Translations under genes and position numbers: made by a program
NCBI GenBank assembly: GCA_009772925.1
Contig: WOUQ01000001.1
Location: forward strand, 186,001-250,000
Length of the DNA: 64,000 nucleotides
Direction: 5' to 3'
Origin: a bacterium
Lineage (GTDB): Bacteria > Pseudomonadota > Gammaproteobacteria > Burkholderiales > Thiobacillaceae
Notes under the pieces: model-generated
What the model was told of the DNA's origin: nothing
Databases searched by the model: none
The model's input: the letters and a program-made list of their open reading frames with translations, nothing else
Shown: piece after piece, positions 1 to 64,000 of the stretch
Position numbering within the stretch: the stretch's first letter is position 1
Layout: each line of letters opens with the position of its first letter

Positions 1-9
1 TTCGAACCG

Positions 10-47
10 CCAACAAAAAAGCCGGACAAGTCCGGCTTTTTTGTTGG
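10..47. terminator. Bidirectional intrinsic terminator
   Basis: A perfect inverted repeat with 18-nt arms and a 2-nt loop. The core is GCCGGAC/GTCCGGC, flanked by six A on the left and six T on the right, so it works as a Rho-independent terminator in both directions. It lies 18 bp beyond the fabI stop codon and would also end transcription of a gene entering from the left edge. Confidence 0.9.
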
Positions 48-64
48 CTGAAGTCGCAGGGCGT

Positions 65-856
65 CTACTCTTCCACCGCCAGGCCGGCGGTGCAGTTGAA
101 GCCCGCGTCCACATAGGTGATCTCGCCAGTGACGCCGCTGGCGAGGTCGGACAGCAGGAAGGCGGCGGTGTTGCCCACTTCATCAATGGTCACGTTGCGG
201 CGCAGGGGGGAGTGTTTTTCGCCCCAGGCCAGCAGCTTGTTGAAATCGGCGATGCCGGCGGCCGCCAGGGTCTTGATGGGGCCGGCGGACAGGCCGTTGA
301 CGCGGATGCTCTGCGGCCCCAGGCCGGCGGCCAGGTAATAGACGCTGGCCTCCAGGCTGGCCTTGGCCAGCCCCATGACGTTGTAATGCGGCACATAGCG
401 CACCGCGCCCAGGTAGGACAGGGTGAGCAGGGCGGCGGGCCGGCCCTGCATCATGGGCAGCGCCGCCTTGGCCATGGCGGTGAAGGAATAGCTGGAAATG
501 TCGTGCGCGATGCGGAAGTTATCGCGCGTGACGAAATCCTGGTAGTTGCCGGCCAGCGCCTCCTTCGGCGAAAAGGCGATGGAGTGCAGCAGGCCGTCGA
601 GTCCATCCCAGTGCCGGGCGAGTTCGCCGAACAGGGTGGCGATCTCCTCGTCGCTGGCGACGTCGCAGGGGAACACCAGGGGCTGCGCGGAGAAATCCCC
701 GGCCAGGCCCAGCACGCGCTCGCGCACCTTGTCGCCCTGGTAGGTGAAGGCCAGTTCCGCACCCTCGCGATGGCAGGCCTTGGCCACGCCGTAGGCGATG
801 GAGCGGTTGCTGATCATGCCCGTGATGAGGATCTTCTTGCCGGCGAGAAAGCCCAT
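65..856 (-). CDS. fabI: Enoyl-ACP reductase (NADH), FabI
   Basis: FabI carries out the last reduction in each cycle of type II fatty acid elongation (enoyl-ACP to acyl-ACP) in the cytoplasm. The 263-residue product has the usual length for the family. It opens with the divergent SDR nucleotide motif ([13 protein letters not shown]) and has the FabI active site: Tyr148, then Tyr158 and Lys165 in the Y-x6-K arrangement. A longer reading frame exists, but the ATG at 856 gives the family-typical MGFLAGKK start. A TATAAT-like -10 lies about 30 bp upstream. The gene ends at the terminator at 10-47 and diverges from the ParA-like gene. No oddities were seen. Confidence 0.96.
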
Positions 857-885
857 GTCGCGGTCCCGAGATTTCAAACACGAGA

Positions 886-891
886 ATTATA
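886..891 (-). promoter_or_regulatory. Candidate -10 element of fabI promoter
   Basis: Read on the minus strand this is a perfect TATAAT, 30 bp upstream of the fabI ATG. No convincing -35 is visible at 17 bp (TACGGC there), so the promoter assignment is tentative. Confidence 0.4.
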
Positions 892-953
892 CCCGCGAGG
901 CTGCATTCGCCGTATCACGGCGCTACCATCCGGGCTTGCTGAAAGGAGAGGTC

Positions 954-1607
954 ATGGCGGCGAAGATCATTGCGGTGGTGAACCAGAAGGGCGGGGCGGG
1001 CAAGACCACCCTGGCCATGTTGCTGGCGGGGGCGCTGGGCGACAGCCGCAAACGGGTGCTGGTGGCCGACGCCGACCCGCAGAACACCGCCGTGCACTGG
1101 GCCGGCATGAGCGAGAGCTTCCCCGCCGAGGTGGAGGACGTGTCCGGCGAGGAGGGCAAGCTGCACAAGGCCCTGCGCAAGCGCCAGGATGAGTTCGACT
1201 ACATCGTCATCGACAGCCCGCCCGCGGCTTCCGCGCCGGTGACCGGCAGCGCCCTGAGAGCCGCGCATCTCGCCCTGGTGCCGGTGATTCCCTCGCCGCT
1301 CGACCTGTGGGCTTCCGTGCGCATCCGCGAGGCCATCGCCCACGCCCGCCACAAGAACCCGGACCTGCAGGCCCGCCTGGTGGTCAACCAGATGCAGCCC
1401 AATACCCTGCTGGCGCGAGAGGTGCTCGGCATGCTGCCCGAGTTCGGCATCCCGATGCTGGCCGCCAGCCTCAAGAGCCGTACCGCTTACCGGCAATGCG
1501 CCGCCCTGGGCGCCACCATTCACGCCCTCGGCAGCCGGGCCGCCCTGGCGGTGCTGGAGGTGGACGCCCTGTGCCGCGAGGTGGAGCGCCTGCTGCGCAA
1601 TCGTTAG
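954..1607 (+). CDS. ParA/MinD-family P-loop ATPase (orphan)
   Basis: A 217-residue deviant Walker ATPase. The N-terminus carries KGGAGKTT (deviant Walker A), followed by ADADPQ and the Walker B-like YIVIDSPPA. The ATG at 954 is chosen because AAAGGAGAG precedes it at good spacing and the protein then begins directly with the P-loop strand (MAAKIIAVVNQKGG). Such ATPases position plasmids, chromosomal origins or protein complexes, usually with a ParB-type partner. None is encoded nearby, and no replication or mobility genes adjoin it. It is followed 4 bp later by a phosphatase gene, so the two may be co-transcribed. The specific cargo cannot be told from the sequence. Confidence 0.85.
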   Translation: MAAKIIAVVNQKGGAGKTTLAMLLAGALGDSRKRVLVADADPQNTAVHWAGMSESFPAEVEDVSGEEGKLHKALRKRQDEFDYIVIDSPPAASAPVTGSALRAAHLALVPVIPSPLDLWASVRIREAIAHARHKNPDLQARLVVNQMQPNTLLAREVLGMLPEFGIPMLAASLKSRTAYRQCAALGATIHALGSRAALAVLEVDALCREVERLLRNR

Positions 1608-1611
1608 CGCC

Positions 1612-2220
1612 ATGGCGGCCATGCACACCAGCCTGGATTTTCTGCGCCACGGCGAGCCCATCGGCGGTAAACGCTATCGCGGCCAGACCGACGATCCCCT
1701 GTCCGACAAGGGTTGGGCGCAGATGGCCCGCGCCACCGCCGGGGAACGTCCCTGGAACGCGATCGTCTCCTCGCCGTTGCGCCGCTGCCTGGCCTTCGCC
1801 ACCCGCCTGGCGGACGAAACGGGCCTGCCCCTGACAGTGGATGCGCGCCTGGCGGAAGTGGGATTCGGCGTCTGGGAAGGCCGCACCGCGGCGGAGCTGG
1901 AACGCGAGGAGCCCGGCTGCGTGTTCGCCTTCAAGCAGGATCCCCTGGCGCGACGTCCGCGCGGCGCCGAGGACCTGGCCGATTTTCAGGCCCGCGTGGC
2001 GGATGCGTACGAGGATCTGCTGCGCCTGCACGCCGGCCGGCATGTGCTGGTGGTGGCGCATGCCGGCGTCATGCGCATGGCCATCTGCCGCGTCCTCGGC
2101 CTGCCGCCCGCGCACGCCTACCGCTTGCAGATCGGCTCCGCGGCGATGGCCCGCATCCGCGTCGAGCAGGGCGAGGGCGGCCGCTTCGACAGCCTGTTGT
2201 GGCTGACGCCGGGCGTCTGA
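1612..2220 (+). CDS. Histidine phosphatase, probable alpha-ribazole phosphatase (CobC-like)
   Basis: A phosphoglycerate-mutase-type phosphatase of 202 residues with the catalytic RHGE near the N-terminus, the ISSPLRRC arginine motif, and the second histidine in VVAHAGVMR. CobC enzymes dephosphorylate alpha-ribazole phosphate in lower-ligand assembly of cobalamin. The role is suggested by the convergent neighbour, which carries a cobalamin adenosyltransferase domain. The family is large, so another phosphatase substrate remains possible. The start may be 1612 or 1621; neither has a clear ribosome binding site, and the 4-bp gap to the ParA-like gene suggests translational coupling. Confidence 0.75.
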   Translation: MAAMHTSLDFLRHGEPIGGKRYRGQTDDPLSDKGWAQMARATAGERPWNAIVSSPLRRCLAFATRLADETGLPLTVDARLAEVGFGVWEGRTAAELEREEPGCVFAFKQDPLARRPRGAEDLADFQARVADAYEDLLRLHAGRHVLVVAHAGVMRMAICRVLGLPPAHAYRLQIGSAAMARIRVEQGEGGRFDSLLWLTPGV

Positions 2221-2226
2221 AACGTC

Positions 2227-4656
2227 TCAGCCGCGCGCGCCGGGACCGCGCCAGGTCGGCTCGGCCTGGCCGAGCACGCGGTTGATGCGGCGCGAGAGCA
2301 CGAACAGCAGGTCGGACAGGCGGTTCAGGTACTGGCCCAGCTTGGGCGACAGCAGTTCGCTTTCCGCCAGCGCGGTCAGGCGCCGCTCCGCGCGCCGGCA
2401 GACGGTGCGGCAGACGTGGGCCTGCGCCGCCGCCGGGCTGCCGCCGGGCAGCACGAATTCGGTGAGGGGCGGCAGGCCGGCGTTGTAGGTGGCGATGGCC
2501 TGGTCCAGGCGCAGCACGTCGGCCTCGTGGATCTGGCTGACCTCGGGCCAGGCCAGTTCGGCGCCCAGGTTGAACAGGTCGTGCTGAATGTCGATCAGCA
2601 GGGTCCGCAGCTCGGCGGGCAGGCTGGCGTCGAGCAGCACGCCGATCTGGCTGTTGAGTTCGTCCACCGCGCCGATGGCCTCGATGCGCGGCGCGTGCTT
2701 GGCCAGGCGGGTGCCGTCGGCCAGTCCGGTGCTGCCGTCGTCGCCGGTGCGGGTGACGATCTCGGTGAGGCGCTTGAAGCCCGCGCTGGCGGGGCTGACG
2801 TCCTCGGTCTTCTCGATGAAGCGCTCGATGTCGGCGGCCGGGCGTCTCTCGCCGTTGGGCAGACGTTCGCGGCATTCGCGGAAGATGCGTGCCGCGCAGC
2901 CACGGCAGCGCTCCGCGTCGAGGCGCGCATAGATGGCGGCGATGGCGTCGGGTTTATGGACGAAGACATGGTCGGAGCCGATCTCGGACTGATAGCCGCC
3001 CTGCTTCAGCATGTCGCGCGTGGCATCGCGCAGGCCGCAGAGATAGAGGCCGCCGCCCACTCTGCGCCGCCGTCGGGCCTCGTAGGCCAGCAACTCGGCG
3101 CCGGCCAGGTCGATGGTGTTGATGCCGCGGGCGAACAGCAGCAGATGGCGCTGCGAGGGCACGTGCTCGTCCACCGCGGCGAAGGCCTGCTGGATGTGGT
3201 CGACGGCGCCGAAGAAGATGGAACCCTCGACGCGCAGCAGCTTGAGTTGCGGGCAGTCGGGCTCGGCGCCGCTCTCCACCACGAACTTGCGGCGCGGATT
3301 GGTCGGGTCCTTCGCGTCCGGCAGCAGGGGGCGGATGGCGGGGTGGGAGGTGCCACGCAGGTAGAAGATGAGGGAGGCGACGATGCCGAAGAAGATGCCC
3401 TTCTCCAGGTCGATGACCGTGCCGAAGAAAGTTACCCCCAGCACCACGGCTTCCTGTCGGTGGGCCTTGAGGATGGCGCCGATATGGTGGAAGTCGATGA
3501 GGTTCCAGGCCACCAGGAACAGCGCCGCCGCCATGGCCGGGACCGGCAGGTGGGCGGCCAGCGGCGCCACCAGGAACAGGATGAGCAGCAGGAAGAGCGA
3601 GGAGAACACCGCCGCCAGGGGGGTGCGGGCGCCCGATTCGTAGTTGACGCCGCTGCGGTTGAAGGAACCGCTCGAGGCGTAAGCGGAGAAGAAACTGCCG
3701 AACAGGTTGGAGAGGCCCTGACCGGCGAATTCCTGGTTGCCGTTGATGTGTTGCTGCGACTTGGCGGCGATGGAGCGGGAGATCGACACCGCCTCGGTGA
3801 GTGCCAGCACGGTGACCGCCAGGGCGGAGAAGAAGGTGTTTTGCAGGGCGGACAGGGAAAAGTCCGGCGCCGACAGGGGCGGCAGGCCGGCCACCAGGGC
3901 GCCGACATGGCCGATGCCGGTGACCTCGTTGCCGAACTGCCGGTCCAGCACGGCCGCGACCAGTCCTCCGGCGATCATGGCGACGATCAGGTAGGGCACC
4001 TTCCGCAGATACTTGCGCGCCAATATTCCGGCGATCAGCGACACCACCGCCACCGCGGTGACGTAGGGGTTGAGATCATGCAGGTGGGTGAGGAGCTGGC
4101 CCAGCACCTCGTAGGCTGGCGTTCCCCGCGCGATGTCCAGTCCGAAGAAGTTCTTCACCTGGCTGGCGGCGATGAGCAGCGCGGCGCCGGCGGTGAAGCC
4201 GATGACCACGGTGTGCGAGATGAAATTGACCAGCGCGCCCATCCTGGCCAGCCCCAGAATGAGCTGGAACAGGCCGGTGAGGAAGGTGAGGGTGAGCACC
4301 ATGCCGATGTATTCGGGCGAGCCCGGCTCGGCGTAGGGCGACACGGAGGCGAACACGACGATGGAAATCGCCGTGGTGGGGCCGGACACCAGGTGCCAGG
4401 AGGAGCCGAACAGGGCGGCGATGATGGTCGGCACCATGGCCGCGTAAAGGCCGTATTCCAGCGGCAGGCCGGCGATGGCGGCGAAGGCCACCGCCTGCGG
4501 CAGGACGATGAGGGCACCGGTGAGGCCGGCGATGCCGTCGTCCTTCAGGCTGGCACGGTTCACCCGGTGCTGCCATTTCAGGAAGGGCAGGAACTGATAG
4601 AGCCAGAGGTTGCAGGCGAGGAATTCGCCGAGGCGCTCGCGTTTCAGGAAGGACAT
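2227..4656 (-). CDS. SulP anion transporter fused to PduO-type cob(I)alamin adenosyltransferase
   Basis: An 809-residue fusion. Residues 1 to about 430 form a SulP (SLC26-like) membrane domain for an inorganic anion such as sulfate or bicarbonate. They are followed by a STAS domain and the cysteine motif CRGCAARIFRECR near 595. From about residue 630 the protein is a complete PduO-type ATP:cob(I)alamin adenosyltransferase, recognised by TRTGDDGSTGL near its start, VDELNSQIG, and the C-terminal RLSDLLFVLSRRIN. No stop codon and no ATG, GTG or TTG is seen in the linker that would allow a separate adenosyltransferase product. Each half is normally a stand-alone protein. The convergent CobC-like gene fits a cobalamin link. 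Which anion is carried is unknown. Confidence 0.88.
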   Translation of the reverse strand: MSFLKRERLGEFLACNLWLYQFLPFLKWQHRVNRASLKDDGIAGLTGALIVLPQAVAFAAIAGLPLEYGLYAAMVPTIIAALFGSSWHLVSGPTTAISIVVFASVSPYAEPGSPEYIGMVLTLTFLTGLFQLILGLARMGALVNFISHTVVIGFTAGAALLIAASQVKNFFGLDIARGTPAYEVLGQLLTHLHDLNPYVTAVAVVSLIAGILARKYLRKVPYLIVAMIAGGLVAAVLDRQFGNEVTGIGHVGALVAGLPPLSAPDFSLSALQNTFFSALAVTVLALTEAVSISRSIAAKSQQHINGNQEFAGQGLSNLFGSFFSAYASSGSFNRSGVNYESGARTPLAAVFSSLFLLLILFLVAPLAAHLPVPAMAAALFLVAWNLIDFHHIGAILKAHRQEAVVLGVTFFGTVIDLEKGIFFGIVASLIFYLRGTSHPAIRPLLPDAKDPTNPRRKFVVESGAEPDCPQLKLLRVEGSIFFGAVDHIQQAFAAVDEHVPSQRHLLLFARGINTIDLAGAELLAYEARRRRRVGGGLYLCGLRDATRDMLKQGGYQSEIGSDHVFVHKPDAIAAIYARLDAERCRGCAARIFRECRERLPNGERRPAADIERFIEKTEDVSPASAGFKRLTEIVTRTGDDGSTGLADGTRLAKHAPRIEAIGAVDELNSQIGVLLDASLPAELRTLLIDIQHDLFNLGAELAWPEVSQIHEADVLRLDQAIATYNAGLPPLTEFVLPGGSPAAAQAHVCRTVCRRAERRLTALAESELLSPKLGQYLNRLSDLLFVLSRRINRVLGQAEPTWRGPGARG

Positions 4657-4693
4657 GAACAGGGTGAGGCGTGAGGGGAGAGGCGTGAGGAGG

Positions 4694-5134
4694 TCAGCCG
4701 GATGGTAAACCGGCTTTCGTTGTCAGGCAGCGCAGGTAGGCTTCACCGTCTGGGGGCCGATTGTAACGCTGTGCCTGCCAGAGCATTTCCGCCAGGCAGT
4801 CCATGACCGCGTGCTGGGCGGCGTGCTCGTCGCCCAGCCGGGTGGCCAGGGCCTGGTAGCGGGCCTTGACGCCGGCGGGCTGGTCGATCGACAACTGCTC
4901 GGCGATGGCCAGATGCATGGACAGGTGCAGGAAGGGGTTGGTCTGGCCCATTTCCGGCAGCCAGTCGCGGTCGCGGTGGCGTTCCGGCTGCTCCAGCACG
5001 GCGTGGTATTCCGGGTGGCGGCCGATGTGCTCCGCCGCCATGGCTTCCAGGTCGGTCAGCGGCCGGCCGGAGCGGAACTTCGCCCAGGCGTCGAAAAAGA
5101 ACTGGCGGGCTTGGTCGCGGCTGGGATCAAACAT
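4694..5134 (-). CDS. DUF1841 family protein
   Basis: A 146-residue cytoplasmic protein recognised as DUF1841 from its opening (MFDPSRDQARQFFFDAW), the NPFLHLSMHLAIAEQ segment and the C-terminal RYNRPPDGEAYLRCL. The function of the family is not known. Its start overlaps the stop of the upstream FIST gene by 8 bp, so the two are probably translated from one message. No signal peptide or membrane segment is visible. Confidence 0.85.
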   Translation of the reverse strand: MFDPSRDQARQFFFDAWAKFRSGRPLTDLEAMAAEHIGRHPEYHAVLEQPERHRDRDWLPEMGQTNPFLHLSMHLAIAEQLSIDQPAGVKARYQALATRLGDEHAAQHAVMDCLAEMLWQAQRYNRPPDGEAYLRCLTTKAGLPSG

Positions 5135-6251
5135 CGGCGTAACCCAGTGCCAGCACCACGCTGTACTGCAGCAGGCGGTTGCCGCCGTCGAGATGGGCGA
5201 TCTCGCCGTTGCCGTAGAAGCCGGCGCAGGGCATGCCGGGAAAGCGCCGCTTCAGGGCGAGGATGTCGCGGTCCTCGCCGCCGTAGAAATAGGGGCCGCG
5301 GCCCATGCAGGGAAACATCAGGCCGAAGGCGGGAGGATCCGCGCGTTCGCCGGCCAGGCGCGCGAGCATGAGGTCCATGTCGTGCTCCGCCGCCTGCGGC
5401 TGGCGCAGGGCCCAGAACAGATCCATGCCCGGCGCCAGCCGGCCGGCAACGGTGACGGATTTGTCGGCCGGGTTGGCGGCCACCACCGGCAGCAGGTGAA
5501 AGCGGCCTTCCTCGACGGCGTGCTCGCGCTCGCCGTAGGGCAGTCCGGCCATGATCAGGTGGGTGGGCATGCGCTCCGGCGAGCGCAGGCTGAGGGGCAG
5601 TTCCCGCACCAGGCTGGCCAGCGCCTCTATGCCGCCCAAGGCTTGCAGGTCGTGGCCCTGCACGCGTTCCACCGGCAGAGGCCGCGACAGCGGGCGCACG
5701 CCCTGGGAAACGCCGACGCGCAGACTCGCGCCGGCGAGGTCAAGCTCGCAGCGCCCGCCGTCCTGGACGCGGCCGCCACTCCACACCGAATACGGACCCT
5801 GGCCGGTGGCGTCGCCGGAGACGCCGCCGAAGCGCCGTCCACCCGCGGCCAGCCAGGCCATGTCGAGGGCGTTCGGCGCCGCCAGGGTGAGCTCGGCCGC
5901 GGCGGCGGCGCCCTCGTCCTGTCGGCGGGCTGGCCGCAGGTCGACGCCGTCGCCCAGCACCAGGGCGGCGGCGGCCGGCGCGTCGAGCACCCAGTCCTGC
6001 TCGGTGAACACGCCGGCCGCGGTGCAGCCCGCCACCTGCAGGCAGCCGGCGGCGCGCGCGGCGGCGGTGAGGGCGGGCCGCGGGTCGTCGGCGAAATCGG
6101 CGCTGAGGTACAGCAGCACCGCCTGGGGATGCTCCAGTTCCGCCCGCTGCATGGCGGCCCGCACCGCCTCGCGCGCCAGGCCGGGCTCGGCCACGCGGCC
6201 CTGGGCGAGTCCGGAACCGGCTTTCAAACCGATTAGTCCCGGTAATCGCAC
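5127..6251 (-). CDS. FIST domain sensory protein
   Basis: A 374-residue protein with an N-terminal FIST domain (residues about 30-220, including CLQVAGCTAAGVFTEQ) and a FIST_C domain (about 225-360, including LMFPCMGRGPYFYGGEDRD). FIST domains are thought to sense small ligands, perhaps amino acids, and are often joined to kinases or chemoreceptors. Here the domain stands alone. The start overlaps the end of nth by about 19 bp and the end overlaps the DUF1841 gene, so it may be the tail of the rnf-nth transcription unit. No effector domain is present, so a partner protein must pass on any signal. Confidence 0.85.
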   Translation of the reverse strand: MRLPGLIGLKAGSGLAQGRVAEPGLAREAVRAAMQRAELEHPQAVLLYLSADFADDPRPALTAAARAAGCLQVAGCTAAGVFTEQDWVLDAPAAAALVLGDGVDLRPARRQDEGAAAAAELTLAAPNALDMAWLAAGGRRFGGVSGDATGQGPYSVWSGGRVQDGGRCELDLAGASLRVGVSQGVRPLSRPLPVERVQGHDLQALGGIEALASLVRELPLSLRSPERMPTHLIMAGLPYGEREHAVEEGRFHLLPVVAANPADKSVTVAGRLAPGMDLFWALRQPQAAEHDMDLMLARLAGERADPPAFGLMFPCMGRGPYFYGGEDRDILALKRRFPGMPCAGFYGNGEIAHLDGGNRLLQYSVVLALGYADV

Positions 6252-6856
6252 AGGTCGCTGAGGATGCAGGCGGCGCAGTCGGGCTTGCGTGCCTTGCAGA
6301 CATAGCGGCCGTGCAGGATCAACCAGTGGTGGGCGTCGTGGCGGAATTCGGCGGGGGTGTTACGCAGCAGTTTCTTCTCCACTTCCAGCACGGTCTTGCC
6401 CGGCGCCAGGCCGGTGCGGTTGGCGACCCGGAAGATGTGGGTATCGACGGCGATGGTGGGCTCGCCGAAGGCGGTGTTGAGGACCACGTTGGCAGTCTTG
6501 CGCCCCACGCCGGGCAGCGCTTCCAGGGCCTCGCGCCGGCGCGGCACCTCGCCGCCGTGCCTGTCGAGCAGGATCTGGCAGGTGGCAAGCAGGTTCTTCG
6601 CCTTGGTCTTGTACAGGCCGATGCGGCGGATGTGGCCGGCCAGGCCCGCCTCCCCCAGGGAGAGCAGTTTTTCCGGCGTGTTGGCTTCGGCAAACAGGGT
6701 GGCGGTCGCCAGGTTGACGCTCTTGTCGGTGGCCTGGGCGGACAGCACCACGGCTACCAGCAACTCGAACGGTGTCTTGTAGTGCAGCTCGGTGGTCGGG
6801 GCCGGATTCGCGGCCTGCAGGCGTGCGTAGAGTTCCCGGCGCTGGCTCGGGTTCAT
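6233..6856 (-). CDS. nth: Endonuclease III (DNA glycosylase/AP lyase)
   Basis: Removes oxidised pyrimidines from DNA and cleaves the abasic site. The 207-residue product carries the helix-hairpin-helix LPGVGRKTANVV with catalytic Lys120, the catalytic Asp138 in VDTHIFRV, and a C-terminal [4Fe-4S] motif with C-x6-C-x2-C-x5-C spacing (CKARKPDCAACILSDLC). The start at 6856 overlaps the rnfE stop as ATGA; longer frames run back into rnfE and are not real. Linkage of nth to rnf genes is widespread in proteobacteria, where both proteins handle iron-sulfur chemistry or redox stress. Confidence 0.97.
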   Translation of the reverse strand: MNPSQRRELYARLQAANPAPTTELHYKTPFELLVAVVLSAQATDKSVNLATATLFAEANTPEKLLSLGEAGLAGHIRRIGLYKTKAKNLLATCQILLDRHGGEVPRRREALEALPGVGRKTANVVLNTAFGEPTIAVDTHIFRVANRTGLAPGKTVLEVEKKLLRNTPAEFRHDAHHWLILHGRYVCKARKPDCAACILSDLCDYRD

Positions 6857-7560
6857 GCCGGGTTGCGCCCCATCTGGATGCGGTTGCGCAAGGCGATGAG
6901 CAGGCCCAGGCCGATGAAGGCGCCGGGCGGCAGGATGGCGAGCAGGAAGCCGCCGTAATCGGGCGCCAAGGGGATGACCCAGTCCTTCGCCATGGGACCC
7001 AGCACGAGATCGACGCCGGACAGCAGGGTGCCCTTGCCCAGGGCCTCGCGCAGCCCGCCCAGCACCACCAGCACGGCGGTGAGGCCCAGCCCCATCATGG
7101 TCGCGTCGAGCACGGAATGGGCGGTGGAACGCTTGGAGGCGAAGGCCTCGACGCGCGCCAGGACGATGCAGTTGGTGGTGATGAGCGGGATGAACACGCC
7201 CAGCACCAGGTAGAGCGGGTGCATCCAGGCGTTCATCGCCAACTGCACCACGGTGACCAGGACGGCGATGATGAGCACGAAGGCGGGAATGCGGATCTCG
7301 TGCGGGATGTAGTTGCGCAGCAGGGCCACGGCGCCGCTGGACATGGCCATCACCAGGGTGGTGGCCAGGCCCAGGGACAAACTGTTGACCACCGTGTTGC
7401 TGATCGCCAGCAGCGGGCACAGGCCCAGCAACTGGACGATGCCGGGGTTCTGCGTCCACAGGCCTTTGACAATGATGTCGCGGGTTTCGCCCGAGAGCAG
7501 CCCGCCCGCGGCCGGCGGGGCGGTGATCGCCGAGTCGGCGGCGGTATCGCTGGCGCTCAT
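6853..7560 (-). CDS. rnfE: Electron transport complex subunit RnfE (RsxE)
   Basis: An integral membrane subunit of the Rnf/Rsx complex, which couples electron transfer between ferredoxin-type carriers and NAD(H) to an ion gradient, or keeps SoxR reduced. The 235-residue product has about six membrane segments and the typical GLWTQNPGIVQLLGLCPLLAISNT motif that places a conserved Cys in the membrane. The ATG at 7558-7560 is chosen because it forms ATGA with the rnfG stop. The longer frame reads through rnfG sequence. It overlaps nth by 4 bp at its end. Confidence 0.96.
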   Translation of the reverse strand: MSASDTAADSAITAPPAAGGLLSGETRDIIVKGLWTQNPGIVQLLGLCPLLAISNTVVNSLSLGLATTLVMAMSSGAVALLRNYIPHEIRIPAFVLIIAVLVTVVQLAMNAWMHPLYLVLGVFIPLITTNCIVLARVEAFASKRSTAHSVLDATMMGLGLTAVLVVLGGLREALGKGTLLSGVDLVLGPMAKDWVIPLAPDYGGFLLAILPPGAFIGLGLLIALRNRIQMGRNPA

Positions 7561-8222
7561 GCTGGGCCTTTCGTGGCAGAGGCGGAAATGGGTGGAGCCG
7601 GGGCGGCCTCGAGCAGTTCCGCGCGGTGCGCGGCGAAATACTCGAGGGCGCGGCGCACCGCCTTCACCACCGCGCGTGGCGTCACCGTGGCGCCGGCCAG
7701 ATAGTCGAAGCGGCCGCCGTCCTTCTTCACGCGCCATTGCGCGGGCGGCGGATCGTCCAGGGAACGCCCGTCGAACTGGCGGATCCAGGGACCGCGCGTC
7801 GCTTCGATGTAGTCGCCCAGGCCGGGAGTTTCCTTGTGCGCGGTGACGCGCACCCCGGCCACCCGGCCGTCGGCGTGGATACCCACGAGCAGGCGGATTT
7901 CACCGCTGTAGCCGTCGGGCGCCACCACTTCCAGCACCACGGCGCGGGTTTCGCCACCGATGCGCGCGGGGTAGGCCCGCGCCGGCCGCTTCTGGCCCAG
8001 CAGGGCGTCGGCGGGAAGGGGCAGGGCGTCGCGGACGAGATCGTTGTCGAAGCTGCCGGGCGGCAGGGTCTGCGCCACGAAGGCCAGTTTCTCGGCCTGC
8101 TCGCTCTTCTCGATGATGGGATGCGTGAGCAGATGGGCGCCGGCCAGCAGCGTGGCGCCGGCCACCGAGAACACCAGCAGGGCCAGGCCGGTGCTGGCGG
8201 TCTCGCGCAGCGCCGGGGTCAC
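7557..8222 (-). CDS. rnfG: Electron transport complex subunit RnfG (RsxG)
   Basis: A periplasm-facing flavoprotein subunit of the Rnf complex: one N-terminal membrane helix (LALLVFSVAGATLLAGAHLL) followed by an FMN-binding domain. The C-terminal LAGATVTP segment contains the threonine expected to carry covalently bound FMN. The start is a GTG at 8222 that overlaps the rnfD stop as GTGA. No ATG lies at the right place, and 221 residues is a normal length. It overlaps rnfE by 4 bp. Confidence 0.94.
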   Translation of the reverse strand: MTPALRETASTGLALLVFSVAGATLLAGAHLLTHPIIEKSEQAEKLAFVAQTLPPGSFDNDLVRDALPLPADALLGQKRPARAYPARIGGETRAVVLEVVAPDGYSGEIRLLVGIHADGRVAGVRVTAHKETPGLGDYIEATRGPWIRQFDGRSLDDPPPAQWRVKKDGGRFDYLAGATVTPRAVVKAVRRALEYFAAHRAELLEAAPAPPISASATKGPA

Positions 8223-9256
8223 GCCTGCCCCCGCTTGCCGCCGCGCTTGTGGCCGAACACGCGCGGTTGCGTATAGGCGTCGATGAAGGGGACGCAGATG
8301 TTGGCCAGCAGAATGGCGAAGGCCACTCCGTCTGGATAGGCGCCGAAGGCGCGGATGATCATCATCAGAAAGCCGGCCAGGGCCGCGTAGATCAGCTTGC
8401 CCAGCGGCGTGCTGGCGGCGGTCACCGGGTCGGTGGCGATGAAGAAGGCGCACAGCATGGCGCCGCCCGACAGCAGGTGGAACAGCGGCGGCGCGTGCTG
8501 GGCCGGGTTGGCCAGATGCAGCAGGCCGGCGGTGAGCGCCATGGCCGCCAGGAAGGTGACCGGGATGTGCCAGGTGATGACCCGGTTGGCGAGCAGCAGC
8601 AGGCCGCCCAGCAGATACATCAGGGCCACCATCTCCTGGCCGCGCGCGCCGGCCCAGCCGAAGATGGGCTGGACGAGGATGTCCGCCCCGGCCATGCCCT
8701 GGCGCGCCTGCGTCTTCCAGGCATCCAGCGGCGTGGCGGAGGTGTAGGCATCGACGCTGATGGCGCCGGCCCCGGCGAACACCAGGTCGAAGGCCTCGGC
8801 CAGGCTGGGCGTGAAATGCGCGACGCCGATGGGCGCCGCCCACTGCGTCATGTACACGGGGAAGCCGATGATCATGGCGGCGTAGCCGACCATGGCCGGG
8901 TTGAACAGGTTCTGGCCGAGGCCGCCATACAGATGCTTGGCCACTCCCACGGCGAACAGCGTGGCCATCAGGTACAGCCACCAGGGCGCCAGGGTGGGCA
9001 GGGCCAGGGCCAGCAGCGCGGCTGTCACCAGCGCCGAGCCGTCCGACAGGAAGGGTTTCAGCGGCAGGCCGCGCAGCAGCAGCATGAGTGCTTCGAGGAC
9101 GGCGCCGAAGACGACGCACAGCAGCAGGCTGACCCAGATGCCCGGCCCGAAGAACCAGGCGTGGGCGATGATGCCCGGGATGAGGGCGGCCATGACCTTG
9201 GCCATGACGGCGGTCACCGAGTTGTGGCCGAGGAGGGCGAAGGGGGAGCCGTTCAT
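8219..9256 (-). CDS. rnfD: Electron transport complex subunit RnfD (RsxD)
   Basis: A membrane subunit of Rnf with about nine or ten transmembrane segments. It contains the conserved flavinylation region DAYTSATPLDAWK, where the threonine in SATP is the usual covalent FMN site. The protein has 345 residues. The ATG at 9256 overlaps the rnfC stop as ATGA, which fixes the start. Longer frames simply extend into rnfC. It is homologous to the Na+-NQR subunit NqrB. Confidence 0.95.
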   Translation of the reverse strand: MNGSPFALLGHNSVTAVMAKVMAALIPGIIAHAWFFGPGIWVSLLLCVVFGAVLEALMLLLRGLPLKPFLSDGSALVTAALLALALPTLAPWWLYLMATLFAVGVAKHLYGGLGQNLFNPAMVGYAAMIIGFPVYMTQWAAPIGVAHFTPSLAEAFDLVFAGAGAISVDAYTSATPLDAWKTQARQGMAGADILVQPIFGWAGARGQEMVALMYLLGGLLLLANRVITWHIPVTFLAAMALTAGLLHLANPAQHAPPLFHLLSGGAMLCAFFIATDPVTAASTPLGKLIYAALAGFLMMIIRAFGAYPDGVAFAILLANICVPFIDAYTQPRVFGHKRGGKRGQA

Positions 9257-10890
9257 GGCGTTGATTCTCCGCTTTCCGGCCGGGTTTCCGCCTGGGCGCG
9301 CCGCGCGTCGATCTCGGCGATCTCCTTCTCCACGGCGGCCGGCAGGTTGTCCGTGTTCTTCGGGGTGACGCCTTCCTTGGCCAGCCGGGCGCGTTCCAGG
9401 GCGCCCTGCAGGATGGCCTTCTTGCGCGCCTCCTCGGGGTCCGCGGCCTCGGTGCCGGCGGTGGCCTTCTGCTTTTCCGCGGCCTTGGCGAATTTCTCCG
9501 CCTTCTCCTTCTTCTCCCGCTCCAGGCGGAATTCCTTGAACTCGTGGCGCCGGCGGGCCTGGTCGGCCTCGCGCTTGTCGCGCTCGCGCTCCCAGATCTC
9601 GCTCTTGGCGTAGCGGAAGAAATCCACCAGCGGGATGTGGCTGGGGCAGACGTAGGCGCAGCAGCCGCACTCGATGCAGTCGAACAGGTCGTAGCTCTGC
9701 GCCTTGCCAAAATCCTTGGCGCGGCTGAACCAATACATCTCGAAGGGCTGCAGGTCGGCCGGGCAGGCGCGCGCGCAGGCGCCGCAGCGGATGCAGGGCA
9801 GGGCCGCGGGGCGCGCGGGGAACAGGCGTGGATCCTTGACCAGCAGGCAGTTGACCGATTTCGTCACCGGCGCCACGCGGTCGAGCAGATCGAAGCCCAT
9901 CATCGGCCCGCCGATGATCTCGCCGACGGCGCCGGGCAGGGCGCCGCCGGCGGCGGCCAGCAGATCGGCCAGGGGGGTGCCGATGCGCGCCTCGAAGTTG
10001 CCGGGCTCGGCGACGTGGCCGGTGACGGTCACCACCCGCGAGAGCAGGGGTTCGCCCAGGCAGACCGCGCGGTAGAGGCTGTAGGCGGTACCGACGTTGA
10101 AGACCTGGATGCCGACGTCGGTGGAACGACCGCCGGTGGGGGTCTCGACGCCGGTGAGCAGGTAGGTGAGCTGCTTGCCGCCGCCCGAGGGGTAGAGCGT
10201 CGGCACGCTCACCACTTCCATGTCGGCGGGGGCCGCGGCGCGCAGCGCGGCGAGCGCCTCGGGCTTGTTGTCCTCGACACCGAACAGCACGCTGGCGCAG
10301 CCCAGGGCGTGGCGCATGATTTCCGCGCCGAGCACGATTTCCGCCGCCCGCTCGCGCATCAGGCGGTCGTCGCAGGTGATCCAGGGCTCGCATTCGGCGC
10401 CGTTGAGGATCAGCGTGTGGATGGCCTGGGCACCGGGATTGAGCTTGATGTAGCTGGGGAACACCGCGCCGCCCAGGCCGGCCAGGCCCAGGTCGCGGAT
10501 GCGGTTGCGCAGGGCGGACGCGTCCAGGTTGCGCCAGTCCAGCGGCTGCAACTCCACGGCGCGGTCCTCGCCGTCGGCTTCGATGACCACGCACAGGTCG
10601 AACAGGCCGGAGGGATGCGGCACCGCGCGTGGCTCCACGGCAAGCACGGTGCCGGAGGTGGGAGCGTGTGCGGCGGTGGAGACATAGCCCTCGGCGGCAC
10701 CGATCATCTGCCCGCGCGCCACCCGCTCGCCGGCACGCACCAGCGGCCGCGCCGGCACGCCGATGTGCTGGCGCAGCGGCACCACGTAGCGCGGCAGCAG
10801 CGGCATGGCGCGGATGGGCGTGGCATTCGAGGCCTCCTTGTGGCCATCCGGATGCACACCGCCGTTGAAGGGAAACAGCTTCCGGCTCAT
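9253..10890 (-). CDS. rnfC: Electron transport complex subunit RnfC (RsxC)
   Basis: A peripheral cytoplasmic subunit that accepts electrons. It has an N-terminal SLBB/NqrF-like nucleotide and flavin region and, in the C-terminal half, two [4Fe-4S] motifs (CIRCGACARACP and CIECGCCAYVCP). A charged, Lys/Glu-rich tail follows (about residues 450-545) that is probably helical and of variable length in the family. The ATG at 10890 is chosen because the product then begins MSRKLFPFNGGVHP, as in homologues. A GGAGGG lies 8 bp upstream, inside the repeat between rnfB and rnfC. The longer frame from 10980 translates that repeat and is unlikely to be used. Confidence 0.95.
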   Translation of the reverse strand: MSRKLFPFNGGVHPDGHKEASNATPIRAMPLLPRYVVPLRQHIGVPARPLVRAGERVARGQMIGAAEGYVSTAAHAPTSGTVLAVEPRAVPHPSGLFDLCVVIEADGEDRAVELQPLDWRNLDASALRNRIRDLGLAGLGGAVFPSYIKLNPGAQAIHTLILNGAECEPWITCDDRLMRERAAEIVLGAEIMRHALGCASVLFGVEDNKPEALAALRAAAPADMEVVSVPTLYPSGGGKQLTYLLTGVETPTGGRSTDVGIQVFNVGTAYSLYRAVCLGEPLLSRVVTVTGHVAEPGNFEARIGTPLADLLAAAGGALPGAVGEIIGGPMMGFDLLDRVAPVTKSVNCLLVKDPRLFPARPAALPCIRCGACARACPADLQPFEMYWFSRAKDFGKAQSYDLFDCIECGCCAYVCPSHIPLVDFFRYAKSEIWERERDKREADQARRRHEFKEFRLEREKKEKAEKFAKAAEKQKATAGTEAADPEEARKKAILQGALERARLAKEGVTPKNTDNLPAAVEKEIAEIDARRAQAETRPESGESTP

Positions 10891-10898
10891 CTGACCGC

Positions 10899-10950
10899 CC
10901 TCCGCTCGCTGCGCGAGCACCTCCCCGAGGGAGGAGGAGCGCTCCCTGCG
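10899..10950. repeat. GC-rich hairpin repeat between rnfB and rnfC
   Basis: Two adjacent small hairpins: GCTCG-CTGCG-CGAGC, then CCTCCC-CGA-GGGAGG. They fill the 79-bp gap between rnfB and rnfC, the only sizeable gap inside the rnf operon. The minus-strand reading of its edge supplies GGAGGG as ribosome binding site of rnfC. It looks like a dispersed intergenic palindrome, but other copies were not found in this window. Confidence 0.55.
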
Positions 10951-10969
10951 GGCGGCCGGGCGGGGGCGT

Positions 10970-11518
10970 TCATGCGGCACGCTTCATCATGTGCATCGGA
11001 TAACGCCACTTCCAGGTGGCCACGTCCTCGCGGATCACCTGCATGCTGATGCAGTCCACCGGACAGGGCGGCAGGCACAGCTCGCAGCCGGTGCACTGCT
11101 CGGCGATGATGCTGTGCATCTGCTTGGCGGCGCCGAGGATGGCGTCCACCGGGCAGGCCTGGATGCACAGGGTGCAGCCGATGCAGGTGTTTTCGTCGAT
11201 CACCGCGACCGCTTTCGGCTTCGGCTCCATGCCCGCACCCAGGGGTTTCGGTTCCACCCCCAGCAGCTCGGCGAGGCGCTTGACGCCGTCGTTGCCGCCG
11301 GGTGGACACAGGTTGATGTCCGCCTCGCCCTTGGAGATGGCCTCCGCATACGGCTTGCAGCCGGGAAAGCCGCACTGGCCGCACTGGGTCTGCGGCAGGA
11401 TGGCGTCGATCTTCTCCACCAGCGGGTCGTCCTGCACGCGGTAGCGTATCGAAGCCCAGCCCAGCACCCCGCCCAGCACCAGACCGATGCCGGCCATGAC
11501 CAGGATGGCCGAAATCAT
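10970..11518 (-). CDS. rnfB: Electron transport complex subunit RnfB (RsxB)
   Basis: A membrane-anchored ferredoxin-like subunit. An N-terminal helix ([20 protein letters not shown]) is followed by a CGQCGFPGC Fis/4Fe-4S domain and then two 4Fe-4S clusters ([12 protein letters not shown] and [12 protein letters not shown]). At 182 residues it is the short form without extra C-terminal clusters. It lies 13 bp after rnfA and before the hairpin repeat that precedes rnfC. It is thought to pass electrons from ferredoxin to the membrane subunits. Confidence 0.96.
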
Positions 11519-11531
11519 GCCCCGCTGCCCA

Positions 11532-12107
11532 TCATTTGATCAGCCCCGCGAAGCCCATGAAGGCCAGGCTCATGAGGCCGGCGGTAATCATGGCGATGCT
11601 GGTGCCGCGGAAGGCGGCCGGCACGTCGGCCGCCTCCAGGCGCTCGCGCATGGCGGCGAACAGCACCAGCACCAGGGTGAAGCCCAGCGCGCCACCCAGG
11701 CCGAACACCAGCGATTCGACGAAGCCGTGCTGTTCCTGCACGTTGAGCAGGGGAATGCCGAGCACCGCGCAATTGGTGGTGATGAGGGGCAGGTAGATGC
11801 CCAGCACGCGGAACAGCACCGGCGAGGTCTTCTTGATGAACATCTCGGTGAAGCCGACGATGCCGGCGATCACCACGATGAACGACAGCGTGCGCAGATA
11901 AGCGAGCTCCTGGCCGAGCAGATAGGTGTCGACGAGGTAAGACAGGCCGGAAGCGAGGGTGAGCACGAAGGTGGTGGCGGCGCCCATGCCGATCGCGGTT
12001 TCGAGTTTTTTCGACACTCCCATGAAGGGGCACAGTCCAAGCACCTTGGACATCACGATGTTGTTCACGAACACCGTGCCGATCAGGATGAGCAGGTAGT
12101 TTTCCAT
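11532..12107 (-). CDS. rnfA: Electron transport complex subunit RnfA (RsxA)
   Basis: First gene of the rnfABCDGE-nth operon, encoding a 191-residue protein with six membrane segments. The conserved [14 protein letters not shown] holds the Cys of the intramembrane iron-sulfur site shared with RnfE and NqrD/E. The start at 12107 gives the canonical [19 protein letters not shown] perfect 12-bp palindrome lies 44-55 bp upstream and could be an operator. The full operon order matches the classical Rnf/Rsx arrangement. Confidence 0.97.
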
Positions 12108-12150
12108 GTCCGGACGCGTGGTTTGGCGCGATTATCCGTGAGCCGCCGGG

Positions 12151-12162
12151 GGGTGTACACCC
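12151..12162. promoter_or_regulatory. Palindrome upstream of rnfA
   Basis: GGGTGTACACCC is a perfect 12-bp palindrome 44-55 bp upstream of the rnfA start codon, in the gap between rnfA and the DUF2784 gene. Its position suits an operator for the rnf operon, but no known regulator consensus was recognised. Confidence 0.35.
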
Positions 12163-12183
12163 TGAGGTCGGCCGCCGCGCCTT

Positions 12184-12549
12184 TCATCGCCGCCGCCACC
12201 GCGCCAGCAACCGACCGTACACCAGCAGGTTGAGCAGCAGGGCGCCCAGTCCAAGGGCGATCTGGATGTCCCGCGTGAGGCCGTCCGGGTAGATCACCGC
12301 GAGCAGATAGGCGCCGATGAAGTCGCCGTCATAGCCGCTTTGCCCGGCAAGGGCGCGCAGGCGGTTCTCCAGTGGCGTCAGCGGGCAAATCCAGCCCATC
12401 CACTCCACCGCCACGCCCCACGCCACCGCCGGCACGTGCAGCCAGGCCACCCAGGCATACCGGTAGACCAGCAGGCCGCCGAGCACCACGAACAGGATGA
12501 AGGCCAGGTGCAGCAGCAGGATCAGGTCGGCCAGCAGGGCGTGGGGCAT
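12184..12549 (-). CDS. DUF2784 membrane protein
   Basis: A 121-residue inner-membrane protein with three or four hydrophobic segments. It is recognised as DUF2784 by its opening (LLADLILLLHLAFILFVVLGG) and the ICPLTPLENRLR motif in the middle. The function of this family is unknown. It is followed on the same strand by the rnf operon after a 76-bp gap that holds a palindrome, so it is probably a separate unit. The upstream CDGSH gene ends 18 bp before it and may be co-transcribed. Confidence 0.85.
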   Translation of the reverse strand: MPHALLADLILLLHLAFILFVVLGGLLVYRYAWVAWLHVPAVAWGVAVEWMGWICPLTPLENRLRALAGQSGYDGDFIGAYLLAVIYPDGLTRDIQIALGLGALLLNLLVYGRLLARWRRR

Positions 12550-12567
12550 GGCCGCGCGCGGACGCGC

Positions 12568-12807
12568 TCAGTCCAGCAGATCGTGGGCGCCGTCGCAGAA
12601 CGGCGCATTCGCCGAATGTTTGCAGGTGCACAGCCAGACGGTCTCCTTCGCTTCCAGGGTGAAACGATAGGGCGTGAAGTCGGTGCCGGCATGGGAGCCA
12701 TCGCAATAAGGCTGGTTGCGCGAGCGGCCGCAACTGCACCACCAATATTCACCAGCCTCCAGGGTGGCCTCGATGGGAGTTTTTCCGGCGACGACGGGTT
12801 CGCTCAT
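12568..12807 (-). CDS. CDGSH iron-sulfur domain protein (double motif)
   Basis: A 79-residue protein made of two CDGSH-type [2Fe-2S] motifs: CSCGRSRNQPYCDGSH and CTCKHSANAPFCDGAH, each with the three-Cys one-His ligand set. Bacterial double-CDGSH proteins are small cytoplasmic electron or cluster carriers of uncertain role. The start has a good AAAGGAA site upstream. A 17-bp inverted repeat resembling Rrf2/IscR targets lies 22-38 bp before the start, which would fit control by iron-sulfur status. Next on the strand is the DUF2784 gene. Confidence 0.92.
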   Translation of the reverse strand: MSEPVVAGKTPIEATLEAGEYWWCSCGRSRNQPYCDGSHAGTDFTPYRFTLEAKETVWLCTCKHSANAPFCDGAHDLLD

Positions 12808-12828
12808 CTAAGTGTTCCTTTCATAAAT

Positions 12829-12845
12829 CCGACAATATTTGTCGG
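12829..12845. promoter_or_regulatory. Inverted repeat, candidate Rrf2/IscR-type operator
   Basis: CCGACAATATTTGTCGG has perfect 7-bp arms around a 3-bp centre. Read on the minus strand the context is ATACCCGAC, seven A/T-rich bases, then GTCGGATTT, which resembles the IscR type 1 pattern (ATASYYGAC...GTCRRSTAT) apart from the inner T/A pair. It sits directly before the CDGSH gene. Confidence 0.5.
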
Positions 12846-12900
12846 GTATGAATCTTACGCGGGAAGTCGCGGTCAAGGTAGCCGGTAGCGACATCACTGC

Positions 12901-14784
12901 TCAGGATTGCAGCAGAGTCGCGACCACCGCCCGCAGTCGGGCCGGGTGCACGGGTTTGTGCAGGACGGGCAAGCCGGAGGCGGACATGGCGGCCACACTT
13001 TCCGGCGCGATGTCGCCACTGATCAGCAGAGCGCGCGGGCACGCGTTCCAGGCCCGGCGCAGGCTGGCGATGGTATCGATCCCGTTCTCGCCCGCGGACA
13101 GACGGTAATCGCTGATCACCAGATCCGGCGGCGCATCCGCGCCGGCGGTCCGCAGCGCTTGTCCGGCGCCGCCTGCTTCGAGCACCGTCAGTCCCCAGCT
13201 TTCCAGCAGGCCGCGCAGTGCTTCCCGCACGTCGGCGTCGTCCTCGATGACCAATACCCGCTGCCCCGAGAAACTGCCGGGCACGAGGCGGTGGTCTCGG
13301 CGCCGTTCGGGTTCGCCCGATTCGCTCGACATGGCCGCCGGAAGGTTGACGCTGAATGTGCTGCCGAGGCCGGGCCGGGAACGCGCCTCGATGGCATGCC
13401 CGAGCAACTCGCCGAGCCGGCGGACGATGTTCAAGCCCAGGCCCAGACCTTGTCTGCGGTCGCGGGCGGCGTTGTCGACCTGGAAGTACTCGTCGAAGAT
13501 GCGCGACAGATTCTCCGTTTCGATGCCAATGCCGGTGTCCCACACCTCGACGCGCACGCCGCCGGCCCGCCGGCGCGCGGCGAGGAGAACACCGCCGCGT
13601 CGGGTGTAGCGCAGGGCGTTGCTGACCAGATTGGACAGGATGCGCTGCAGCAGCAGCGGGTCGCTGTGCACGCGCAGCGAGGTCGGACGCACCACGAAAC
13701 GCAGGCCCTTGTCCTCCGCCTGCAAGGCATGGTCGCGGGCGATGCGATCGAACAATTGCTGCAGGGGAATGTCACGCGTCTGCGCCTGCAGGATGCCCGC
13801 CTCCAGCCGGGACAGGTCGAGAAGGGTGTTGAACATGTCCTCGAGGGCATGCACCGAGGCCTCGATCTTCTCGACCAGGGCGATTTGCCCGGGCGTGTAC
13901 ACCGTCTGTTTCAGGGTGGCGGAAAACAGGCCCAGGGCATACAGGGGTTGGCGCAGGTCGTGGCTCGCCGCGGCGAGGAATTTCGACTTGGCCTGATTGG
14001 CCTGCTCCGCCGCCTCCTTCTGCCGGGTCAGTTCGGCGGTTGCTTCGTCGATGCGCCGCAGCATCTCCTGCTGGCTGGAGGCCAGGCCTTCGCACATCCG
14101 GTTGATGCCCAGTTGCAGGCCGCGCAGCTCGCTTCTGGCGTTGGCGACCAGGCGGCCGGAAAGATCGCCCTCGCCGATGCGGCGCACCGTGTCGATGATT
14201 TCCATCAGCGGCCTGATGCCGGTCAGCGCCAGACGGCGCACCAGAATCACGGTGAAGACCAGGCCCAGCCCGACGATGAGCAGGCTGTTGAAGAGCATCT
14301 CGCGCGCCACCCGCTGGTTGCCGGCGCGGCTCATGACCACCTGCACCCAGGCCACCACGCGACCCGGCTCCCGCGCTTCCGGCAGGAAGGGATCGTCGAC
14401 AGGGGGGGCCTGGATTTTCACCGGCATGCTGAAGGCGATGTGCGTGGAGGTGTTCACGGCTGCCTCGGCCAGGGGCAGGGACAGACCCTCGGGCACTGCA
14501 CCGAAAGTCAGCAGCGGCGTACCGTCGCCGCGGCGGATGGCCATCGACACCACGTCATCCTGTTCGCGCAAATGCTCCAGCAGTGGGGTGAGCACGGCGA
14601 TGTTGCCACTGACCACCGCGTACTGGGCGCTTTCCGACACGTAGCTGGCCAGGCTCAGGCCGCGATGGCGCAGGGCGGATTCCAGGTCCGCCAGCCGGCC
14701 CAGGCTCAGATAACCTACCAGCAGGGCGGCCAGCAGCAGGGCGGGGACGATGCCCAGCAGGAAGGCGCGGGTGCGGATTTTCAT
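12901..14784 (-). CDS. Hybrid sensor histidine kinase with C-terminal receiver (cassette 1)
   Basis: A 627-residue inner-membrane kinase. It has a membrane helix at about 8-28, a periplasmic sensor of about 135 residues, a second helix at 165-185, a HAMP region (190-245) and a coiled coil. HisKA follows with His275 in ASHDLRQPLYAL, then HATPase_c (DTGIGI and GLGLGLNIVRRL), then a receiver with phospho-acceptor Asp559 in VISDYRLS. No DNA-binding output is present, so signal must leave by phosphotransfer or protein contact. The start forms ATGA with the stop of the binding-protein gene. With that gene and the TonB receptor it forms a three-gene cassette mirrored at 20106-24538. Confidence 0.93.
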   Translation of the reverse strand: MKIRTRAFLLGIVPALLLAALLVGYLSLGRLADLESALRHRGLSLASYVSESAQYAVVSGNIAVLTPLLEHLREQDDVVSMAIRRGDGTPLLTFGAVPEGLSLPLAEAAVNTSTHIAFSMPVKIQAPPVDDPFLPEAREPGRVVAWVQVVMSRAGNQRVAREMLFNSLLIVGLGLVFTVILVRRLALTGIRPLMEIIDTVRRIGEGDLSGRLVANARSELRGLQLGINRMCEGLASSQQEMLRRIDEATAELTRQKEAAEQANQAKSKFLAAASHDLRQPLYALGLFSATLKQTVYTPGQIALVEKIEASVHALEDMFNTLLDLSRLEAGILQAQTRDIPLQQLFDRIARDHALQAEDKGLRFVVRPTSLRVHSDPLLLQRILSNLVSNALRYTRRGGVLLAARRRAGGVRVEVWDTGIGIETENLSRIFDEYFQVDNAARDRRQGLGLGLNIVRRLGELLGHAIEARSRPGLGSTFSVNLPAAMSSESGEPERRRDHRLVPGSFSGQRVLVIEDDADVREALRGLLESWGLTVLEAGGAGQALRTAGADAPPDLVISDYRLSAGENGIDTIASLRRAWNACPRALLISGDIAPESVAAMSASGLPVLHKPVHPARLRAVVATLLQS

Positions 14785-15737
14785 GGCTCGGTGCCCCGCT
14801 CCATGCGCAGCCGCAGTGTCTCGCCGGCGGGGATGCGCAGTTCCAGGGAAACCGCCACGTTGCGGTTCACCGCAACCTGGTAGCTCTGCGGATGCTCCGG
14901 CGCCGGCACGACCACGCCGTTGCCGCCGCGCGCCTCGCGCAGGCGGGCGCCGGCCTCGGCGCCGATCTGTTCCGGGGTGGCGAACAGGGCCAGGGTGGCG
15001 CCGGCCTCCAGCAGCTGCGCCGAATACGCCGCCACCGGCAGGGTGAGTTGATAGGTGTGCAGCAGCAGGGCGTGCAGGCCACCGCGGCCGACGACCAGCG
15101 GATCGGGCACCAGCAGCAGCGCGTCGATCTCGTTACGCAGGCTGGTCAGGGCGGGAACCAGGTCCTCGATGGCGTCGACGCGGGCGCTGACAATCTTCAG
15201 CTGGGAGGACTCGGCGGCGGCGCGCAGGGCTTCCGGGCGCACCGAGGATTCGGGCCCCAACAGCACGCCGACCTGTCTTGCGCGCGGGAGTGCGGCCTTC
15301 AGCATGCGCATGTGCCTGGACAGAGGCTGGTCCAGGTAAAGCGCGCTCACCGGCCGCCCCCTGGCGGAGGCTTTGCCGGCTAGTTGCTCGAAGCTGGCGC
15401 GCGGCACCAGCAGGGCCCAGACCGGGGTGTTGTCGCGCTCGGCCAGCACGCTTTGCAGGGCTCTCAGGCCGACGGGCACGACGAGGTCGGCATGCTCCTC
15501 AGCGGACCGGTATTCGCGCCAGGTGCGCACGCGCAACTGCCAGCCGCGCCGGTCGGCTTCCAGTTCCGCGCGCAGGGCGCGCGCCACCGCCGCATAGAGG
15601 GGAGCGTCCTCGGACAGTACCAGCGTGACAGCCGGCGCGGCCAGCGCGCCCGTCATCCAGGCCAGCAGCAGGCACGCCGCGATCCAGGCGGCGAACAGAC
15701 CCCCGCGGCGCGGGGAATAGCTGGGCGGGATCGCCAC
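14781..15737 (-). CDS. Periplasmic ABC-type substrate-binding-like protein (cassette 1)
   Basis: A 318-residue protein with a signal peptide (hydrophobic stretch ending GALA-APAV) and a two-lobe periplasmic binding fold like the TrpX/DUF534 group. Segments such as ARQVGVLLGPESSVRPEALRAAA and the hinge region around DALLLVPDPLV support this. No ABC permease or ATPase lies nearby. Instead it is 11 bp after a TonB-dependent receptor and overlaps the hybrid kinase by 4 bp. It is therefore more likely a periplasmic sensor subunit for that kinase than a transport component. The ligand is unknown. Confidence 0.78.
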   Translation of the reverse strand: MAIPPSYSPRRGGLFAAWIAACLLLAWMTGALAAPAVTLVLSEDAPLYAAVARALRAELEADRRGWQLRVRTWREYRSAEEHADLVVPVGLRALQSVLAERDNTPVWALLVPRASFEQLAGKASARGRPVSALYLDQPLSRHMRMLKAALPRARQVGVLLGPESSVRPEALRAAAESSQLKIVSARVDAIEDLVPALTSLRNEIDALLLVPDPLVVGRGGLHALLLHTYQLTLPVAAYSAQLLEAGATLALFATPEQIGAEAGARLREARGGNGVVVPAPEHPQSYQVAVNRNVAVSLELRIPAGETLRLRMERGTEP

Positions 15738-15748
15738 GGGGACGGAGC

Positions 15749-17686
15749 CTAGTAGAACTCGTACTTCAGGCTGACGTAGCCGCGCCGCTGGTACTTCTGG
15801 TGCTTGTAGAGATATTCGGAAAAGCTTTCATCTTCGACGCCGTTCAGGCTTTGCAGTACCAGCGCGGCCTGCCATTTGCCGCTGGCCGTTTTCCAGTTCT
15901 TGGCAAGCCGGGCGTCCAGCCGGTTGTACTTGCTGTCGTATTTACCCGCATACCAGCGCATGGGTTCCGTGTAGTAATAGCCAACGCTGGCGTCGAGCCC
16001 GCCGAGGGGGTGGGAAGCGAGCAGGGACAGGGTGTAGCCGGGCACGGAGCGCTCATACATGATGTCGTCGGAGGAGTGCGACGACAGCCAGGCCTGCGAC
16101 AACCACAGCCACCCCTTGCGAGCGAACCGCCATTTCAGCTGGTATTCCAGGCCCCACACCTCAATGGTCGGATGATTGAAATAGACGTTGTAGCGGTCAT
16201 TGTTGGGCAGTCGCCTGCTATCCACATCGACCACGTCATAGAGCCGGTTGTGGAAGATTCGCGTGTCCAGGTTCAGGCCCCACTCAGGTTTGCTGAAGTG
16301 GTAGCCCAGTTCCACGGTGTTGATCTTCTCCGGCTCCAGATCTTCCGTGCTGGCGAAGATCTGGTCGACGGTCACGCCACCAACGCTGAGCCGAATATCG
16401 ACGTTGTTGACATAGATGCTGGTGGCCGTCTCGCCATGGGCAATGCCCAAGCGGAAGGCGTGCGCGTCGGAAGGCAGCCAGTTGACGACGAAGCGGGGGG
16501 AGAGGCTGGTGTCACCGTTATCCGAGTGCCGCTCCAGCATGGTGCCAAGATGCACCACCCACTCCGCAGCAGGGTTCCATTCCAGAGCGCCGGAAAGGCT
16601 GAAAACGTAGTCGCTGTCATAATCGTTGTCCAACTGCATGGGCAGACGTACCCGGTTGAGGCGAAACTCGCCGGACAGGCTCTTTTTCAGTTCGGCCGAG
16701 GATCGGTCCAGGTAGCTGAGTTCGAGGGCGGTGCCGCTGGTGCGGTAGTCGCCGCTGAGCGGGTCGATTGGCGCGGGAAGGGGGATCGCTTCCTGGTTCT
16801 GGCTATAGGTATGGTTAAACTGCAGCGCCCACTCACGTCCTTCCGGCAGGACGTGTTTCCACAACAGATTGGCGTAGCCATTGACGTATTGGGCGTGCTG
16901 GTCGTCGTAGAACAGGTTGCCGATGTTGGTGCCCTGCCAACGTCCACGGGAAAGTCCGAATTCCAGCATGACATCATCCCATGGTGATGCGCTGAAGTCG
17001 CCGCGGAAGTTGACCTGGACGTCGTTGGCCCGGTCTTGGTCGACACCATGTATTTCGTCCTCCCGTGCGAGAAAGCCCAGCCGCCAGCTACCGTTGTCGG
17101 TCATGCCGCCGTAGCGCAGGTTCGTTTCCCGATAATCCCGGTTACCGATGGCCACCTCGCCCATGCCGCCCAGGGTGGCGGAGGAATGCCGGGTATAGAC
17201 GTGGATCGTGCCCATCATGGCGTTCAGCCCGTCATGTGCCGCGTTGGGGCCGCGCACCACCTCGATGCGCTCGACCTCGTCCAGGGCCACGGGAATGCCG
17301 CGCCACACGGTATGGCCGAAGGAGGGGTCATAGACGCTGCGCCCGTCCACCATAATCTGCATGCGATGCGGAAACTGCTCCGACAGGCCCAGGTAGGTCG
17401 CCGCCGCGGTGTTGCCTCCCGACCAGCCGACGATGAAGCCCGGCACCAGGCGCAGCACATCCACCAGATGGCGGAAGCCGGTGGCCTCGATCATCTCCCG
17501 CGTGATCACGCTCACCGCCGCCGGCGCCCGATTGGCCGGTGTGGCCAGCCTGGACGCGGACAGCACCAGGGGCTGATCGGCAAAAAACTCGGCTTCCGAG
17601 AGGGGGTCCAGGGTGTCTGCCCGGCCCGCCGGCAGCAGCAGGACGGCCAGCAACCAAATTGGAGAAGAACGCAGCCACCCCTTCAT
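15749..17686 (-). CDS. TonB-dependent outer-membrane receptor (cassette 1)
   Basis: A 645-residue outer-membrane barrel with a signal peptide (MKGWLRSSPIWLLAVLLLPAG). It has a plug domain at about 50-170 (APAAVSVITREMIEATGFRHLVDVLRLVPGF) and a beta-barrel ending in aromatic Phe-Tyr. The start at 17686 gives the signal peptide; the longer frame adds an unlikely N-terminal extension. It heads the operon receptor, binding-like protein, hybrid kinase. No siderophore or cobalamin genes adjoin it and no cobalamin riboswitch was seen upstream, so the ligand is unknown. The operon layout suggests ligand sensing as much as uptake. Confidence 0.9.
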   Translation of the reverse strand: MKGWLRSSPIWLLAVLLLPAGRADTLDPLSEAEFFADQPLVLSASRLATPANRAPAAVSVITREMIEATGFRHLVDVLRLVPGFIVGWSGGNTAAATYLGLSEQFPHRMQIMVDGRSVYDPSFGHTVWRGIPVALDEVERIEVVRGPNAAHDGLNAMMGTIHVYTRHSSATLGGMGEVAIGNRDYRETNLRYGGMTDNGSWRLGFLAREDEIHGVDQDRANDVQVNFRGDFSASPWDDVMLEFGLSRGRWQGTNIGNLFYDDQHAQYVNGYANLLWKHVLPEGREWALQFNHTYSQNQEAIPLPAPIDPLSGDYRTSGTALELSYLDRSSAELKKSLSGEFRLNRVRLPMQLDNDYDSDYVFSLSGALEWNPAAEWVVHLGTMLERHSDNGDTSLSPRFVVNWLPSDAHAFRLGIAHGETATSIYVNNVDIRLSVGGVTVDQIFASTEDLEPEKINTVELGYHFSKPEWGLNLDTRIFHNRLYDVVDVDSRRLPNNDRYNVYFNHPTIEVWGLEYQLKWRFARKGWLWLSQAWLSSHSSDDIMYERSVPGYTLSLLASHPLGGLDASVGYYYTEPMRWYAGKYDSKYNRLDARLAKNWKTASGKWQAALVLQSLNGVEDESFSEYLYKHQKYQRRGYVSLKYEFY

Positions 17687-17828
17687 GTTGTGTCTCCAGA
17701 TTAATGTCTGATGGTGTCGCTTTGCCAGGGCACCTCCCCGGTCAGACACGAATTTTTCCACAAGACCAGTGTGGCTTCCACGCAAGGCGTGGCTGTCGGC
17801 GTCAAGTCGTAACGCGGTGGCCCGCCGG

Positions 17829-18905
17829 TTACACCCGCAAGTCCGCCGCCAGGCCGGGGTGGACGATGGCGCCGCCGCTGACGTTGAGGCCCGCAGCGAA
17901 ACCCGCGTCGGCGGCCAGGGCGGCGTCGGGGTCGGCGGCCAGCTTCAGCAGGTAGGGCAGGGTGGCCTCGGCCAGGGCCAGGGTGGCGGTGCGCGAGACC
18001 GCGCCGGGCATGTTGGCGACGCAGTAGTGCACCACGCCTTCCTCCACGTAGTAGGGCGCGCTGTGCGTGGTCGGGCGGGAGGTCTCGGCGATGCCGCCCT
18101 GGTCGATGGCTACGTCCACCAGGGCCGCGCCCCGGGGCATGGCGCGGATCAGCTCGCGTGCCAGCAGGCGCGGTGCCCTGCGGCCGGGGACGTAGGCGGC
18201 GCCCACCACCAGGTCGGCGTGAGTGACGCATTCGGCGATGTTGGCCGGGTTGGAGAAGCGGGTGCCCAGTTCGCCGCCGTAGAGGTCATCGAAATAACGC
18301 AGCCGCTCGGCGTCGCGGTCGAGCAGGATGACGTCGGCGCCCACGCCGACGGCCAGGCGGGCGGCGTTGGCGCCGACCATGCCACCGCCGAGGATCACCA
18401 CCCGGGCGGGCGGCACGCCGGGCACGCCGGACAGCAGCACGCCGCGGCCGCCATGCTTCATCTCCAGGCCGCGCATGCCGGCCTGGATGGCGAGCCGGCC
18501 GGCGATCTCCGACATGGGGGCGAGCAGGGGGGTGCGCTGGCGGGCGTCGAGCACGGTTTCGAAGGCCACCGCATGGACGCCGCGGGCCATGAGTTCCCGC
18601 GCCAGATCGGGGGCGGCGGCCAGATGCAGGTAGCAGAACAGCCATTGCCCCTCGCGCAGGCGCGCCGTCTCGGCTGGCTGCGGTTCCTTGACCTTGAAGA
18701 TCAAATCGGCCGCATAGACGTTCGTGGCATCGGCAAGGAGGGCGCCGGCGCGCCGGTAGGCCGCATCGTCGAAGCCGATAGCCGTGCCCGCGTCGGTCTC
18801 GACGCGGACCTCGTGGCCGGCAGCGATCATCGCGGCAACGCCGGCGGGGGTCGCGGCGACGCGGTACTCGTGGTCCTTGATTTCCCTGGGAATGCCGATG
18901 CGCAT
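17829..18905 (-). CDS. ald: Alanine dehydrogenase
   Basis: NAD-dependent oxidative deamination of L-alanine to pyruvate and ammonia, or the reverse. The 358-residue protein begins MRIGIPREIKDHEYRVAATPAGV, typical of the family. It has the substrate-binding region LFCYLHLAAAPDLA and the Rossmann motif ILGGGMVGANAARLAVGVGA. The start at 18905 is chosen over 18956 because it gives this standard N-terminus. It lies between pyrD (26 bp upstream) and the first receptor cassette, all on the minus strand. A pyridine nucleotide transhydrogenase alpha-like protein is a related family but much longer. Confidence 0.93.
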   Translation of the reverse strand: MRIGIPREIKDHEYRVAATPAGVAAMIAAGHEVRVETDAGTAIGFDDAAYRRAGALLADATNVYAADLIFKVKEPQPAETARLREGQWLFCYLHLAAAPDLARELMARGVHAVAFETVLDARQRTPLLAPMSEIAGRLAIQAGMRGLEMKHGGRGVLLSGVPGVPPARVVILGGGMVGANAARLAVGVGADVILLDRDAERLRYFDDLYGGELGTRFSNPANIAECVTHADLVVGAAYVPGRRAPRLLARELIRAMPRGAALVDVAIDQGGIAETSRPTTHSAPYYVEEGVVHYCVANMPGAVSRTATLALAEATLPYLLKLAADPDAALAADAGFAAGLNVSGGAIVHPGLAADLRV

Positions 18906-18931
18906 GGGGTTCTCCCGCGTGGGTTCTAGGT

Positions 18932-19951
18932 TCAATTTGCCAGCGCCTGCACGCATTCCTTTACCAGCGCGGGCCCCCGGTAGATCAGGCCGGTATAGAA
19001 CTGCACAAGGTCCGCCCCGGCGGCGATCTTGTCCTTCGCGTCGGCGCCGCTGAGGATGCCGCCGGCGCCGATGAGCGGCACTTCTCCCGCCAGGGCGGCG
19101 TGGAAGGCGGCCAGCACGCGGGTGGATTGCTCGCGCAGCGGCAGGCCGGAAAGGCCGCCGGCTTCGTTGCCGTGCGGCAGGTGTTGCACGCCCTCGCGCG
19201 CCAGGGTGGTGTTGGTGGCGATCACCGCGTCGACCCGATGCTTGCGGAACAGGGCGGCCATGGCGGCGATCTGCGCGTCGTCCAGGTCCGGGGCGATCTT
19301 CACCGCCACCGGCATGTACTTACCGTGCCGCTCCGCCAGGGCGGCCTGCCGCGCCTTGATGGCGGCGAGCAGGGCATCCAGTTCGTCGCCGCCCTGCAGG
19401 GCGCGCAGGTTCTTGGTGTTGGGCGAGGAGATGTTGACGGTGACGAAGCTGACCTTGCCGTACAGCTTGTCCAGCAGGATCAGGTAGTCGTCGGCGGCGC
19501 GTTCGATGGGGGTGTCGAAGTTCTTGCCCAGGTTCACCCCCAGGATGCCGCGATAGGCCGTGCGCTCCAGGTTGGCCAGCAGATGGTCCACGCCCAGGTT
19601 GTTGAAGCCCATGCGGTTGATGATGGCCCGCGCCTCCGGCAGGCGGAACAGGCGCGGCTTGGGGTTGCCGGGCTGCGGGCGGGGGGTGACCGCGCCGATC
19701 TCGAGGAAGCCGAAGCCGAAGTCGCCCAGCGCATCGATGGCCTCGCCGTTCTTGTCCAGGCCGGCGGCCAGTCCCACCGGGTTGGGGAAATCCAGGCCCA
19801 TGACCCGTCTGGGCAGGGTGGGCACCTTAGGCAGGAAGGCTTGCAGCAGGCCCATCGCGTGGGCCCGGCGCAGAGCGGATAGGGTCAGGTTGTGGGCGAT
19901 CTCGGGGTCGAGGCGGAACAGCAGGGGTTTGGCGAGAGCGTAGGGGTTCAT
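18932..19951 (-). CDS. pyrD: Dihydroorotate dehydrogenase (quinone), class 2
   Basis: Oxidises dihydroorotate to orotate at the inner membrane with quinone as acceptor, in pyrimidine synthesis. The protein has 339 residues. The N-terminal helix pair ([21 protein letters not shown]) is that of membrane-associated class 2 enzymes. The FMN-barrel motifs are present: [18 protein letters not shown], the active-site serine in [12 protein letters not shown], and [11 protein letters not shown]. The start at 19951 gives the standard N-terminus; the 12-residue longer form reads a low-complexity tract. It is transcribed toward ald. Confidence 0.96.
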
Positions 19952-20105
19952 GGCGGGCAAGGTACAAGGGGCAGGGGAGGGGGGCAAGGGGTGATGGGGA
20001 TGGGGGTGTTATCGCGGGGAACTTGTTAACATTCAGCCGCGCTGGGGCCGTGCTGTCCCGGTCCACACAACCATAACGCCAAAACCCCTACGTTCGCCGA
20101 ACGCC

Positions 20106-22031
20106 ATGCACAAGAAACTCGCCCTGTTGTTGCTGATGCTGTGCCCGCTTCCGGTCCTCGGAGCCGCGGGCGATGCCGATATCGAACGGCTCATGCCGCT
20201 GAGCCTGGAGGAACTGGTGGAGGTGGACGTGTCGATTTCCACCTACAGCAAGCAGCAGATGTCGAAGGCGCCTTCGGTGGTGTCGCTGGTCACGGCGGAG
20301 GACATCCGGGCCACCGGCGCCACCAATCTCATGGACGTGCTGCGCAGCGTGCCGGGGGTGTACGTGAAGCAGAACCTGTTCGCCTTCCGGCCCCTCGTCA
20401 CCCTGCGCGGCGCGCCCGGCAACAACGTCCTGCTCATGGTCAACGGCACACCCATGCGCGATCTGCTGTGGTCCAACGGCATCTACTGGAAGGGCCTGCC
20501 GGCCAGCATCATCGAGCGCATCGAGATCATCCGCGGTCCCGGCTCCGCCCTGTTCGGCGCCGACGCTTCGGCCGGCGTGATCAACGTCATTACCCACACC
20601 GCCGCCCCCATCAAGCACAGCGAGGCCGGCCTGCGTGCCGGCAGTTTCGACAGCCAGGCCGGCTGGCTGCGGCACGGCGGTAGCTGGAACGGCCTCGACG
20701 TCGGCCTGACCGCGGAGCTGTCCACCACCGACGGCCACCGCCCGACCATCTCGCCGGACCGCAACGGCAACACCGGCAAGGCCAACTACGAGTGGGACAA
20801 CCAGGATTTACGCTTTTCCCTGGCGGGCGGGCACTGGCGGCTGCTCGCCGACTACCAGCGGCAGGATGATGTCGGCACCGGCCTCAACGGCGCCGGCGTG
20901 CTCGACCCGCTGAACGAATCCGACAGCCGCCAGTACGGCCTGGCGCTGCATTACGACAATCCGGGCTTCGCCCCGGATTGGGGCCTGAACGCGGTGGCGC
21001 GCTATCGCGACGTGAAGTATTCCTCCGGTAACGGATTCATCACCCTCGCGCCACCGACGCGGGAATACCTGGATGCCGCCGAGCGCCAGGCCGGCCTCGA
21101 ATTGAGCGGCCTCTACACCGGCCTGCGCCGTCACGCCCTGCGCATAGGCGGCGGCGCCGCCTGGAACGAGACCTATGGCGTGCAGCAGATCAACCCGCCC
21201 AATCCCGCCTTTCCGATCCCCGAGCAAAGCCGCCGCGACCTCTACCTCTTCCTGCAGGACGTATGGAGTCTGGCCGACGACTGGGAACTCACCGCCGGCC
21301 TGCGTTACGACGAGTTCAACGATTTCGGCAGCGCCACCACGCCGCGCCTGGCCCTGGTCTGGCAGAGCAGCGAGCGGCTGACCAGCAAGCTGTTGTACGG
21401 CGAGGCGTTCCGCGCGCCGTCGTATCAGGAACTGTATTTCCAGACCGCATCCAACACGCCGAACCCCGATCTGGAGCCCGAGCGTTCACGCACCTGGGAA
21501 CTGGCCTTCGATTACCTGGCCAGCGACCGCCTGAAACTGGGCCTCAACCTCTACCGCTTCAAGCGCACCGACCTGATTTCCGGCGCGGGCGGGACATTCC
21601 AGAATGTCGGCAGCTTCACCGTGCGCGGCCTTGAACTGGAGGCGCGCTGGCAGGCCACGCCGAGCCTGCAATTCGCCGGCAATCTGACGCTGCTTGATCA
21701 GGATGACAGTCCGGGCGAGGACGTGAATGTTCCGGATGAAGCCCTGCACCTGCGCATGGACTGGGCCTTCAGGCCGCGTTGGGCCTGGGATGTGCAGGCC
21801 CACTGGTTCGGCCGGCGCTCGCTGCCGGCCGGCGATCCGCGCGATGAACTGGGCGCATACAGCCTGGTGGATACCACCCTGCGCTACCGGTATGACCGCA
21901 ACTGGGAGTTCGCGGTATCCGTGCGCAATCTGCTGGATGAGGATGCCCACGACTACAGCAGCCGCAATCTGCCCAACAATCTCCCGCTGCCCGAACGCAA
22001 TTTTTACGCCGAAGTGCGCTACGGCTTCTGA
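20106..22031 (+). CDS. TonB-dependent outer-membrane receptor (cassette 2)
   Basis: A 641-residue receptor with a signal peptide (MHKKLALLLLMLCPLPVLG). It has the motif LMPLSLEELVEVDVSIST found at the start of many signalling-type receptors, a plug (SVVSLVTAEDIRATGATNLMDVLRSVPGV) and a barrel with TonB-receptor motifs around GEAFRAPSYQELYF. It ends in an aromatic residue (RYGF). It starts a three-gene operon with a YfiR-type protein 12 bp downstream and a hybrid kinase 5 bp after that. The order is the same as in the minus-strand cassette at 17686-12901. The ligand is unknown. Confidence 0.92.
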   Translation: MHKKLALLLLMLCPLPVLGAAGDADIERLMPLSLEELVEVDVSISTYSKQQMSKAPSVVSLVTAEDIRATGATNLMDVLRSVPGVYVKQNLFAFRPLVTLRGAPGNNVLLMVNGTPMRDLLWSNGIYWKGLPASIIERIEIIRGPGSALFGADASAGVINVITHTAAPIKHSEAGLRAGSFDSQAGWLRHGGSWNGLDVGLTAELSTTDGHRPTISPDRNGNTGKANYEWDNQDLRFSLAGGHWRLLADYQRQDDVGTGLNGAGVLDPLNESDSRQYGLALHYDNPGFAPDWGLNAVARYRDVKYSSGNGFITLAPPTREYLDAAERQAGLELSGLYTGLRRHALRIGGGAAWNETYGVQQINPPNPAFPIPEQSRRDLYLFLQDVWSLADDWELTAGLRYDEFNDFGSATTPRLALVWQSSERLTSKLLYGEAFRAPSYQELYFQTASNTPNPDLEPERSRTWELAFDYLASDRLKLGLNLYRFKRTDLISGAGGTFQNVGSFTVRGLELEARWQATPSLQFAGNLTLLDQDDSPGEDVNVPDEALHLRMDWAFRPRWAWDVQAHWFGRRSLPAGDPRDELGAYSLVDTTLRYRYDRNWEFAVSVRNLLDEDAHDYSSRNLPNNLPLPERNFYAEVRYGF

Positions 22032-22043
22032 CGCGCTCTGCCC

Positions 22044-22568
22044 ATGCGCTTATCGCGTTCCTTCCCGCGTTGCATCCCGGCCCTGCTGCTGGCGGTCTGG
22101 CTGCCCGACGCCGCCGCCACGGAAGAGGCGCCGGAGCCGGCGCTGCGCGCGGTGCTGTTCTACAACTTCCTGAAATTCGCGGACCTGCCGGCCAACGGCA
22201 GTTCGGACCAAGTCCTGAACATCTGTGTGGCCGCACGCGACCCGGAGTTGCTCACAGCCATGGGGCGCCTGCGCGAACGGCCACTGCGTAGCCGCCGGCT
22301 GGCGGTGCGGGCGTACGAGGCTGCGGCGGACTGCGACGCGATCTACGTCGAGTCGCGCGCGCGCTGGCAGGCCATCGTCAACGGAGCCGGCGCGCCGGGC
22401 GCCCTCACGGTGGGCGCCTATGCCGGCTTCGTCGACGATGGCGGCATCATCGAACTGTCCTTCGACCGCGACCGCAGCCGTTTCGACATCAACCTGGTCG
22501 CCGCCCGTCAGGCCGGCATCCGCCTCTACCCGCAACTGCTGCGCCTGGCACGCCGCCTCATCGACTAG
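22044..22568 (+). CDS. YfiR family periplasmic protein (DUF4154)
   Basis: A 174-residue protein with an N-terminal signal sequence (ending near DAAATEEA). The DUF4154/YfiR fold is seen in LRAVLFYNFLKFADLP, ILNIC-like CVAARDPELL, and the C-terminal DINLVAARQAGIRLYPQLLRLARRL. In Pseudomonas, YfiR binds and silences the periplasmic CHASE8 sensor of the diguanylate cyclase YfiN. Here the next gene encodes a kinase with a CHASE8-like periplasmic region, so an analogous YfiR-kinase contact is inferred. It lies 12 bp after the receptor gene and 5 bp before the kinase. Confidence 0.88.
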   Translation: MRLSRSFPRCIPALLLAVWLPDAAATEEAPEPALRAVLFYNFLKFADLPANGSSDQVLNICVAARDPELLTAMGRLRERPLRSRRLAVRAYEAAADCDAIYVESRARWQAIVNGAGAPGALTVGAYAGFVDDGGIIELSFDRDRSRFDINLVAARQAGIRLYPQLLRLARRLID

Positions 22569-22573
22569 CCGGC

Positions 22574-24538
22574 ATGCTTTCCCCGCGCGCCTTCGCCCGA
22601 ATTCCCCTGCGCCTGCAACTGCTGTGGCTGGTGGCGGGCACGGTGGCGCTTTCCCTCGCCGTATCCATGCTCACCGCCGTGGTCCTGGACTGGGGCCTGC
22701 ACGAGGACCAGGCCGCACGCACCCTGGAGACCGCCGCGCGCAGCGCCGCCACCGCCGCCAGCGCGGCGGTGGCCTTCGACGACGACATCGCCGCCGCCGA
22801 GGCGTTGCGCATCCTGGCCACACAGAAGGAAATCACCGCCGCCGCCGTCTATCGGCTGGACGGCGAACGCCTCGCCGTGCACGGAGACGCCTCGCTGCCG
22901 CCGGCGCGGGCGGGGCCGGCGGCTGAGCATGGGCCGGATTTCTCCCCTTTGCACACCACCACGCACCTGCTGCGGCCCATCGTCTTTGACGATTCGACCC
23001 TCGGCTGGATCTACCTGCACGCGGACCTCGCCGAATTTCGCGCGCGTTATCTCGAACAGACCGCGCTTTCCGTGCTGGCCAGTCTGTGCGGCCTGGGGCT
23101 GGCCGTCTGGCTGGGCATGCGCCTCATCGAGCGCATCACCCGCCCGGTGCGCGGCCTCGCCGATCTCGCCCACCGCGTCCGCGATGACGGCAATTACAGC
23201 CTGCGCGCCGATGCCGCCGAGGCGGGCGGCAGCGCCAACGAGGTTGCCGAACTGGTGGCCGGGATCAACGCCATGCTGGCGGAAATCGAACAGCGCAATT
23301 GGGAACTGGGCGAGAACCGACGCGAACTGGAGCAACGCGTCGCCGAGCGCACCTCGGCACTGGACCAGGTCAATGTCTCTCTGCTGGCGCAGAAACGCGG
23401 CGCCGAGGAGGCCAACCAGGCGAAATCACGTTTTCTGGCGGCGGCCAGCCACGATCTGCGCCAGCCCATGCACGCCCTCAGCCTGCTGGTCTCGGCCCTC
23501 GACGATAACCTGCGGGAACACGGCGAGGCCGGCGACCGCTGGACGGAGACGCGGCGGCTGGCGGATCTGATCGAGGCCTCCGTGCGCAACATGGGTAATC
23601 TGCTCAACGACCTGCTCGATCTCTCGCGCCTCGATGCCGGCGTCATCGTGCCGCATCCGGTTTGCGCTCGGGTCGATGAAATCCTCGACCGGCTGAGCGC
23701 GCGTTTCCTCCCCCTTGCCCTGAAAAAAGGCCTGCGCATGCGCTTCGTGACCGGCCACATGGAGGTGGAGACCGACCCCGTGCTGCTCGATCGCATCCTC
23801 GCCAACCTTATCGACAACGCCATCCGCTACACCGACAGCGGCGGCATCCTGGTGGGGACGCGGCGGCGGGCGGGCGGCGGCGCGCGCATCGAGGTGGTGG
23901 ACAGCGGCATAGGCATTCCCGGGGCGATGCTGGAGCGCATCTTCGAAGAGTATTTCCAGCTCGGCAATCCGGAACGCGACCGCGACAAGGGGCAGGGCCT
24001 CGGCCTGAGCATCGTCAAGCGGCTGGCCGACTTGCTGGGCTGCCGGATCAGCGTGCGTTCCCGTCCGGGGCGCGGCACCCATTTCAGCCTGGAACTGCCG
24101 CCCTGCGCCACTGCCGCGCCGGCGCCAGCGCGCAGCGAGCACGCCGTCGAGCCGGCCGCGCTGCCGGGGCGGGATGGGCTGGTGCTGCTGGTGGAGGACG
24201 ACGAGGTGATTGTCCAGGCCATGCGCGCCCTCTTCGCGCAGTGGGGCGTGCCGTTGATCACCGCTTCCGGCATCGAGGAAGCCCTGCGCGCGCTGGACGC
24301 GGCCGGCCGGGCGCCAGCCCTGGTGCTGTCCGATTACCGCCTGCCCGGCGGCTGCGATGGCATCGGGGTGGTGGCGCGCCTGCGCGCGCGCTATGGCGGC
24401 GATATGCCGGCCATACTGGTCACCGGCGATACCGGCGAGGAGGCCATGCGCGCCGTCGCCGCATCGGGCCTGACACTGCTGCACAAGCCGCTGCATCCGG
24501 CCAAGCTGCGCGCCCTGCTTTCGCACGTCCTGAAATAG
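22574..24538 (+). CDS. Hybrid histidine kinase with CHASE8-like sensor and receiver (cassette 2)
   Basis: A 654-residue kinase. It has a helix at 17-38, a periplasmic CHASE8-like region (about 45-158, with AASAAVAFDDDIAAAEALRIL), a helix at 160-182, HAMP, a coiled coil and HisKA with His293 in ASHDLRQPMHAL. HATPase_c follows (DSGIGIPGAMLERIFEEYFQ, GQGLGLSIVKRL), then a receiver with Asp587 in VLSDYRLP. As in cassette 1 there is no DNA-binding output. YfiN proteins use CHASE8 domains to meet YfiR, and a YfiR gene lies immediately upstream. The two kinases resemble each other closely from HisKA to the end and are probably paralogues. Confidence 0.93.
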   Translation: MLSPRAFARIPLRLQLLWLVAGTVALSLAVSMLTAVVLDWGLHEDQAARTLETAARSAATAASAAVAFDDDIAAAEALRILATQKEITAAAVYRLDGERLAVHGDASLPPARAGPAAEHGPDFSPLHTTTHLLRPIVFDDSTLGWIYLHADLAEFRARYLEQTALSVLASLCGLGLAVWLGMRLIERITRPVRGLADLAHRVRDDGNYSLRADAAEAGGSANEVAELVAGINAMLAEIEQRNWELGENRRELEQRVAERTSALDQVNVSLLAQKRGAEEANQAKSRFLAAASHDLRQPMHALSLLVSALDDNLREHGEAGDRWTETRRLADLIEASVRNMGNLLNDLLDLSRLDAGVIVPHPVCARVDEILDRLSARFLPLALKKGLRMRFVTGHMEVETDPVLLDRILANLIDNAIRYTDSGGILVGTRRRAGGGARIEVVDSGIGIPGAMLERIFEEYFQLGNPERDRDKGQGLGLSIVKRLADLLGCRISVRSRPGRGTHFSLELPPCATAAPAPARSEHAVEPAALPGRDGLVLLVEDDEVIVQAMRALFAQWGVPLITASGIEEALRALDAAGRAPALVLSDYRLPGGCDGIGVVARLRARYGGDMPAILVTGDTGEEAMRAVAASGLTLLHKPLHPAKLRALLSHVLK

Positions 24539-24547
24539 GCTCTTAAC

Positions 24548-25438
24548 CTAATCGCCCCGCCAGAGCTCGATGCGGTTACGGCCGCTCTCCTTGGCGCGGA
24601 TCAGGGCCATGTCGGCGCAGGCGATGGCTTCCTCGACCGGCCGGCGCTGGTCCATCTCGGCCAGGCCGAAGGAGGCGGTGACGTGGCAGGTTTCGCCGTT
24701 GTCCAGGCGGATGGGCAGGCGTTCCAGGCCCTCGCGGATGCGCTCCACCACCAGGGCCGCGTCCTGCATGGGGTTGCCGGGCAGGCAGATGAGGAATTCC
24801 TCGCCGCCGTAGCGGTAGATCGAATCGTATTTGCGCAGGCTGCCGGTGACGAAGCGAATGCCCTGGCGCAGCACGGCGTCGCCGGCCGGATGGCCCAGCT
24901 CGTCGTTGATGCGCTTGAAGCGGTCGAAATCCATGAGGCACAGGCAGCAGGGACGCTGGATGCGCGCCGCGCGTTCCTGTTCCTCGCGCAGCCGCAACAG
25001 CATGCCGCGCCGCGTGGCGCAGCCGGTGAGGCTGTCGGTGGTGAGCAACTCACCGATGGTTTCCAACTGGATGCGGCGCAGGGTGGTGTTCAGGCGCAGG
25101 GCCAGGTCGATGCACTCGTCATACAGCCCGGGATCGGGCCGGCGCTGGTCCATCACCTCCAGCAGCGCCAGGCGGGCGGCCGCGTGCATGGCCTGCTGCG
25201 TCACGCCCATATCATGGAAATCGGCGGTGTCCGCCAGGGGATGCGGCTCGCGGCTGTGGTACCACTGGCCGAAGGGCGAGCGCAGATGGGCATCCTCCGC
25301 CAGGTCGGTGCGGTTCACCGTGCCACCGCACACCAGGGTGCGGTTGAACTGCTTGAACCAGGCCAGATGCGCCGCGATGATGAGTTCCAGCTCCTCGGTG
25401 ACGTGCTGGATCTGGTCGCGTTCCAGGGGTAGGGACAT
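24548..25438 (-). CDS. Diguanylate cyclase, DgcZ-like (CZB-like plus GGDEF)
   Basis: A 296-residue protein, the same length and layout as E. coli DgcZ: an N-terminal four-helix CZB-like domain (about 1-125) and a GGDEF domain with the active motif GGEEF at 211-215. An allosteric RxxD site (RKYD, 202-205) sits five residues before it, which predicts product inhibition. DgcZ binds zinc through two His, a Cys and another His. Here His24 and His85 align, but the Cys position is Ser54 (SPFGQW) and the third His position is Gln81, so zinc binding is doubtful. The gene is convergent with the YfiR/kinase cassette and may respond to the same pathway. Confidence 0.88.
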   Translation of the reverse strand: MSLPLERDQIQHVTEELELIIAAHLAWFKQFNRTLVCGGTVNRTDLAEDAHLRSPFGQWYHSREPHPLADTADFHDMGVTQQAMHAAARLALLEVMDQRRPDPGLYDECIDLALRLNTTLRRIQLETIGELLTTDSLTGCATRRGMLLRLREEQERAARIQRPCCLCLMDFDRFKRINDELGHPAGDAVLRQGIRFVTGSLRKYDSIYRYGGEEFLICLPGNPMQDAALVVERIREGLERLPIRLDNGETCHVTASFGLAEMDQRRPVEEAIACADMALIRAKESGRNRIELWRGD

Positions 25439-25501
25439 GGCATGTCGATCTCGTTATTGTCTGGCCCAATAACGGATGCGGCTGGGAAGTCTTTAACCTG
25501 C

Positions 25502-26577
<1,076 letters not shown>

Positions 26578-26703
26578 CTATGCGAGCACTCGGATTTTTC
26601 GTTTAATCTCGCTGCACTTCGGTTCCGGGCGCGATCGCCGGGCGCCGGATCCAGGCGCGATCGGAGTCGCCGTACTTTCACTCTTCCTTAAAGGAGACGA
26701 AAC

Positions 26704-27546
26704 ATGTTGAAAAAAACCTTGCGCGCGCTGCCTGTCGCGCTGGCCGTGGCCGGTGTCGCCTATGCCGCGCCGGAGCGCATGCCGGAGGATGTGCTGCAGA
26801 GCCTGATCGACAAGCACAAATCCTCCTACCTCACGCAAAGCCCCCAGAACATCATGATGATGCCGGAGAACCCGGCCTACATCTCGGCGGAGGAGGGTGA
26901 GAAGCTGTACAAGCAGGCGCGCGGCCCGAAGAACGCCTCCCTGGAAAAATGTGACTTTGGCATGGGTCCCGGCGTGCTCAAGGGCGCCTACGTTGAACTG
27001 CCCCGCTACTTCGCCGACACCGGCAAGGTCATGGACTTCGAGAGCCGCCTGGTACACTGCATGAAGACCCAGCAGGGCTTCACCGACAACGACGCGGCCA
27101 TCAAGCAGCGCCATGGCGCCAACGCGGACATCACCAAGCTGACCAATTTCATCGCCATGGAATCGAACGGCATGGCATGGAATCCGCCCATGTCACATCC
27201 GCTGGAGAAGGCCATGCGCGACGCCGGCGAGGTCATGTTCTACCGTCGCGCTGGCAGCATGGACTTCAACTGCGCCACCTGCCACACCCAGACCGGCGCC
27301 CGCATCCGCGCCTCGGTGCTGCCCAACATCAGCGCGCCGCAGGAGTGGACCAAGGCCATCTCCTGGCCCGCCTACCGCGTCGGCCACGAAGCCACGCGAA
27401 GCAGCCAGCACCGCGTGCTGGAGTGCCTGTGGCAGATGCGTTATCCCAACATCAAGAACGGTTCCGACGCCTCCATCGCCCTGATCTCGTTCTGGACCGA
27501 CGCCGCCCGCGGCCAGCCGGCCATCCTGCCCGACATGAAGCGCTGA
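26704..27546 (+). CDS. soxA: Sulfur-oxidation cytochrome c subunit SoxA
   Basis: The catalytic subunit of the periplasmic SoxAX cytochrome, which oxidatively joins thiosulfate to the SoxYZ carrier. The 280-residue precursor has a signal peptide (to about residue 21). It has one heme site CATCH at 190-194 and the Cys241 heme ligand (ECLWQMR) that carries the persulfide in characterised enzymes. Cys83 and Cys119 sit where the lost N-terminal heme was, as in the monoheme SoxA type. An AAAGGAGACG site precedes the ATG. soxX follows after 25 bp. No soxYZ, soxB or soxCD lies in this window. Confidence 0.95.
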   Translation: MLKKTLRALPVALAVAGVAYAAPERMPEDVLQSLIDKHKSSYLTQSPQNIMMMPENPAYISAEEGEKLYKQARGPKNASLEKCDFGMGPGVLKGAYVELPRYFADTGKVMDFESRLVHCMKTQQGFTDNDAAIKQRHGANADITKLTNFIAMESNGMAWNPPMSHPLEKAMRDAGEVMFYRRAGSMDFNCATCHTQTGARIRASVLPNISAPQEWTKAISWPAYRVGHEATRSSQHRVLECLWQMRYPNIKNGSDASIALISFWTDAARGQPAILPDMKR

Positions 27547-27571
27547 GCGCATCCACGAGGAGAACCGAACC

Positions 27572-28378
27572 ATGTTGAAACAAACCCCCATCGCGATCGC
27601 CGTAGCCTCCGCACTGATGCTGGCGGGCACCGCCGTCGCCGGTCCCGTCGCCGACAAGCCCATGCTCGTCGCCCAGGCGGCCGCCCCCGCCGCCCCCGCG
27701 ACCAAGAAGCGGCCCGCCCCCCTGCTCAAGCGGGCTGCGGAGGCCGCTCCGGCGCCCTCCAACGAGGTCATGGTGTTCGATTCCAAGGGCGTGCGTCTGG
27801 CCCCCTTCTCCGCCGCCATGCTGGCCGAGCACCTGGTCATGGAGACCGACGGTTTTGACCACAAGCAAGCCACCCAGGAAGGCACCACCGGCCGCGACCG
27901 TCTGGCCCAGGACGAAATCCAGCGCCTGTGCAGCGGCAAGAACGTCAAGCTGGACGACAAGACCACCGCCCGCATCAACGAGATGGCCGCCGCCAGCATC
28001 AAGTACCCTGAAGGCGGCATCAAGCTGGGCGACTGGAAGAAGGGCCGCGAGCTGGCCTGGTCGGGCTTCGGCTTCCGCACCGCCCATCAGGTGGACGACC
28101 ACACCAAGCAAGGCCCCGGCGCCAACTGCTACAACTGCCACCAGCTCGCCACCGACCGCACCGGCGGCACCCTGGGCCCCGAGCTGACCGGCTACGGCAA
28201 GATTCGCGGCATCAACCCGGACATGCTGAAGTACACCTACGATGTGATCTACAACCCGCACACGTACTTCGCCTGCTCCAACATGCCGCGTTCCGGCGCC
28301 AAGGCCATCCTCACCCAGCAGCAGATCATGGACGTGATGGCCTACCTGTTCGATCCGGAATCGCCGGTCAACAAGTAA
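27572..28378 (+). CDS. soxX: Sulfur-oxidation cytochrome c subunit SoxX
   Basis: The electron-accepting subunit of SoxAX. The 268-residue precursor has a signal peptide (to about residue 23) and an Ala/Pro/Lys-rich segment (30-62) that lengthens the N-terminus. A class I cytochrome c domain follows with CYNCH at 186-190 and the methionine ligand Met238 in SNMPRSG. A unique insertion around 95-160 makes it longer than the Paracoccus protein, as in several beta- and gammaproteobacterial SoxX. It is preceded by GAGGAG and followed by a strong terminator, so soxAX is a two-gene operon. Confidence 0.94.
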   Translation: MLKQTPIAIAVASALMLAGTAVAGPVADKPMLVAQAAAPAAPATKKRPAPLLKRAAEAAPAPSNEVMVFDSKGVRLAPFSAAMLAEHLVMETDGFDHKQATQEGTTGRDRLAQDEIQRLCSGKNVKLDDKTTARINEMAAASIKYPEGGIKLGDWKKGRELAWSGFGFRTAHQVDDHTKQGPGANCYNCHQLATDRTGGTLGPELTGYGKIRGINPDMLKYTYDVIYNPHTYFACSNMPRSGAKAILTQQQIMDVMAYLFDPESPVNK

Positions 28379-28419
28379 CTCGTCCCTTCGCCGGCCGCGC
28401 CTGGAGCGGCCGACACGAA

Positions 28420-28453
28420 GCCACCCGCGCCCGACGGCGCAGGTGGCTTTTTT
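28420..28453 (+). terminator. Intrinsic terminator after soxX
   Basis: A hairpin with arms GCCACC-c-GCGCC and GGCGC-a-GGTGGC (one C/A mismatch) around a 4-nt loop, followed by six T. It lies 42 bp after the soxX stop. Confidence 0.88.
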
Positions 28454-28523
28454 ATTGCCTCGCCGGCGTGGAGGAATCATTGTCGAAGGCGGCTATGCTG
28501 GAAGCACGCTACGGAGGCGAGAC

Positions 28524-29375
28524 ATGAAACTGCTGAGCTGGAACATCCAATGGGGTCGCGGCCTCGACGGCCGCGTCGATCTCGCGCGCATCGCCGGGGA
28601 GATTCGCCGTATCGGCGAGTTCGACGTGATCTGCCTGCAGGAGGTGGTGGTCAATTTTCCCGGCCTGCCCGGCAACGACTCGCGCGACCAGGTCGCCGAA
28701 CTGGCGGCCCTGCTGCCCGGCTACACGCCGATCTACGCGCCGGCGACCGACCTGCCCGACGGGCGCGGTGGCCGCAAACAGTTCGGCAACGCCATCTTCA
28801 CGCGCCTGCCGGTGGGCCAGGTCTGGCGCCACCTGCTGCCCTGGCCGGTGGATGCCGGCGTGCCCAGCATGCAGCGCGTGCTGCTGGAAGCAGTGGTCAG
28901 CGCCGACATCGGCCCCCTGCGGGTCCTGACCACCCACCTGGAGTACTACTCGGGGCTTCAACGCCAGATCCAGATCGACGCCATCCGCGCCCTCCATGCC
29001 GAGGCCTGCGCCCACGCGCGCCGGCCTCGCGCCGGCAAGGGCGAGGAGGGCGGCAGCTTCCAGGTGTTCGCGCGGCCGGCCGCGGCCGTGTTGTGCGGCG
29101 ACATGAACTTTCCCGCCACCGCGCCGGAACGCGCGCGCCTGCTGGCGCCCATGGCGGCCGGCGTGCCCGCCTTCCGCGACAGTTGGGAGGTGCTGCACCC
29201 CGGCACGCCGCACGCGCCCACGGTGGGCATCCATCCGGTGGATTTCGTCGACGCCCCGGCCTGCTTCGATTTCGTCTTCCTCGGCGAGGACCTGGCGCCC
29301 CGGCTCAAGGCGCATGGCATTGACGCCGAGACGACGGCCTCGGACCATCAGCCGGTGTGGGTGGAACTGCGCTAG
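28524..29375 (+). CDS. Endonuclease/exonuclease/phosphatase family protein
   Basis: A 283-residue EEP-fold enzyme. The active-site motifs are present: WNIQWG near the start, CLQEV (metal-binding Glu), GDMNFP, and the C-terminal SDHQPVWVEL with the catalytic His. Family members cleave phosphodiesters in DNA, RNA, inositides or lipids, and the substrate cannot be told here. The start at 28524 follows GGAGGCGAGAC; the longer frame would begin within the soxX terminator. No signal peptide is seen, so it is probably cytoplasmic. Confidence 0.88.
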   Translation: MKLLSWNIQWGRGLDGRVDLARIAGEIRRIGEFDVICLQEVVVNFPGLPGNDSRDQVAELAALLPGYTPIYAPATDLPDGRGGRKQFGNAIFTRLPVGQVWRHLLPWPVDAGVPSMQRVLLEAVVSADIGPLRVLTTHLEYYSGLQRQIQIDAIRALHAEACAHARRPRAGKGEEGGSFQVFARPAAAVLCGDMNFPATAPERARLLAPMAAGVPAFRDSWEVLHPGTPHAPTVGIHPVDFVDAPACFDFVFLGEDLAPRLKAHGIDAETTASDHQPVWVELR

Positions 29376-29553
29376 CGATTTTCATGGCGGGCACGATAGT
29401 TCTCGGTAATTCGCCGGGTGATCCGTATACTTCGCGCTCCCGCGTGCCTCACCAATCAGTGCGCGGCGTCTTTTTCCTCTGATCCTTCCGATCACTGATC
29501 CGTCTGCCTCGATTGGTGCCGCGCAATGCGGCGGGCCGTCGCAGGAGTAGTTC
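29376..29553 (+). promoter_or_regulatory. Leader region of rhlE with candidate -10
   Basis: A 178-bp gap upstream of the DEAD-box helicase gene. TATACT at 29426-29431 is a good -10 match but has no clear -35 (TCGGTA at 17 bp). If used, it gives a 5' leader of about 115 nt, a length often seen for cold-regulated RNA helicase messages. The leader ends in GCAGGAGTAGTTC before the ATG. Confidence 0.3.
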
Positions 29554-31068
<1,515 letters not shown>

Positions 31069-31078
31069 GCTGGTCGTT

Positions 31079-31105
31079 CCCTCCCCCCTCAAGGGAGAGG
31101 GGGTG
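31079..31105. repeat. GC-rich palindrome (copy 1 of family)
   Basis: An imperfect palindrome in the 65-bp gap between rhlE and ygiQ: a C-rich arm (CCCTCCCCCCTC), a 2-nt loop and a G-rich arm (GGGAGAGGGGGTGA). It has the same C-tract/G-tract design as the repeats that bound the DUF559 cassette inside ygiQ, 800 bp downstream. Confidence 0.65.
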
Positions 31106-31133
31106 ACAATCCGCCGCCGATCCGATTTCACGC

Positions 31134-33950
31134 ATGGAAACCGCCAAATCCCTGTTCTCCTACCGTCCCTACTGGGCCCGGCGCTTTGGCGTGGCGCCCT
31201 TCCTGCCCATGTCCCGCAAGGAGATGGAGGCTCTGGGCTGGGACAGTTGCGACGTCATCCTGATCACCGGCGACGCCTACATCGACCATCCCAGCTTCGG
31301 CATGGCCCTGGTGGGGCGGCTGCTGGAGGCGCAGGGCTTCCGCGTCGGCATCATCAGCCAGCCGGACTGGAAGTCCGCCGATCCCTTCCGTGTCCTGGGC
31401 CGGCCCAACCTGTACTTCGGCGTCACCGCGGGCAACATGGATTCCATGGTCAACCGCTACACCTCGGACCGGAAGATCCGCTCCGACGATGCCTACACCG
31501 CCAACGCCGAGCCCAACAAGCGCCCCGACCGGGCGGTGACCGTCTACGCCCAGCGCTGCAAGGAAGCCTACAAGGATGTGAACGTGGTCATCGGCGGCAT
31601 CGAAGCCTCCCTGCGCCGCATCGCCCACTACGACTACTGGTCCGACAAGGTGCGCCGCTCCGTGCTGCCGGATGCCAAGGCCGACCTGCTGCTGTTCGGC
31701 AACGCCGAGCGCGCGCTGGTGGAACTCAGCCATCGCCTCGCCGCCGGCGAGCCCATCGAAAGCATCCGCGACCTGCGCGGCACGGCTTTCATGGTGAGCC
31801 ATGGATGGAAACCCGACGACGAGGTCAACCCTTGGCACGAACTCGATTCCCTGGCCATGGATACACCGGGGAAGGTGGACCGGCATCCCGATCCGTATGC
31901 TGCGTCCCCCTCCCCCTGGGGGGGAGGGGCTGGGGGAGAGGGTAATACGCGCAAACTGGCACCCGCCTTGCCCAAGGACCTCCTGGCCCACGCCCGTGAC
32001 CTGCGCAGCCACCAAACCGATGCCGAACAACTCCTGTGGGGCATCCTGCGTGCCAATCGTTTCCTTGGCCTGAAGTTCCGCCGCCAGCACCCGGTTGGCC
32101 GGTACATCCTGGATTTCTACTGCGATGAGCTGAAACTGGCTGTCGAACTGGAAGGCGGAAAGCACGCGGATCAGCAAGCGTATGACTCCACCCGCAGCCA
32201 ATTCCTGAGCGCGCAGGGCATCGAGGTACTGCGTTACTGGAACAACCAGATGCTTGGAGAGACGGAGGCGGTGCTGGAGTCGCTGTATCAGGCGGTGCAG
32301 CGAAAGGCACCCTCTCCCCCGGCCCCTCCCCCCCAGGGGGAGGGGAGACAGGCTGCTATCCGCGAAGACGTTTTGCCGGGGCGCCCGGTCGCTTCCCCCC
32401 AGGGGGAGGGGAGACAGGCGGCGCAGCTTCTGCGTTACATCCCTCGTGACCAGCGCCTCGCCGCCATTCACGCCGCCCGCGCCCACACCGTCATCCGCCT
32501 GCCGGCCTACGAGCAGGTGGAGAAGAACCCCATCCTCTACGCCCACGCCTCCCGCGTCTTCCACCTGGAATCCAATCCCGGCAACGCCCGCGCCATGGTG
32601 CAGGCGCACGGCGAGCGCGACGTCTGGTTGAACCCGCCGCCCATCCCGCTGACCACGCCGGAGATGGACGCGGTGTACGACCTGCCCTATGCCCGCGCGC
32701 CTCACCCCGGCTACGGCGAGGCGAAGATTCCCGCCTGGGAGATGATCCGCTTCTCGGTCAACATCATGCGCGGCTGTTTCGGCGGCTGCACCTTCTGCTC
32801 CATCACCGAGCACGAGGGCCGCATCATCCAGAGCCGTTCGGAGGACTCCATCCTCAAGGAAGTGGAGGCCATCCGAGACAAGACCCCCGGCTTTACCGGC
32901 ATCATCTCCGACCTGGGCGGGCCCACCGCCAACATGTACCGCCTTGCCTGCAAGGACCCCAAGATCGAATCCGCCTGCCGGCGCCTGTCCTGCGTGTTCC
33001 CGGACATCTGCCCCAACCTGAACACCGACCACGGCCCGCTCATCCAGCTCTACCGCAAGGCCCGCGCCCTGCCGGGCATCAAGAAGGTGCTCATCGGCTC
33101 CGGCGTGCGCTACGACCTGGCGGTGAAGTCGCCGGAATACGTGAAGGAACTGGTCACCCATCACGTCGGCGGCTACCTCAAGATCGCCCCCGAGCACACC
33201 GAGGACGGCCCGCTGCAACACATGATGAAGCCGGGCATCGGCACCTACGAGCGCTTCAAGCAGCTGTTCGAGAAGTACACGAAAGAGGCGGGCAAGGAGC
33301 AGTACCTCATCCCCTACTTCATCGCCGCCCACCCGGGCACCACGGATGAAGACATGCTCAATCTGGCCCTCTGGCTGAAGGCGAACAACTTTCGCCTCGA
33401 CCAGGTGCAGACCTTCCTGCCCACCCCCATGGCCCTCGCCACCGCCATGTACCACACCGGCAAGAACCCGCTGAAGCGCGTGCTGCGCGGTGGCCAGGAC
33501 GTTCCCGTCGTCACCCAGGGCCGTATCCGCCGCCTGCACAAGGCCTTTCTGCGCTACCACGACCCGGAAAACTGGCCCCTGCTGCGCGATGCCCTCAAGG
33601 AAATGGGCCGCGAAGACCTCATCGGCAACAGCAAGAAGCACCTCATCCCCAGCTTCCAACCCGCCGGCACGGGGCGGCGCTACGGCGCCGAACGGCCCGC
33701 GACGCGGGAGGAAGGCGGGGCGCCCGGCAAGACCGCGCCTGCGAGCCGTGAAGAACGGTCGCCGCGCGGCAGCCGCGAGGCATCCCGCCCGCAAGTCCCC
33801 AGCCGCCCGCCGCGCCGCGACGAGCCCGCCCCGCCCCTTGCCGCCAAGCCGCCCCGGCGCGGTGCCGGACGCGGCAAGCCGGTGGCGGAAACCCCGCCGC
33901 AGCCCGCCGGTCGGCGAGGCCGAACACGCGGCGGCAAGCCCGGCCGCTGA
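31134..33950 (+). CDS. ygiQ: YgiQ-family radical SAM protein with an inserted DUF559 nuclease domain
   Basis: A 938-residue protein. The N-terminal YgiQ domain (1 to about 255) opens with [22 protein letters not shown]. The radical SAM core has Cys548, Cys552 and Cys555 in GCFGGCTFC, followed by [16 protein letters not shown]. The C-terminus is a basic Pro/Arg-rich tail. YgiQ proteins are usually about 740 residues and their function is not established. The extra length is residues about 258-429, where a variable linker would normally join [12 protein letters not shown] to the [10 protein letters not shown] region. There sits a complete DUF559 (Vsr-like) nuclease domain bounded by GC-rich inverted repeats translated as Pro/Gly-rich peptide. 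The frame stays open through the whole insertion. Confidence 0.93.
31907..31942 (+). repeat. Left inverted repeat of DUF559 cassette
   Basis: A 36-bp repeat. Its reverse complement matches 32310-32345 at 35 of 36 positions (one A/G difference). It is internally palindromic: CCCCTCCCCC pairs with GGGGGGAGGGG, and CTGGGGGAGAGGG follows. Confidence 0.85.
32310..32345 (-). repeat. Right inverted repeat of DUF559 cassette
   Basis: The inverted 36-bp partner of 31907-31942. It begins CCCTCTCCCCCGGCCCCT and ends in a C-tract/G-tract palindrome. With the left copy it frames the DUF559 coding segment. Confidence 0.85.
32395..32419 (-). repeat. Direct repeat of the end of the right cassette repeat
   Basis: A 25-bp exact copy of 32329-32353, starting in the C-tract and ending GGGGAGACAGGC, 66 bp further on. 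It looks like a second, truncated copy of the palindrome, and like the others it is read through in frame by ygiQ. Confidence 0.8.
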
Positions 33951-34041
33951 CTCCGCGCTTGAGGTAGCATTCCGCCAGACAGCCCTGGCCCGACCCCATT
34001 CACCCCATCGCCAGAGCCTGCCGCACACTCAAGGAGGCTGC

Positions 34042-34284
34042 ATGCACATCTGGTCCATTCCCCTCGCGCTCCTTTGCGCCACCGGCATCGCCCTGGCCGC
34101 CGACCCGGCCCCCGCTCCCCAGCCCACGGCCGTCCCCGCCGTCGATCAGGCTGCCCCCGCTCAACCCGCCAGGATGCAGCGCCACAAGGCCAAGCGTCTG
34201 CCCCGCGGCGACCTGCGCCACTGCCTGGAACTGAAGGACGACAAGGCCGTCATCGCCTGCGCGGAAAGGCGGCGTAAGCAGTAA
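34042..34284 (+). CDS. Small secreted protein, unknown function
   Basis: An 80-residue product with a clear signal peptide (MHIWSIPLALLCATGIALA-AD) and a Pro/Ala-rich stretch (20-43). A basic C-terminal segment contains two Cys (HCLELKDDKAVIACAERRRK) that could form a disulfide. AAGGAGG lies 4 bp before the ATG, strong evidence for translation. It stands 91 bp after ygiQ. It was not recognised as a named family. The C-terminal pattern with two cysteines and an ELKD/CAE segment recalls small periplasmic proteins of betaproteobacteria, but no function can be assigned. Confidence 0.75.
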   Translation: MHIWSIPLALLCATGIALAADPAPAPQPTAVPAVDQAAPAQPARMQRHKAKRLPRGDLRHCLELKDDKAVIACAERRRKQ

Positions 34285-34311
34285 GTTTTTGCGCCGGAGC
34301 CGCACTTCAGA

Positions 34312-34446
34312 ATGAGCCCGGAAACCAGGGGGCACGTCGATGCGCTGGCGAACGTGGCAGAGATCGTGGAAGACCTGGAGGCGGCGCTGGAGCAGTTCCG
34401 GGAGATCCTGGCGGATATGGGGCCGGAGGCGGCCGAGGTCACTTGA
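34312..34446 (+). CDS. Possible small acidic helical protein
   Basis: A 44-codon frame starting at ATG 34312. The product is acidic and almost all helix-forming (VAEIVEDLEAALEQFREIL), which looks like a real coiled-coil segment. No ribosome binding site is visible. The following 80 bp also read as protein-like sequence in another frame, so it may be the remnant of a broken gene. Low confidence. Confidence 0.3.
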   Translation: MSPETRGHVDALANVAEIVEDLEAALEQFREILADMGPEAAEVT

Positions 34447-34527
34447 GTGTGAGCGGGCTTGTCATCGGCGTGGATTTCCAGCATACCGGCACGCAATGGG
34501 TCGGCCTGCTTAAGGTGCAGTGATGTG

Positions 34528-35199
34528 ATGCCTGAAACCCTATTGTCGAGTACCGAAGGCCGGCTGCTGGGTATGGGTCTCGCGCTGTCCGTCTTGATGC
34601 TGCTGGCGTTCGGCATCGGGTCGCAGATGTTTCCGGACAGCGTGCTTACCTACGCGGCCATGACCGGGCTCAACCTGGTCATCGGTCGCGCCGCCGGGAT
34701 GTCGTTCGGCTACGCGAGCGGCTTCGGCCATGCCCAGGTGGTGCCCATCAACATGCTGGTGGAGACCATCCAGGTGCTGGTGGTGTACCCCCTCTTCGCC
34801 TTGAGCTGGCGAGAACTGATCCGGCTGCCCCGGCTGGAAGCCTCGCTCGCGCGATTGCGCCACGCGGCCGAGTTGCGGGGGGACACGGTGCGCAGGTTCG
34901 GCATCGCCGGCCTGTTCGTGTTCGTATTCCTGCCGTTCTGGATGACCGGGCCGGTGGTGGGGGCGATCATCGGCTTCCTGATTGGCCTGCGCCCCTGGGT
35001 GAACATGGGGGTGGTGCTGGTGGCGACCTATGTCGCCATCGGCGTCTGGGCGCTGCTGCTGAACGAGCTCAGTGCCTGGGCGGCCACCGTCAACCGCTTC
35101 GCGCCCTACGCGCTGTTCGTGGCGATCGTGCTCATCGCCGCGGTCATGTATCTGTTGCACCGTCGCGATCGTGCCGCCGGCGATGCGCCCAATGCATAG
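34528..35199 (+). CDS. Small multidrug export (COG2426) family membrane protein
   Basis: A 223-residue inner-membrane protein with five or six hydrophobic segments. It is recognised by GIAGLFVFVFLPFWMTGPVVGAIIGFLIGLRPWVNM, the core of the Sm_multidrug_ex family. Despite that family name, transport activity is poorly documented. The start at 34528 is chosen because AAGGTG precedes it and the longer frame adds a non-membrane N-terminus unlike the family. It is followed after 55 bp by a nucleoside transporter gene. Confidence 0.85.
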   Translation: MPETLLSSTEGRLLGMGLALSVLMLLAFGIGSQMFPDSVLTYAAMTGLNLVIGRAAGMSFGYASGFGHAQVVPINMLVETIQVLVVYPLFALSWRELIRLPRLEASLARLRHAAELRGDTVRRFGIAGLFVFVFLPFWMTGPVVGAIIGFLIGLRPWVNMGVVLVATYVAIGVWALLLNELSAWAATVNRFAPYALFVAIVLIAAVMYLLHRRDRAAGDAPNA

Positions 35200-35254
35200 C
35201 GTCGACGCCGTCCTTGCCAAGCCTGCTTGGCCCTAACCCGGCTACCATTGGTGC

Positions 35255-36505
35255 ATGCTCCCCAACCTGCAAAGCGCCCTCGGCATCCTGGCCTTCGTCG
35301 GTCTGGCCTGGGTGTTGAGCGAGACCCGGGCCCGGTTTCCCACGCGTATCGTGCTGGCGGGTCTGGCGCTGCAATTCGTGCTGGCCGTGGCGTTGTTGAA
35401 GCTGCCCCTGTTCCAGGGCGTGTTTATGGCCCTGAACGAGGCTCTCGGCGCCCTCGAGCACGCCACCCAGGCGGGCACCAGTTTCGTCTTCGGCTACCTG
35501 GGCGGCGGCGCGGCGCCGTTCGCGGTGACCGATCCGTCCTCTTCCTTCGTGCTGGCCTTTCGCGCCCTGCCGCTGATCCTGGTGGTGAGCGCGTTGTCCT
35601 CCCTGCTGTTCTACTGGCGGGTGCTGCCCTGGCTGGTGCGGGCGGTTTCGCACCTGCTGCGCAAGACCCTGGGCATCGGCGGGGCGGTGGGCCTGTCGGC
35701 GGCGGCGGACATCTTCGTCGGCATGGTCGAGGCGCCGCTGTTCGTGCGGCCCTACCTCGCGGCCATGAGCCGCGGTGAACTGTTTTCGGTGATGACCTGC
35801 GGCATGGCGACGGTGGCGGGCACGGTGATGGCCCTGTACGCCAGCTTCCTGGCCCCGGTGGTGCCGGACGCGATGGGCCACATCCTCACCGCCTCGCTGG
35901 TGAGCACGCCGGGGGCGCTGCTCATCGCCGCCCTGATGGTGCCGGCTGGGGAGGCGTCCACCGCGGGCGAGCTGAAGGCGCCGGACTCCGCCCGTTCCAG
36001 CATGGAGGCCATCACCCAGGGCACCCTGGCGGGGGTGACGCTGCTCATCAACATCGTCGCCATGCTGCTGGTGTTCGTCGCCCTGGTGAGCCTGGGCAAC
36101 CTGCTGCTCGGCCTGCTGCCGGACGTGCAGGGCGGGCCGCTTTCCCTGCAACGGGTGCTGGGCTGGGTGATGGCGCCGGTGGTGTGGCTGATCGGCATTC
36201 CCTGGGCCGAGGCCACCACCGCGGGCAGCCTGATGGGCACCAAGACCGTGCTCAACGAACTCATCGCCTACCTGGACATGGCCCGCCTGCCGGCCGAGGC
36301 CCTGAGCCCGCGCAGCGACCTGATCATGACCTACGCCCTGTGCGGCTTCGCCAACCTGGGCAGCCTCGGCATCCTCATCGGCGGCCTCGTCACCATGGTC
36401 CCCGAACGCCGCGCCGACATCGTTTCCCTGGCCCCCAAGGCGGTGCTCTCCGGCACCCTGGCGACGCTGCTGACCGGCGCGGTGGTGGGGTTGCTGACGG
36501 TGTGA
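35255..36505 (+). CDS. Concentrative nucleoside transporter (CNT/NupC family)
   Basis: A 416-residue inner-membrane symporter for nucleosides. Ten or so membrane segments are evident. CNT signatures include GTSFVFGYLGGG, the gate region VGMVEAPLFVRPYLAAMSRGELFSVMTCGMATVAGTVMALY, and the C-terminal MTYALCGFANLGSLGILIGGL. Family members use H+ or Na+ gradients. No ribosome binding site stands out before 35255, but the N-terminus matches the family. It converges on the msrAB-like gene. Confidence 0.93.
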   Translation: MLPNLQSALGILAFVGLAWVLSETRARFPTRIVLAGLALQFVLAVALLKLPLFQGVFMALNEALGALEHATQAGTSFVFGYLGGGAAPFAVTDPSSSFVLAFRALPLILVVSALSSLLFYWRVLPWLVRAVSHLLRKTLGIGGAVGLSAAADIFVGMVEAPLFVRPYLAAMSRGELFSVMTCGMATVAGTVMALYASFLAPVVPDAMGHILTASLVSTPGALLIAALMVPAGEASTAGELKAPDSARSSMEAITQGTLAGVTLLINIVAMLLVFVALVSLGNLLLGLLPDVQGGPLSLQRVLGWVMAPVVWLIGIPWAEATTAGSLMGTKTVLNELIAYLDMARLPAEALSPRSDLIMTYALCGFANLGSLGILIGGLVTMVPERRADIVSLAPKAVLSGTLATLLTGAVVGLLTV

Positions 36506-36517
36506 GTCCTTAATCCC

Positions 36518-37849
36518 TCACTTACCCGCGTCCGGCACGAACTTCAGCACGTTGCCGTTGATGCAGTAGCGCTTGCCGGAGGGTGGCGGGCCGTCGTCGA
36601 AAACGTGGCCGAGGTGGATGCCGGAGCTGGCGCTCTTCACTTCCACCCGCTTCATGCCGTGGTTGTTGTCGGCGTGGTAAGTGAGGGAGCCTGGCGCCGG
36701 CTGGAAGAAGCTGGGCCAGCCGGTGCCGCTGTCGAATTTGGCGTCGCTGCGGAACAGGCGGGCGCCGCTGATGGGATCGACGAACCAGCCTGGCCGCTTC
36801 TCGTCCAGGTGCGAGCCGGTGAAGGGCCGCTCGGTGCCCTGTTCGAAGGCGATGCGGCGTTGCTCGGGGGTGAGCAGCCGGTGCCCCAGCCATTTCCAGA
36901 AACGTTCCTGCTCGCCGTTGTAGCCGGTGTAGCGGGAGACTTCGCGGCCGTTCTCGAAGAGGACGATGGTGGGCGTGGCGAACAGCGGCTTCTCCAGCTT
37001 CCAGCCGGTCGGCGCCTGCGGGCTGAAGGTGGCGCGGATGGGCACCGGAGATGTCCAGCGGTCCAGCACCTCGGCCTTGAACTGCTTGCAGAAGGCGCAG
37101 TCCTCGGCCTCGAACACCACCAGCTGGCGGTCGGCGGCGAGGGCCTTGCCATCCAGGGCGGGTGCTCCGGCGGCGGCCGCGATGGACTTGCCGGCGCCGG
37201 GATACTTGACGCCGGTGCCGCCCAGGCCGCAGTAGCCCTTGGGGTTCTTCACCAGGTAGTCCTGGTGGTAGGCCTCGGCCGCAAAGTAAGTTTGCAGGGG
37301 CGCGATCTCGGTGGTGATGGCACCGCGTCCCGCCTTGCCGAGGGCGGTTTGATAGGTGGCACGGGTCTGTTGCGCGATTTCCAGTTGCGCCGGCGAGCGG
37401 GTGTAAATGGCGCTGCGGTAGTTGCTGCCGATGTCGTTGCCCTGGCGGTCGCCCTGGGTGGGATCGTGGTTTTCCCAGAAGCCGGCGAGCACGGCTTCCA
37501 GGGTGGTCTTCGCCGGGTCGTAGGTGACCTTCACCACTTCGGCGTGGTTGCGCTTCGCCGACTTGCCCGCGCGCAGGGCGCGTTCCTGGGCGAGCACCGC
37601 GTCGTAGCTGCCCGTGATTTCGCCGTTGGCGTAGCCGCTTTCCACGTCCACCACGCCGGGCAGCGCCGCCATGCGCCTTTCCGCGCCCCAGAAGCAGCCC
37701 ATGCCGAGGACGATGCTGTCGACCTGGGCATTGGGGTCGAGGGTCTTCGCGGCGGCGGGCGCCGAGGTGCTGTCGCGGGCACAGGCGCCGAGCAGCGCGG
37801 CGAGACTCAGGGAGAGCAGCAGGGTTTGCATCGTACGGGCATGAAACAT
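36518..37849 (-). CDS. msrAB: MsrA-thioredoxin-MsrB fusion lipoprotein (methionine sulfoxide reductase)
   Basis: A 443-residue periplasmic repair enzyme. A lipoprotein signal ends LLGAC (Cys23). MsrA spans about 45-220 with nucleophile Cys52 in GCFWG. A thioredoxin-like domain spans about 235-325 with CAFC (Cys251, Cys254) and a cis-Pro-type FATPT. MsrB follows (about 330-440) with SGTGWPSF and nucleophile Cys429 in RYCIN. The Trx-like domain lies between the two reductases, whereas Neisseria PilB has its redox domain first. It may recycle both active sites. GAGGA precedes the ATG at 37849. Confidence 0.93.
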   Translation of the reverse strand: MFHARTMQTLLLSLSLAALLGACARDSTSAPAAAKTLDPNAQVDSIVLGMGCFWGAERRMAALPGVVDVESGYANGEITGSYDAVLAQERALRAGKSAKRNHAEVVKVTYDPAKTTLEAVLAGFWENHDPTQGDRQGNDIGSNYRSAIYTRSPAQLEIAQQTRATYQTALGKAGRGAITTEIAPLQTYFAAEAYHQDYLVKNPKGYCGLGGTGVKYPGAGKSIAAAAGAPALDGKALAADRQLVVFEAEDCAFCKQFKAEVLDRWTSPVPIRATFSPQAPTGWKLEKPLFATPTIVLFENGREVSRYTGYNGEQERFWKWLGHRLLTPEQRRIAFEQGTERPFTGSHLDEKRPGWFVDPISGARLFRSDAKFDSGTGWPSFFQPAPGSLTYHADNNHGMKRVEVKSASSGIHLGHVFDDGPPPSGKRYCINGNVLKFVPDAGK

Positions 37850-38057
37850 GGTGGTTCCTCGCGATGTGGAAGCAGGAGCGGAACGTTGGCTCTTGATGCC
37901 ATGGAGTGCGAGTGTGCCGGCAAATTCCCCGGCCGCGCGGGGGTGGCGGAAATGTTATGGAATCGTGAACTCCGATCCCGACCCGGCCTCGCGTCGGGCG
38001 CAGGGCTTATCATCCTGCCCCGACCCATACCTCTTCCAAGTTCAGGGGCCACCGGCC

Positions 38058-39611
38058 ATGACCACCCTGCAAAGCTACGACGACCTGCCCTACGAGAGCG
38101 TGCCGATCACCGATACGCATCCGGATTACCTGGGCGCCCTGGCGCGGCTGTTCGGGGTGGAGACGGCGCCGGTGGAGGCCTGCCGGGTGCTGGAGCTGGG
38201 CTGCGCCGGCGGCGGCAACCTGGTGCCGATGGCGTTTCACCTGCCCGGCAGCCGCTTCGTCGGCATCGACCTCGCCCGCGCGCACGTCGACGAGGCGAGT
38301 GCCTGGATTAGCGAACTGGGTCTGGACAACATCCAGGTGCTGCATCGCAGTGTCAGCGACGACCTCTCCGATCTGGGGGAATTCGACTACATCCTGGCGC
38401 ACGGCCTCTATTCCTGGGTGCCGCGCCCGGTCCAGGACGCGATCCTGGCGGTGTGCGCGCGTCAGCTTGCCGCCAACGGCGTGGCCTACGTCAGCTACAA
38501 CACCCTGCCGGGCTGGCACGCCCGCGCCGGCCTGCGCGCCATGCTGCTGCAGCACTGCGCGGCGGGGGCGCCGGCCTCGCAGCGTCTGGCCCAGGCGCAT
38601 GGCCTGTTCGATTTCCTGGAGCCCGCCTTGCGCCTGAACCCCGCCGACGACGCGCGCGGCCTGCTCGCGGAGATCGAGTATCTGCGGCGGGCACCGCCTT
38701 CCTACGTCTATCACGAGTACCTGGAGGAGACCAACGAACCGGTCTGGTTCGGCGAGTTCATGGCGCGCGCCCGCGCCGCCGGCCTGGATTACCTGGCCGA
38801 CGCGGGCATCGCCAGCATGTTGCCGGAAACCCTGGGGCAGGAGGCCGAGGCCATGCTGGCCGGCGAGACCGATCGCATCCGCCGCGAGCAGCTCATGGAT
38901 TGCGCGCGTCTGCGAAAATTCCGCCGCACCCTGCTGGTGCGGCGCGGCGTCGGCGGGCGCGAGCGGCCCGACCTGGAGGCGTTCCGCGGCCTGGCCTTGC
39001 ACGCCGACCTGTCGCGCGCCGGAGAGATCGACCTCGCCAGCGCGACGCCCGAGGAGTTCGACCTGCCGGCGGGTGGCCACTGCGTGCTCACCCACCCCGT
39101 CGCCAAGGCCGCCGCCATGCTGCTGGCCTCGCGCTATCCCGACAGCCTGTCGTGGCCGCAGCTGCGCGCCGGCGCCGAGGACCTGCTGGCCGCGCACGGC
39201 AGCCCGCTGGCCGGCGCGGCGGAGAACGAAACGGCCCTGCTCAGCGAGCTCTACAGCCTGGTGGCGCATCAGGCCGCGCGCGTATCGCGGCGGGCCCAGG
39301 CGCTGGCGCTGGACGACCTGCCGGCACGACCGGCCGCGCACGCCCTGGCCCGCAGCCAGGCCGGTCGCGGTCGCGTGCTGGCCTCCTCGCGCCACGTCGC
39401 GGTCGATCTGGACCCGCACGGCGCCCGCCTGGTCGCGGCGCTGGATGGCAGCCGAGATCTCGACGGGCTCACCGCCTGGTTGTCCGACTACCTGCGTGCC
39501 GAGGGCCTGCTGCCGCCCGAACATGCCGTGCTGCGCGACGCCGTGCATGCCCTGTTGTGGACCCTGGCGCGCGGCGGGGCGCTGTCGACCGGCGGCGGGG
39601 AAGCGGCCTGA
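38058..39611 (+). CDS. SAM-dependent methyltransferase with regulatory domain
   Basis: A 517-residue cytoplasmic protein. The class I methyltransferase domain (about 45-175) has motif I in VLELGCAGGGNLVPMAF and an acidic motif in GIDLARAH. A methyltransferase regulatory domain (about 220-300, from PPSYVYHEYLEETNEPVWFGEFMARA) follows, and the C-terminus is all-helical. The substrate is unknown; related proteins are proposed to act on proteins. The start at 38058 gives the conserved SYDDLPYESVPITDTHPDYL. Its TGA overlaps the ATG of the next gene by one base, so the two are translationally coupled. Confidence 0.87.
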   Translation: MTTLQSYDDLPYESVPITDTHPDYLGALARLFGVETAPVEACRVLELGCAGGGNLVPMAFHLPGSRFVGIDLARAHVDEASAWISELGLDNIQVLHRSVSDDLSDLGEFDYILAHGLYSWVPRPVQDAILAVCARQLAANGVAYVSYNTLPGWHARAGLRAMLLQHCAAGAPASQRLAQAHGLFDFLEPALRLNPADDARGLLAEIEYLRRAPPSYVYHEYLEETNEPVWFGEFMARARAAGLDYLADAGIASMLPETLGQEAEAMLAGETDRIRREQLMDCARLRKFRRTLLVRRGVGGRERPDLEAFRGLALHADLSRAGEIDLASATPEEFDLPAGGHCVLTHPVAKAAAMLLASRYPDSLSWPQLRAGAEDLLAAHGSPLAGAAENETALLSELYSLVAHQAARVSRRAQALALDDLPARPAAHALARSQAGRGRVLASSRHVAVDLDPHGARLVAALDGSRDLDGLTAWLSDYLRAEGLLPPEHAVLRDAVHALLWTLARGGALSTGGGEAA

Positions 39612-40573
39612 TGCACAACCGGCGCCGCTTGTTGTGGGGCACCCTGCTGCTGGGCGCGATGCTGGCGGGCGCCGTGCTGGCCTGGCGGTCCTCGTGGCCG
39701 GCGCTCGCCTACCACTGGATGAAGATGTGGCAGGGGGAGCAGCGCTGGAGCGACACAGCGGTCTGGCTGCCCGCCTACCGCGTCGCCCTGGAGGCACAAC
39801 CGTTGGATGGCGTCGTCGACAACGCTTCCGGCCTGACCTACTGTCCGCTGTCCGACACCCTCTACACCGTCATCAACAAGCCAGCCGGCGTCGCCGAGAT
39901 CAGTCGAGACGGGCGCCTGATCCGCCACATCCCGATAACCGGGATGAGCGATCCCGAGGGCATCAGCCATGTGCGCGACGATTTATTCGTTCTGGTGGAT
40001 GAGCGCGATCAGCAGATGGTGCTGGTCAAAATCGGGCCGCGGACGTCGAGGATTGATACGCGTGGCCTGCCCAGGCTGGGGCTGAGGGTGGATCTGAGCG
40101 GCAATCTCGGCTTCGAGGGGGTCTCCTGGGATCACGAGCGCAGGCGCTTGTTGGTGGTCAAGGAGAAATCCCCCCTGCGCGTGTTCGAGATCACCGGGCT
40201 TCCGGAAGTGCTGTCCGGCACCGCCTTCGACCTGCAGATACGAGAGTGGAAGCAGAGCGGCGCGCCCGGCCTGTTCATGCGCGATCTTTCCTCCCTGACC
40301 CTGCATGAGCCCACCGGCCACATGTTGCTGTTGAGCGACGAATCACGCCTGGTGGTCGAATATGATGCCCATGGCCAAGCGGTCAGCCTGATGCCGCTTT
40401 GGCGCGGCTGGCACGGACTGAAACGCACTGTACCGCAGGCGGAGGGTATCGCTCTGGGACCGGACGGCAGCCTTTTTCTGATTTCCGAGCCGAACCTGTT
40501 CTACCGCTTCGAACGGACCCGGCCGGCATCCTGGCGGCGGACTGCGGCGCCGTCCGCCGCGGGCGGGCAATGA
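39611..40573 (+). CDS. SdiA-regulated (YjiK-like) beta-propeller protein
   Basis: A 320-residue protein with an N-terminal membrane anchor or signal (LLWGTLLLGAMLAGAVLAW) and a periplasmic beta-propeller of the SdiA-regulated/YjiK family. Typical segments are NASGLTYCPLSDTLYTVIN, GMSDPEGISHV, GFEGVSWDHERRRLLVVKE and EGIALGPDGSLFLISEPNLFYRF. The biochemical role of this family is unknown. It is coupled to the preceding methyltransferase by a TGATG overlap and ends at a hairpin terminator. Confidence 0.88.
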   Translation: MHNRRRLLWGTLLLGAMLAGAVLAWRSSWPALAYHWMKMWQGEQRWSDTAVWLPAYRVALEAQPLDGVVDNASGLTYCPLSDTLYTVINKPAGVAEISRDGRLIRHIPITGMSDPEGISHVRDDLFVLVDERDQQMVLVKIGPRTSRIDTRGLPRLGLRVDLSGNLGFEGVSWDHERRRLLVVKEKSPLRVFEITGLPEVLSGTAFDLQIREWKQSGAPGLFMRDLSSLTLHEPTGHMLLLSDESRLVVEYDAHGQAVSLMPLWRGWHGLKRTVPQAEGIALGPDGSLFLISEPNLFYRFERTRPASWRRTAAPSAAGGQ

Positions 40574-40574
40574 A

Positions 40575-40602
40575 AAACGGCATGCCCGTGGGCATGCCGT
40601 TT
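40575..40602. terminator. Hairpin terminator after yjiK-like gene
   Basis: A perfect 13-bp stem (AAACGGCATGCCC/GGGCATGCCGTTT) with a 2-nt loop, 2 bp after the stop codon. The T run is short (TTTCGATT), so termination may be partial. It also lies 20 bp past the end of the convergent small gene. Confidence 0.7.
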
Positions 40603-40621
40603 CGATTCACGCGGCTGACTA

Positions 40622-40972
40622 TTACAGGCCGCGCAGGCGCTTCACCGCGTGGGCCGGCTGCACGGCTTCGACGAAGGAGAGATCGTGGGGGGTGAGCTGG
40701 CCGTACTGGCAGACCTCGCCCTCGATCACGGTGGCGGCGACAGGCTGCGCCAGGGTGGGTTGCACGGCTTCGACATAGGACATGTCTTCGGCGCTGAGCT
40801 GGCCCATGTGGCAGACCTCGCCGGTGATGCCCAGCTTGGGATCGACGGCGGCGACATTCACCGAGAGGATGGCGCTTTCGTTTTCCACGCAGTCCTTGTT
40901 GAAGGTGCTGAGCTGAGCGGCGTGGACCGGCAGGGACAGGAGCGTTATGGCAATCAAGGTTGTGGTGCGCAT
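40622..40972 (-). CDS. Small periplasmic protein with internal duplication
   Basis: A 116-residue precursor with a signal peptide (MRTTTLIAITLLSLPVHA-AQ). The mature protein contains two copies of a 28-residue unit: GEVCHMGQLSAEDMSYVEAVQP and GEVCQYGQLTPHDLSFVEAVQP. Each copy has one Cys and the conserved GQL...D(M/L)S(Y/F)VEAVQP core. A further Cys is near the start (KDCVENES). AAAGGAAA precedes the ATG. A near-perfect FNR-type box lies 88-101 bp upstream. The family was not recognised; the paired Cys units could bind a metal or heme or form disulfides. Confidence 0.78.
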   Translation of the reverse strand: MRTTTLIAITLLSLPVHAAQLSTFNKDCVENESAILSVNVAAVDPKLGITGEVCHMGQLSAEDMSYVEAVQPTLAQPVAATVIEGEVCQYGQLTPHDLSFVEAVQPAHAVKRLRGL

Positions 40973-41059
40973 GGCAGTTTCCTTTCCAGGTAGTTGAAAA
41001 ATACTAAATATCAGTGAGTGCTAATATACCCGTGCAAATTGCTCAGGTGAGGCACAAAA

Positions 41060-41073
41060 TTGATCCAAGTCAA
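41060..41073. promoter_or_regulatory. FNR/DNR-type box
   Basis: TTGATCCAAGTCAA matches TTGAT-N4-ATCAA at 9 of 10 positions. It lies between the divergent small periplasmic gene (start 40972) and tag (start about 41272). On the minus strand a TATATT -10 follows at 41023-41028, putting the box roughly 50 bp upstream of the expected start point. The small gene is the likelier target. Confidence 0.5.
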
Positions 41074-41271
41074 AAAAGGCGGGGTGGGCATGCGGCTTTG
41101 TCGCATCAGCAATACAGTGCACGCCGCGCGTGCTCAGTGTTTTTGACTCGGGGCCGGCAGTCTCGCCGTGCGGCACAGGTTGCCGGACAATACAGGCATG
41201 ACCGTAACCGCATGTGCTTGCCGGATCAGCGGATTCCTCCGCGAGCCCGCTCTTTTCCGTCGGGGCCGCGG

Positions 41272-41889
41272 GTGAGCGGGCCGCCGCGTTGCGCCTGGTG
41301 CGGCGTCGATCCGCTCTACCGCGACTACCACGACCGCGAGTGGGGCGTGCCGCTGCACGACGAGCGCGGCCTGTTCGAATTCCTGATTCTGGAGGGGGCC
41401 CAGGCCGGCCTGTCGTGGCTCACCATCCTCCGGAAGCGGGAAGGCTACCGGCGCGCCTTCGAGCAGTTCGACGCGGAGCGGGTGGCGCGCTTCGGCGAGG
41501 CGGACGTGGTCCGCCTGCTGGCGGACACGGGCATCGTGCGCAACCGGCTGAAGATCGAGGCGGCCATCGTCAACGCGCGCGCGACCCTGGCGCTGCGCGA
41601 GGCCTTCGGCGGCCTGGATGCGTATTTCTGGGACTTCGTCGACGGCCGGCCGGTCCAGAACGCCTGGCGCGACCTCGGCCAGGTGCCGGCGACGACGCCG
41701 CTGTCCGACCGCATCAGCAAGGACCTCAAGCAGCGCGGCTTCAAGTTCGTCGGTTCCACCATCGTCTATGCCCACATGCAGGCCACCGGCATGGTCAACG
41801 ACCACACCGTCGATTGTTTCCGGCATGCCGAATTAGGATCAGAGCACGGGGGTAACATGTCTGCGACAGCATCCCCGTCTCTGTATTGA
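41272..41889 (+). CDS. tag: DNA-3-methyladenine glycosylase I
   Basis: Excises 3-methyladenine from alkylated DNA. The protein matches Tag throughout: RCAWCGVDPLYRDYHDREWGVPLHD, GAQAGLSWLTILRKREGYRRAF and RGFKFVGSTIVYAHMQATGMVNDHTVDCF. The zinc-site Cys and His residues are present at both ends. The GTG at 41272 gives the usual N-terminus and about 205 residues; an ATG at 41212 would add 20 residues unlike the family. The C-terminus carries about 15 residues beyond the usual end. Confidence 0.92.
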   Translation: MSGPPRCAWCGVDPLYRDYHDREWGVPLHDERGLFEFLILEGAQAGLSWLTILRKREGYRRAFEQFDAERVARFGEADVVRLLADTGIVRNRLKIEAAIVNARATLALREAFGGLDAYFWDFVDGRPVQNAWRDLGQVPATTPLSDRISKDLKQRGFKFVGSTIVYAHMQATGMVNDHTVDCFRHAELGSEHGGNMSATASPSLY

Positions 41890-41890
41890 A

Positions 41891-42979
41891 ATGGGCGCGA
41901 CCATGCCATTTGCCGCCATGCGTTTCCTGCTGTTCCTGGCCCTGCTGGCGCCGCCGGCCTCGGCCGCCTGTCCGTCCCGGCCGACGGACGTGTTTCCGCC
42001 GACCTTGGAACGCCAGCAGGTGAACCTGGAACGCGAACTCGATGCGCCCTGGCAGGCGGGTGGCGCCATCGTCCTGTACTGCGACGCCGAGGGACGTCCC
42101 CAGGCCGGCCGCTCCTCGCATCCGCCGCGCGACGCGATGGAGGAGCAGGCGCGCCGGGCCGAGCACTGGGCGCTGGCAAGCAAGCTGAACATGGCGAAGA
42201 AGGGCGAGGCGCATCCGCGCGGCCTGCCCCTGGCCAAGCCGCAGATGGAACTGCTGCAACGCTTCGCCATGGCCGATGCCGGCGCGGTGTGGTTGCGCGA
42301 GGTGGCGGACGACAGCCTGCGCCTGTTCAACAAGGGCTACCTCGACTACGACCGGACGCTGTGGGCGCGTTCCGTCAAGGCCGGTCGCCTGCCGCCGCTG
42401 TCGCGGCTGCTCAACGGCAAGCTGAGCGACAAGGGGCTGTTCGCCGGCGATGCCAATGTCTTCAAGTTCTCCGGCTACGCCGGCCCCGGCGCCATGGCGC
42501 ATCCGGGCGCCATCGGCCTGGGCGACGGCGGCCTGCGTTGCCAGTTCCCGTCCAGCAATGAGCTGGTGGACCCGCATGCCATCCTCTCCCACGAATTCGG
42601 CCACACCCGCTATGGCGATCCCGCCAGCGGCGGCAGCCTGCTGGGCGAGGCACGCACCGTGGAGCGCTACGAGAATCCGGTGCGCGTGCGCAATGGTTAC
42701 GAACCGCGCGCCCTCTACTTCGAGCGCGTCAACCAGGGTGCCCTGGAGGCGAAGAAGGACAGCCTGTTCGACCGCCTGCTGCGCCTGGAACGGCAGCGCG
42801 GCATTGCGGTGAAGGACCAGACCATGGTGGAGCGCTACCACTGCGATTGCCCCGGTCCTCTGCCCATCATCCTGGATTGCGAGGTGCGCGAGCTCCCGGC
42901 TGGCGAAGACGCAAGCGCGCCGGTCCAGGACCACGACTGCAAGCTGAACTGGAAGCCGGACCTGGCGCCGCTGCGCTGA
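41891..42979 (+). CDS. Secreted protein with HEFGH zinc-peptidase motif, unknown family
   Basis: A 362-residue product with an N-terminal signal sequence (MRFLLFLALLAPPASA) reached from ATG 41891, 41903 or 41918. The central region contains ILSHEFGHTRYGDPASGGSLLGEARTVE near residue 235. This is an HExxH metal-binding and catalytic motif, with the downstream Glu in GEARTVE a possible third ligand. The C-terminus has four Cys (YHCDCPGPLPIILDCE and HDCKLNW), suggesting disulfides in the periplasm. This is inferred to be a zinc metallopeptidase; the family was not recognised. It starts 2 bp after tag. The next gene, nnrS, has its own FNR box. Confidence 0.68.
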   Translation: MGATMPFAAMRFLLFLALLAPPASAACPSRPTDVFPPTLERQQVNLERELDAPWQAGGAIVLYCDAEGRPQAGRSSHPPRDAMEEQARRAEHWALASKLNMAKKGEAHPRGLPLAKPQMELLQRFAMADAGAVWLREVADDSLRLFNKGYLDYDRTLWARSVKAGRLPPLSRLLNGKLSDKGLFAGDANVFKFSGYAGPGAMAHPGAIGLGDGGLRCQFPSSNELVDPHAILSHEFGHTRYGDPASGGSLLGEARTVERYENPVRVRNGYEPRALYFERVNQGALEAKKDSLFDRLLRLERQRGIAVKDQTMVERYHCDCPGPLPIILDCEVRELPAGEDASAPVQDHDCKLNWKPDLAPLR

Positions 42980-43006
42980 ACGCTGAACGCTGGGCGCCGG
43001 CGGCGC

Positions 43007-43020
43007 TTGATGTCCATCAA
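43007..43020. promoter_or_regulatory. FNR/DNR box of nnrS
   Basis: TTGATGTCCATCAA is a perfect TTGAT-N4-ATCAA box. Its centre is 62 bp upstream of the ATG at 43076, which allows activation from about -41.5 with a 20-nt leader. It lies inside the longer nnrS reading frame, so that frame's first codons are regulatory DNA. Confidence 0.8.
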
Positions 43021-43075
43021 GGCCCGTCCGGAGGGTGGACACGACACTGTGCGTCCTCCTCCGCCGTTCTCCGCC

Positions 43076-44290
43076 ATGTCCAGACTCTGGTCCACCTACA
43101 CCGCCGCGCCGCATCGCGTCCTCTTCCTGCCCGGCGCGCTGCAAGCCGTCCTGGTCATGCTCTGGTGGGTGCTGGACCTGCAATTGCGCCGGGCCGGCGG
43201 CGAGGGCCTGGCCGTCGGCGGGCTGCCCGGCCCCGCCCTGCATGTCTGGTGGATGCTGTATGGCTGCTTGCCCTTCTTTATCTTCGGCTTTCTCTTCACC
43301 GCCATGCCCAACTGGCTGAACGGCCCCGCCATCCCGCGCGCGGCTTATGTCACGGCGGGCCTGGCGATGAGCCTGGGGGTGCTCGGGGTGTACCTGGGCG
43401 GCGTGCTGCCCTTTGCGCTGCCGGCCGGCCTTGCCCTGCACGCGGCGGGCTGGACCGTGGCGGTGCTGGCCCTGGGCCGTACCCTGCTGCGCGCGCCGCC
43501 GCAGGACAAGCTGCACTCCGCCCTCGCCAGTGTGGCGATCCTGCTGGGCTTGCTGGGCGACCTCGCCTTCCTGGCAATGCTGGTCGCGGACTGGACGCCG
43601 GGCTTGGCGGTGGCCGGCGCGCTCGGAATGTGGGGCTTCCTGACGCCCATCTTCCTGGTGGTCTGCCACCGCATGATTCCCTGGTTCACCAGCCGCGTCG
43701 TCCCCAACTACGTCATGCTGCGGCCCTACGGCCCGCTCTGGCTGCTGCTGGCGGGCTGCCTGCTGCGCGGCGCGCTGGAACTGGCGGGGCGCGGCGAACT
43801 GACCTGGCCGGTCGACCTGCTGATGGCTTTCCTGGTGTGGCGCTTTTCCGCCTGGTGGGGGCTCACGCGCGGCATCCGCCAGGTCTGGCTGCTGGCCATG
43901 CTGCACATCGCCTTCCTCTGGAGCGGCGTGGCTTTCGCCCTCTACGGTCTGGGCAGCCTGGCCGCTTTCGCGGGCTGGGGCTGGTCGCCGGGACAGGCGC
44001 CGGTGCATGCCCTGGGCATCGGCTTCTTCGCCACCATGTTGATCGCCATGGCGTCCAGAGTGAGCCTGGGGCATTCCGGCCGCGCCTTGCAGGCCGACGC
44101 GCTTACCTGGGGATTGTTCTGGCTCGTGCAGGCGGCGGCGCTGGCACGTGTGCTGCCGGATCTGGCGCCGGCGCTGCCGCGCTGGCCGATCGAGGCGGCC
44201 GGGCTGGTCTGGTTGCTGGGTTTCGCCATGTGGGCGTGGCGCTACGCGCCCATGTACTGGCGGCCGCGGGTGGACGGCAAGCCCGGTTAA
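43076..44290 (+). CDS. nnrS: NnrS family protein
   Basis: A heme- and copper-containing membrane protein that helps cells withstand nitric oxide and is co-regulated with denitrification genes. The 404-residue product has about twelve membrane segments. It has the family motifs APHRVLFLPGALQAV, CLPFFIFGFLFTAMPNWL, VVCHRMIPWFTSRVVPNY, LWSGVAFALYG and GFFATMLIAMASRVSLGHSG. A longer frame starts at 43007, but its first codons form a perfect FNR/DNR box, so the ATG at 43076 is taken as start. No clear ribosome binding site is visible for it. Confidence 0.92.
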   Translation: MSRLWSTYTAAPHRVLFLPGALQAVLVMLWWVLDLQLRRAGGEGLAVGGLPGPALHVWWMLYGCLPFFIFGFLFTAMPNWLNGPAIPRAAYVTAGLAMSLGVLGVYLGGVLPFALPAGLALHAAGWTVAVLALGRTLLRAPPQDKLHSALASVAILLGLLGDLAFLAMLVADWTPGLAVAGALGMWGFLTPIFLVVCHRMIPWFTSRVVPNYVMLRPYGPLWLLLAGCLLRGALELAGRGELTWPVDLLMAFLVWRFSAWWGLTRGIRQVWLLAMLHIAFLWSGVAFALYGLGSLAAFAGWGWSPGQAPVHALGIGFFATMLIAMASRVSLGHSGRALQADALTWGLFWLVQAAALARVLPDLAPALPRWPIEAAGLVWLLGFAMWAWRYAPMYWRPRVDGKPG

Positions 44291-44340
44291 CGAGCATGAC
44301 TTTGAGAAGACGCCCCGAAGCATAAAAGTCATGCCCGTTT

Positions 44341-44381
44341 CCCTCACCCCCAGCCCCTCTCCCGCTTGCGGGAGAGGGGAG
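44341..44381. repeat. GC-rich palindrome (family copy after nnrS)
   Basis: A C-rich half (CCCTCACCCCCAGCCCC) leads into a hairpin with arms CCCCTCTCCCGC and GCGGGAGAGGGG. It lies between the convergent nnrS and the CGCP-motif gene, inside a larger symmetric region: GCATGACTTT/AAAGTCATGC at 44294-44334, and GTTAACG at both 44286 and 44410. It is the same family as the DUF559 cassette repeats and could also act as a terminator. Confidence 0.7.
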
Positions 44382-44424
44382 CTTCAAGAGTCGCTGACGC
44401 GACTTTCACGTTAACGGGCGGCCG

Positions 44425-44838
44425 TCAGGCGGGCAGCAGCGGCGCCGCCTCCGCCGCGCGCACTAGGTGCAGGTGCGTGCGCTCGTCCCCATTGCGGGTG
44501 GCGAACAAGGCCTCGGCGCGGGGCCGCAGGGCATCCGGATCGGCGGCCGCGAGCACCAGGCGGAAGCGGTGGAAGCCCAGGGCGTCGCGCTGCGCCAGAC
44601 CCTCCTCCAGCCACCCCGCGAGCACCCGCGCGAGATCCTCCTCCCGCGCGCAGACGCGGATATGCACCAGCAGGCGGCCGCCCACGCTGAGCACGGTGGG
44701 ACCGCCGGACCGCCGCTCGATTTCCAGCCGCCGCAGCAGGTCGTCGGGACAGCCGCAGCCCAGACGTTCGCGCACGAAACCGCGCGCGAAGGCGAGCGGG
44801 TCGGGGCTTGCGGCGTGGTTTCCGGAAGTCGCGTCCAT
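44425..44838 (-). CDS. Conserved-looking protein of unknown function (CGCP motif)
   Basis: A 137-residue cytoplasmic protein. Its most distinctive part is FARGFVRERLGCGCPDDLLRRLEI near residues 17-40, with two Cys in a GCGCP motif that could bind metal. It ends in an alpha/beta region (FHRFRLVLAAADPDALRPRAEALF). The family was not recognised. The start at 44838 sits beside a 14-bp palindrome (GTCACCATGGTGAC, 44839-44852). It diverges from cheZ and converges on nnrS. Confidence 0.65.
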   Translation of the reverse strand: MDATSGNHAASPDPLAFARGFVRERLGCGCPDDLLRRLEIERRSGGPTVLSVGGRLLVHIRVCAREEDLARVLAGWLEEGLAQRDALGFHRFRLVLAAADPDALRPRAEALFATRNGDERTHLHLVRAAEAAPLLPA

Positions 44839-44947
44839 GTCACCATGGTGACCTCCCGCACGATGCGCGGCAAGCGGTGGCCCAGGGACGGCGGGCCCGC
44901 AAGTTTTTTGCGCGGTTGCCGATAAGCGCGGGCAGGAGGACGCGAAC

Positions 44948-45463
44948 ATGAATGATGTGGATGCACTGCGCCGGGACATCGTCAGCATGGTGGACGAACT
45001 GCGTTCGGCCATCGAGGACATCGGCGACGGCGGCATGTCGGAAGCGAATGTGGTCAGCAACGCCCGCGACCGCCTGCGTTACATCTCGGCCCTCACCGAG
45101 CAGGCGGCGGGCCGCACTCTCAACGCTGCGGAAACCATCGCCGACCGCCTGCATGCCCAGCGCGCGCGCGCCGAGGCCCTGATGGGCAGGACCCGTTCGC
45201 CGGCGCTGCGAGCTTTCCTCGCCGAATTGCGCGAGGAGCACCAACTCAGCGCTGCGGACACCAGCGAGATCATCCAGGCCCAGGCCTTCCAGGATCTGGT
45301 CGGCCAGGTGGTGAACAAGCTGATGGTGACGGTGCAGAAGATGGAGGATGGCCTCGTCCACCTGCTGGTGGATGACGAGCCCGACCCCGGACTCCTGGCC
45401 GGTCCCGCCGTCACGCCCCGGGCGGCGATTTCCCAGGACGACGTCGATAGCCTGTTCGACTGA
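44948..45463 (+). CDS. cheZ: Protein phosphatase CheZ
   Basis: Dephosphorylates CheY-P. The 171-residue, all-helical protein has the catalytic signature IIQAQAFQDLVGQVV, with Asp116 and Gln120 in the D-x3-Q arrangement of CheZ. Its C-terminal tail (SQDDVDSLFD) matches the CheY-docking peptide. GGAGGACGCGAAC precedes the ATG. It is shorter than enteric CheZ, lacking part of the long hairpin. No cheY, cheA or flagellar gene lies in this window, so it is either an orphan or acts on CheY encoded elsewhere. Confidence 0.9.
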   Translation: MNDVDALRRDIVSMVDELRSAIEDIGDGGMSEANVVSNARDRLRYISALTEQAAGRTLNAAETIADRLHAQRARAEALMGRTRSPALRAFLAELREEHQLSAADTSEIIQAQAFQDLVGQVVNKLMVTVQKMEDGLVHLLVDDEPDPGLLAGPAVTPRAAISQDDVDSLFD

Positions 45464-45488
45464 GACGGCGGAGGGGTCACCCGCCGTC
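45464..45488. terminator. Hairpin between cheZ and the 35-residue gene
   Basis: An 8-bp GC stem (GACGGCGG/CCGCCGTC) with a 9-nt loop right after the cheZ stop, between convergent genes. It lacks a T run, so intrinsic termination is uncertain. Confidence 0.35.
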
Positions 45489-45498
45489 CCGGCGTGGC

Positions 45499-45606
45499 TC
45501 AAACCACGGTGAACAGGTACAGCATGCCGAAGTGGAAGACGATGAAGAGGACCACACCGTAGAAGACGGCGGCGTTTTCGCTTTTCTCGAAGGCTTTTTG
45601 CAACAT
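45499..45606 (-). CDS. 35-residue single-pass membrane protein
   Basis: A small frame (ATG at 45606, TGA at 45499) encoding MLQKAFEKSENAAVFYGV, a hydrophobic helix (VVLFIVFHFGMLYLFTVV) and nothing else. TGGAGAAT is a good ribosome binding site 5 bp upstream. A FNR/DNR-type box (TTGATGATTGTCAA) lies 85 bp upstream, at the end of nirN. Its size, a His inside the helix, and its placement recall the tiny subunits of respiratory oxidases and reductases. The partner is unknown. It is too short for routine gene finding. Confidence 0.7.
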   Translation of the reverse strand: MLQKAFEKSENAAVFYGVVLFIVFHFGMLYLFTVV

Positions 45607-45690
45607 GGCGATTCTCCAGAGGGTTAGGGGTTGGGGTGTGCGTCGCGGGAAAACGATAGGGGCCATGCCTGTCCGGGTCCAGACCGCGCT

Positions 45691-45704
45691 TTGATGATTG
45701 TCAA
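45691..45704. promoter_or_regulatory. FNR/DNR-type box before the 35-residue gene
   Basis: TTGATGATTGTCAA matches TTGAT-N4-ATCAA at 9 of 10 positions and closely resembles the third box of the nirS-nor region. The nirN stop codon is 2 bp away, so on the minus strand it can only serve the small gene at 45606. A centre at -41.5 would give a leader of about 50 nt. Confidence 0.7.
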
Positions 45705-45706
45705 CA

Positions 45707-47314
45707 TCAGTGGCTGGTGCCGGCCGACAGCCGGGTCTTGTTCCACACGTTGTACTTGCCGACCGGGCGCTTCATGGGCAGGCGCTTGACCTCCTTCAGG
45801 GTCTTCGCGTCGTAGACGATCAAGGCGCCGTCCATCTCCCACAGGGAGACCAGGGCGTATTTTCCGTAACGGTCGAACTCCACGTGCGTGGCGGTCTTGC
45901 CCGGTTCGGGTTTCAGGTCCGCCACCACTTCCAGACTGCGCTTGTCGATGACGTGCATGACGTCGCGGTTCTTGCCAAAGAACACGTCCGCCCAGGCGTA
46001 GGGCGTTTCCTCGTGGCTGCGCAGGAAGAAGCCGGGACCGGCGGTGGGGATGACCTTCAGCGTCTTCCACGTCTTCATGTCGATGACCTGGATGTGGCCG
46101 TCCTTCAGGTTGGGCGAGGCCATCACCGGATGGGTGACGCCTTTCTCGTCGGTCCAGTCCCAGGTGATGCCGGAACCCAGGTGCGGCATGCCTGGAATGT
46201 CCAGCTCGGCGATCTTGCGGCCGACGCCCATGTGCACCACCTGACCCTTGGGCACGTCGCGGGAGGCGCCCATCAGGTAGTTGTAGCTCTGGTCGAAAAA
46301 GAAATCGTCGAGGATCTGGTCGAGCACGATCTGGCGCACCGGCAGGGGACCGGGCTCGGGGATGGCCTCCTTGTACTGATAGTCGTGCACCAGACCCTTG
46401 TAGACCGGGCGGCCGTCGTAGGGGATTTCCCACACTTCCGGGATGTCCTTCAACGCCGCCACGAAGCTGGCGCGCGGACGTGCGTCGTAGACCGCCGAGA
46501 CGCGCGAGGTCTTGCCGTTCCTGGCTACCACGGGAATCACCTTGACCAGGGACAGGTCCTTGCCGGACAGCGCCACCAGGGTATGCGGCAGGTAATTCGC
46601 CACCATGACGTATTGCCCATCGGAGGACACGGCGACGTTGCGCGTGTTGATGCCGGCGCGGATCTCGGCCACCACCTTCAGGTTCCACAGGTCGTACTTG
46701 GTGATCCAGCCATCCCGGCTGGCCCAGTAAACGAAGCGCCCGTCCGGGGTGAACTTGGGGCCGCCGTGCAGGGCATAGCGGGTCTGGAAGCGGTGGAAGG
46801 GTTCCATGACGTCGCCATCCAGCACGCTGATGTGGTGGTCGCCGTGCTCCACCACCAGGGTGACGTTGGTCGGATCGGCCTTGAACACCGGCTTGGCCGG
46901 CAGGCCGACGTTCTCCGCGTTGACGATGTGGGAGGCCTTGATGTCGTCCGCGTCCCACTTCGGCGGAATCTTGTTGGGGGTGTAGATCCAGGCGGTCAGG
47001 GCCTGCATCTCGTCCTCTTTCAGCATCTCCTTGAAACCGGGCATCTGCGTGGCCGGCAGGCCCTCGGCGATGGCCTTGTAGGCGTCGGCCTTCTTCAGCC
47101 GGCCCAGGGATTCCGGCAGCAGGGTGGGGCCCATGCCGCCCAGGCGGTTGGGGGCGTGGCAGGACAGGCAGTGGGTCTCGTAGAGCTTTTCGGGGTCGGG
47201 GGCGGCGTGGGCGAAGCCGGACCATGCGAGCCATGCCCATGCCGTCATCCATGGCAAGGAGGACAGCAATTTCCCGTGGAACGCGCGGTGGGAATGCCGA
47301 GCTTGCACCCTCAT
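45707..47314 (-). CDS. nirN: Heme d1 biosynthesis cytochrome NirN (dihydro-heme d1 dehydrogenase)
   Basis: A periplasmic protein that finishes heme d1 by introducing the acrylate double bond. From the ATG at 47314 it has 535 residues. A signal region (to about 37, ending WSGFAHA), a cytochrome c domain with CLSCH at 49-53, and a cytochrome d1-type propeller similar to NirS are present; it ends GKYNVWNKTRLSAG. The frame extends back to 47443, 2 bp after the nirJ stop. That stretch is two GC-rich palindromes, and the 47314 ATG itself lies in one of them. Downstream ATG 47248 is also possible but would shorten the signal. It is the last gene of the nir operon. Confidence 0.93.
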   Translation of the reverse strand: MRVQARHSHRAFHGKLLSSLPWMTAWAWLAWSGFAHAAPDPEKLYETHCLSCHAPNRLGGMGPTLLPESLGRLKKADAYKAIAEGLPATQMPGFKEMLKEDEMQALTAWIYTPNKIPPKWDADDIKASHIVNAENVGLPAKPVFKADPTNVTLVVEHGDHHISVLDGDVMEPFHRFQTRYALHGGPKFTPDGRFVYWASRDGWITKYDLWNLKVVAEIRAGINTRNVAVSSDGQYVMVANYLPHTLVALSGKDLSLVKVIPVVARNGKTSRVSAVYDARPRASFVAALKDIPEVWEIPYDGRPVYKGLVHDYQYKEAIPEPGPLPVRQIVLDQILDDFFFDQSYNYLMGASRDVPKGQVVHMGVGRKIAELDIPGMPHLGSGITWDWTDEKGVTHPVMASPNLKDGHIQVIDMKTWKTLKVIPTAGPGFFLRSHEETPYAWADVFFGKNRDVMHVIDKRSLEVVADLKPEPGKTATHVEFDRYGKYALVSLWEMDGALIVYDAKTLKEVKRLPMKRPVGKYNVWNKTRLSAGTSH

Positions 47315-47383
47315 CCCCAGCCCTTCCCCCGCGGGGGGAAGGGGGTGGAACCCTCTCCCTCCGGGAGAGGGCAGGGTAAGGGA
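47308..47383. repeat. Two adjacent GC-rich palindromes at the 5' end of nirN
   Basis: The first (47308-47348) has the C-rich lead CCCTCATCCCCAGCCC and a hairpin CCCTTCCCCC-GC-GGGGGGAAGGG. The second (47351-47383) is CCCTCTCCC-TCC-GGGAGAGGG plus a short tail. Both belong to the family seen at the DUF559 cassette. They separate nirJ from nirN and are in frame with nirN. Confidence 0.75.
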
Positions 47384-47444
47384 GCGACGCGGGCGTACCG
47401 GTAAGGGCGGCATGCACCGCGGGGTATCGCGGATATCTGTCATG

Positions 47445-48620
47445 TCAGGCCTCCATGGCCATGGGGGTGATAAGGCTGCCGCTCACGCCGATTTCCTCAT
47501 CCTCCAGATAGCAGCCCGGGTCTTCCGCCCAGAAGTCGCCGGTGGTCTGCCAGGCGCGCACGCGGGTGTTGCCGTTGCAGAGGTCGAGGTGGCGGCACCG
47601 GGCGCAGCGGCCCACCACCGGCCGGGGCGATTGCTTCAGGCCGGCCATGAGGGGATCGGCGGTGTCGGCCCAGATCTCGCCGAAGGGGCGCTGGCGCACG
47701 TTGCCGAGGGGGTAGTTCCACCACATGGTGTCTGGATGGACGTCGCCCAGGTTGTCGATGTTGGCCACGTTCACACCACTGGCATTGCCGCCCCATTGCA
47801 CGAGTTTCTGCCGGATATGCTCGTACTGTTCCGGGAAGCGGGCCGCCACCCAGTGCAGCAGGTAGACGCCGTCGGCGTCGTTGTTGCCGGTGACGAATTC
47901 CTTCGGCCGGCCCGCCTGCACATGGCGCCAGCAGCGGTCGAGGAGCAGGTCCATGGCGGCGCGGGTGGTGCGGAAGTGGGCGTCGTCCTTGCGGTTCTTG
48001 TTGCCCCGTCCCGCGTAGTTCAGGTGGGACAGGTAGAACTTGTCGATGGACTCCGATTCCATCAAATCCAGCAGGGCCGGGAAGTCCCCGGCGTTCTCCT
48101 GCGCGAGGGTGAAGCGGATGCCGACCTTGGCGCCCGCATCCCGGCACAAGCGCACGCCGTGCAAGGCGGCGTCGAAGGCGCCTTGCTTGCGGCGGAAGCG
48201 GTCATGGGTCTCTTTGATGCCGTCCAGGCTGATGCCCACGTAGTCGAAGCCGGTGGCGGCGATGGCCTCGACGTTATCGGCGTTGACCAGGGTGCCGTTG
48301 CTGGACAGGCCGACGTAGAAGCCCATGGCCTTGGCGCGCCGGCCGATGTCGAAGATGTCCGGCCGCAGCAGCGGCTCGCCGCCGGAAAGGATGAGGACGG
48401 GCACCCGCGCCGCCTGCAGGTCGTCCATGACGCGGAAGACATCCTGCGTCGCCAGCTCGCCCGGGAAGTCCTTGTCGGCGGAGATGGAGTAGCAGTGCTT
48501 GCAGGTCAGGTTGCAGCGCCGCACCAGGTTCCAGATCACCACCGGCCCGGGCGGGTTGCGCTTGGGTCGCACCGGGGTGGGGTGGACGAGTTCCTGCATG
48601 AACTGGGTGACGCGGAACAT
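47445..48620 (-). CDS. nirJ: Heme d1 biosynthesis radical SAM protein NirJ
   Basis: A radical SAM enzyme that replaces propionate side chains on the heme d1 precursor with keto groups. The 391-residue protein has the N-terminal cluster CNLTCKHC (Cys36, Cys40, Cys43), the GGEPLLR motif, and a C-terminal SPASM-like cysteine cluster (GRCARCRHLDLCNGNTRVRA). GGAGAA precedes the ATG at 48620. The nirH stop is 2 bp upstream. The longer frame runs into nirH and is not used. Confidence 0.95.
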   Translation of the reverse strand: MFRVTQFMQELVHPTPVRPKRNPPGPVVIWNLVRRCNLTCKHCYSISADKDFPGELATQDVFRVMDDLQAARVPVLILSGGEPLLRPDIFDIGRRAKAMGFYVGLSSNGTLVNADNVEAIAATGFDYVGISLDGIKETHDRFRRKQGAFDAALHGVRLCRDAGAKVGIRFTLAQENAGDFPALLDLMESESIDKFYLSHLNYAGRGNKNRKDDAHFRTTRAAMDLLLDRCWRHVQAGRPKEFVTGNNDADGVYLLHWVAARFPEQYEHIRQKLVQWGGNASGVNVANIDNLGDVHPDTMWWNYPLGNVRQRPFGEIWADTADPLMAGLKQSPRPVVGRCARCRHLDLCNGNTRVRAWQTTGDFWAEDPGCYLEDEEIGVSGSLITPMAMEA

Positions 48621-48622
48621 GA

Positions 48623-49156
48623 TTAGCGTTCTCCGGAGGCGGGTTCGGTCAGGCGCAGCCCGGTCTTCTTGAGGATGTGGCTGCTGTAGAGGATGTCGCG
48701 CGCGCGCAGAGCCGGGCCCAGCAGGGCGGCGATGTGCTCCGCCTGGGTTTCCACCTCCTCGCGCGAATGGCCGTGCACCATGGCGAACAGGTTGTAGGGC
48801 CACATCGGTGGCCGGCGCGGTCGCCGGTAGCAATGGCTGACGCAGTCGAGACGGCCGACCGCCTCGCCGAGCGCGTCGATGCGCGCGTCGTCCACGTCCC
48901 AGACGGTCATGCCGTTGGCGACGTAGCCCAGCGCGTAATGGTTGGGCACCACGCCGATGCGGCGGATGACGCCGCTGTCCAGCATGGCGCGCAGCCGGCC
49001 GATGACTTCCTCCGGCGGCAGGCCGAGCTGGTCGGCGAGCTGGTGGTAGGGCCGCGGCACCAGCGGCAGGCCGCCCTGGCTGGCGCGCACCAGCCGGCGA
49101 TCGACGTCGTCCAGCTTGTGCGTGGCGGCGGTGGGCCTGCTGTGGGGCGTGGACAT
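48623..49156 (-). CDS. nirH: Siroheme decarboxylase subunit NirH
   Basis: One of the AsnC/Lrp-like proteins that decarboxylate siroheme to didecarboxysiroheme on the way to heme d1. The 177-residue protein has an N-terminal winged-helix-like region (RPYHQLADQLGLPPEEVIGRLRAML). The C-terminal ferredoxin-like half has CYRRPRR and WPYNLFAMVHGHS, and ends SSHILKKTGLRL. Assigned to NirH rather than NirG or NirL by operon order and its C-terminal LKKTGLR. It lies 24 bp after nirG. Confidence 0.88.
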   Translation of the reverse strand: MSTPHSRPTAATHKLDDVDRRLVRASQGGLPLVPRPYHQLADQLGLPPEEVIGRLRAMLDSGVIRRIGVVPNHYALGYVANGMTVWDVDDARIDALGEAVGRLDCVSHCYRRPRRPPMWPYNLFAMVHGHSREEVETQAEHIAALLGPALRARDILYSSHILKKTGLRLTEPASGER

Positions 49157-49180
49157 GGCCTTGATCCTTGCGTCGCCAGC

Positions 49181-49645
49181 TCAGGCTTGCAGCCTGAGTT
49201 CGACGAAGTACTCCCGCTCCTTGGGGAAGCGGAAGACCTCCAGGCCGGTGGACGTCTCGATGCGCGCGCAGGCCTTCTCGGCCCGGCGCGGCGTCTCCGC
49301 GGCCACCACGAACCACATGTTGAGGGCGTGCTCGCGGCGGTAGTTGTGCGCCACTTCCGGCTGCGCGTTGACCACCAGGGCGATCTCCTCGTAATCCGCT
49401 TCCGGCACCGCCATGGCGGCGAGCAGATTGACGCCGCCCATGCGGTCGGCGTTGAACAGCGGGCCGAAGCGGGTGAGGGTGCGTTCCTGCAGCAGGCGCT
49501 CGATGCGCGCGATCAATTGCCGCTCACTGACGTTGAGACGGTCGGCGAAGGCCAGGAAAGGCCGCTCCGCGAGGGGAAAGTCGCCCTGCATGAGATTGAT
49601 GATGCGCCGGTCCAACTCGTCGAGCGGCCGGGCGGTGGGGCTCAT
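49181..49645 (-). CDS. nirG: Siroheme decarboxylase subunit NirG
   Basis: A 154-residue AsnC-like subunit of the siroheme decarboxylase. Its HTH-like half reads LDELDRRIINLMQGDFPLAERPFLAFADRLNVSERQLIARI. The ligand-binding half has EVAHNYRREHALNMWFVVAAE, including the His of HNYxREH that marks the NirD/NirG type. The start at 49645 overlaps the nirDL stop as ATGA. Longer frames are antisense-like readthrough of nirDL. Confidence 0.9.
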   Translation of the reverse strand: MSPTARPLDELDRRIINLMQGDFPLAERPFLAFADRLNVSERQLIARIERLLQERTLTRFGPLFNADRMGGVNLLAAMAVPEADYEEIALVVNAQPEVAHNYRREHALNMWFVVAAETPRRAEKACARIETSTGLEVFRFPKEREYFVELRLQA

Positions 49646-50691
49646 GCCGCGCGCTCCAGCGGGTGCTCGCCACCACCCGACGGCGCGTGGCGGGTACCGC
49701 ACTGCTTGAAGCGGCGTCGCGAGAATAGCGGCGCGCAGGTGAGGTCCGCGAGGTCGAACTCGGCGCTCAGGCCGGCGCGCAGGCGGTCCACCTCGGCCAG
49801 CACGGCGGAGCGGTCGCGGCCGTGCACCATGGAGAACAGGTTGTAACGCCAGTCCGGGTCGCGGCGCGGTCGGCGGTAGCAGAGGGTGACCGCCGGTTCG
49901 CCGGCCAGGCGGCGGCCCACTTCGCCCACCCGCTGGTCGGGAATGTCCCACACCACCATGGCGTTGGCGGTGTAACCCAGTTCGCGATGGCGCACGACGA
50001 CGCCGAAGCGGCGCAGCACGCCGAGCGCGAGCAGGCGTTCGAGGCGGGCGATGACCGCCTCCTCGCGCCAGCCCAGGCGGGCGGCGAGCGCCGCGTAGGG
50101 ACGCGGGACGAGGGCGAGGCCGTCGTCGAGCGCGGCGGCCAGGGCGTGGTCTTCCGCCTCCAGGCCGGCGCGCAGGCGCTGCGCCGAGGCGGCGGCGCCG
50201 GCGCCGTCCAGGTGTGCACGCGGGCGGCCGCCGCCGGCCAGATCGAAGCCGAGATCGATGTGGAAGTCCTCGAGCATGGGCAGGTCGAGGACGGCGCCTC
50301 CCGCCACCGCGCCGATCTCGCCCAGCACCGCGTCGACGCGTGCGCGGCTGGGCGCGGCGAGTACGAACCACAGGTTGTAGCGGTGCTCGCGCTCGTAATT
50401 GTGGTTCACCTCGGGGTAGGCGTTGATGGCGGCGGCGACGCTTTCCAGGCGCGCCTCATCGACCGCCACCGCGGCCAGCGTGCTCCAGCCCAGAGTATGC
50501 GGGCGGAACACCGCGCCGACGCGCGAGACCACGCCGCGCGCGGCGAGATCGCGCAGGCGCGCGATGACCGCGTCCTCCGCCAGGCCCAGCGCGTCGCCCA
50601 GGCGGGCGTAGGGGCGGGAGGTGAGCGGGAAGTCGCGCTGCCAGTCGTTGAGCAGGCGGAATTCGCAATCGGGCAGGTCGGCGGGGTGCAT
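49642..50691 (-). CDS. nirDL: Siroheme decarboxylase fusion NirDL
   Basis: A 349-residue fusion of two AsnC-like subunits. The NirD half (about 1-160) contains EVNHNYEREHRYNLWFVLAA. The NirL half (about 170-349) contains VPRPYAALAARLGWREEAVIARL, LCYRRPRRDPDWRYNLFSMVHG and a C-terminal CGTRHA. Separate nirD and nirL genes occur in Pseudomonas; fused forms are known in other denitrifiers. AGGAG overlapping the nirF stop precedes the ATG at 50691. It overlaps nirG by 4 bp. Confidence 0.92.
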   Translation of the reverse strand: MHPADLPDCEFRLLNDWQRDFPLTSRPYARLGDALGLAEDAVIARLRDLAARGVVSRVGAVFRPHTLGWSTLAAVAVDEARLESVAAAINAYPEVNHNYEREHRYNLWFVLAAPSRARVDAVLGEIGAVAGGAVLDLPMLEDFHIDLGFDLAGGGRPRAHLDGAGAAASAQRLRAGLEAEDHALAAALDDGLALVPRPYAALAARLGWREEAVIARLERLLALGVLRRFGVVVRHRELGYTANAMVVWDIPDQRVGEVGRRLAGEPAVTLCYRRPRRDPDWRYNLFSMVHGRDRSAVLAEVDRLRAGLSAEFDLADLTCAPLFSRRRFKQCGTRHAPSGGGEHPLERAA

Positions 50692-50701
50692 GGCGTGCTC
50701 C

Positions 50702-51964
50702 TCAAAGACCCATGCGGTGGGCGCGCGAGGTAAAGAAGATGCCGCTTGGCGCGGCGGCGGCAATCTCCGCGAGCTTGCGGAAGCTGGCGGTGTCGTAGAT
50801 CTCGACACGGTTCTCGTCGCGCACCGAGATCCACACGTGCTCGCCGCGCGGCGTGAACTCCATGTGCAGCACGGCCTTGCCGGGCTTGAAGCTGTGCACG
50901 ATGGCGCGGCTGGGTACGTCGATGACCTGCACCGTGTCGTAGTGGGGGAAGGCGAAGTTGACCCACAGCCGGCGGCCGCTCGGCTCGGCCATGACGAACA
51001 CCGGCTGGCCGGCGACGGGAATGACGCCCACCTTTTCCCAGGTATTCATGTCGACGATCACCACCTCGTGCCGTCCCACCCCGGGAATGAAGGTGTAATT
51101 GCCGGATACCGCCCAGGTTTCCAGGTGCGGCATCTTGTACACCGGCAGTTTCTGCTCGCCGCGGCCGTAGTCGGGCAGGGCGCGGCGCACGCCCTTCTCC
51201 GGCTGCCACAGGTCGAGCACGGCGATGCCGTCCTCGCCGAACAGGCCGGCCACGTACCAGCGTCCGTCCGGCGTCACCAGGGCGTCGTAGGGTTCCTTGC
51301 CAATCCCCGTGTAGCGCGTGATCTTCGGGTTCTTTGCATCCTCGGAAAGATCGGCGAGCCAGGTTTCACCCGCCTCGAACAGGCTGAAGACGAAGCGGTT
51401 GCCGGGCGCGTCCTCCAGTCCCACCACCTTGGACAGGGTGCCGGTCAGCTCCGACTTCGCGGGGATTTCCGTCACCAGATCCAGGCTCTCGCTGTCGAAG
51501 ATCTTGACGCCGCCGGGCGTGTAGTTGGCGGCGGCGATGAAGCGGCCGTCCTGCGAGACCGCGCCGCCGATGGAATTGCCGGACTGGATGACGCGCTTGG
51601 CGATGCGGGCGGTCAGCAGATCCACCTTGGTGAGGCCGCCGTCGCGGCCGAACACGTAGGCGTAGCGAGCGTCGCGCGAGAACACGGCGGAGGCGTGCGA
51701 CAGGTCGCCCAGCCCCTCGACGCGTTGCAGCGCGGTTTTGCGCGTGGTGTCGACCAGTTGCACGGAGCCCCCGGCGCGCTCGACGACCAGGCCGAGGTCG
51801 CCGCTGCCGCGCGGCTCCGCCGCAAAGGCGGGCAGGGCGAGGGTGATGCAGGCGAGCACGGTGAGGGTGATGCGCAGCACCCTGGAGCCGCGCGCGCCGT
51901 GGCCGCCGGCTTGGCAGACAATGCCGGCGACGTGGGCATGGGAGTGGCGGGGCAGGGGGCTCAT
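50702..51964 (-). CDS. nirF: Heme d1 biosynthesis protein NirF
   Basis: A periplasmic d1-type propeller protein required for heme d1 synthesis, probably as a dehydrogenase or carrier. From ATG 51964 it has 420 residues. AAAGGA lies 8 bp upstream and the start overlaps the nirC stop as ATGA, which argues for this start. This leaves a long polar leader before the hydrophobic signal (VLRITLTVLACITLALPAFA). A GTG at 51880 would give a conventional signal peptide but has no ribosome binding site. Typical segments are SRDARYAYVFGRDGGLTKVDL, SQDGRFIAAANYTPGGVKIFD and HLETWAVSGNYTFIPGVGRHEV. Confidence 0.94.
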   Translation of the reverse strand: MSPLPRHSHAHVAGIVCQAGGHGARGSRVLRITLTVLACITLALPAFAAEPRGSGDLGLVVERAGGSVQLVDTTRKTALQRVEGLGDLSHASAVFSRDARYAYVFGRDGGLTKVDLLTARIAKRVIQSGNSIGGAVSQDGRFIAAANYTPGGVKIFDSESLDLVTEIPAKSELTGTLSKVVGLEDAPGNRFVFSLFEAGETWLADLSEDAKNPKITRYTGIGKEPYDALVTPDGRWYVAGLFGEDGIAVLDLWQPEKGVRRALPDYGRGEQKLPVYKMPHLETWAVSGNYTFIPGVGRHEVVIVDMNTWEKVGVIPVAGQPVFVMAEPSGRRLWVNFAFPHYDTVQVIDVPSRAIVHSFKPGKAVLHMEFTPRGEHVWISVRDENRVEIYDTASFRKLAEIAAAAPSGIFFTSRAHRMGL

Positions 51965-52389
51965 TCAGGAAATCCTTTCAGCAGTTCACTGACGATCCAG
52001 CGCGTGTCGTTTTCCGACAGGTGGGGTGCCCAGCCAGGCATGGCGGTACCGGTGCGGCCGTGCAGGATGGTGGCTTCCAGCGCCTCGGCCGGTTTGTCGG
52101 CGAGGGCGCTGGCGGTGAGCGGGGTGCCGAGCCCGCCGGTCAGGCGCAGGCCATGGCAGAAACCGCATTCCTGGCGGACGAAGCGGGTCAGCTCGCGCTG
52201 GCGCTCGGCGCCCGGCGCGTCGGCCGCCATGGCCTGGTTCATCAACGCGGTCAGGGCGGTGACCGCGACGGCCAGCACCAGCGACATGGCGGCGCCCAGG
52301 GCCAGGCCGAACTTCCAGTCCGTGTGGTGCGCCGTCCGCCTGGGGACCGCGCAGGGAGAAGCGCAGGTCGCGCATTGATGCTTACGCAT
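51961..52389 (-). CDS. nirC: Cytochrome c55X, NirC
   Basis: A small c-type cytochrome that serves NirS maturation or electron supply. The 142-residue precursor has a hydrophobic signal (WKFGLALGAAMSLVLAVAVTALTALMNQAMA). A single heme domain carries CGFCH and the Met ligand region GTAMPGWAPHLSENDTRWI. Unusually, the stretch before the signal is cysteine-rich (QCATCASPCAVPRR). AGAGGAA precedes the ATG at 52389; longer frames lack this. It follows nirS by 96 bp and overlaps nirF by 4 bp. Confidence 0.9.
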   Translation of the reverse strand: MRKHQCATCASPCAVPRRTAHHTDWKFGLALGAAMSLVLAVAVTALTALMNQAMAADAPGAERQRELTRFVRQECGFCHGLRLTGGLGTPLTASALADKPAEALEATILHGRTGTAMPGWAPHLSENDTRWIVSELLKGFPE

Positions 52390-52485
52390 GGCCGTTCCTC
52401 TGCTTGCTGCCGGGTTGGCGTGGCATCCCCGCCGGAGACGCCGTGCCAACCCGCCCGGCCGGAGCCGGGCGGAGAGGTCAGCCGA

Positions 52486-54358
<1,873 letters not shown>

Positions 54359-54418
54359 ACGCTTGCCGAGTCCGCGACCCCTACCATGCGCCGCACCTTA
54401 ACGAGTCAGGAGCGCGTC

Positions 54419-54754
54419 GTGATCGAACCCGTCCATCTCGCCGATTTCTTCACGGTCTTCTTCAGCGCCGCGTCGGTCATCCTCTTCGGCGCCCTCTATG
54501 CCCTGCTGTTCGCCTGGTCGCGGGTGCGCGGCCGGCCGCGCCTGATGCCCATGGCTTACGCCGCCTACCTGGGCCTGGCGGCCTCGGTGATCGTCCTGGG
54601 CAACGCCGCCAACCTGTTCAACAGCCACTACTGGACGTTCATCGTCCTGCTCATGCTCGTCGGCTATCTGGTGGCGCCCCACGCCATCTGGCATCTCTGC
54701 GTGGGCACCCACGTCGGGGAAGACGAGGCCGTCAAGGTTTCTCAACAGCGCTAA
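54419..54754 (+). CDS. Small membrane protein at the head of the nor operon
   Basis: A 111-residue product with three hydrophobic segments (ADFFTVFFSAASVILFGALYALLF, YAAYLGLAASVIVLGNAANLF, WTFIVLLMLVGYLVAPHAIW). A His and Cys lie near the end (HAIWHLCVGTH). The GTG at 54419 is chosen over ATG 54386: CAGGAG precedes it at 6 bp, and the 54386 ATG lies in the likely -10 element. It ends 12 bp before norC. The family was not recognised. Position suggests a role in NO reductase assembly or activity. Confidence 0.75.
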   Translation: MIEPVHLADFFTVFFSAASVILFGALYALLFAWSRVRGRPRLMPMAYAAYLGLAASVIVLGNAANLFNSHYWTFIVLLMLVGYLVAPHAIWHLCVGTHVGEDEAVKVSQQR

Positions 54755-54766
54755 GGAGGCATGCAA

Positions 54767-55438
54767 ATGTCGCAAACGCAGACTCAAACGCAGACCCTTT
54801 GGTGGGCATCCGAATCCTTCTGGAAGAAGATGGCCATCTGGATCACGGCCGGCTCGGTCGTGGTGCTCATCTTCCTGACCTTCGACACGGTCAAGCAGAT
54901 CACCGCAGGCGGCAAGCGGGTGCCGGCCTACTCGGTGATCAACCAGCGCATCGACTACGTGTTCGACGACAAGCGCAACCATCAGGTGCCGGTCATCGGT
55001 CCCGAGGAGCCGCTGTTCGGCAAGAAGCTGTCCGAAGAGGAGGCCATGGCCCTGGTCAGCAAGGGCAAGCTCACCACCCAGGCGAAGAACTGCATGAACT
55101 GCCACACCCTGCTGGGCAACGGCGCCTACTACGCGCCCGACCTCACCAAGTCCTGGCTCGATCCGAACTGGGGCACCAAGGAAACGCGCGAGCAGAAGAT
55201 GGTGGATTTCCTCATGAACCCCGAGGAGATGTTGCACAACTCGATTGGACGCAGGATGACCAACCTGGGCATCACCGAGGAGGAAGCGCGCGCCACGGTG
55301 GCCTTCCTGAAGTGGATGTCGTCGATCGACACCAACGGTTTCCCGTACAACTTCAAGCCCATCGATCAGTCCGACCCGGCTCCTGCCGCCGCGCCCGCGG
55401 CTTCAGCCGATGCCGCCGCCGCCCCGGTTCAACAGTAA
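54767..55438 (+). CDS. norC: Nitric oxide reductase cytochrome c subunit NorC
   Basis: Membrane-anchored cytochrome c that feeds electrons to NorB. The 223-residue protein has one N-terminal helix (MAIWITAGSVVVLIFLTF) and a periplasmic heme domain with CMNCH (Cys109, Cys112, His113) and Met in GRRMTNLGIT. An unusual Ala/Pro-rich C-terminal tail follows (about 205-223). AGGAGG lies 7 bp before the ATG at 54767; the ATG at 54761 is too close to it, so 54767 is taken as the start. norB follows after 10 bp. Confidence 0.95.
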   Translation: MSQTQTQTQTLWWASESFWKKMAIWITAGSVVVLIFLTFDTVKQITAGGKRVPAYSVINQRIDYVFDDKRNHQVPVIGPEEPLFGKKLSEEEAMALVSKGKLTTQAKNCMNCHTLLGNGAYYAPDLTKSWLDPNWGTKETREQKMVDFLMNPEEMLHNSIGRRMTNLGITEEEARATVAFLKWMSSIDTNGFPYNFKPIDQSDPAPAAAPAASADAAAAPVQQ

Positions 55439-55448
55439 GGAGATACAC

Positions 55449-56900
55449 ATGGCAGCTCTTGGAACCCTCAGTTCCGCCAATCTCAACGGCGGACAGAAAC
55501 TGGCGGTGAAGTTCTTCACCGTCGCCATCGCCCTGTTCGGCGCGCAGGTCCTGTTCGGCATGCTGGCCGGCATCCAGTACCTGAAGCCGGATTTCCTGTT
55601 CGGCATCCTCGACTTCTCGGTCAACCGCATGCTGCACATCAACGCCATGGTGGTGTGGCTGCTGTTCGGCTTCATCGGCGCGGTCTACTGGATATTGGAG
55701 GACGAATCCGGCACGCCGGTGGTCGGCCTGGGCCTGGGCAACCTGATGTTCTGGGTGTTCACCCTGGCCGTGGTGGTGGTGGTGCTGGTCTACCTGCTGG
55801 TACAGACCGGTCCGGGTGAGCTGAAGTCGATCTGGCTCATCAACGAGGGCCGCGAGTACATCGAGGCACCGCGCTGGGCCGACATCGGCATCGTGGTGTG
55901 CGTGCTGATCTTCTTCTACAACGTCGCCGCCACCTTCATGAAGGGCCGCTTCACCGGTATCGCCGGCGTGCTGGTGTTCGACCTGGTGGCGCTGGCCGGC
56001 CTGTATCTGGCGGGCATGTGGTACACCCCCAACATCTCCATGGATCAGCACTGGTGGTGGTGGGTCATCCACCTGTGGGTGGAAGCCACCTGGGAAGTGC
56101 TGGTGGGCTGCCTGCTGGCCTACGGCCTGGTGAAGACCATGGGCGTGCGCCGCAAGATCGTGGAAACCTGGCTGTACATCGAAGTGGCGCTGCTGTTCGG
56201 CTCCGGCATCCTGGGTCTGGGTCACCACTACTTCTGGATCGGCACGCCGGAATACTGGCTGTCCATCGGCGGCTTCTTCTCCGCCCTGGAGCCCATCCCG
56301 CTGGTGGCCATGGTGGTGCACGCGGTGTTCGACGCCGGCCATCACAAGATGAAGAGCGCCAACCATCCGGCCCTGGCCTGGATGATCGCGCAGGCCTTCG
56401 GCAACTTCTTCGGCGCCGGCGTGTGGGGCTTCATGCACACCCTGCCGCAGATCAACCTCTACACCCACGGCACGCAGTGGACCGCCTCGCACGGCCACCT
56501 GGCCTTCTTCGGCGCCTATTCCACCATCGTCATCGCCTTCGTCTACCTGGCCGTGCAGAAGTGGCGCGGCGACGTCTGGATGAGCGGCAACATGGCGGGC
56601 GCCTGGAAGTGGAAGTGGGCCCTGTTCCTGCTGCACGCCGGCATGATCGGCATGACCATGGCCCTGCTCATCACCGGCTACGAGCAGTCGCAGATCGAAC
56701 GCGCCATCGGCGGTTCCACCTGGACGGCCTACTTCGAGGCGCAGGCGCATGTGTGGTTCGTGCAGGGCATGAACTGGCGGATGATCTCCGGTTGGGCGTT
56801 CACCGCCGGCTTCGTCCTGCTGGCCTGGGATCTGATGACCATCGGCAAGCGCGAGACCCGTCCGGCGCAATTGCCCGCCGCCGAGGCCGCCGCCGCCTGA
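55449..56900 (+). CDS. norB: Nitric oxide reductase large subunit NorB
   Basis: The catalytic subunit of cNOR, reducing 2 NO to N2O in the inner membrane. The 483-residue protein has about twelve membrane helices. Heme and FeB ligands lie in RMLHINAMVVW (His63), HLWVEATWE (with the conserved Glu), GLGHHYFW and TASHGHLAFFGAY. It lacks the N-terminal extension of qNOR, and norC upstream confirms the cytochrome-dependent type. AAGGAGATACAC precedes the ATG at 55449. It ends in an Ala-rich tail followed by a terminator. No norQ or norD follows. Confidence 0.97.
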   Translation: MAALGTLSSANLNGGQKLAVKFFTVAIALFGAQVLFGMLAGIQYLKPDFLFGILDFSVNRMLHINAMVVWLLFGFIGAVYWILEDESGTPVVGLGLGNLMFWVFTLAVVVVVLVYLLVQTGPGELKSIWLINEGREYIEAPRWADIGIVVCVLIFFYNVAATFMKGRFTGIAGVLVFDLVALAGLYLAGMWYTPNISMDQHWWWWVIHLWVEATWEVLVGCLLAYGLVKTMGVRRKIVETWLYIEVALLFGSGILGLGHHYFWIGTPEYWLSIGGFFSALEPIPLVAMVVHAVFDAGHHKMKSANHPALAWMIAQAFGNFFGAGVWGFMHTLPQINLYTHGTQWTASHGHLAFFGAYSTIVIAFVYLAVQKWRGDVWMSGNMAGAWKWKWALFLLHAGMIGMTMALLITGYEQSQIERAIGGSTWTAYFEAQAHVWFVQGMNWRMISGWAFTAGFVLLAWDLMTIGKRETRPAQLPAAEAAAA

Positions 56901-56925
56901 TCGCGTTACCTCTCGTCGCGTGTTG

Positions 56926-56956
56926 GGCCCGCCGGTCGCTCGGCGGGCCTTTTTTT
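56926..56956 (+). terminator. Intrinsic terminator after norB
   Basis: A perfect 9-bp stem (GGCCCGCCG/CGGCGGGCC) with a 6-nt loop, followed by seven T, 25 bp after the norB stop. Confidence 0.92.
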
Positions 56957-57394
56957 CGGGTGCATCCCGAATCCACTGTTGAAACCGCGCAGTTCGCCAG
57001 CCCTGCGGATGATCGACAAATGTTGAGTCGAAGGTCGGCTACCGCGCCTTTGCTGTCCTTGGCGAAGTCGCCTGTGTCGGGCAGGTCGGGGTCACATGAG
57101 GTCATTGGGGCGCCGCCCGCAAAATCACATGAACGTCAGCTTCCTGGATCGTCGCCGTCGGGCAGCAAGGAACCTATTGCTGCCGTCCACGAACTCGGGA
57201 TAACCGCCATTCGAGGGACTGAAAGGCTCTGAAACCTGACCTACAGGCTATGCCTTCCATTGGCCATCCTGAAAATTCGCCCACATTCTGTTACGGCTGA
57301 TGTGTTTCATGCGCCGCTGAATGCAGAGCCGCGTTTTTGGGACGCACAGCCCCATGGGGTAACTCTGCCCCAGCTTGATCGTTGTTTCTAGGTG
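56957..57394. other. Intergenic region without recognised gene
   Basis: About 440 bp between the norB terminator and the end of the ANTAR regulator gene. It is noticeably less G+C-rich than its surroundings. Short frames are present (for example an ATG at 57129 followed by an Arg-rich stretch), but none has a ribosome binding site or a recognisable product. It may be a decayed element; no terminal repeats were identified. Confidence 0.4.
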
Positions 57395-57970
57395 TCAGTT
57401 TCCTGGTGCGCCGTCCGCGAGCAGATCCCTCGCGACTTCCCGCACCTTTCTGCGTTGATTGCGCGCCTCGCTCCTGAGCCGCTCGAAGGCCTGCTCCGCG
57501 CTCTCGCCATGGCGTGCCATCAACAGGCCGATGGCGGTGCTGATCTCGCGGCTGTTCTGCAGGGCGGCGACCAGTTTTTCCTCGCTTTCACGCATCACCG
57601 CCAGGTCGTGCGCGCGAGCCAAAGCAGTTTCCAGGGACGGTAAGATGCGCGGCACGTCGATGGGTTTGACCAGGTAGCCGAGCGCGCCGGCCTGGCTCGC
57701 CTCGCGCACGAAGGCTTCGTCGTCATAGGCGGTAAGGAACATGAATGGGAGATCGCGCTCGCCCAGCCAACGGCCCAGTTCCAGGCCGGAAATGCCGGGC
57801 AAGTTGATATCCAGCACGGCCAGATCGGGGCGCAAGTCGGCGCACAGGCGCATGGCTTCTTCGCCGGACTCGGTCTCGCTGACGCGGTAGCCGGCCGCGC
57901 GCAGGCCGCGCGCCGTGGTGTGCAGAATGAGCAGATCGTCTTCCACCAACAACAGATGGGATTGGGTCAT
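57395..57970 (-). CDS. Response regulator with ANTAR RNA-binding domain
   Basis: A 191-residue NasT/AmiR-type antiterminator. The receiver domain (1 to about 118) has Asp54 in VLDINLPG and Lys in YLVKPID. An ANTAR domain follows (about 125-185, EEKLVAALQNSREISTAIGLLMARHGESAEQAFERLRSEA). ANTAR proteins bind paired hairpins in leader RNAs and prevent termination. The start at 57970 overlaps the stop of the ten-PAS kinase as ATGA, so that kinase is the likely partner. The RNA target is not obvious here. Confidence 0.92.
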   Translation of the reverse strand: MTQSHLLLVEDDLLILHTTARGLRAAGYRVSETESGEEAMRLCADLRPDLAVLDINLPGISGLELGRWLGERDLPFMFLTAYDDEAFVREASQAGALGYLVKPIDVPRILPSLETALARAHDLAVMRESEEKLVAALQNSREISTAIGLLMARHGESAEQAFERLRSEARNQRRKVREVARDLLADGAPGN

Positions 57971-60900
57971 GGCAGGCTCGCGGGTGGTTCGCTTGATTCG
58001 CTTTGCTTGATCAGAGGTGCGGTCAGCACCAGTTCGGTTTCGATCAGGACATCGAGCTGGCGCAAGCTCAGGCTGGCGCCGCGTCGGGGTAAAAGGGTGC
58101 GGATCAGATCGAGCCCGGTGCCGCAACCCTGGCCGGTGGAGAGGTCAAGGCCGGTCGGCAGGGGGCCGCCCGCGTTGACGATGCGCAGCGTCACCTGACT
58201 GGAATCTCCGGACAGATGCACTTCCATGCTGTCCGCATCGCGCCCATGCTTGATGGCGTTGTGGATCAACTCGTTGAGGATCAGGGCGATACTCACCACC
58301 GAGCCGGCCTCCAGCTGCGGTTCGCCGGGCAGCGTAACCAGCAGGCGCGGCGGGCGCGGAAGCAGCGCCAGTGATGTGGTGGCGGCGACGATTTCGCGCA
58401 GCAAATCACGCAGGCGCAGCGCGCTCTGCGGCATACGCCCTTGCAGGCCATACACCACCGCGATGCTGTTGATCTGGGCGATGGCGGCTTCCAGGGCAAC
58501 CTGGGTGGCGGGGAATTGCGTCACATGCTGGCGCAACAGGCCGATGACCCCCTGCAGATTGTTCTTGATGCGGTGGTGCACCTCTCGCACCAGGGCGTCG
58601 CGCTGCGCCGCCTCATGCGCCAGACGTTCCTGTTCGGCGCGTTTCTCGCCGGTGATGTCCTTGGCGGTAAAGGTCACGCCGTGGCTCAGGTCGCCCGGCA
58701 CAATGGGCGCCGAACTCAATGCCACGTCGATGATCGTCCCGTCCTTGCGGCGCCAGCGGGTTTCCACGGTACCGATATCCTGTTCGCCGATCTGCCGGTA
58801 TTTCTCTTCGCCGACGTAGTCGAAATCCGCCTGAGTCGGATAGATCATGCGTGCCGACTGGCCGAGCAGTTCTTCCGCGGCATAACCGGTCATCTGGGTC
58901 ATGCCCTCATTGACTACCTGGAACACCCGGTCCACCAGCATGCCGATGCCCACCGGCGCCGCGCGCAGGATGCTGCGGGTGCGTGCCTCGCTCTGGCGCA
59001 ATTCCTCGGCCAGCATCCTGGGCGCGGAGATATCGCTGTGCGAAACCACCACGCCGCACGCGCCGCCGGCGAGGGGGGTCACGCTGAGCTGGAACCAGCG
59101 TTGTTGCAAGGGCGCGTGGCAGGGGTATTCGTGCTGGAAAAACGCGCGTTCGCCCGCCAGCACTTCGCGGATGCCCTGTGCGACCTCGCTCGCACCCTCA
59201 TGGCTGATACCGGTGGCGGTTTCACAGATGCTCAGATAGTTGGCGCCGATGTCGCTGTTGGCCACCGGCTGGCCCGCCACGCGCGCATTTTCGGCGGCGA
59301 AGCGGCGCCAGGCGGCATTGACATCGACGATGACGCCAGCCGCGTCCAGCACCGCCACCTGCGTATTGACGGCATCGAGCACGGCTTGTTTGAACTGCTC
59401 CGCGGCATGCAGTGCCTGCTCGGCGGCTTTTCGCTCGGAAATATCCTGCACCAGCGCGACAAAATAATCCGGCTTACCGTCGCTCCCGCGCACGCATCTC
59501 ACCGAGATCGAGGCATAAATCACCCGGCCATCCTTACGGATGAATCGCTTGTCCAGTGAATAGCCATCACTCTGCCCAGCCAGCACGCGTTCGAACTGCG
59601 CAACATCGCCGGCGACATCGTCAGGGTACGTAATCTCGGTCCAGGTCAGCCTGATCAATTCATCCCGCGCATAGCCGAGGATGTCGCACAGCCGCTGATT
59701 GGCATCCAGCCAGCCCTTCTCCGGCGAAGTGATGGCGATGCCGACCAGCGGCAGATCGAAATAGCTGCGGAAGCGGATTTCGCTCTTGCGTAGAGACTCC
59801 TCGGCGAGCTTGCGGTCGGTGATGTCGCGTCCCACGGACTGAATTTGGGTGAGACCACCGGTGGCGTCGTAAAAAGCCCGGTTCACGAACTGCATCCAGC
59901 GCTCTTGACCCTGGCCCGAAGTCACGCGGTTCTCGGTCGCCACCACCGGGTTGGATGGCGACAGGGTGGCCAGTTTCGCCTCGATCATGGCCACGTCGTC
60001 CGGGTGGGCCGCCGGGTGCCAGGTGGTACCGGTGAGTTCATCCTCGCGCTTGTCGAAAAAGCGGCAGTACACCGGGTTGACGAAGGTCAGCGTGCCATCG
60101 GCCCGCAGGCGGCAGATGAGTTCGGTCTGGTCTTCCACCACCGACCGATAGCGTTCCTCGCTGGCGATCAAGGCCTGTTCCGCCTGCCTGCGCTCGGTGA
60201 TGTCCCAGATGAACCCGTCCAGCCATTGCACGCGGCCCGCGGCGTCATAGACGCCGTGGCCGCGTTCGTGCACGTCGCGGATGGAACCATCGTGGCGCAG
60301 CAGGCGGTACTCCAGATCGTAATTCTCATGCCGCGAGACGCCGCGCTCCACCTCGAGCCAGACTCTTTCCCGGTCGTCGGGGTGAATGATGTCGGCGTAG
60401 GTGCGCTTGCCCTGGAGGAAATCGCTGGCGGGGTAGCCGGTCACCTGCTCCACCTCGCCGCTCATGATCTCCACCGACCAGGCCGTGTCGAAGGCGCAAC
60501 GGTAGGCGATGCCCGGCAGGCTGGCGACCAGGCTGCGGTAGCGGTATTCGCTGTCGCGCAACGCCAAATCCGTCGCCTTGCGCTCGGTAATGTCACGGAT
60601 AAAGGCGGAGAAATATCTGCCGTCCCCGCCGGACTGGTGGTACACGCTGACTTCGACGTCGATCTCCCGCCCATCCTTGCGCCGGTGCCGGGTCTCGAAA
60701 CGGTCGTAGCCCTGCTCGATGATGTGCCGAATATGCGCCTGCGTGGTTTCCGGGGTTTCAATGGCTTCCAGATCGCTCACCTTCAGCGTGCGGAGCTCTT
60801 CCCGCGAGTAACCCGTCATGCGGCTGGCGGCTTCGTTGGCATCCAGCAGGTTGGCCTGGGCATCGATGAACCAGAAGCCATCCATGGAGGCCTGGATCAC

Positions 60901-62934
60901 GGTCTGATAGCGCTCGTCCGCCTGACGCCGCTCGGTGATGTCCTTGGCCAGGCCGATTCTGCGGTAGACCTTGCCCTCGGCGTCGCGGATGGGGAAGGTC
61001 CGCACCCACAGCCAGCGTACCTGGCCATCCACGAGTACCCGATATTCCAGTTCCAGGCTGTCGGGCTGGGAATACTGTTGCTCATAGGCTGCGGCGATCC
61101 GGTCGCGGTCATCCGGGTGAATGCTGGCCAGGAAGGAGCGCGGATGGCGGTACAGGTTTTTGACGCTCCTGCCATACAGCCGTTCGTAGGCCGGGTTGGC
61201 GTAAAGGACACGGTTTTCGCGCAGGTCGCGTATCCAGAAGGCCTCGTCGATGCTCTCCGCCAATTGCCGGAAGCGCGCATCGGTCTCGTGCAGCGCCGCC
61301 TCGCTGGCCTGTTGCGCGCTGATGTCGCGGGCGATCGCGACGATCAGCTCCTGATCGCCCGAAGTGAAAGCGCGCAGCCGCACTTCGACCGGGAAGGTGG
61401 TGCCATCCTGGCGCTGGTGCAGGGTACACAGCGTCTCCGCGCCCGCCTGGCCCGCCGACACGGCCGTGAACTGCTTGCGCAGCATGGCGCGGTTCAGCAG
61501 CGGCTTGATGTCCTGCGGGCCGAGTTGCAACAGTTGATCCCGGCTGTAGCCCAGACTGGCGCAGGCGCTGGTGCTGACATCGAGGAAAAGCATGGCCCGC
61601 GGGTCGATCAGGAAGAACGCATCGGCGGAACTGTCCAGGGCGGCGCGGAAGCGTTCCGCGATCTGCTCCATGGCGCGGCGTTCGCTGAGGTCGTGCAGCA
61701 CTGCCAGAATCGCCGGGCGCTGTTCGTAGTCGAACGGAAAGGTGAGCATTTCGACTTCCACCGCACCACCGTCCGCGCGCAGCAGCATAATCCGGGTCGG
61801 CGTGGTGGGCGGCGCACCGGCCTGGCAGGCCTGCTTGCAAGCCGCGCAGGCCGCGCGGGATTCGGCATGCACCAGATCGTCGATCGCCCTGCCCAAAGCG
61901 ACACTGGCCGCCGGCAGGCCGAGCAGGCGGGCCAGCGCCGGATTGGCGAAGACGACGCGTTCGTCCTGCAAGACCATGACCGGCTCGGGCAGGTACTCGA
62001 CCAGGCCGCGATAGCGTTGCTCGCTGGCGCTGAGTCCTTCCTCAAACAGGCGACGGCGTCCGATTTCTTCCAACAGGCGGGCATTGGCTGCGCTGAGTTC
62101 GGCGGTGCGCGCCGCCACCGCACGCTCCAGTTCTTCGCGGTGCGACTCGGCCGCCTGTTTCAGGCGCCACTCCTCGGTGACGTCGCGGGCGGTGCCGAGC
62201 AGGGCCGTAGCGCGGCCTTCGACATCCCGCCGTGCGTGGCCGCGCAGGCGCAGCACGCGTTTGCTGCCGTCGGCGCGCACTTGTCGAACGTCGATATCGC
62301 CCGGGTCGTCACCGGCCAGGAGGACTTCCACCGCCGCCAGCATCTTGGGGCGATCATCGGCATGCGCCATCTCCTGGAAGGTCGCGAAACGGGGTTCGAA
62401 GCCACCGGGCGTCAGCCCCAGCAGGCGCAGCAGTTCCGCCGACAGCTCCACCCGATCCAGCGTCAGATCCCAGTACCAACTTCCCATCTGCGCCACGGTC
62501 TGGGCTTCCGCCAGGTTCGCCTCGCTTGCCTTGAGGCGGCGTAACAGCGTGTGACGGTCGAGCGCCAGTTCGATGGCGCGGCGCAACTCGTGTTCGTCAT
62601 AGGGTTTGTGCAGGTAGCCAAGAGGCGAGGTGGCGCGCGCGCGCGCATACAGCTCCTCTTCGGCATAGGCGGTCAGGTACAGCACCGCGATGTCCTGGCG
62701 TTGCACCAGGAGGGTGGCGGTTTCGATGCCGTCCTGGCCACCCGGCAACACGATATCCATGATCACCAGGTCGGGCTGGCCGGACTGCGCCAGACGTATC
62801 GCTTCCTCGCCACCGCCGGCGATGCCGATGACCTGGTGGCCGGCCTCGCGCAGTTGGGCGGCGAGCAGGCGCGCGAGGTCGGCATCGTCCTCGACGATGA
62901 GAATGCGGGCGGGGTTGGCGGTATGACAGGTCAT
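57967..62934 (-). CDS. Receiver plus ten-PAS HisKA_2-type sensor histidine kinase
   Basis: A 1655-residue soluble kinase. An N-terminal receiver (1-125, Asp60 in VIMDIVLPGG) is followed by about ten PAS/PAC units, each opened by a SE-x-R-Y/F-R-type linker (for example SASEQRYRGLVEYLP, RDSEYRYRSLVASLP, RKSEIRFRSYFDLPL). The last module is HisKA_2 with the phospho-His in REVHHRIKNNLQGVIGLL and a HATPase domain ending in the AGGPLPTGLDLSTGQGCGTGLDLI region. No membrane segments are seen, so it senses intracellular cues. One PAS (residues near 355) has CAACKQACQAG, a Cys cluster that could bind metal or react with redox signals. It overlaps the ANTAR regulator by 4 bp. Confidence 0.92.
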   Translation of the reverse strand: MTCHTANPARILIVEDDADLARLLAAQLREAGHQVIGIAGGGEEAIRLAQSGQPDLVIMDIVLPGGQDGIETATLLVQRQDIAVLYLTAYAEEELYARARATSPLGYLHKPYDEHELRRAIELALDRHTLLRRLKASEANLAEAQTVAQMGSWYWDLTLDRVELSAELLRLLGLTPGGFEPRFATFQEMAHADDRPKMLAAVEVLLAGDDPGDIDVRQVRADGSKRVLRLRGHARRDVEGRATALLGTARDVTEEWRLKQAAESHREELERAVAARTAELSAANARLLEEIGRRRLFEEGLSASEQRYRGLVEYLPEPVMVLQDERVVFANPALARLLGLPAASVALGRAIDDLVHAESRAACAACKQACQAGAPPTTPTRIMLLRADGGAVEVEMLTFPFDYEQRPAILAVLHDLSERRAMEQIAERFRAALDSSADAFFLIDPRAMLFLDVSTSACASLGYSRDQLLQLGPQDIKPLLNRAMLRKQFTAVSAGQAGAETLCTLHQRQDGTTFPVEVRLRAFTSGDQELIVAIARDISAQQASEAALHETDARFRQLAESIDEAFWIRDLRENRVLYANPAYERLYGRSVKNLYRHPRSFLASIHPDDRDRIAAAYEQQYSQPDSLELEYRVLVDGQVRWLWVRTFPIRDAEGKVYRRIGLAKDITERRQADERYQTVIQASMDGFWFIDAQANLLDANEAASRMTGYSREELRTLKVSDLEAIETPETTQAHIRHIIEQGYDRFETRHRRKDGREIDVEVSVYHQSGGDGRYFSAFIRDITERKATDLALRDSEYRYRSLVASLPGIAYRCAFDTAWSVEIMSGEVEQVTGYPASDFLQGKRTYADIIHPDDRERVWLEVERGVSRHENYDLEYRLLRHDGSIRDVHERGHGVYDAAGRVQWLDGFIWDITERRQAEQALIASEERYRSVVEDQTELICRLRADGTLTFVNPVYCRFFDKREDELTGTTWHPAAHPDDVAMIEAKLATLSPSNPVVATENRVTSGQGQERWMQFVNRAFYDATGGLTQIQSVGRDITDRKLAEESLRKSEIRFRSYFDLPLVGIAITSPEKGWLDANQRLCDILGYARDELIRLTWTEITYPDDVAGDVAQFERVLAGQSDGYSLDKRFIRKDGRVIYASISVRCVRGSDGKPDYFVALVQDISERKAAEQALHAAEQFKQAVLDAVNTQVAVLDAAGVIVDVNAAWRRFAAENARVAGQPVANSDIGANYLSICETATGISHEGASEVAQGIREVLAGERAFFQHEYPCHAPLQQRWFQLSVTPLAGGACGVVVSHSDISAPRMLAEELRQSEARTRSILRAAPVGIGMLVDRVFQVVNEGMTQMTGYAAEELLGQSARMIYPTQADFDYVGEEKYRQIGEQDIGTVETRWRRKDGTIIDVALSSAPIVPGDLSHGVTFTAKDITGEKRAEQERLAHEAAQRDALVREVHHRIKNNLQGVIGLLRQHVTQFPATQVALEAAIAQINSIAVVYGLQGRMPQSALRLRDLLREIVAATTSLALLPRPPRLLVTLPGEPQLEAGSVVSIALILNELIHNAIKHGRDADSMEVHLSGDSSQVTLRIVNAGGPLPTGLDLSTGQGCGTGLDLIRTLLPRRGASLSLRQLDVLIETELVLTAPLIKQSESSEPPASLP

Positions 62935-63026
62935 CGTGGGTACAGACGGTTATCGCTGGGCGATCTCCAGATTCAATACGAAGCCGACGGCAAGAATAGC
63001 CGACAGATTGGTCATGAATTGCGCGC

Positions 63027-63055
63027 TTGTAAATCCTGTACGAATTGTCTAGCAT
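63027..63055 (+). promoter_or_regulatory. Candidate promoter of the globin-coupled sensor gene
   Basis: TTGTAA (63027-63032) and TAGCAT (63050-63055) are separated by 17 bp in the divergent gap between the PAS kinase and the globin gene. Each matches sigma-70 consensus at 4 of 6 positions. Confidence 0.3.
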
Positions 63056-63114
63056 GCCGACGCATCGCCAACCCGGACCTCGTTGGCGCTTTCCCATCGG
63101 CATCAGGAGAGCAC

Positions 63115-63162
63115 ATGAGCGTTCGGGTTGTTGCTTTATCGGCAGGGCAGGGCGAAACATGA
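63115..63162 (+). CDS. Possible 15-codon leader peptide
   Basis: An ATG at 63115 preceded by CAGGAGAGCAC, a good ribosome binding site. It encodes MSVRVVALSAGQGET, and its TGA overlaps the ATG of the globin gene as ATGA. The globin ATG itself has only a weak site, so translation may be coupled. It could be chance; it is too short to judge by composition. Confidence 0.4.
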   Translation: MSVRVVALSAGQGET

Positions 63163-64000
63163 AGGCGCCCGGCGCACCCACGAGCGGTACGACGCCATCC
63201 AACGTCTTTGACGCGGAAGAGGTCGCCGAGCGCAAAGCCTTTCTCGAATTCGGCCCGCGGGATGGCGAACGCCTGCTCGCCCTGCATGAGCGCATCGAAC
63301 CCGCGCGCGGCGCCTTCACCGAGTCGTTCTACAGTCATATCCTCACTTTCGAGCCGATGCGCCGGCTGATGCCGGATGACCAATCCCTGCGGCGATTGCG
63401 TGGTGCCCAGTCCGCCTATTTCAGTCAGTTGACCGCCGGCGATTATGGCGAGACCTATGTCGCCAATCGCCTGCAGGTCGGCCAGATGCACCAGCGCATC
63501 GGCCTGGCGCCGAAGTGGTACATCGGCGCCTATCGTAAATACCTGTCCGGGCTGATGCCGCTGGTGTGGGCAGAATGCGATGGCGACGTCGAGCACTTTC
63601 TTGCCAGCTACGACTCCCTGCTGAAGATCGTGCTGTTCGACATGGGTCTGGCGCTGGACAGCTATTTCCAGGCCGAGCACCGGCAGTTGCAGGAAATGAA
63701 GGATTACGCCGACCGGGTGATCTGCAGCATGCCCAGCGGCCTCATGGTGCTGGACGCCGGCTTGCGGCTGCGCACCATCAATCTGGCGGCGCGCGACATG
63801 CTGGGTTTGCTGGAGCTGGATGATCTGCAGGGACGCGCATTGGACGGCCTGCTGCCCAACCCCGCCTTGCTCGAACTGGCACGCGAAGTTTTGCATATGC
63901 GGCAGGCGTCGCGCTCGCTGGTTGTCGGTCCGTTGCCGGAACTGGCGGGCCGCATCCTGTCCTTGACTTTGTCCGCCAGTACGATCGAGGAAACGCCGGT
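63159..64000 (+). CDS. Globin-coupled sensor, N-terminal part (runs off window)
   Basis: The first 280 codons of a heme-based gas sensor; the frame is still open at the window end. Residues about 20-178 form a sensor globin: proximal His111 in VGQMHQRIGLAPKWYIGAYRKYL, with FYSHILTFEPMRRLMPD upstream. From about 190 a PAS-like region begins (DYADRVICSMPSGLMVLDAGLRLRTINLAARDMLG). The output domain, most often GGDEF, kinase or methyl-accepting, is not in the window. The ATG at 63159 overlaps the stop of the short leader frame. It is divergent from the ten-PAS kinase, and with the nearby nor genes O2 or NO sensing is plausible. Confidence 0.88.
   Translation, partial: MKAPGAPTSGTTPSNVFDAEEVAERKAFLEFGPRDGERLLALHERIEPARGAFTESFYSHILTFEPMRRLMPDDQSLRRLRGAQSAYFSQLTAGDYGETYVANRLQVGQMHQRIGLAPKWYIGAYRKYLSGLMPLVWAECDGDVEHFLASYDSLLKIVLFDMGLALDSYFQAEHRQLQEMKDYADRVICSMPSGLMVLDAGLRLRTINLAARDMLGLLELDDLQGRALDGLLPNPALLELAREVLHMRQASRSLVVGPLPELAGRILSLTLSASTIEETP

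Follow-up and report, generated by a model that had tools for sequence, protein, structure and literature searches.

An open frame of 809 codons was found in the window, the 64,000-nucleotide stretch of Thiobacillaceae DNA analysed here. Along this frame, a SulP permease and a STAS domain come first; a CxxC-x7-C motif is next, and a flexible linker then leads to a full PduO-type ATP:cob(I)alamin adenosyltransferase (ATR). On balance, the frame probably encodes one bifunctional inner-membrane protein, which would have arisen by loss of the boundary between neighbouring genes and been retained for its needed ATR half. Each half belongs to a known family; what stands out is the pairing of a SulP transporter with an ATR. 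No report of a SulP-ATR fusion was found in searches of open-access literature, as judged by the titles and abstracts listed.

Frame, domains and joint of the fusion gene

The first-pass annotation had described one uninterrupted frame joining SulP, STAS and a complete PduO-type ATR. This description held: the frame is open throughout and all three domains were found by Pfam (Table 1). Sulfate_transp (299 bits) precedes STAS (35 bits), the order expected of SulP/SLC26 proteins, and Cob_adeno_trans scored 194 bits, with positions 1-170 of the 171 of the profile covered. The ATR half also matched the NCBIfam model TIGR00636 (PduO_Nterm) with 186.7 bits, above the cut-off of 108.45. The protein scored 364.8 bits against TIGR00815 (sulP), under the curated cut-off of 380.45; as this is a subfamily model, the miss concerns membership of that subfamily and leaves the Pfam assignment untouched.

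Table 1. Features of the fusion gene and its neighbours, with positions in the window.
Feature	Position	Strand	Basis or remark
SulP-STAS-ATR fusion gene	2227..4656	(-)	809 aa; Pfam and NCBIfam; whole in 11/61 genomes
SulP (SLC26) transmembrane domain, residues 37-408	3433..4548	(-)	Pfam PF00916
STAS domain, residues 472-565	2962..3243	(-)	Pfam PF01740
Invariant C468, start of STAS	3253..3255	(-)	98/98 distinct relatives
CxxC-x7-C motif (C584, C587, C595)	2872..2907	(-)	97/98 distinct relatives
Linker, residues 607-632	2761..2838	(-)	Start-codon scan, dN/dS, model confidence
PduO-type ATP:cob(I)alamin adenosyltransferase (ATR) domain, residues 633-790	2287..2760	(-)	PF01923 and TIGR00636
DUF1841 gene, upstream neighbour in fused and many unfused relatives	4694..5134	(-)	PF08897
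FIST-domain gene, upstream of DUF1841	5127..6251	(-)	PF08495/PF10442
Histidine phosphatase gene, convergent with the fusion gene	1612..2220	(+)	Under CobC cut-off

The fusion point lies directly behind the CxxC-x7-C motif, and the final residues of the linker already align with the start of free ATRs. The annotation had also noticed no usable start codon in the linker, and none was found: ATG, GTG and TTG are all absent in frame from the window gene over the stretch that begins at residue 584, the first motif cysteine, and runs to residue 663. The first in-frame candidate start after residue 584 is a GTG at 664, already within the ATR domain. In an AlphaFold2 model built with 43 sequences (mean pLDDT 77), the ATR domain was confident and the linker stretch 619-633 fell below pLDDT 50.

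Ratios of dN/dS were calculated with our own Nei-Gojobori script for six pairs of sequences. Between the window and locus L007 they were 0.11 for the membrane domain, 0.24 for STAS, 0.22 for the ATR and 0.57 for the linker. With L016 as the window's partner, the domains gave 0.28-0.47 and the linker 1.18; in the pair of L010 and L011 the linker was saturated. These sequence comparisons indicate that purifying selection acts on both the SulP and the ATR domains and that the linker is held more loosely.

Distribution among genomes

The same architecture was sought in 61 genomes, namely the window's own genome (G000, in which the window lies on contig 26, G000:C26) and 60 relatives. It was found whole in 11 of them, the window's own included, the other ten proteins being 76-96% identical to that of the window. 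Ten of these genomes belong to the same genus (G000, G001, G002, G004, G010, G012, G015, G018, G020 and G021) and one, G030, to another genus of the same family. All 11 frames are open and encode 803-816 aa with the chosen starts; an internal stop in the matches of G012 and G030 proved to be the gene's own end. In G014, the ATR with the linker and the start of SulP each run into a contig end, and this is probably a twelfth fusion genome.

Within the family, PF01923 was present in 37 of 117 genomes, in 11 of those within a frame of at least 800 aa. In an even sample of 249 genomes across the phylum, it was present in 100 and lay inside an open frame of more than 600 aa only in G000 and G234. 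No convincing fusion besides that of G000 was found in this sample: the ATR of G234 (L164) starts at an ATG of its own without any accompanying SulP match, and the long frame was taken as chance. A 603-aa frame in G140 was rejected as a fusion because it is in a different reading frame from its upstream sulP gene. Among 80 of 343 relatives, at least nine named loci were fused, and all nine come from metagenome assemblies. The L048, L037, L039 and L098 assemblies carry doubtful-looking organism labels (Bordetella parapertussis, Thiobacillus denitrificans, Tepidiphilus); three of these loci, L037, L039 and L098, hardly differ from loci of the window's genus group.

Unfused relatives and the origin of the fusion

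Gene neighbourhoods were surveyed by searches with named neighbours, as ORF clustering was too noisy in GC-rich DNA. The two activities had been said to have no known connection, which is nearly right; yet sulP and atr adjoin in nine unfused genomes, overlapping in eight and lying in frame six bases apart in one. The stop of sulP shares a TGATG with the start of atr in G036, G134, G135, G136 and G140, and atr has a GTG start eight bases ahead of the sulP end in G033, G061 and G062. The in-frame pair, with six bases from stop to ATG, is that of L048, from another lineage. In 13 genomes, atr follows DUF1841 without sulP between, with a match-to-match gap of up to about 380 bases. The SulP proteins of G017, G019 and G022 are 73-76% identical to that of the window, and no PF01923 match was found in these three genomes. 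Their SulP gene stands directly behind DUF1841 in G017 and G022 and is followed by a rarA-like gene (by eye) in all three, in G022 after some 300 bases.

Trees were made for each half by a quick search. In the SulP tree (59 chosen rows, the partial gene of G014 absent), a branch set the 11 fused proteins apart from all others with an SH-aLRT of 89. This support does not reach the level that the program stars, and the chosen outgroup did not itself form one side of a branch. The nearest kin of the fused group were the proteins of G017, G019 and G022, and the SulPs of overlapping pairs (G036, G136 and others) stood in a neighbouring clade. In the ATR tree (53 rows, the partial gene of G014 included), the 12 fused domains grouped together with an SH-aLRT of 99, amid free ATRs linked to DUF1841; the ATRs of overlapping pairs stood elsewhere. 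Since each tree gathers its fused domains, SulP or ATR, into one group, there was probably a single fusion event in this Thiobacillaceae lineage. The overlapping pairs are best taken as an illustration of how such a joint can form and not as an established direct ancestor, because of their distance in the ATR tree and because the closest SulP kin of the fused group (G017, G019 and G022) lack PF01923.

The ATR half and the supply of cobalamin

The closest solved structures of the ATR half were 2zhy and 2zhz, the PduO-type ATR of Burkholderia thailandensis, with 59-60% identity across the whole enzyme. In the alignment with 2zhy, the blocks RTGDDG, DELNS, LPGG, CRTVCRRAER and NRLSD are retained. 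A PduO-type ATR is normally a free protein, whereas here it is the C-terminal domain of a membrane protein.

No second PduO- or CobA-type ATR was found in G000 (100% complete) or in G001, G010, G014, G015, G018 and G030 (71-99% complete). The fused ATR is thus the only one found in seven of the 12 fusion genomes, G000 included, the absence of a gene being weak evidence in incomplete genomes such as G018 at 71%. CobA is additionally present in the fused genomes G002, G004, G012 and G021, and G020 has only scraps of it at contig edges. Among the 23 genomes of the window's genus, all 11 that lack PF01923 have a CobA match (in two pieces in G013, partial in G017), and G003 has a free PduO-type ATR. 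When the CobA regions of three relatives were searched, a cobalamin riboswitch was found at L178:2637-2840 and at L179:3178-3372, and none in L181.

In G000, an NrdJ match (616 bits) and two mutase genes were found. A BtuM-like gene lies beside a TonB receptor gene (L195, G000:C20), without CobA alongside (gene names by eye); the BtuM search query matches a solved chain named 'Cobalamin ABC transporter'. Neither CobS nor a FecCD permease was found in G000. From the TonB receptor and BtuM-like genes and the lack of CobS and FecCD matches, G000 is likely to import cobalamin and to require an ATR for its use, and the fused ATR would carry out this adenosylation. That SulP itself imports cobalamin is unlikely, G000 having the BtuM-like gene beside the TonB receptor gene.

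The convergent phosphatase gene had been pointed out as a CobC-like neighbour. As a clue to function it found no support. The phosphatase scored 144 bits against TIGR03162 (alpha-ribazole phosphatase, CobC), under the cut-off of 162.9, and G000 lacks a CobS match. When downstream flanks of about 1.6 to 6 kb were searched in the nine named fused loci, a CobC-like gene was adjacent only in L036 and about 3.3 kb off in L037. The link to CobC is therefore weak.

BtuR is a CobA-type enzyme. A possible, if rather unlikely, explanation of the fusion is that it was selected for keeping the ATR at the inner membrane, the site of cobalamin delivery by BtuM; incoming cobalamin would then be adenosylated immediately and trapped. 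A comparable case is the BtuM-BtuR pair of Thiobacillus denitrificans, in which a membrane transporter gene is likewise linked with an adenosyltransferase gene and for which BtuR beside BtuM was proposed to trap cobalamin metabolically (PMC6072759). The account of the pair given there has BtuM itself binding cobalamin and BtuM and BtuR as separate proteins (PMC6072759); SulP, unlike BtuM, would make no plausible cobalamin carrier. Trapping is also favoured by the gene order TonB receptor-BtuM-CobA in the relative G023 (L181; by eye, CobA by search) and by the probable import of cobalamin into G000, where no ATR besides the fused one was found. However, the BtuM-like gene of G000 is not adjacent to the fusion gene and lies on a different contig (G000:C20 and G000:C26, respectively), and no cobalamin riboswitch was found within the 64-kb window. 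No BtuM match was found in four of the 11 intact fused genomes (G002, G012, G018 and G021). Moreover, CobS is present in G001, G002, G012 and G015 (G030 was outside the CobS search), so not all fused genomes would depend on import.

One protein or two

It is unlikely that the frame yields two proteins, SulP and a free ATR, by internal initiation or by proteolysis in the linker, the fusion then being merely genetic. The linker is loosely constrained and poorly ordered, as a protease-accessible tether would be. In G030 (L016), the ATR domain begins precisely at an ATG, codon 629, which has a GGAGG eleven bases before it; the linker also contains an ATG in G001 and a GTG or TTG in several other fused genes. 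With such starts at hand, a free ATR may additionally be made in some lineages. In the window, by contrast, initiation within the frame would need an unusual start, as none of these three codons occurs over residues 584-663. All 11 intact fusions also stay in frame despite varying linker length; proteolysis alone would not demand the exact frame unless cleavage follows full translation. A single chain must serve a dimer-forming transporter and a trimer-forming enzyme, and cleavage might be favoured for it.

The transporter half and its cysteines

Prestin and AtSULTR4;1 were among the best-scoring solved structures for the transporter half, and BicA was also found. The window protein shares with these SulP/SLC26 transporters the membrane domain followed by STAS. 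It was compared with 98 proteins at least 50% identical to it over at least 500 aligned residues. E288 and R334, invariant in all 98, align with E347 and R393 of AtSULTR4;1, in which proton coupling was associated with E347 and sulfate binding with Arg393 (PMC8298490). The conservation of this pair suggests that the transporter half is likely a proton-coupled anion symporter.

The CxxC-x7-C tail, a hallmark of this SulP subfamily, is covered by no Pfam family. The one exception for the three motif cysteines, L095, ends at a contig end. The tail, the four invariant cytosolic cysteines (a trait of the subfamily) and the ATR domain set the window protein apart from AtSULTR4;1, BicA and prestin. 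Two other SulP proteins of G000 have no such tail (by eye). Also noted, at L003:1450-3600, was another SulP protein from this genome, 716 aa long, whose match to the window's SulP is interrupted by a long insert.

A metal might be bound by the four cysteines, in a possible zinc or iron-sulfur site. It was further considered that a metal or iron-sulfur centre at C468, C584, C587 and C595 feeds the tethered ATR the electron for cob(I)alamin, the dimeric and trimeric halves building hexamers or a lattice. This is judged improbable; if true, an anion transporter would have become a membrane-bound, redox-linked coenzyme B12 station.

Other domains behind the cysteine motif

Fusions of SulP with carbonic anhydrase and rhodanese are known, and Usp and ATR domains both bind ATP. 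Within this SulP subfamily, a sister clade was found to carry Usp domains behind the same cysteine motif, at the attachment point of the ATR, as in the SulP-STAS proteins at L070:637-3282, L022:1489-4080 and L033:1480-4068. Usp was confirmed by Pfam in three of the nine long proteins and deduced from length and tree in the other six. With Usp behind the same motif in the sister clade, the tail has gained different domains at least twice. Unlike in other C-terminal SulP fusions, the partner here is an enzyme of cofactor synthesis, and frequently no other of its kind was found in the genome.

Usp at the same place makes the tail look like a recurrent attachment site for nucleotide-binding domains, and the ATR half could then be an ATP or cobalamin sensor that gates the anion transporter, like other C-terminal additions to SulP proteins. 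This is very improbable: 78 of the 97 motif-bearing proteins of the subfamily end within about 30 residues past the motif and need no such domain, and the ATR half retains the conserved blocks of its family and is often the only ATR found.

Discussion

An assembly or sequencing artefact joining two separate genes can be ruled out for practical purposes, since, although the nine named fused loci all come from metagenome assemblies, the same in-frame joint is shared by 11 genomes whose proteins are 76-96% identical to the window's and whose linkers differ.

Fusion by loss of a gene boundary, followed by retention for the ATR half, is the preferred reading. It would have started from sulP and atr as neighbours within a tight FIST-DUF1841-sulP-atr cluster. 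The stop and start between them would have been lost, probably once, to give a single frame, and the fusion would have been locked in by the need for the downstream ATR half. In the window's species, the ATR half could then no longer be started alone by a usual start codon. Retention would follow from the second half being so often the only ATR found. The N-terminal half would be a SulP/SLC26-type anion transporter, probably proton-coupled, and the C-terminal half a cytosolic PduO-type ATR on a flexible linker, making adenosylcobalamin for users that in the window's genome would be NrdJ and methylmalonyl-CoA mutase. A direct chemical link between the two activities would be unnecessary. What we infer from the sequences is that both halves are active, that the cell contains a single polypeptide, and that the events took place in this order.

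The first-pass annotation had offered two readings, an accidental gene fusion that persisted and a tether of adenosylcobalamin synthesis to the membrane. Both are tenable. As the origin, the first is favoured by the relatives; the second, tethering, follows if the SulP domain inserts, and might bring a benefit.

The pairing and its unfused counterparts would surprise a specialist. As the only detected ATR of the cell often sits on a membrane protein, these organisms offer a test of whether location matters for B12 trapping, and dimer-forming and trimer-forming domains in one chain offer a clean test of assembly. Unfused relatives still display touching or overlapping sulP/atr pairs. The locus would be a clear natural case of the birth of a stable two-function protein, by way of neighbouring genes, loss of their boundary and locking-in by one needed half.
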